A stretch of DNA of 20,749 nt from IMG/VR virus record IMGVR_UViG_3300050120_000037, positions 1 to 20,749 of that record. One strand, written 5' to 3'. Position 1 is the first letter of the stretch, and each line of letters begins with the position of its first letter. Origin of the DNA: a virus. Positions 1 to 20,749 of the stretch are shown here, in pieces. The translations under genes were made by a program, and so were the position numbers. The notes under the pieces are model-generated. The model was not told the origin of the DNA, searched no databases, and saw nothing but the letters and a program-made list of their open reading frames with translations.

Positions 1-250
1 TGGAAGCGTTGACCTGATTGTTGGTGTCGGTCAGCAGGTTCAACGTGGTCACGCCAGACGACGCGACACCAAACGCGGTCGCATTACCATGGAACTGAGC
101 GAGCAAAGTGTTGCCCGACAGTGCCGTATCGGCAGAAGCCGGAATGGAACCCGAGTAAAGGTTCAGGGTGCCGCTGGTACCCACGGAAGCCACGAGGGCA
201 GCAGCGCGGGCAGTTTTTGCGGCAATGGTCAGGTTGACAGTTTGAGTCAT
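1..250 (-). CDS. Hypothetical phage protein, C-terminus cut by window edge
   Basis: The ATG at 248-250 is preceded by a good ribosome site (AAGGA about 9 bases upstream), and the frame stays open to the left edge for 83 codons. The visible part has an Ala-rich N-terminus followed by the segments LNLYSGSIPASADTAL, LLAQFHGNATAFG and a Thr/Asn-rich tail. From memory, small phage structural-region proteins share this pattern (a 'GxLxIYxGxxPAxADTALSGxTLLA' core); their function is unknown to me. The gene follows the fibre-associated gene and has its own CTAAATA motif 49 bases upstream, so it is probably expressed late. The family resemblance is recollection, not a search result. The coding frame itself is well supported by the ribosome site and composition. 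Confidence 0.72.
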   Translation of the reverse strand, partial: MTQTVNLTIAAKTARAAALVASVGTSGTLNLYSGSIPASADTALSGNTLLAQFHGNATAFGVASSGVTTLNLLTDTNNQVNAS

Positions 251-298
251 AATTCTTTTCCTTAATGGCAGTTACATTCGCCACAAAGGCGGCATGAA

Positions 299-305
299 TA
301 TTTAG
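299..305 (-). promoter_or_regulatory. Putative late promoter, CTAAATA motif
   Basis: The minus strand reads CTAAATA in the 76-base gap upstream of the gene starting at 250. This is one of eight exact copies in the window, seven of them in intergenic gaps. It is interpreted as a T4-type late promoter -10 box by resemblance to TATAAATA; no start site has been measured. Confidence 0.55.
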
Positions 306-326
306 GCGCGATGCCTAGTTGTTAGG

Positions 327-665
327 TTAGATGCCCGTAGGCTTAGTGGGGGCTGTGGGAAGAGGGCCTTCAGCCGTTCCAGCGACAATCGCGCGAAGCG
401 CAACATCGTCGGCGAACCATTCGGACGGATAGGCCACGCCCGCTTTACCGCAGCGGACGAAGATCACGTCGTTTTGGTAGAGACGTGAACGAGCTTCCTG
501 AACATAGTCAGCAACAACAACAGGCGCCGAAAAGACACCGCCCGCTCGTGTCCAGTTTTCACCAACGCTGTCGTCAACTTCGACAACTTCGAACGATGAA
601 GCAAGTGTTGGTGCGTTCGCAAAGAGTTCTTGAACGCGGTTATCAATGATTAGTGCATATTGCAT
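327..665 (-). CDS. Probable tail fibre-associated or fibre-assembly protein
   Basis: This 112-residue protein starts at an ATG with AAGGA nine bases upstream, only 9 bases after the tail fibre gene stops, so the two are almost certainly co-transcribed. The N-terminus (MQYALIIDNRVQELF) and an acidic middle containing VVEVDDSVGENW and later YPSEWFADD resemble small proteins encoded just downstream of phage tail fibres, often annotated as fibre assembly chaperones or XkdW-like proteins. No catalytic motif, signal peptide or membrane segment is visible. The assignment rests on position, size and this loose resemblance; it could also be a structural fibre component. Confidence 0.6.
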   Translation of the reverse strand: MQYALIIDNRVQELFANAPTLASSFEVVEVDDSVGENWTRAGGVFSAPVVVADYVQEARSRLYQNDVIFVRCGKAGVAYPSEWFADDVALRAIVAGTAEGPLPTAPTKPTGI

Positions 666-674
666 GGGTTTTCC

Positions 675-2504
675 TTACCAATAGATCGCGAGGTAGCCGC
701 CAGCACCAAGGCCGCCGGTGCCATTGACCGTGCCGCCGCCGCCGCCACCGCCGCTTGTTGCTGCCGGGGCGCCTGTTCCGCCTTGTTGACCGCCGCCCGC
801 GCCGCCGCCGCCGCCGGAGTCGCCACCACGTCCGCCGTAGACGGCTGTGTTGGTTTGGCCTGCGTTGCCTTGGCCGCCCGGCATGGTGACGGTACCGGAC
901 GTACCGTTGCCGCCAGAGCCGCCGTTACCTGCGGATGAACCCGAGGCGCCGCCACCTCCAACCCCGCCACTAGCGGCGAGGAGAGTGCTGAAGGATGAGG
1001 AGCCACCGTTGGTGCCGCCGGACGAACCGGTGCCCCCGGCGCCGCCTGCTCCGATTGTGATGGTGTAAGAGGTGCCCGGAACAACCGTCAGGATGTTATC
1101 GGCGTAGCCCCCGCCGCCACCGCCGCCGGAAGCTGCTGTCGTGGAAGACGATCCACCACCGCCCGCGCCACCCGCCCAAAGGCGGCAAAACACGGTCGTG
1201 ATACCGGCCGGAGCCGTCCAAGAGCCGCTGCTGGTGAAATCTGCTGAAGCGCCCCACATGCGGTCGGCGACGGCAGGCGGGTTGAGCAGGCGGAAATTGG
1301 TGCCGTCGTAGCGAAGGCTGGCAAACTGACCCGAAGACAGGTCACCGGCCTTCAGTGCCGAGTCACCATCGTTGCGGAGGATGCCGACCGCCGAGCCGCC
1401 ATTGACGGCGAGGGTTGCCGTTGAGGTGTTGGTCGCCGACAGGGCCAGCAGGATTTCACTGCCCGCCGAGGGTGTGGCCGGGAAACCCGAGATCGTGGCT
1501 GTGAGGACGCTCGCGTTGCCGCCCGCAGTGGCGAAGTAGGACCGGCGAGCGTTGGCGCGAGCGAAATTGACGACTTGGAAGTTGGTGCCGTCAAAGACGG
1601 CTTCCACGATGCTGCCAGCAGCAAAGTCACCGGCAACGATGACCGAACCGTCGGTGTACAGGAGCGTCTTGGCGCCAAGGCCGGAGACGTTGAGGGTGGA
1701 CGTGCCTGTAGAGGCTGCGGACACCTTGATGGAGAAGCGGTCGCCCGCCGTGTACGCGGTCAGCGCCGGGATGGGCGTGATGACCAACGTATTGGCCGTC
1801 CCGGTGTCAGCCCAATAGGTCCACTTGCCGCTTTGGACGGCTGCGGGAACGTCGCCGATCTTGGAGGAAATGAACGGAGCAGACGGGTGGACCGAAATGC
1901 TCGTGCTGGTGATCTGCGTCTGCCCAAAGGCGACGGTGACGATCCACAGCGGGATGTAACCCGAGGTCGGGGGAGGGGTGGTCTGCGTCCCGGTGTTGGC
2001 AGGCGTACCCGCCAGTTCGTTGATCAGAACCGTTTGAGTACGAACGGTGTTTTGCTCAACACCATCGTTGCCGGGGCCAAGGAACGGCTGAAGGGCATTG
2101 TTGGAGTTGAAGTAAGTCAGAAGTTGCGGAGTACCGTCAGTCTCCTGCGGAGCCGCCTGAATCAGGTAATTGATGCTCTGACCGGCGCTTGACGGCGCGG
2201 TCAGGGTCAACGGTGTCGAAACATCGATCCCGTATTCTTTGGAAATGACCGCGAGGTTGGTGCCAAGAACGCCATAAGCATTCTGGTCAATGTCAGCCTG
2301 TTGGAAGATCGTGCCCGTGCCGACCGTGACCGTCAGGTTCGGAGTCGGAGACGTGGGCGAGAGCGTCAGCCCATCAACAACAGTATTGGCGCCAATGGCG
2401 GCGGAGATGACGTGGCCAAGGCCAATCATCAGATTTTGGTTGGTGGAGAGGATATGCGCGGCCTTGGGAGTTTGGCCGGGATAAACTAGCGGACGATCAG
2501 GCAT
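675..2504 (-). CDS. Tail fibre with glycine-rich receptor-binding C-terminus
   Basis: This 609-residue protein is the last large gene of the baseplate-to-fibre series and follows the gpI-like gene. Residues 1-210 form a baseplate-proximal domain with motifs such as VTVGTGTIFQQADIDQN. Residues about 238-313 and 333-408 are two copies of a domain, each ending AGD-x3-G-x5-DGTNF-x3-N, a repeat common in phage fibres. From about 429 the motif WTAPAGITTVFCRLWAGG leads into a 165-residue tip with many runs of three to seven glycines, ending GAGGYLAIYW. Glycine-rich tips of this type occur in T4-like gp38 adhesins and other fibres and bind the host receptor; binding here is inferred. The start lacks a convincing ribosome site and lies beside an 8-base inverted repeat. 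The DNA for the tip (about 675-1175) is extremely GC-rich. Confidence 0.88.
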   Translation of the reverse strand: MPDRPLVYPGQTPKAAHILSTNQNLMIGLGHVISAAIGANTVVDGLTLSPTSPTPNLTVTVGTGTIFQQADIDQNAYGVLGTNLAVISKEYGIDVSTPLTLTAPSSAGQSINYLIQAAPQETDGTPQLLTYFNSNNALQPFLGPGNDGVEQNTVRTQTVLINELAGTPANTGTQTTPPPTSGYIPLWIVTVAFGQTQITSTSISVHPSAPFISSKIGDVPAAVQSGKWTYWADTGTANTLVITPIPALTAYTAGDRFSIKVSAASTGTSTLNVSGLGAKTLLYTDGSVIVAGDFAAGSIVEAVFDGTNFQVVNFARANARRSYFATAGGNASVLTATISGFPATPSAGSEILLALSATNTSTATLAVNGGSAVGILRNDGDSALKAGDLSSGQFASLRYDGTNFRLLNPPAVADRMWGASADFTSSGSWTAPAGITTVFCRLWAGGAGGGGSSSTTAASGGGGGGGYADNILTVVPGTSYTITIGAGGAGGTGSSGGTNGGSSSFSTLLAASGGVGGGGASGSSAGNGGSGGNGTSGTVTMPGGQGNAGQTNTAVYGGRGGDSGGGGGAGGGQQGGTGAPAATSGGGGGGGTVNGTGGLGAGGYLAIYW

Positions 2505-2510
2505 GTAATG

Positions 2511-2537
2511 CGGTTACCAATCAAATTGAGGTAACCG
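2511..2537 (-). promoter_or_regulatory. Inverted repeat in the tail fibre mRNA leader
   Basis: CGGTTACC (2511-2518) and GGTAACCG (2530-2537) form a perfect 8-base inverted repeat with an 11-base loop, squeezed between the CTAAATA motif (2538-2544) and the fibre ATG at 2504. It directly abuts the promoter motif, so it could be an operator or a leader hairpin that limits fibre translation. No T tract follows, so it is not a typical terminator. Confidence 0.5.
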
Positions 2538-2544
2538 TATTTAG
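2538..2544 (-). promoter_or_regulatory. Putative late promoter, CTAAATA motif
   Basis: The minus strand reads GCCTAAATACGG, 34 bases before the tail fibre start. The flanking bases (GCC before, CGG after) are shared with the copy at 10552-10558. Confidence 0.58.
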
Positions 2545-2565
2545 GCGACGGACCGCAGATGACGG

Positions 2566-3276
2566 TCAGGCGCCGTCAAGTATCTGTAGCCACACCGTCA
2601 CGCCTTCTGGCTTAGTCTTATTGATAGCGTCACGAATGTCTTGATCTAGCACCGGCCCTTGCAGCATCGAGTCTTCGACATACTCGAATGCACCGCCAAT
2701 TCCGCTCACATCATCATAGCCGCCGGGGGCGCTGACCACGTTGTCGTAGTCGTAACCAGCCACGGACGGGATACCCACGCCATCGGGGCGGAAGGCCGTG
2801 ATGAAACACTGATAAGGAACCTCATCAGAATAGTAGCCGCCAGCCCCAGCCGTATCGTAAGCAAGGCTGATCGGAGCGTCGTAACCGCCGGTGTCGGTAG
2901 GGTTCTGGGGCTCGAAAATGATCGGAGCGAACCCCGTCAAGTCTGTAAGAACGGACACCATTGCAGGGCGGGTGCCGCGCTTGCGGAGAAGTTCCTTGGT
3001 GATCCGGCCGCGATAGTCTGCGTCCAATTCGCCAGAGCGGCGAAGAAACTGGCCATAGCCAAAGTAATCTTCCGCGCACAGGTCAAGGAAACCGTCTGTC
3101 GCGGTGCCGACGCGGGTTTGATCCTGTACTTGCTGATAGAGGCCGTATACGTAGGAGCAGCCTGTGGCGATGGCGCCGACCAAGGCTTGCACCACGGGGT
3201 CGGCAGGATCGAACCAATCGGCCGGAAGCAGGCTGTAGGTGCGGTTGTAGAACCAATTGAAATCGCCCGTGGCCAT
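2566..3276 (-). CDS. Tail/baseplate protein, P2 gpI / Mu gp48-like
   Basis: In contractile-tail phages the gene between gpJ and the fibre encodes a gpI-like protein that joins the baseplate to the fibre, and this 236-residue product fits that slot and size. The N-terminus MATGDFNWFYNRTYSLLPADWF, a helical stretch with GAIATGCSYVYGLYQQVQDQTRV, and a segment RRSGELDADYRGRITKELLRKRGTRPAMV are typical of this family. The latter resembles the 'DExYRxxI' region of gpI/DUF2313-like proteins. The chosen ATG at 3276 overlaps the stop of the gpJ-like gene as TAATG, giving translational coupling. A TTG five codons upstream is rejected because it lacks this coupling and a ribosome site. Confidence 0.78.
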   Translation of the reverse strand: MATGDFNWFYNRTYSLLPADWFDPADPVVQALVGAIATGCSYVYGLYQQVQDQTRVGTATDGFLDLCAEDYFGYGQFLRRSGELDADYRGRITKELLRKRGTRPAMVSVLTDLTGFAPIIFEPQNPTDTGGYDAPISLAYDTAGAGGYYSDEVPYQCFITAFRPDGVGIPSVAGYDYDNVVSAPGGYDDVSGIGGAFEYVEDSMLQGPVLDQDIRDAINKTKPEGVTVWLQILDGA

Positions 3277-4406
3277 TAGGACACCACGCAATTCGCACTG
3301 GTTAGGTGGCAGGATTGAGCAACACCACCACCAATATCGGCAGTGCCGCCATTGAGGGTCAGGCTGTGAATTTGGCTGACACCGGCAACGCCTGAGATAA
3401 TCGACGGCAGGTTGAAGAAGATGACGGGAGAACCGACCCCGAGAGTATTCACGTAACCTTGCAGAGCCGTCGAAACCAACGGTGTGAGGTCATCGTGGTT
3501 GTAGCCGGTGGCCGCCGAGATCGTGACTTGGATGGACGCGCTGACGACGGAGCAAGGCTGAACCGAATAGGTGACGGACAGCGGGCGAACAGCGTCAACC
3601 GCGACACGAACCAAGTTCAGCAAGGTGCTGGAGGGAGCGCCGGTGCCATCGTCCACATAGACGGAGAAGAAACCAAAGTGAGCCACACCATTCGCATCGG
3701 CGTTTTCAACGATGCTGTAGCTGATGTTCTGCTGAACGGACTGAACCGCATACTCAACAGCGCCCAAGGTCGCCAGAGGACGGGTGTTCAGATAGTTGGT
3801 AAACCGTTGGCGAAGGCTGGCATCGGTTTCGGAGTCTGTGGCGTTGCTGAAAGCGGCCGGGTTGTTGACCGTATCGAACGGGCTGGACGATGAGATCAGT
3901 GAGATGGAATTGGCTTGGACGTTGCCGCTGGTGCCCGCCGTCACAGCCGTGACCGGAAGGCTCAGGGTGCTCACGCCGGTGACCGCCACATAGGCGTTCG
4001 ACGTGGGGTTCCATGCCCCATTGGTCGTGTCGGTCGTCACCGTGAAGGTGCTGACCCCATCAGTCGTCTTGACCTGAAGGCCCGGCGCGATGGAGACGGG
4101 GGTGGGGCTTGAGGCGACGTTGCGGAAGAAGACAACTGTGCCGCTGGCAGGCGTGGCGGCCAGACGGGTCAGCCCGAAATCACCAACGAAACTGTCAACA
4201 TCGGCGCCCTTGCTTGAGGCAAGGCGAGTGACAGACAGGATTTGAGCCCCGAATTGCAGCAGGTATTGAATATTGTCAGAGATTACGTTGATGAACGCCG
4301 CGTAGGGGGAGCCGGGCGTGAGGTCGGTTAGGCCGATGCAGTAGTTTTGAACGGCGGCAATGACATCAGAAACGATCTGATTGAACGACTTAAAGTTTAT
4401 GGCCAT
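3276..4406 (-). CDS. Baseplate wedge protein, P2 gpJ / Mu gp47-like
   Basis: This 376-residue protein belongs to the baseplate J family, which forms the baseplate wedge (the counterpart of T4 gp6). It shows the family pattern: an N-terminal helix (MAINFKSFNQIVSDVIAAVQNY), then PYAAFINVISDNIQYLLQFGAQILSVTRLASSKGADVDSFVGDFGLTR at about residues 33-82. The middle is Thr/Val-rich with a PLPVTAV-type strand followed by GNVQANSISLI. The segment ATDSETDASLRQRFTNYL at about 189-207 is the 'E-x-DxxLRxRF' signature of the family. The start overlaps the stop of the gp25-like gene (TAATG) and the stop overlaps the next start in the same way, so three baseplate genes are translationally coupled. Confidence 0.92.
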   Translation of the reverse strand: MAINFKSFNQIVSDVIAAVQNYCIGLTDLTPGSPYAAFINVISDNIQYLLQFGAQILSVTRLASSKGADVDSFVGDFGLTRLAATPASGTVVFFRNVASSPTPVSIAPGLQVKTTDGVSTFTVTTDTTNGAWNPTSNAYVAVTGVSTLSLPVTAVTAGTSGNVQANSISLISSSSPFDTVNNPAAFSNATDSETDASLRQRFTNYLNTRPLATLGAVEYAVQSVQQNISYSIVENADANGVAHFGFFSVYVDDGTGAPSSTLLNLVRVAVDAVRPLSVTYSVQPCSVVSASIQVTISAATGYNHDDLTPLVSTALQGYVNTLGVGSPVIFFNLPSIISGVAGVSQIHSLTLNGGTADIGGGVAQSCHLTSANCVVS

Positions 4407-4771
4407 TATTGTCCAAGCGTGATCGTCACACCGGACTGGGTGTTCGCATCAACATATTTGATGATTACAGTCGCCACGGCCCCAACGGGGTCGTAGGTCA
4501 CGGCGATGCTTGGCGCTGTTGTTTGATCAACAGCGGTTTCATCCCGCATTTGCTCAGTGAAGATTGCTTCGATCCGGTCAGCCGAGATCGGAGAGCCGAT
4601 CATCTGGCGAGCCCCGGCCCCATAAGATGGGTTGTAGGGGTCGCCACCGGGGTTAGTCATGAAGCGTCGGACAAGCTTCTGCTTAGTCAGCAGAGAGCCA
4701 TCAGACGTTAGAAGGCCGCCAGTTGAGGACAGTGGCAGTCCACTGCCGAAATCATGATAGAGGTCAGCCAT
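4406..4771 (-). CDS. Baseplate wedge protein, T4 gp25 / P2 gpW / Mu gp46-like
   Basis: This 121-residue protein has the size and position (just before gpJ) of the gp25-like wedge protein that contacts the first ring of the tail sheath in contractile tails. Recognisable parts are the N-terminal MADLYHDFGSGLPLSSTGG, the KLVRRFMTNPGGDPYNPSYGAG segment at about residues 32-53, and a C-terminal beta strand region (PSIAVTYDPVGAVATVIIKYV). It begins a transcription unit: a CTAAATA motif lies 26 bases upstream of the ATG, and AAGG in the leader is a reasonable ribosome site. It ends in a TAATG overlap with the gpJ-like gene. Confidence 0.86.
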   Translation of the reverse strand: MADLYHDFGSGLPLSSTGGLLTSDGSLLTKQKLVRRFMTNPGGDPYNPSYGAGARQMIGSPISADRIEAIFTEQMRDETAVDQTTAPSIAVTYDPVGAVATVIIKYVDANTQSGVTITLGQ

Positions 4772-4796
4772 AAAAACCTTGGGTTTGCCTTCCTCT

Positions 4797-4803
4797 TATT
4801 TAG
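4797..4803 (-). promoter_or_regulatory. Putative late promoter, CTAAATA motif
   Basis: The minus strand reads TCCTAAATAAGAGG between the spike gene stop (4832) and the gp25-like start (4771). It would drive the wedge, gpJ and gpI genes separately from the hub and spike. Confidence 0.57.
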
Positions 4804-4831
4804 GAGGACGGCCTTCCAAGACGGCTGAGAG

Positions 4832-5467
4832 TTAGTCAGTAGTGGTGGGAGCGCCTGTCGTGCTTGCACCAGATTGCACGCCACTGTGGATGTGGGTGTT
4901 GGAATGGTTGCGGACATTGGCCAAAGAATCGTGATGGTCAGACACGTCGCCTGTAGACGTGATGTTCCCATCAACAGCCAAATTGCCCTTCAAATTGACT
5001 GTAGGCGCCTGCACATTGACTGCGGTGTTGCTCTGAATGAACATGGAACCGTCGTCGCAAACGCGCATGACGAAGCCCGCAGTGGTGGAGATGATCAGTT
5101 CGCCGGGCACTGCCGCGACGGGGCCTCCGCTGATGGCATTGGGCACGACCGGCGGGCGGCTGATGTTGTCGTAGATGAACCCGGCGATCACCATGGCATC
5201 GCCATCCCCTGCGTTCGGGACGCAGAAGACCTGTTGCCCGATGGAGTGGGGCACTTGGACGTTCAGCAGGCCGACAGCGAGGGTCAGGCCATGTGCCCAC
5301 CCGCTTTCGACAGGGTTGCCGTCATCGCCGGTGGCATCCGGTTGCCATGAGATGCGGGCCATATAGGTGTTGGAATCCCAACTGCTGATGGTGCCGAACT
5401 TGGCCAGAGCCGTGCCCTGACCCTGCGTCTGGGCTCTGCCGAGGATGTGGTTGAGGACGCGGCTCAT
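4832..5467 (-). CDS. Baseplate spike (tail tip puncturing) protein, P2 gpV / Mu gp45-like
   Basis: This 211-residue protein fits the trimeric membrane-piercing spike under the tail tube. An OB-fold-like N-terminal part (about 20-110) with HSIGQQVFCVPNAGDGDAMVIAGFIYD is followed by a beta-helical part with short strands (VNVQAPTVNLKGNLAVDGNITSTGDV). The C-terminus ends with a His cluster: H188, then H192-I-H194, followed by SGVQSGASTTGAP. In P2 gpV and phi92 gp138 an HxH motif from three chains binds one iron ion at the spike apex, and the motif and following sequence here match that tip type. The ATG overlaps the hub gene stop as ATGA and has GGAGG in front. It could equally be called a Mu gp45 homologue. 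Confidence 0.9.
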   Translation of the reverse strand: MSRVLNHILGRAQTQGQGTALAKFGTISSWDSNTYMARISWQPDATGDDGNPVESGWAHGLTLAVGLLNVQVPHSIGQQVFCVPNAGDGDAMVIAGFIYDNISRPPVVPNAISGGPVAAVPGELIISTTAGFVMRVCDDGSMFIQSNTAVNVQAPTVNLKGNLAVDGNITSTGDVSDHHDSLANVRNHSNTHIHSGVQSGASTTGAPTTTD

Positions 5468-6702
5468 TGTCCGCCTCCGGTCTCTTCAGACGCTTCGGGA
5501 TGGTTCTTGGCATGGACGGTCAGGCCAAAACCTGCATCGAAATCCATGCTGAAGTTTACTTCATCCGCGTAGAAAGTTTGATCGAGCGTGGTGGTGCCAC
5601 CGTTGATCAACAATGGACGGCGAGCCGTCTTCGTCACATCGCCGGGCATCTCAAATTCAACGATGTACTCATGCTGAGTGAGATCGTCGTAAATCTGCTG
5701 AGCTTTGACCTGAGCCTGTTCGGGCGTGAGGTTGGGAAATTCGAAAGTGTAGCTGGACACTTTGTCGTTCTTGGCGGCTTGGCCTTTCGTCGCGCCATAG
5801 GTAGCGTTGAAGCCTGCGGGCGCCTTGGACGGGCCGGTATGGACAGCTTCCGTGCCTTGACGGTTCCAAGAGTGCCATGACCGAACAGTCACGCTGATGT
5901 CTTTGGCCGCCTGAAGGTTGTGGGTGATCTTCAACCCTTTGACCGAAGCATTGGACGCGATGATGTATTGACCGTCCGCAGAAACGGTTGGGGGAGCCCA
6001 TGTGATAATCCACGGATCGTCTTCGTATTCTTCGGCAGCTTTGAAATGGACAAGATCATCCTTGACCCACGCTTTGAAGCCTTCAGCGTGTGCGAGGATG
6101 GTGATCAAATCCCAAGCGTTCTGAGCCTTGGAAAAAGTGTCGTGGGTGGTGCTCTGGTGGTTGCCGTCATAGTAGGTGCCCACGAGTGTGGTGGTGGCTG
6201 TCAGGTCTGTGCCGAGGCCCACACGGTCAGCAAGGAGTTGGACAACCTCGGATGAGGTTTTGTTGCGATAGGCTTCCCGCAGCTTCAGATCGATCAGCAG
6301 GCACGTCTTATCGCGACCTTTGATACGGACAGTGTTGAGGTCAGGTTCGGCTTCAACTTGGTCAATCAGACCTTTGAGCATTGAGGTCCATTCGACCTCG
6401 CCGCTGTCGTCGGCTTCACCATACTGAATCTCCACTTCCGTGGGGTTCATTTGGGTCAGCCACCATTCGTGATCGTAGCTGCCGATCCACAGGGGGATGG
6501 AGGCTTCGAAGGTGTCGGCATGGAAGAAGCCGGTCTGTTTGACCCCCGAAGTCATGATCGGGAAATCGAGACCAGCGACCAAGGCGCGCTGAAGGTAACG
6601 TTGGTAGGTGGAGCCCGACGATGCGACGACCACCACTTCCTCAACGGTCGTGGAATCATCGGGGATGTCGGTGTCGTCTACCGTGTCGGGTTCGTCGGCC
6701 AT
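5464..6702 (-). CDS. Baseplate hub protein, P2 gpD / Mu gp44-like
   Basis: This 412-residue protein sits directly before the spike gene, with an ATGA overlap, where gpD (late control D family, the counterpart of T4 gp27) is expected. Apart from an unusual acidic leader (residues 1-25, rich in Asp and Glu), it shows the expected layout. There is a beta-domain with FEASIPLWIGSYDHEWW (about 64-80), a second with IKGRDKTCLLIDLKLREAY (about 127-145), then KTSSEVVQLLADRVGL (about 148-163). These are the 'GRDxxxxLxD' and 'SxxVxxLAxxxGL' signatures of hub proteins. It would form the trimeric adaptor between tail tube and spike. The acidic leader is not typical and could be disordered. Confidence 0.87.
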   Translation of the reverse strand: MADEPDTVDDTDIPDDSTTVEEVVVVASSGSTYQRYLQRALVAGLDFPIMTSGVKQTGFFHADTFEASIPLWIGSYDHEWWLTQMNPTEVEIQYGEADDSGEVEWTSMLKGLIDQVEAEPDLNTVRIKGRDKTCLLIDLKLREAYRNKTSSEVVQLLADRVGLGTDLTATTTLVGTYYDGNHQSTTHDTFSKAQNAWDLITILAHAEGFKAWVKDDLVHFKAAEEYEDDPWIITWAPPTVSADGQYIIASNASVKGLKITHNLQAAKDISVTVRSWHSWNRQGTEAVHTGPSKAPAGFNATYGATKGQAAKNDKVSSYTFEFPNLTPEQAQVKAQQIYDDLTQHEYIVEFEMPGDVTKTARRPLLINGGTTTLDQTFYADEVNFSMDFDAGFGLTVHAKNHPEASEETGGGQ

Positions 6703-6704
6703 GG

Positions 6705-7445
6705 TTAGAGGGCCGCCGTGATGGTTTGGATCGCCCGCCCGATGTAGGCGTTGGACGGCCCCACGTTGACGATGTTGGACAGCGAGCTAGTGACGACGCT
6801 CAGCCCTCGCAGGGTGACCGACGTGTTGACCCCCGGAAGGCCTACCAGCCCCAAGGCGCCCAGATTGGCATTGGCCTGCCCAATGATGGATGCAGCGGTG
6901 CTCTGGGCCGTCTGTAGGGCTCCCAGAGCGTCTGTGATAACCGACCCCGGCGCGCTGAGGGCAGAGGTGGCCGCAGCCAGCGGCGGGCCAAGGGAGTCGT
7001 CCAGATTGTTGGTATTGGCAGACCCAATATCGGAGGCCACGCTTTGGACCGGTGTGGCCACGTTGGTGGACGGCTGAGTGGTCTGCACCACGCAGGTGAT
7101 GGTGCATTCGATCTTGCTGTACTCGCCGGTGAGTTCCACATCCTCGATGGCGACGGTGTAGCTGTTGGTAGACCAGATCAGCCGATAGAGGCCGCCGGTA
7201 TCCTTCATCCGCACAAGTTGTTGAGCCTGTGCGTTGCCGCCGTTCCCAAGGAACATGCAGGAAATCACAATATTGGCAGGATCGGAGCCCATGTCCTGAA
7301 TGACACGGCGACCGCCGGGCATCTTGTGGACAACAAGTTGCTGCCTGCCGCCGAACTTGATGCTTGGAGGGGTGGAGAAGCCGCTGAACTGGAAACTACC
7401 GAGGGTTACCGGCGCGCTGCCTTGGGTGGGATTTGAACTTGCCAT
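6705..7445 (-). CDS. Tail/baseplate hub adapter, P2 gpU- or Mu gp43-like
   Basis: This 246-residue protein lies between the tape measure and the hub genes, where phages encode the tail-tube-to-hub adapter. Residues about 12-120 contain FQFSGFSTPPSIKFGGRQQLVVHKMPGGRRVIQDMGSDPANIVISCMFLG, which matches the 'GGxQxLxVHxxPGGxRxIDxMGxD' pattern of phage proteins annotated as baseplate hub or DNA-circularisation-like. The second half is low in charge and Ala/Ser-rich. The start is unusual: GAGGT is immediately next to the ATG, and the CTAAATA motif is only 8 bases upstream, overlapping the tape measure stop codon. No alternative Met occurs until residue 41, so a leaderless transcript is plausible. 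Confidence 0.75.
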   Translation of the reverse strand: MASSNPTQGSAPVTLGSFQFSGFSTPPSIKFGGRQQLVVHKMPGGRRVIQDMGSDPANIVISCMFLGNGGNAQAQQLVRMKDTGGLYRLIWSTNSYTVAIEDVELTGEYSKIECTITCVVQTTQPSTNVATPVQSVASDIGSANTNNLDDSLGPPLAAATSALSAPGSVITDALGALQTAQSTAASIIGQANANLGALGLVGLPGVNTSVTLRGLSVVTSSLSNIVNVGPSNAYIGRAIQTITAAL

Positions 7446-7452
7446 ACCTCGT

Positions 7453-7459
7453 TATTTAG
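7453..7459 (-). promoter_or_regulatory. Putative late promoter overlapping a stop codon, CTAAATA
   Basis: The minus strand reads GCTAAATAACGAGG; its TAA is the stop codon of the tape measure gene and the next ATG is 8 bases on. If this is a late promoter the mRNA would start at or very near the ATG at 7445. Confidence 0.45.
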
Positions 7460-9474
7460 CGGGAGGTCGGGTTTGCCCCCGGCGGTGAGAAGGTATGAGC
7501 AGGGTTGTGGAAGGACGGCCCGGTCTGGACGTTCGGGTTCGATCCAAGCACGACCTTTTGGATATGGTCGGTGAGCTTGTTGTTGCCGATGTGAACGGGA
7601 ACATGGATCGTCGCGTGGGTATCCCGTCCACCAACCTTAGCGGCAGGGGGAGCAGCGGCAGCGCCAGCGCCGCCAAGGAACTTGCCGACACCCGGAATGA
7701 GTTTGACCAAGCCGAGCAGCCACACGCCGAGGCGGGTGAAGAAATCTTGGAAACCTGTGACCACGGCTGTCCAGATGCCCGCGATCCACTTGGCGATCAG
7801 CACCACGATGTCGGCCACAAACTTGATGATGGCGATGTCTACGCCGAGGTACCAACGCACGAAGCCCATCACCATGTGGCCGACCCAACGGGCGGCCTGC
7901 ATCACGGCGTGACCGGCGAGCGTGCCCATATCCACGAAGAATTTGCCCACAGCCTTGGCGATGACAGACCAGTCCAGAGTGGAGAGCCAAGCGATGGCTG
8001 CGATCACCCCACCGATCAGCAGGGGAACCCAAATGAACGGGGTTGAGGAGATCAGCAGCGCGGCGCCGATGGCGACCATGGCAATGCCCACGGTCATCAG
8101 CGTATCGACAATGATCTTGCCCGCCGTCGGGTGATCGGAGAACCAACCGGTCACGGCCTGAATGCCGCTGGTGATCGCCTGCAAACCAGCGATGAACTGG
8201 CCAGACGAAGAGATACCGATAGCTGCGGCAAGGTTGTGCCAAGCCTTCTTCATGGCTTCGACGTTGGCATCAACGTCATGCGACATGACTTGATCGTATT
8301 GGTTGACCTTCTGAGCTTGTCTGACGTTCTCAGCTTCGCGCTTGAAGAGGGCTTCGTTGCGGACAGCTTCCGACAGGAACTTGGTCGTGCTGGCGTTCAG
8401 CTTGGCGTGCTGAAGGAAGTTCACCTGTTCGTCGGCAGTGGCGTAGCCAGCCTTCTTCATCTTGGGGATGAGGTCTTCCCACACCCAAGCCATCGGGTTG
8501 CCCTTGAATTTGGCTTCGTCCTGTAGAGCGCCGGGGTCAAAGCGGATCGGGCTGTTGCCGGAGCCGACGTGAACCTTCTTCATGTCGTAGAGACCGCCCG
8601 CCTTGGCCAAGCCGGTCTGCAAACCTTCAAAAGTGGATTTGTAGAGAGACCCATCCTTTAGGGCGCGGTTCATCATCGTCAGGGTCGTACCTGTCGTAGA
8701 GCCGCCGAGGGTCTGAACCATACCGGTCAGGTTGACCAAGCCTTGGGACACGCCATTGGCATCCTTGGCGTTGGCGATGTTGCCCATGTACGAGCCGCCG
8801 CGCTGAGCCAAGGTCAGCAAATCTTCGGCCTTCAGCTTGCCACCACCAGCGGCGATCTGAGCGGTCATCAGGTTGGCGTTCTGTGCGAACAGGCCAGCAG
8901 AGAATTTGCCGTCAGCACCATTGGCCAAGCTCAGGGCATCGATGGTTCGCGCCACAAGGTGCATCTGGCCTTCGCCGTCTTCACCCGTGATCGAGTGGAG
9001 CGCGATGGAGTTGCGGACATACTCGTCACCGACGGTGCGGCCCGTCTTCGCGTCCTTGGCATAGAGTTCGTCGGGGTTGGCGAGGATTTGGCGAAGGTGC
9101 AGCATGGAAGCCATGTTGGTGGCCACGTCGCTGCCCATGATGGTGTTGGCCTGCCGCCAAGAATCCTTGGTGCCCTTCATCATGTCGGCGTTGTTGATGC
9201 CTGCGGCCAGCCATAGGGTCTGCTGGTGATTGAGTTCGTCGGCCGCGTTCGTCAGCGCCAAGGCGCCTTTGATGAGCACGGAGCCACCGGCCACGAGCCC
9301 GGCGCCCAGCATGGCCCGGCCCAAAGGTGTCTTCAGGGATTCCAACGCGCCTTTTGTGCTCAAGATGTCGTTCTTGAGCTTCAGGATGTCCTTACCAATA
9401 AGGTTGATGACCGCGCTCACGTTGTTGAGCATGGACATCTTAATCAGAACTTCAGTGGTAAACCCTGCGGACAT
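7456..9474 (-). CDS. Tail tape measure protein
   Basis: This 672-residue protein is the longest of the tail module, lies after the chaperone gene pair as in all long-tailed phages, and has the composition of a tape measure protein. The N-terminal 60 residues form a helical segment (VSAVINLIGKDILKLKNDILSTKGALESL) followed by a hydrophobic stretch (AMLGAGLVAGGSVLIKGALALTNAADEL). Residues about 460-500 hold two membrane-type helices (VGIAMVAIGAALLISS and IWVPLLIGGVIAAIAWL), and about 540-600 more amphipathic helices. The C-terminus is short, basic and His-rich. The protein sets tail length and is ejected into the host envelope; by the usual 1.5 angstroms per residue a tail near 100 nm is inferred. 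The ATG follows AAGG in TAAGGCG. Confidence 0.9.
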   Translation of the reverse strand: MSAGFTTEVLIKMSMLNNVSAVINLIGKDILKLKNDILSTKGALESLKTPLGRAMLGAGLVAGGSVLIKGALALTNAADELNHQQTLWLAAGINNADMMKGTKDSWRQANTIMGSDVATNMASMLHLRQILANPDELYAKDAKTGRTVGDEYVRNSIALHSITGEDGEGQMHLVARTIDALSLANGADGKFSAGLFAQNANLMTAQIAAGGGKLKAEDLLTLAQRGGSYMGNIANAKDANGVSQGLVNLTGMVQTLGGSTTGTTLTMMNRALKDGSLYKSTFEGLQTGLAKAGGLYDMKKVHVGSGNSPIRFDPGALQDEAKFKGNPMAWVWEDLIPKMKKAGYATADEQVNFLQHAKLNASTTKFLSEAVRNEALFKREAENVRQAQKVNQYDQVMSHDVDANVEAMKKAWHNLAAAIGISSSGQFIAGLQAITSGIQAVTGWFSDHPTAGKIIVDTLMTVGIAMVAIGAALLISSTPFIWVPLLIGGVIAAIAWLSTLDWSVIAKAVGKFFVDMGTLAGHAVMQAARWVGHMVMGFVRWYLGVDIAIIKFVADIVVLIAKWIAGIWTAVVTGFQDFFTRLGVWLLGLVKLIPGVGKFLGGAGAAAAPPAAKVGGRDTHATIHVPVHIGNNKLTDHIQKVVLGSNPNVQTGPSFHNPAHTFSPPGANPTSR

Positions 9475-9484
9475 ATTCTACGCC

Positions 9485-9928
9485 TTACTTAAATATCTTC
9501 TTGACCACAGCTTTACCGATGATCTCCGTGATTTCTTTTTCCTTGCGATAAGCCGAGCCCGCCAAAACTGAGCGGGCTGGCATCTTCGCGGTGCCGCCTT
9601 CGAGGTAGGCTGCTTCTTCGCGGTCAGAGCCTATGGCGACGGATGAGGAACCGTTGACGTGGTACTCAACCGAATCCTTGACCGCGCCGGTTCGATACAG
9701 CGGGTCATTTTCAGTAAAACCCTTGGACACACGATCTTCTTTGGTGAAATCGCTAAGTTCTGCCCAAGCTTCAACGTCTTTGATGGCCGTCTGATAGTGG
9801 CCATATTCGCTCTTGGCCTCTTCCTTGACGATCTTGCCAACTTCCGTCAGTCCCTCATGCGCGCCTTCGTTGATAACGATACTGAGCGTGAGGATTTTGA
9901 GCAGAAGTTGGTCAAGTCCGATGGTCAT
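9485..9928 (-). CDS. HK97 gp10-like tail completion/minor tail protein
   Basis: This 147-residue protein contains the two signatures of the HK97-gp10/phage virion morphogenesis family: DPLYRTGAVKDSVEYHV at 75-91 (the 'xLxxTGxxxxSI' motif) and AYLEGGTAKMPARSVL at 107-122 (the 'xEfGTxxMPARPFL' motif). In other phages family members act at the head-tail or tail-terminator junction. Its place here, between the frameshifted chaperone and the tape measure, is unusual, because the family is generally encoded among the neck genes before sheath and tube. The ATG at 9928 overlaps the stop of the frameshifted chaperone extension (TAATG), so its translation may be coupled to the frameshift product. Confidence 0.76.
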   Translation of the reverse strand: MTIGLDQLLLKILTLSIVINEGAHEGLTEVGKIVKEEAKSEYGHYQTAIKDVEAWAELSDFTKEDRVSKGFTENDPLYRTGAVKDSVEYHVNGSSSVAIGSDREEAAYLEGGTAKMPARSVLAGSAYRKEKEITEIIGKAVVKKIFK

Positions 9929-10505
9929 TATTTGGTAGTCTTCTTAATTGGCTGTAGTGTATCGTAGTTGTATTCGGTGCCTTCGGCTTCGTTGCCGATG
10001 ATCATGCCCGCCCACCTCAATGCAAAGGTGACGCGGGAGGGCGGCTTGCCGCCCCAAGCCTTGTCCCAATCCCAACCGTGTTTGTGTAAACCAAGAGCGA
10101 GGCGGACCTCCTGATTTTTTAGTAGTTTTTTACTTCATTCACGACCTGTTCAGCGGTTTCAGCATCCGCTTCGCGTTTCTCAAGTTCCTTGGTGATCGCG
10201 GTGGCGCCGTGCTTGCCGAGGGCGATGACCGCCGCGCGGACCTGTTGGGCGTTGATCGGGAAAGCGCGGGCGGCGCCGTCAATCGCGCGCACACCGGCGG
10301 CACGGGTGGCGATACCCACCAGCATGGGATTGATCGCGTCTTCACTGCCCATGGCGCGGGACAAGTCGTACTGCTCGATCAGATCAATATCGCGGTAGCG
10401 GATTTCCCGCCCCTTGGAGTCACTAACAGTGAAGGTGTCGGATTGGTCATCGACAACGTTTACTGGAATAGTCTTTTCGGATTTAATAGTCATGGTTGTA
10501 TTCAT
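9928..10505 (-). CDS. Tail assembly chaperone, -1 frameshift fusion (lambda GT-type)
   Basis: A -1 slip at AAAAAAC (10125-10131) joins the first 127 codons of the chaperone gene to an open frame of 65 more codons ending at 9928, to give 192 residues. After the slip the peptide reads LLKNQEVRLALGLHK, then HGWDWDKAWGGKPPSRV. The extension has a normal coding composition and its TAA overlaps the ATG of the next gene, so it is not a chance frame. This G/GT arrangement is conserved in long-tailed phages: the short form and fused form bind the tape measure and recruit tail tube monomers during tail assembly, and neither stays in the virion. In joined form: complement of 10125..10505 plus complement of 9928..10125. 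Confidence 0.9.
10119..10505 (-). CDS. Tail assembly chaperone, unshifted form (lambda G-type)
   Basis: This 128-residue short form stops at TAA (10119-10121) just after the slippery site. It is a mixed helix protein with SKGREIRYRDIDLIEQYDLSRAMG and later NPMLVGIATRAAGVRAIDG, similar in style to the chaperones of Mu-like phages; no zinc or enzymatic motif is seen. It follows tandem late promoter motifs and a hairpin. The start is uncertain: ATG at 10505 or the ATG at 10493, four codons in. Neither has a strong ribosome site; GGAA lies directly before the first ATG and about 12 bases before the second. Confidence 0.85.
   Translation of the reverse strand: MNTTMTIKSEKTIPVNVVDDQSDTFTVSDSKGREIRYRDIDLIEQYDLSRAMGSEDAINPMLVGIATRAAGVRAIDGAARAFPINAQQVRAAVIALGKHGATAITKELEKREADAETAEQVVNEVKNY
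10125..10131 (-). other. Programmed -1 ribosomal frameshift site, A AAA AAC
   Basis: The minus strand reads GTA AAA AAC TAC TAA in the chaperone frame, so A-AAA-AAC is in the correct phase for a tandem -1 slip of the two tRNAs. A TAA stop is reached two codons after the slip in the original frame, and the -1 frame is open to 9928. A strong GC hairpin lies at 10039-10054, but it is 71 bases away, too far for a classic stimulator. Confidence 0.9.
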
Positions 10506-10529
10506 TTCCGGGGTTAATGTTAAATAGTA

Positions 10530-10544
10530 GACGGCAGAGCCGTC
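10530..10544 (-). promoter_or_regulatory. Small hairpin in the chaperone mRNA leader
   Basis: GACGGC-AGA-GCCGTC gives a 6-base stem with a 3-base loop, 25 bases before the ATG and 8 bases after the CTAAATA motif. GACGGCAGA at 10530-10538 is also the inverted partner of TCTGCCGTC at 10573-10581, so an alternative pairing would flank the promoter motif. Confidence 0.45.
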
Positions 10545-10551
10545 CCATCCG

Positions 10552-10558
10552 TATTTAG
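10552..10558 (-). promoter_or_regulatory. Putative late promoter, CTAAATA motif (proximal copy)
   Basis: The minus strand reads GCCTAAATACGGATGG, 47 bases before the chaperone ATG. Its flanks match the fibre-gene copy at 2538 (GCC before, CGG after) and the distal copy at 10608 (CGG-N-TGG after). Confidence 0.58.
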
Positions 10559-10607
10559 GCGGTTGGAGACGTTCTGCCGTCCGGTCCCCCGGAAAGGTGA
10601 CCAGCCG

Positions 10608-10614
10608 TATTTAT
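10608..10614 (-). promoter_or_regulatory. Putative distal late promoter, ATAAATA variant
   Basis: The minus strand reads CAATAAATACGGCTGG, sharing TAAATACGG-N-TGG with the copy 56 bases downstream. This form is closer to the T4 late box (TATAAATA) than the others. It is in the 211-base gap between the divergent chaperone and plus-strand membrane gene; apart from the promoters and hairpins listed, I see nothing else in that gap. Confidence 0.45.
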
Positions 10615-10657
10615 TGGTTTGCGATATTCTACGTTCGCGAATTGAGCTTAAAGCGCC

Positions 10658-10687
10658 TTGACAGGCGATTCATTTGGCGCCTTTACT
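10658..10687 (+). promoter_or_regulatory. Sigma70-type promoter for the plus-strand membrane gene
   Basis: A perfect -35 box TTGACA (10658-10663) is followed by an 18-base spacer and TTTACT (10682-10687), which matches four of six -10 positions. The predicted start near 10694 leaves a short leader containing GAGAGGG, the ribosome site of the gene at 10717. A host promoter would permit expression outside the late programme. Confidence 0.6.
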
Positions 10688-10716
10688 TGGCGTGCTAATT
10701 TCGAGAGGGCTACCAA

Positions 10717-10893
10717 GTGGCATTTCTTACTGATCCAATCAAAGACCCCAACGACGTGAACGTGAAGTTGTCGGTGCTCAACACACTGATTACGGGGTGG
10801 AATGTCGCGAAGATCATCTACTGCATCTTCGCCGCAACCGGCCTGTTCATCGCTGGCGCTTTGGCCGTCGTCTTCATCTTCGACATCAAATAA
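10717..10893 (+). CDS. Small membrane protein, moron-like, opposite strand
   Basis: This 58-residue protein starts at GTG (10717-10719), with GAGAGGG 8-14 bases upstream, and ends at TAA (10891-10893). Residues 1-18 are polar (VAFLTDPIKDPNDVNVKL), about 19-32 are mildly hydrophobic and about 33-56 form one clear membrane helix (IIYCIFAATGLFIAGALAVVFIF), with a short DIK tail. The gene is on the opposite strand to all tail genes around it, has its own sigma70-type promoter and ends 12 bases before a bidirectional terminator, the classic moron layout. I do not recognise the family. A holin-like, superinfection-exclusion or other envelope role is possible but not shown by the sequence. Confidence 0.72.
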   Translation: MAFLTDPIKDPNDVNVKLSVLNTLITGWNVAKIIYCIFAATGLFIAGALAVVFIFDIK

Positions 10894-10905
10894 GCACAGA
10901 CATGA

Positions 10906-10932
10906 AAAAGGCCGGGGGATACCCGGCCTTTT
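10906..10932. terminator. Bidirectional rho-independent terminator
   Basis: AAAAGGCCGGG (10906-10916) and CCCGGCCTTTT (10922-10932) pair perfectly over 11 bases with a 5-base loop. T-rich runs follow on the plus strand, and five Ts end it on the minus strand. It lies between the convergent stops of the plus-strand membrane gene (10893) and the tail tube gene (10953), and serves both. Confidence 0.9.
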
Positions 10933-10952
10933 CTGTTTCTGACTTTTGGGGC

Positions 10953-11393
10953 TTAGACGGGCTCTTTACGCTCAGCCGAGAAGTCAACCTTCTGTTCGAC
11001 CGGCTTGGAATCCTGTTCCCACTTGCCTGCCGAAGACAGGTGGAGGGTGCAGTTGGTGTACATCCATCCACGCTGAGTGCCATCCTTTTCAGTGACGTAG
11101 TGATAGATCGTCATCAGGCTGGCAATACCAGCTTCAAACCAATCACTTTCGAGGCTGGTGAAGAAATCGTCCAGTGCGGGGTTACGACGGGTGACGGTGA
11201 AGCTACCGCTCCAACCTTCAGGTGCGTAGAAAGTGTGCCGACGACCGTCGAGACCCTTGACTACGATGTCGGTCTTGTCCTGCTTAGGCTCAAAATCCTT
11301 CACATATTGAATATCAATTTGCGACAGACCATCAGGCCCGATCAGGATAAGAGTATCGCCGTCTTTACCAAGGCTGAAATCAAAATTGCTCAT
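10953..11393 (-). CDS. Tail tube protein
   Basis: This 146-residue protein follows the sheath gene by 20 bases, where myophages encode the tail tube. It has the beta-rich pattern and size of Mu- and T4-type tube proteins: LILIGPDGLSQIDIQYVKDFEPKQDKTDIVVKGLDG (about 15-50), GWSGSFTVTRRNPALDDFFTSLESDWFEAG (about 60-89) and the C-terminal strand CTLHLSSAGKWEQDSKPVEQKVDFSAERKEPV. Hexameric rings of it would stack inside the sheath as the DNA channel. A possible AAAGG ribosome site is about 12 bases before the ATG, a long spacing. The gene ends its transcription unit, with a strong terminator 21 bases after the stop. Confidence 0.88.
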   Translation of the reverse strand: MSNFDFSLGKDGDTLILIGPDGLSQIDIQYVKDFEPKQDKTDIVVKGLDGRRHTFYAPEGWSGSFTVTRRNPALDDFFTSLESDWFEAGIASLMTIYHYVTEKDGTQRGWMYTNCTLHLSSAGKWEQDSKPVEQKVDFSAERKEPV

Positions 11394-11413
11394 TAGTTAC
11401 TGTTACCTTTACC

Positions 11414-12919
11414 TTAGTTTTGCGGCGTGATGGTGACACCAGCGCCAGCCTCAAGATTGAGGACCAGTTGGCGAATGATGCCCTGATATTGGACCTTCAC
11501 ATCCATGGTCATGTAACCAAGGGCTTGGTCTGCTTGGCTGTTGTTGCTGCTGTCGCAAACAACGCTGAACGGCATCTTGCCGTTGACTTTGGCGAGGATG
11601 CCCCGGTCCACCAGACTGCCGAGGAAGTTGGTGACCGTGGCCTTGGCCGCGTTCATCGTGTCTTGGTTGATGACCTGACCGTCGTAGATACCCAGTCCAG
11701 CCTTCAAAGTGGCGGACAGGTAGTTGGTCATCGTGGTCCAGCTATCGCTGTTCCAGAGCAAGTTGCTGCTGGTGTTGTATCCACCACGCAACGCCCAATA
11801 GTTCCCGCCATTGGCAGGGTTGGTGATTACATCGATGCCGTTTTGGAAGAGTTGGTTGCGTTCTGCCGAGCTATACGCAGAGCCCGAGGCAATACGCTCC
11901 GAAGTGACGATGCCAGAGACTTCTTTGTTGGCAGCGGACTCGTGCGGCAGGAGGTTGGAGCGGATACCGACCCAGAACCCCTGCGGAGAGACCTTGCGGA
12001 CAACACCGTTGATGGTGTCGTTGAACGACGGCCAGTCGCCTTGCAGTTCGACCGCCCAAGGGTTGTCGAGACCGGCCACATCCTTGGTGGCGATGGCGTT
12101 GGCAATGGTGTCGCCAGCCGGATCAACGATCCCTGCCAGCATGTATTCAGCCTGAGCAAACGCTGACTGAAGCGTCCAAGTCGAAGAGTCGTCCGCGTCG
12201 GACAGGACCAAGAACCGCACGCCTTGCTCACGCAGGGCATACATGCCGGTCTTCACGGTGCTGTCGGAACCGACCAGCATGGCTGCGGTCACGCCGGTGG
12301 CGCCGTCGGAGCCGCCCGCCAGTGTGAGGGTAGCTGCTGCCGGTGTGACGCTGGTGTTGCCGATAGCGGCGGTGATGAAGTTGGAAGGGCCGCGAGCAAC
12401 ACCCGCGCCGGTGGCGACTGCCGCCACAAAAGCGTTGGCAAAGCCGACGTTGGGCAGGTTGTCGAAAATTTCAGTGGTCTGGTTAGGGACAGTGACCGAA
12501 ACGGTGATGGAGTTGGACTTGGCGCCCGACGCGAGGGTCAGGCCGATTTGGTTGCCCAGAGAGCCGGTCCACTTGGCCGCGACCGAAGCGATGATGACCG
12601 GGGTGTTGGCGACCGAAACGGTGACGTTGCCGATGGCCTTCGTATCGGTGTTGTCCGTCGCGCGGATGAGCCGCATATCGGAGCAGCCGTTGACCGAAGC
12701 GGTGGCCACCTGAGTCATCAGGTCGTGCTTGCGGGTGGTCAGGTCACCGAAAATTGCGGCGCCTTGGGCGTAGCTGCCTGCCGTGGTGGGAACACCGACC
12801 GGGCCGAACGATGCAGAGCCAACGAAACCCGTGGTCCCCATCGAAACGCCATTCAGGGCCGCGATGGACGAGTCGATGATGTTGACATCAACGCCGGGGT
12901 CAAATGTATTGGTGGTCAT
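11414..12919 (-). CDS. Tail sheath protein
   Basis: This 501-residue protein has the sheath N-terminal signature DPGVDVNIIDSSIAALNGVSMGTTGFVGSASFGPVGVPTTAGSYAQGAAIFG (about 7-58), and the conserved C-terminal domain from about 415 (INQDTMNAAKATVTNFLGSLVDRGILAKVNGKMPFSV) through DVKVQYQGIIRQLVLNLEAGAGVTITPQN at the end. These C-terminal strands link neighbouring subunits and drive contraction. The middle (about 110-240) is Thr/Val/Ala-rich and likely surface-exposed. The ATG has GAGG nine bases upstream, and the gene is followed immediately by the tube gene. Presence of a sheath is what makes the window a contractile-tailed phage. Confidence 0.95.
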   Translation of the reverse strand: MTTNTFDPGVDVNIIDSSIAALNGVSMGTTGFVGSASFGPVGVPTTAGSYAQGAAIFGDLTTRKHDLMTQVATASVNGCSDMRLIRATDNTDTKAIGNVTVSVANTPVIIASVAAKWTGSLGNQIGLTLASGAKSNSITVSVTVPNQTTEIFDNLPNVGFANAFVAAVATGAGVARGPSNFITAAIGNTSVTPAAATLTLAGGSDGATGVTAAMLVGSDSTVKTGMYALREQGVRFLVLSDADDSSTWTLQSAFAQAEYMLAGIVDPAGDTIANAIATKDVAGLDNPWAVELQGDWPSFNDTINGVVRKVSPQGFWVGIRSNLLPHESAANKEVSGIVTSERIASGSAYSSAERNQLFQNGIDVITNPANGGNYWALRGGYNTSSNLLWNSDSWTTMTNYLSATLKAGLGIYDGQVINQDTMNAAKATVTNFLGSLVDRGILAKVNGKMPFSVVCDSSNNSQADQALGYMTMDVKVQYQGIIRQLVLNLEAGAGVTITPQN

Positions 12920-12979
12920 ATTTGAAGTTCCTCACAATAATACCCAAGACCGGCGTTCGGCAGAGGCAGCAAAAGTCTG

Positions 12980-13831
12980 TTAGGTCGGCTTAAAGAGACC
13001 GATCTGGACGTTATTCATATTTATGCTGCCGAACAGAATACCGGTCGTAGTCAGAGGAACCGTCGTGATGTACTCAACCTCCCACACCTCATCGCGGCGG
13101 AAGATGCTCGCCTTCTCATCCATGGTGTGGGGATCGGTGCCCATATACTTGGGCTTGTTGGCGAACGAGCCATCGGGCATCGGGATTGCCCGTGTGCTCG
13201 CCATGGCAACGTTGATGATTTTGCCGATGGCATCGGCAGCAGCGCGGGTGGGCGCCCACGTCTGAAGGCTGAACCTCTGGACTTGGCTGGATTGCAGTTT
13301 GAATTGCAGAGAGTCAGAGACCACCGGCGCCATCACCGGCAGCGAGGTCGCAAGGGTCAGAACCGCGCCGCTGGCGCTGGCCCCCGGAATGGTCGCGGCA
13401 AAGGCCGTAGCGAGGTCTGTGGGGGCGGTGGAGCCCGTTAGGCGGAAAGCCCAGCCTGTCAGGCCATAACCCACGCCTACGACCTGTCCGGCGGTCCCTG
13501 TGCCATCAAAGGTGACGGAGTTGGCAGCGACCGTGGTGTTGACGGTGATCGGGACGGCTTTGACCGACTGCCAGCCAGTGGCATAGCCGGTCGTGTCCCG
13601 AGAGTTGCCCGGAACTGTGTAGATCGAGACCACCACGCCATTGGCAGCGAAGTCTTTGGTCAGCTTGTCGGGAGAGGGCCAATCGGTGATGACGCGGGCA
13701 GCAAGCTGCACAGCGTTAGAGACGATCTGTGTGCGGGTCAGGTTCGCCGGATTAGGGGCGTTCATGCCCGGCCACAGGGCGACAGCTATGGTGTTGGCCA
13801 GTCCGGCGGCCACGTCGGAGACATCAGCCAT
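12980..13831 (-). CDS. Probable neck/tail terminator-region protein
   Basis: This 283-residue protein is encoded just before the sheath gene and overlaps the preceding neck gene by 8 bases. The chosen ATG at 13831 has GGAGG six bases upstream; a TTG two codons earlier is rejected. It has an N-terminal helix (ADVSDVAAGLANTIAVALWPGM), a segment TQIVSNAVQLAARVITDWPSPDKL (about 32-55) and VVVSIYTVPGNSRDTTGYATGWQSV, resembling the 'xVxIxxxxGxxRxTTxYxxxW' pattern of phage tail-terminator-like proteins, then a Thr/Ala-rich insert and a C-terminal RFSLQTWAPTRAAADAIG. A tail terminator or tail completion function at the head-tail interface is inferred from order; it is long for this role, the middle being an extra domain. 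Confidence 0.62.
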   Translation of the reverse strand: MADVSDVAAGLANTIAVALWPGMNAPNPANLTRTQIVSNAVQLAARVITDWPSPDKLTKDFAANGVVVSIYTVPGNSRDTTGYATGWQSVKAVPITVNTTVAANSVTFDGTGTAGQVVGVGYGLTGWAFRLTGSTAPTDLATAFAATIPGASASGAVLTLATSLPVMAPVVSDSLQFKLQSSQVQRFSLQTWAPTRAAADAIGKIINVAMASTRAIPMPDGSFANKPKYMGTDPHTMDEKASIFRRDEVWEVEYITTVPLTTTGILFGSINMNNVQIGLFKPT

Positions 13832-14543
13832 GACCAACCTCCACCAACTCTGCGGTGAGGCGCCATCCGAGGGTGCTTAGCTCGGGTGAACTGATCTTGT
13901 AGCGGTTGCCGTTGGCATCCTCGGCACGGTCGCCGGTGATGAAATGGACGTTCGGAATGATCGGGCAGAGGATCACCCACCACGGGTCACGGGTGGATTC
14001 CGGCAAATTTGGATCTACAAACTTTTCGCCCTTGGGGCCTTGCAGCAAGCTGACCGGCCAGAAGGTGGCGAGACCGTCGCCCTGACCCTCATTCGGACGG
14101 TCGGACTCGTGGAAATACTCGTAGGGGTTCGGCGTACCGTCGGCCGGAGAGGGATCAACGACGGTCGAAGCCGTGGTGTCGCCGCCGGGGCGGTAGAAAC
14201 TCAGGACAGCATTGCACTTGACCGTCAGAGACGGTGTGAGGGAGGCCTGATCGATGATGAAATGGGTTGCGTCGGCGCCAACCAGATAGTCGCCCACAGA
14301 CGGGCCGCCACGGTCGTAGGCCACGAACCAAAGAGGCTTGCCGTAGTCGGAGGCGCGGCGGGCAGGGAAGGCCGCGTCACGGTCAAAAAGGCAAAGGAAC
14401 TCGCCCTCATCGTTGCGCGGGGAAATGGGACTCCACTGCGAGATGGGCTGATACCACTCGTAGGCTTCACCAAGTGTTCCACCAAGTAGACCATAGCCAG
14501 CCGACAATGCGGACTGAGTTGTTGAGAGGATATTCGTGACCAT
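13824..14543 (-). CDS. Putative head-tail connector/neck protein
   Basis: This 239-residue protein lies between the small head completion protein and the tail terminator-like gene, overlapping both (TAATG at the start, 8 bases at the end). It has a Ser/Gly-rich N-terminus (STTQSALSAGYGLLGGTLG), then FVAYDRGGPSVGDYLVGADATHFIIDQ (about 73-99) and a Pro/Asp-rich loop (DPSPADGTPNPYEYFHESDRPNEGQG). The C-terminal half has RDPWWVILCPIIPNVHFITGDRAEDANGNRYKISSPELSTLGWRLTAELVEVGH, a beta-rich segment like that of neck adaptor proteins. I do not recognise the family with certainty. Function is from context: a ring or cap joining the capsid to the tail. Confidence 0.58.
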   Translation of the reverse strand: MVTNILSTTQSALSAGYGLLGGTLGEAYEWYQPISQWSPISPRNDEGEFLCLFDRDAAFPARRASDYGKPLWFVAYDRGGPSVGDYLVGADATHFIIDQASLTPSLTVKCNAVLSFYRPGGDTTASTVVDPSPADGTPNPYEYFHESDRPNEGQGDGLATFWPVSLLQGPKGEKFVDPNLPESTRDPWWVILCPIIPNVHFITGDRAEDANGNRYKISSPELSTLGWRLTAELVEVGHG

Positions 14544-14932
14544 TAGACGATACGCCGGGTCGCGCTTCCACTAGCCCCCTTGTAAGAAACCCCAATCCAC
14601 GAGGCCATATCCTTGCAGAGCGAGACGTAAACGCCTCTACGCATGGACATTTCGTTGGGATTGTTGGTGATGACCGAGACACTGAGGACATTCAGATTAG
14701 CTTGTGCTGCGATATAGTTGGCATAAGCCGTGTTGATGGCCTTCAACTGAGCGGTGACGAACACCGCTTCCTCGGGACGGAGGTGATCGAGGCGATAGTT
14801 CAGTGCTTCAAGCGCAGCCAAGCGGTAGTAGGGGGCCGAAGTATCGTCATCACTGGCGTAGTTCGGGTATCCGAGGTGGCGGCGGACATCCGCAGTCTGG
14901 GCATCAGTGAGTAAAACGGCGTTCGTGGTCAT
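14543..14932 (-). CDS. Head completion/head-tail adaptor protein (gp6/gp15-like)
   Basis: This 129-residue helical protein starts with MTTNAVLLTDAQTADVRRHLGYPNYA, very close in style to the N-terminus of phage head-tail adaptor proteins (LTxxQxADVRRxLGYP), which bind under the portal. The middle is alpha-helical (YYRLAALEALNYRLDHLRPEEAVFVTAQLKAINTAYANYIAAQANL), and the C-terminus basic. It is the first gene after the capsid block: a terminator at 14960-14981 and the CTAAATA motif at 14938-14944 precede it. There is no Shine-Dalgarno sequence and the motif ends 5 bases before the ATG, so a leaderless mRNA is implied. Its stop overlaps the next start. Confidence 0.75.
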   Translation of the reverse strand: MTTNAVLLTDAQTADVRRHLGYPNYASDDDTSAPYYRLAALEALNYRLDHLRPEEAVFVTAQLKAINTAYANYIAAQANLNVLSVSVITNNPNEMSMRRGVYVSLCKDMASWIGVSYKGASGSATRRIV

Positions 14933-14937
14933 GAGTG

Positions 14938-14944
14938 TATTTAG
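14938..14944 (-). promoter_or_regulatory. Putative late promoter at a leaderless start, CTAAATA
   Basis: The minus strand reads TCCTAAATACACTC followed directly by the ATG at 14932. It sits 16 bases downstream of the capsid terminator, so it would restart transcription for the neck and tail genes. Confidence 0.55.
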
Positions 14945-14959
14945 GAATACACAAGCGAA

Positions 14960-14981
14960 AGGCCGCCCCGAAGGACGGCCT
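14960..14981 (-). terminator. Rho-independent terminator after the capsid gene
   Basis: On the minus strand AGGCCGTCC pairs with GGGCGGCCT (one G-T pair) around the extra-stable loop TTCG, 30 bases after the major capsid stop. The T tract is short (TTTC), so it may be partial. On the plus strand the stem is followed by CTCTTTT. Confidence 0.75.
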
Positions 14982-15011
14982 CTCTTTTAGTCTCTAGCGA
15001 AGATGGAAGGT

Positions 15012-16343
15012 TTAGGAAGCGGTGACTTCGAACACGACAGCGCGCTTGTAGATCGCGTTGGTTGCCGTCGGAACGACTGCCGAGGTGAGCAGACGGTCAG
15101 TGCGGCAGCTATAGCCAACGAACTGAAGGTAAGCCTGCTTCACGAACTGGCCAGCCGGATCGGTCGGAGCAGTCGTGATCATGGCGATGTTGTCCGCAAC
15201 GATCCGGTGAACCGGGCCGTCCAGTTGTTCATCGAACATGGTGGAGGTCATTTCGTATTTCGTGATCCAACCTTCGGCGACCATGATCGGACGGTGGATG
15301 GTCAGGGCGCCCAGAGTTTGGATCGGGGCGGAAGTAACTTCCACAATACGGATGCCCAACAGATCGGCGACTTCACCAGTGGTGTAGGTCTTCGAACCGT
15401 AAGCGCCTCGGTAGAGCAGTTGAAACTCGGGGTCGCGATACAGGCCGTACAGCGCGTCCGGGGTTGCATACAGAACAGCTTGCTTGGTATTCTTGCCGAC
15501 CATGCGGTTGTTGACCAGCAGGTTCTTGCCCTTTTGGATCAATGCCATGTTCAGCGTGTCGCCAGCCGCGAGGGTCTGCGTCGAAACACGAGCGTTGGCC
15601 CGCAGGATCGTCGGAGCACCAACGGCCTTGACCGGGGAGTGCGAGGTCAGGTCAGCAGCAGCAACCGCAGAGGTGAAGGTCAATGTACCAGCGATGCCGG
15701 ACAGAGTGCCATCAGTCGTGGTGAACGAAGACGTTGCCGAAGAGTTAGCGACCGCAGAAGACAACACGTAAGTGTTGGCGCCGACGACGATGTTTGCAGT
15801 TGCAACTTCGCCTTGAGCACCAGTGAGAGCCTTGAAGCCACGGATGTCGTCAACTTCAACCGTGGTCGAAGCGCTACCACTGGCCAGACGGACAACCGAT
15901 TGCATGGACGTGTAAACGCCGTAGCCGACGTTACGAGCAATGAAGTCAGCGCTGGAAGCAGCGCCCTGAGCCAGAGTGATGTAGTTTTCGAAGAACTTGT
16001 CCGCGATGGGGAAATGACGCGAGAACATGTCAACAAAGTCGCCGCCATCATAACGGTCAACCTGCATCATGAATTGCTCGTACTGGATACCGCTGAAATT
16101 AATACCAGCGTTCGGGTCAGAGATATTCGAGACGTTGTTGGGAGTGGTGTTCGGAGCGCGCAGACCACGGACGGAAACGATCTGAGGTTCGCCGTGCTTG
16201 GTCGGGAAGGTTTCCAGATCGTCGGAAGCCAGTTCGGTCCAGACGTATTCGGGCTGGCGAGCGTCGAGAACACCGGCCTTCAGGTAGTTGGTCTGAGTCA
16301 GAGGAGTGAACTCAGCGGAGATAGTCGTGAGAAGATTAGCCAT
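15012..16343 (-). CDS. Major capsid protein (HK97 fold)
   Basis: This 443-residue protein follows the scaffold gene and is the expected size for a myophage major capsid protein. The N-terminal arm (MANLLTTISAEFTPLTQTNYLKAG), the extended-loop region (SVRGLRAPNTTP, NISDPNAGINFSGIQYEQF), and the P-domain-like segment YITLAQGAASSADFIARNVGYGVYTSM are typical. Residues about 165-250 are Ser/Thr/Ala-rich strands that look like an inserted surface domain. The end TAPTDPAGQFVKQAYLQFVGYSCRTDRLLTSAVVPTATNAIYKRAVVFEVTAS is conserved in style. It would build the icosahedral shell. For such a highly made protein the start is odd: no Shine-Dalgarno sequence and a pyrimidine-rich stretch just before the ATG. 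No CTAAATA lies in its 38-base leader, so it is read from upstream promoters. Confidence 0.9.
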   Translation of the reverse strand: MANLLTTISAEFTPLTQTNYLKAGVLDARQPEYVWTELASDDLETFPTKHGEPQIVSVRGLRAPNTTPNNVSNISDPNAGINFSGIQYEQFMMQVDRYDGGDFVDMFSRHFPIADKFFENYITLAQGAASSADFIARNVGYGVYTSMQSVVRLASGSASTTVEVDDIRGFKALTGAQGEVATANIVVGANTYVLSSAVANSSATSSFTTTDGTLSGIAGTLTFTSAVAAADLTSHSPVKAVGAPTILRANARVSTQTLAAGDTLNMALIQKGKNLLVNNRMVGKNTKQAVLYATPDALYGLYRDPEFQLLYRGAYGSKTYTTGEVADLLGIRIVEVTSAPIQTLGALTIHRPIMVAEGWITKYEMTSTMFDEQLDGPVHRIVADNIAMITTAPTDPAGQFVKQAYLQFVGYSCRTDRLLTSAVVPTATNAIYKRAVVFEVTAS

Positions 16344-16381
16344 GATTTTAAGGGGCGACCGCTGGCCGCGTCAGTTTATTG

Positions 16382-16951
16382 TTACAGGCGCGAAGGTTTG
16401 CTTGCGCGCTTTCGCTCTTCTGCTGAAACCTTCAACCAGTCGATTTCGGTGATTTTGGGCTCGGGAGCCTTGTGAACCGAAGAAGTGCTGGTGTTGACGG
16501 CTTGCTTGGAGCCAAAGATGAATGGGTTTGCTTCGCGAAACTGATCCCAGACTTCATCAGCGTTAGCCACATCGCCTTCATCGTCATATTTGACAATGGA
16601 GAGGTCTAGAAGCTTAAGTGCGTTAGCATTGTCGATGCCTTCATTCCGCAGTCTTGCGCGGAACTCAGCTTTCGCAACACGCTCACGCGCCTGCTGTTCA
16701 ATCTTTGGAATGGACTCTTCAAGCGCAGCAGCCTTGCTGGCTTGTTCGTTCAATTCCTTCATCTGTGCCTTGTAATCACTGTTTGCCTTGCGGAGCTTTA
16801 CATTGTCCGCGATGGCTCGCTCGTGATACTCGTCCAACTGTTCGTAGCTGAGCTTTGCAGCGCCTGCCGCAGCTTCAACCTTGGGGGTGGTGGACGATTG
16901 GGAAGTAGTCGCCGTGGCGGCTTCTTCAGTAGATGTTACAGTTTCGGTCAT
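16382..16951 (-). CDS. Capsid scaffold protein
   Basis: This 189-residue protein has the typical scaffold layout. A Thr/Ser/Ala-rich disordered N-terminus (1-33) is followed by a long coiled coil from about 34 to 100 (YEQLDEYHERAIADNVKLRKANSDYKAQMKELNEQASKAAALEESIPKIEQQARERVAKAEFRARL), a helix-turn segment NEGIDNANALKLLDLSIVKYDDEGDV, and a basic C-terminus KVSAEERKRASKPSRL that would bind the capsid protein. It sits directly before the major capsid gene and after the portal, the standard order. GGAGG lies six bases before the ATG, and a CTAAATA motif is 46 bases upstream, so it has its own promoter. No protease is encoded beside it. Confidence 0.86.
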   Translation of the reverse strand: MTETVTSTEEAATATTSQSSTTPKVEAAAGAAKLSYEQLDEYHERAIADNVKLRKANSDYKAQMKELNEQASKAAALEESIPKIEQQARERVAKAEFRARLRNEGIDNANALKLLDLSIVKYDDEGDVANADEVWDQFREANPFIFGSKQAVNTSTSSVHKAPEPKITEIDWLKVSAEERKRASKPSRL

Positions 16952-16996
16952 GTTGGGGCCTCCCTAAATGGCAGTCCGCGCCTGCGGATTACGGAG

Positions 16997-17003
16997 TATT
17001 TAG
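16997..17003 (-). promoter_or_regulatory. Putative late promoter, CTAAATA motif
   Basis: The minus strand reads TACTAAATACTCC, in the gap between the scaffold start (16951) and the divergent plus-strand gene (17037). Confidence 0.57.
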
Positions 17004-17024
17004 TAAGTATCGCCATTGTTGTGG

Positions 17025-17030
17025 TATTCT
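17025..17030 (+). promoter_or_regulatory. Possible extended -10 promoter for the plus-strand gene
   Basis: TGGTATTCT (17022-17030) fits an extended -10 box, TGN followed by TATTCT, with four of six matches. The expected start would be at or next to the ATG at 17037, which has no Shine-Dalgarno sequence. There is no clear -35 box, so this is weak. Confidence 0.3.
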
Positions 17031-17036
17031 TGTCGG

Positions 17037-17315
17037 ATGAGTGATGAGTCCGAACAAGAGAAACCACGTAGAGGGAGGCCGGTGGGCACTGGTCTTCAAA
17101 AGAAATGGGTGCTGGTCGAAACGCCGGAACCCAAATGCAAGCCATTGCCTAGCCGCATCATCAATGAGCGACATACAAATGAGATTTCCACGCGAGGGCC
17201 AATGCTCGCCGCGTTGCGAAAACACATTGCGAAGCAAATGACACCGGAAATGTTGGAATCGCTCGAAAGGCCCTATCCGAAATCCGTCACAATTGTCCGA
17301 CCCGACCAGCCTTAG
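17037..17315 (+). CDS. Small hypothetical protein on the opposite strand, moron-like
   Basis: This 92-residue protein (ATG at 17037; a GTG-free frame upstream is rejected) is on the plus strand within a minus-strand late block. The N-terminus is acidic (SDESEQE), then comes KPRRGRPVGTG, which resembles an AT-hook or DNA-binding 'RGRP' patch, then a basic middle (SRIINERHTNEISTRG) and a helical part LAALRKHIAKQMTPEMLESLERP. Its TAG at 17313-17315 overlaps the portal gene TAA (17312-17314) on the other strand. I do not recognise a family. The RGRP patch hints at nucleic acid binding, but that is inference. A minus-strand frame over the same region has an unnatural composition and is the shadow. 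Confidence 0.58.
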   Translation: MSDESEQEKPRRGRPVGTGLQKKWVLVETPEPKCKPLPSRIINERHTNEISTRGPMLAALRKHIAKQMTPEMLESLERPYPKSVTIVRPDQP

Positions 17316-18907
17316 ATGCTATCGGATACTTTGACCTGTGCCGTTGCCTGTGCCAGCGCAGCCGCGCGCTCATCGGATGCCTTCTGATCCTGTGCAACCT
17401 TGACTACTTCCGCTGCAATGTTCGGAATGTTGTAGGTCGTGGCGATGTTATTCATCGCTCGATCACGGCTCAGCAGCCCGTTCTTCATGTTCAGATCGGC
17501 CGCCTGAGCGTCGGCATATTTCTCCGACGGCGTGTCGGTGTAGTAGCTGCCGAAATTCAGAGCGAGGTCGGTGACCGGACCAACCCCATTGATGATCACG
17601 TCGTTCACTTCGACCGAACGGCTTTCCACGATCTTCAGCACCATCTTCAGCACGCGCTTGAAGGCGCTGCCGTAGGACTGCTTTAGCTGGTCGCACACGC
17701 CGATGAGGGGCTGGTTGAGCAGCTTGAGGCTCTGGGCGCCTTGGTGTCCCATGGTCACATCCTTGGGGTCCACACGGTCGCCGTAGACCGCTTCGATGAT
17801 GGCCCTGCGGAGATCGGCCGCGACCAAGCGGGCCTTCTCAATGCCTTCACCGCTGATTTCGAGATAGTAGGCCTTACCCTCGGCATCGATGGTCAGGATT
17901 GTTGAGGGGGTGGAGACGAAGCCCGCCCCATCATTGGTCTCGGTGTCGTCGTCGCCCGTAGACTGTGCGTCCTTTGGCTTGGCGATCACCATGGTGGGCG
18001 ACATCGTGTACTTTACCGCTGCCGCGATCTGGCTTTCCAGATAGTCGAGGTTGACGGCGTGATCCAACGCAGCGGCGAACTGGCACGAACCGTCGATACC
18101 CCTGCCCAGCGGCAGGTTCTTGACCCACTCCCAAGGGCAGAAGCCCAGTTTGTGGTCGGTTGTCTTGCCCTCGGAGTAATCGACCACAGGGACGAAGGGT
18201 GTCTTGGTCTTCGCTGCCGTCTTTTCGTCACTCACCTTCCACGGGACATACCAAATCTCGGAATTGATATCCCACTCGCGCATAAACCAGAAAATCTGGT
18301 TGAAATCTCGGGGATCGATGGCGTAGCCGTCAGCCGCCAGACTTTCGCCGTCCAGCTTATACTTCTCCGTCACCTTCAGAAGCTCGTCGGGACGATAAGG
18401 GTTGAAAGTCGGGACCAAGAACCGGGTGGTGTGGGCCTCAAGGTAGACACGGTGAGGCTGATTTTTGACTTTAGGGTCAGACAAAGCCTTCAGATGGAAC
18501 GCCATAGACCCGACAGAGCCGATCAAGACAGCTTCGCGCATCCGATCAGCAACGTCGGCTTGATCAATCCAGCCATTCAGGAGCGAACGGGCCGCGTCAT
18601 TGGAGGTTTCAATGGCCGGGAAGGTGGCGGCGCCGAAAAGCATTTGGCCCTGCCGCACGATCTGGCTGCGAATGGTGTTCGTGCCCTCGGGAATATTGGG
18701 CTTGCGCTCCATCAGCGTGATGTATCGTTTGCCCTCCCATTCCTGATGGAACGGGTAGAGTTTCTTCGCGCTGGCCGCCTTGGGAAGATCGTAGATACCA
18801 CCCTCAAGTTCTGGCGCGATCACGCGCAGCAGCAGGCTTAAAGCGCGTGCCCGAGGCGTGAAATCATCATCTTTGGGGAACTTCCCTGCAATTACGTCAA
18901 ACGCCAT
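17312..18907 (-). CDS. Portal protein
   Basis: This 531-residue protein is placed first in the head block, before scaffold and capsid, where portals lie. Typical features are TPRARALSLLLRVIAPELEGGIYDLP (about 17-42), HQEWEGKRYITLMERKPNIPEGTNTIRSQIVRQGQMLFG (about 54-92), the stem-like segment IDGSCQFAAALDHAVNLDYLESQIAAAVKYTMSPTMVIA (about 267-305), a wing loop that is Asp/Thr-rich (SLQSTGDDDTETNDG-type, around 310-325), and a helical C-terminus. A dodecameric ring at one capsid vertex would form the DNA entry and exit channel and bind the terminase. AGAGG 11 bases before the ATG is the likely ribosome site, and it lies in the stem of a hairpin (18920-18937). No terminase gene is inside the window. 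Confidence 0.85.
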   Translation of the reverse strand: MAFDVIAGKFPKDDDFTPRARALSLLLRVIAPELEGGIYDLPKAASAKKLYPFHQEWEGKRYITLMERKPNIPEGTNTIRSQIVRQGQMLFGAATFPAIETSNDAARSLLNGWIDQADVADRMREAVLIGSVGSMAFHLKALSDPKVKNQPHRVYLEAHTTRFLVPTFNPYRPDELLKVTEKYKLDGESLAADGYAIDPRDFNQIFWFMREWDINSEIWYVPWKVSDEKTAAKTKTPFVPVVDYSEGKTTDHKLGFCPWEWVKNLPLGRGIDGSCQFAAALDHAVNLDYLESQIAAAVKYTMSPTMVIAKPKDAQSTGDDDTETNDGAGFVSTPSTILTIDAEGKAYYLEISGEGIEKARLVAADLRRAIIEAVYGDRVDPKDVTMGHQGAQSLKLLNQPLIGVCDQLKQSYGSAFKRVLKMVLKIVESRSVEVNDVIINGVGPVTDLALNFGSYYTDTPSEKYADAQAADLNMKNGLLSRDRAMNNIATTYNIPNIAAEVVKVAQDQKASDERAAALAQATAQVKVSDSI

Positions 18908-18919
18908 TAGTTATTGGTC

Positions 18920-18937
18920 CTCTACCGTGTGGTAGAG
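18920..18937 (-). promoter_or_regulatory. Leader hairpin overlapping the portal ribosome site
   Basis: CTCTACC (18920-18926) and GGTAGAG (18931-18937) form a perfect 7-base stem with a 4-base loop. On the minus strand GGTAGAG is the 3' side of the hairpin, and its AGAG is the core of the AGAGG ribosome site before the ATG at 18907, so pairing would hide it. Confidence 0.5.
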
Positions 18938-18975
18938 ATTTCTCGGCTCAGGGCTTTGTAGAAACCTCATCGCCT

Positions 18976-18982
18976 TATTTAG
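18976..18982 (-). promoter_or_regulatory. Putative late promoter, CTAAATA motif
   Basis: The minus strand reads TCCCTAAATAAGGCG, 69 bases before the portal ATG. It would open the head gene block and separate it from the small-gene operon on the right. Confidence 0.57.
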
Positions 18983-19009
18983 GGAGAGGTATGGTTTGTC
19001 GCCGTCTAC

Positions 19010-19348
19010 CTAAAGGTCCAGCCGACTATGGCGCGGCCAATCGCGACAGAATCGCAGCGCGTGGAACATAGAAACAAACTCAAGGGTGATCTGGGCATGG
19101 GCGCGAAAGTTGTCCACATCCTCATCAAGCTCGTCAGAAGTCTCCGCAGACATCAGAAACTCGCGATTGCAATTGATCCACGTCCGCACAGATTCCATAT
19201 CCGGTGAGGTGACCACGTTGTAGGTGACCTCACCGTCGGGCTGCGTTTCAAGGTCAGTCGCGGTGAAAGTCATATCCAATAGCACCCGCACGCCGGAAGA
19301 GCCGTGGTCACGCTTGGGAAAAGCGGTCTGGCGAAACTCCATCATCAC
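19010..19348 (-). CDS. Hypothetical protein
   Basis: This 112-residue acidic protein starts with three Met codons, the first overlapping the previous stop as ATGA; GAGG about 10 bases before the first supports it. The middle has VRVLLDMTFTATDLETQPDGEVTYNVVTSPD (about 20-50), a beta-like stretch, then helical WINCNREFLMSAETSDELDEDVDNFRAHAQITLEFVSMFHALRFCRDW. I recognise no family or catalytic motif. It is the last of the small-gene operon before the portal promoter, so it may be an early or middle gene, or a regulator of packaging; the sequence gives no more. Confidence 0.62.
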   Translation of the reverse strand: MMMEFRQTAFPKRDHGSSGVRVLLDMTFTATDLETQPDGEVTYNVVTSPDMESVRTWINCNREFLMSAETSDELDEDVDNFRAHAQITLEFVSMFHALRFCRDWPRHSRLDL

Positions 19349-19671
19349 GCTTCGGGCCTCGGATCATCAGTCAAGGCTTTCATACGGTCACGCCAACGCT
19401 TTGAGTATGCCTTGACTTTCTCAGGGTTAGCCTCACGCCAACGTTGAACCGAGGCCTTGGCCTTCTCACGGTTAGCCTCGCGCCATGCCTTGTTCGGGCC
19501 TTTGGCCTTCTCATTGTATCGCGCGCGGTCTTTTGCCGCCAAATTGCGCTGCTTGGTAGCAACGCAAGGCTTACAAATCCATTTGCGATAGTTCAGGAGT
19601 GATTGCGAGTAGTTCTCGCCCATGATCAGGGGCGCGTCACACTTGTTGCAGTGTTTTCCAATATTAGACAT
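19345..19671 (-). CDS. Zinc-ribbon protein with 15-residue helical repeats
   Basis: This 108-residue protein (ATG at 19671) has a zinc site of C8/C11 and C33/C36 (CNKC and CKPC) and then basic helices. The C-terminal half repeats REAN-x-EK-x-KA-x3-RW with a period of exactly 15 residues: REANREKAKASVQRW then REANPEKVKAYSKRW. Such arrays accompany phage HNH or endonuclease VII-type domains, but no HNH motif or catalytic residues are seen here. It overlaps the related 161-residue gene by 8 bases. A frame extending upstream of the ATG overlaps that gene and is not coding. DNA or RNA binding is inferred from the zinc ribbon and basic charge. Confidence 0.7.
   Translation of the reverse strand: MSNIGKHCNKCDAPLIMGENYSQSLLNYRKWICKPCVATKQRNLAAKDRARYNEKAKGPNKAWREANREKAKASVQRWREANPEKVKAYSKRWRDRMKALTDDPRPEA
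19419..19485 (-). repeat. Tandem 45-base direct repeat inside the zinc-ribbon gene
   Basis: A 22-base segment at 19419-19440 recurs at 19464-19485 with 20 of 22 bases identical, a 45-base step equal to 15 codons. It encodes the REAN helical repeat, and a related copy occurs near 19936 in the neighbouring gene, which points to internal duplication. Confidence 0.7.
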
Positions 19672-20149
19672 GCTCAGGGGCCTCTTTCCGGGCCTTGACG
19701 GCTCTGTAATAGATTCTGGAGTTGAGATTGATGCACTTTCGGCAAATTCTGCCGTTAGCCTTGCGCTTTTTGAGATCGACATTGACCCCGACCTGCATCT
19801 TGCGGCCGCAGTCGCGACATTTGAACGGCGCCAACAATATTGGCGTGTCCTTCGTCGTTTTGTCACGACGACGCTGTTTATATTCGGCAAGCTTTTCAGG
19901 GTGTGCATCACCCCATTTCTTGACTGCCGCACTGGCTTTGTCGCGGTTAGCCTTCCGCCAGCGGGCGTTGATGTCGCGCATCTTGGCGTTGTAGGCCTCG
20001 CGATTGTCGGCAGCCCATTGACGAGACTTGGCGCGGGCACAGTCGATACAAATGTTGTGGCGGGACTTTCGATCACAATTACGCCAATTCTCACCGGCGG
20101 TGATCGTGACGGAACAGTTCCGGCAAATCTTTGTTGGGGATCGTGTCAT
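19664..20149 (-). CDS. Two-zinc-ribbon protein with helical repeats, paralogue of neighbour
   Basis: This 161-residue protein has an N-terminal site with C9/C12 and C34/C37 (CRNC, CIDC, plus C25), then helices with the 15-residue period (RKANRDKASAAVKKW, GDAHPEKLAEYKQRR; about 66-95), and a C-terminal site with C111/C114 and C136/C139 (CRDC, CRKC). It is strongly basic. The layout, repeats and the 8-base overlap with the following gene indicate a duplicated pair. The family looks like phage proteins near HNH or endonuclease VII domains, but the nuclease core is absent. The ATG overlaps the stop of the preceding gene as ATGA; the ribosome site is weak. Confidence 0.7.
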   Translation of the reverse strand: MTRSPTKICRNCSVTITAGENWRNCDRKSRHNICIDCARAKSRQWAADNREAYNAKMRDINARWRKANRDKASAAVKKWGDAHPEKLAEYKQRRRDKTTKDTPILLAPFKCRDCGRKMQVGVNVDLKKRKANGRICRKCINLNSRIYYRAVKARKEAPEHV

Positions 20150-20397
20150 TGGGAGCCGCCGTAGAATAATTTGAACTTGGCGGCTTCCTCTAGGTCGCGG
20201 AAATTGACCTTCATTTCGATAGTATCGTCAGATGTCATTAGCAAATGGGCCGCGTTGTCGGGCAGGTGTCTCATATCTATGTTATTCAGCAACACGGCAT
20301 AGTCACCGATGTTGTCAGCAAGCCATCCCATTACTCGCGAAATATCGGCAAGTGTACCTCTCGTGGCGAAGCCGTAGGTTTGTTCGAAGGGGATCAT
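20146..20397 (-). CDS. Hypothetical protein
   Basis: This 83-residue protein has ATGA overlaps at both ends and GGGGAGG about 8 bases before its ATG, so it is translated as part of a tight operon. It is mildly acidic with a helical segment TLADISRVMGWLADNIGDYAVLLNNIDMRHLPDN (about 15-48) and a C-terminal TIEMKVNFRDLEEAAKFKLFYGG. The latter looks like a strand-helix pair with a compact fold. I do not recognise it. Confidence 0.65.
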   Translation of the reverse strand: MIPFEQTYGFATRGTLADISRVMGWLADNIGDYAVLLNNIDMRHLPDNAAHLLMTSDDTIEMKVNFRDLEEAAKFKLFYGGSQ

Positions 20398-20576
20398 TCA
20401 GAATCCTCCCCAAGCAGGTAATCGCGGGTATATCGGCGAGCAATCTCGTATGGGGTCTCCGGCACTCGTTTCAGCCCGTAAATGTCGCGGATGAATATCT
20501 CTTGGAACGAAGCCAGTTTGAACATCGTGGGTGTCGCCGGGTTGGGCACCAGCTTCATAGGCAAAATGACGCTCAT
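20394..20576 (-). CDS. Hypothetical protein
   Basis: This 60-residue protein begins at ATG 20576, 5 bases after the stop of the upstream partial gene, with AAGGG nine bases upstream. The sequence has a proline-containing N-terminus (ILPMKLVPNPATPTMFKL) and a helical C-terminus (IFIRDIYGLKRVPETPYEIARRYTRDYLLGEDSE). No family is recognised. The ATGA overlap with the next gene and a plausible ribosome site support it as real. Confidence 0.62.
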   Translation of the reverse strand: MSVILPMKLVPNPATPTMFKLASFQEIFIRDIYGLKRVPETPYEIARRYTRDYLLGEDSE

Positions 20577-20581
20577 GATTG

Positions 20582-20749
20582 CTAACCCTTCCCCGCAGGA
20601 TCAGAGCACGAAGTTCCTTCGTGCCGGGCGCCCGCGTTTTTGGACGGTGTACCGGCCCAATTCTTACAAGGTCTGTCTGTTAGACGGGGGCGGCCAAGGT
20701 GGATTGCTCCGCAGGGACAACCGCCGTATGGCGCTAAGCCCATGCGCCC
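20582..20749 (-). CDS. Small Cys-containing hypothetical protein, 5' end possibly cut
   Basis: On the minus strand the frame from the right edge to TAG (20582-20584) is open; the first ATG is at 20743, giving 53 residues, but the true start may be outside the window. The sequence has GGCPCGAIHLGRPRLTDRP, then CKNWAG and KNAGARHEGTSCSDP; four Cys residues in all. The 'CGA..GRPCKNWAG' pattern recalls small phage Cys/His-rich proteins of the 'CKNxAxxxGxxCxxHGG' kind, though the HGG end is missing. It is 5 bases upstream of the next gene, as in a tight operon. Confidence 0.5.
   Translation of the reverse strand, partial: GRMGLAPYGGCPCGAIHLGRPRLTDRPCKNWAGTPSKNAGARHEGTSCSDPAGKG
20606..20624. other. 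Perfect 8-base stem-loop inside a small gene
   Basis: GCACGAAG (20606-20613), loop TTC and CTTCGTGC (20617-20624) form a perfect stem, followed at 20625-20634 by the palindrome CGGGCGCCCG and then a run of five Ts on the plus strand. It lies within the 3' end of the partial gene. It could be a plus-strand terminator for something beyond the window, or an mRNA structure. Confidence 0.45.

Follow-up and report, generated by a model that had tools for sequence, protein, structure and literature searches.

What is a single 58-codon gene doing on the plus strand between two tail genes that are both read from the minus strand? The gene lies in a virus record fragment of 20,749 bases (the window, meaning the whole stretch of DNA analysed here). 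The minus strand of the window encodes the virion parts of a contractile-tailed phage: portal, capsid, sheath, tube (by position), probable chaperone, neck/tail completion, tape measure, baseplate and fibre. A preliminary description had proposed a self-contained cassette for a membrane protein, oriented against the tail operon. The features of the locus are as follows.

10119..10505, minus strand: downstream tail gene, a probable tail assembly chaperone by position
10506..10952: insert of 447 bp separating two genes that adjoin each other in relatives
10552..10558, minus strand: CTAAATA late-promoter motif, between the cassette and the chaperone gene
10605..10613, minus strand: second TAAATACGG copy (AATAAATACGG), a degenerate partial duplicate of the late-promoter element, 56 bp away
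10658..10687, plus strand: sigma70-like promoter, TTGACA (10658-10663), 18-nt spacer, TTTACT (10682-10687)
10703-10709, plus strand: ribosome-binding site GAGAGGG, 7 nt before the GTG at 10717
10717-10893, plus strand: gene of 58 codons, GTG start 10717, TAA 10893, from codon usage, hydropathy and model; its C-terminal membrane helix spans residues about 33-55 (hydropathy and model)
10906..10932, both strands: bidirectional intrinsic terminator with an 11-bp stem, AAAAGGCCGGG/CCCGGCCTTTT
10953..11393, minus strand: upstream tail gene, a probable tail tube by its position next to the sheath

The frame at 10717-10893, preceded by an in-frame stop at 10696, was scored with a codon model trained on the structural genes of the phage itself. 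Its score of +33 bits was unmatched by any off-frame or antisense stretch of the same length in those structural genes. It was also the highest among all plus-strand frames, at 0.57 bits per codon versus at most 0.25 for the rest of the top ten. This is the only plus-strand frame having the codon usage of the phage, and it scores as the phage's own genes do. Its synonymous-codon score was higher than that of every one of 5000 versions in which the protein was recoded at random (p < 1/5000). The GC content of the gene is slightly lower than that of the window (51% vs 57%); because the difference is small and the codon usage is the phage's own, the gene is not a recent import.

The encoded protein contains a transmembrane (TM) stretch of 19 residues (37-55) with a Kyte-Doolittle hydropathy of 2.54, a value reached by 0.12% of 5792 mechanically derived open reading frames of similar size. 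An AlphaFold model, built from the single sequence and informative for topology only, consists of a single helix spanning residues 11-57 (pLDDT 82). With one strong predicted TM helix, the protein resembles the small inner-membrane proteins of the HK97 gp15 type. Codon usage, the C-terminal membrane helix and the terminator together indicate that 10717-10893 is almost certainly a real gene, and the single-helix membrane protein of 58 residues first read from the sequence is borne out. A second plus-strand frame (17037-17315, 92 aa) fills the gap between portal and scaffold and encodes a basic product with an RRGRPVGTG motif; its codon score is negative and no homologue was found, and its status as a gene is uncertain.

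How did the gene come to lie there? The order sheath-tube-chaperone-neck-tape measure is conserved in relatives, and 155 related loci, partly non-independent, could be compared in which both flanking genes were identified. The gap between these two genes is -70 to 89 bp in 151 of them, usually -4 or -1, versus 447 bp in the window. A gap of 165-187 bp without a gene-like frame was observed in three further loci. In the one remaining locus (L151), a 972-bp gap at the same tube/chaperone junction holds a Rha-type regulatory gene (PF09669). The whole insert, frame included, is missing from every relative found. Since the flanking genes touch or nearly touch in 151 of the 155 loci and stand 447 bp apart here, the unit is a moron-like insertion; the operon comparison thus yields an inserted gene as in known phage morons, in agreement with the proposed counter-oriented cassette. 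Its placement between tail tube and chaperone holds as far as gene order is concerned, but the identities of the two neighbours are positional, since the only PHROGs matched by either protein are of unknown function. Behind the probable chaperone lies a minus-strand gap of 190 bp (9929-10118), which is perhaps a frameshift-made extension of the chaperone as in other tailed phages.

The signals around the gene are of unequal quality. The GAGAGGG ribosome site is present. The terminator is strong in both directions (z = -5.8 on the plus strand and -5.7 on the minus strand), so that the label "bidirectional" is right, and the gene has a terminator of its own (10906-10932), as a phage moron should. 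The proposed TTGACA/TTTACT promoter fares less well. Both hexamers are present and match at 10 of 12 positions, a fit equalled by 0.25% of 80-nt windows on either strand, but a stricter scan rejects the pair because the -10 hexamer lacks the key A at position 2. Moreover, both hexamers lie inside a 10-bp direct repeat, GCGCCTTGAC/GCGCCTTTAC (10653-10662 and 10677-10686), which could equally be an operator. For these reasons the promoter is the weakest part of the cassette; an autonomous host-type promoter with a weak -10 is plausible from the sequence. An extended -10 element, TGCTAATTT (10691-10699), was considered as an alternative and rejected, since its start point would land inside the ribosome site. 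Taken together, a real gene, inserted and forming its own unit, is a highly probable description of the locus.

The genes on the other strand have a signal of a different kind.

299, 2538, 4797, 7453, 10552, 14938, 16997 and 18976, minus strand: CTAAATA sites

These eight sites (0.41 expected) each lie 5-68 nt upstream of the start of a structural gene, and the plus strand of the window contains none, hence none for the 58-aa gene. The contrast drawn at the outset between a host-type promoter and CTAAATA late signals is therefore upheld, with eight sites against zero. For the T4-like phage Aeh1, CTAAATA has been published as the motif of the late promoters (PMC1524935), and the eight sites upstream of late genes correspond to this variant of the T4-type late promoter. 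They suggest that a phage unrelated to T4 uses a late sigma system of the T4 type. The motif was also considered as a lineage-wide signal, which was rejected because it is not enriched in relatives; for the same reason the late system is particular to the phage of the window or to phages closely akin to it. The sites, identical to the Aeh1 motif, occur in a phage with tail genes that are not T4-like and with relatives that are without the motif. The layout of a terminator followed by CTAAATA recurs after the capsid gene (terminator 14957-14984, motif 14938-14944), which argues that the late genes are split into several units. In that case, the genes past the two-way terminator (10906-10932) need not be shut off by it.

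What kind of phage carries the unit? No DNA-level similarity to the window was found among phage records. At the protein level, Komagataeibacter phiKX1 and phiKX2 come closest among phages (sheath identity 41%); both have been described among mitomycin-inducible temperate phages (PMC8566455). The same gene order occurs in many prophages, mostly of Acetobacteraceae, and in some plasmids; relatives were located inside bacterial chromosomes. The best sheath identity found was 46%, so that the collections hold no close relative.

The 58-aa protein itself is an orphan, and it matched no defence model. A tblastn search of 50,697 phage records returned no homologue, and only noise was obtained from single-protein scans of viral contigs, phages and plasmids and from 1180 whole genomes sampled around the hosts of the relatives at the family, class and phylum levels. 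Two candidates for the same gene were rejected: a weakly matching 102-aa gene that directly follows the capsid gene of relatives, which encodes a Gly/Ser-rich soluble protein and scored 10-12 bits, and a counter-oriented frame between sheath and tube in phiKX1, whose product is basic and has no TM segment.

Several known systems are similar in arrangement. HK97 gp15 is a superinfection-exclusion moron encoding a predicted inner-membrane protein (PMC10883804). Proteins of the gp15 type are expected to keep the DNA of superinfecting phages from entering a lysogen. The likeness is that of a single moron gene of a temperate-type tailed phage with a predicted inner-membrane product, and it concerns how the proteins may work, no sequence homology to gp15 having been detected. 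The 58-aa gene differs in being counter-oriented to the tail operon of a phage with a sheathed, contractile tail, and exclusion is only predicted here. Tab of Pseudomonas phage JBD26 is a moron that runs against the late operon and has a promoter to itself (PMC10884400). Here too a small gene is inserted on the opposite strand of a late operon with its own, putative, promoter; however, the 83-aa Tab is encoded between terminase genes and acts by blocking the assembly of virions, whereas the protein of the window is a membrane peptide. The "ant moron" of P22 and the lambdoid morons are independently expressed genes that are inserted into the late operon and vary among relatives (PMC2629481). 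The present gene shares the insertion and the variation, and differs in location, gene content and size.

The reading put forward, to which we assign a probability of roughly 45%, is that the locus is a moron for a 58-aa inner-membrane protein that likely serves as a phage-exclusion factor, in a role like that of HK97 gp15 or JBD26 Tab. A unit of one gene, oriented against its neighbours, lies inserted where two tail transcription units of the contractile-tailed phage meet. The gene would be read from the putative promoter by host RNA polymerase, and the C-terminal helix would hold the product in the cytoplasmic membrane. The two-way terminator would both end the plus-strand transcript and halt late transcription arriving from the tube gene. 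Judging from the sites, the CTAAATA motif behind the cassette would then set off late transcription again, for the chaperone, neck and tape measure genes. Because the gene has no late signal, we infer that its product is made outside the late phase, probably before it in early infection or in a carrier cell. The protein would act from the inner membrane on the host or on competing phages, and probably works on the infected cell rather than forming part of the virus particle. It may alter the inner membrane in a way that hinders the entry or growth of competing phages. Taken on its own, such an exclusion role is possible, though less likely than not. Counting against the reading as a whole are the missing homologue, which leaves it no support from conservation or selection, the poor -10 hexamer, the absence of a defence-model match, the lack of the CTAAATA late system in the prophage relatives, and a base composition and codon usage that do not mark the gene as a recent import.

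Other explanations were weighed against this moron. Early phage genes usually stand together in groups, not singly within a tail operon. The solitary position of the 58-aa gene thus speaks against a membrane peptide for host takeover, of early or middle class, in a lytic phage, which would be transcribed from a host-type promoter soon after infection and modulate the host membrane or lysis timing without lysogeny or exclusion. The prophage or mitomycin-inducible nature of the closest structural relatives points the same way. In its favour, the putative promoter is indeed host-type, the window (a 20.7-kb fragment) contains no lysogeny genes, and the T4-type late motif is typical of lytic T4-like phages and missing from the prophage relatives; on balance this explanation is rather unlikely. 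The size and the single hydrophobic helix would also fit a small membrane toxin, either by itself or as part of a type I toxin-antitoxin pair in which antisense RNA from the minus strand silences it, and the gene does lie against a minus-strand operon, with the late-promoter-like sites pointing away from it. However, the two-way terminator would stop minus-strand RNA from the tube side before reaching the gene, a scan of 9500-12000 found no opposing promoter-like site that could yield an antisense RNA and no minus-strand promoter inside the insert that faces the gene, and the window has no Rfam match, making a toxin improbable.

A function in lysis or the virion, as a holin-like or tail-associated membrane protein whose gene moved strand, would account for the position among tail genes, and single-TM peptides of similar size include holin-like proteins. 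It is more improbable still, as the strand of the gene lacks the CTAAATA late signal, no PHROG or Pfam holin match was obtained, and the gene is absent from all related virion gene clusters. The lack of a homologue and the poor -10 hexamer would be expected if a chance frame had met chance signals and there were no gene at all. Codon usage and hydropathy speak against this, as do the ribosome site, the terminator and the insertion, and it is very improbable indeed.

The tail clusters of relatives also contain other counter-oriented genes.

L005, L046, L059, L076, L088, L105, L151, L164, L168 and L199-L203, neck/tape-measure junction: genes of the ADRxSFVQYP family, counter-oriented
L004 4098-4631 and L145 10036-10497, neck/tape-measure junction: Mrr_cat endonucleases, counter-oriented
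L065 9962-10531, neck/tape-measure junction: T5orf172 protein, counter-oriented

Members of the ADRxSFVQYP family have 70-95 aa, an N-terminal EWLADRxSFVQYPxxR motif, a C-terminal TM segment and no PHROG match. Of the 23 loci with both neck and tape measure genes resolved, 13 have a member between the two, a count in which some contigs appear twice (e.g. L164/L199 and L151/L202) and most searched loci, being unresolved, do not enter. Wherever both neighbours of a family gene are resolved, the gene is at this junction. The 58-aa protein is like these proteins in belonging to the same virion gene cluster, in its orientation and in its C-terminal TM segment, but their junction is a different one; it also lacks the N-terminal motif and scores 3 bits against the family profile, and membership was rejected. 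No homology to the ADRxSFVQYP, Mrr or T5orf172 genes was found.

The Mrr_cat endonucleases and the T5orf172 protein are candidate phage-competition genes. Together with the ADRxSFVQYP family, their presence supports the view that independent genes in counter-orientation can be accommodated in the tail cluster and that some are of a competition type, which is not proof for the 58-aa gene. A more far-reaching idea, itself doubtful, is that counter-oriented genes have a general slot in the tail cluster of this lineage, filled by unrelated proteins in different branches and by the 58-aa peptide here. The membrane peptides among them would then be a new exclusion class, whose nearness to the tape measure gene would reflect that they act on, or must spare, tape-measure-dependent entry. 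With the present locus, an orphan membrane-protein moron becomes known from a little-studied group of phages with contractile tails, centred on acetic acid bacteria; the tail genes of this group repeatedly host counter-oriented extras, including nuclease-type candidates for phage-phage competition. These counter-oriented tail genes constitute a small, concrete test set for tail-linked exclusion functions. Elsewhere in the window, two minus-strand frames adjoining the portal gene (19345-20149) are zinc-finger/HNH- or endonuclease VII-like, with weak PHROG matches.
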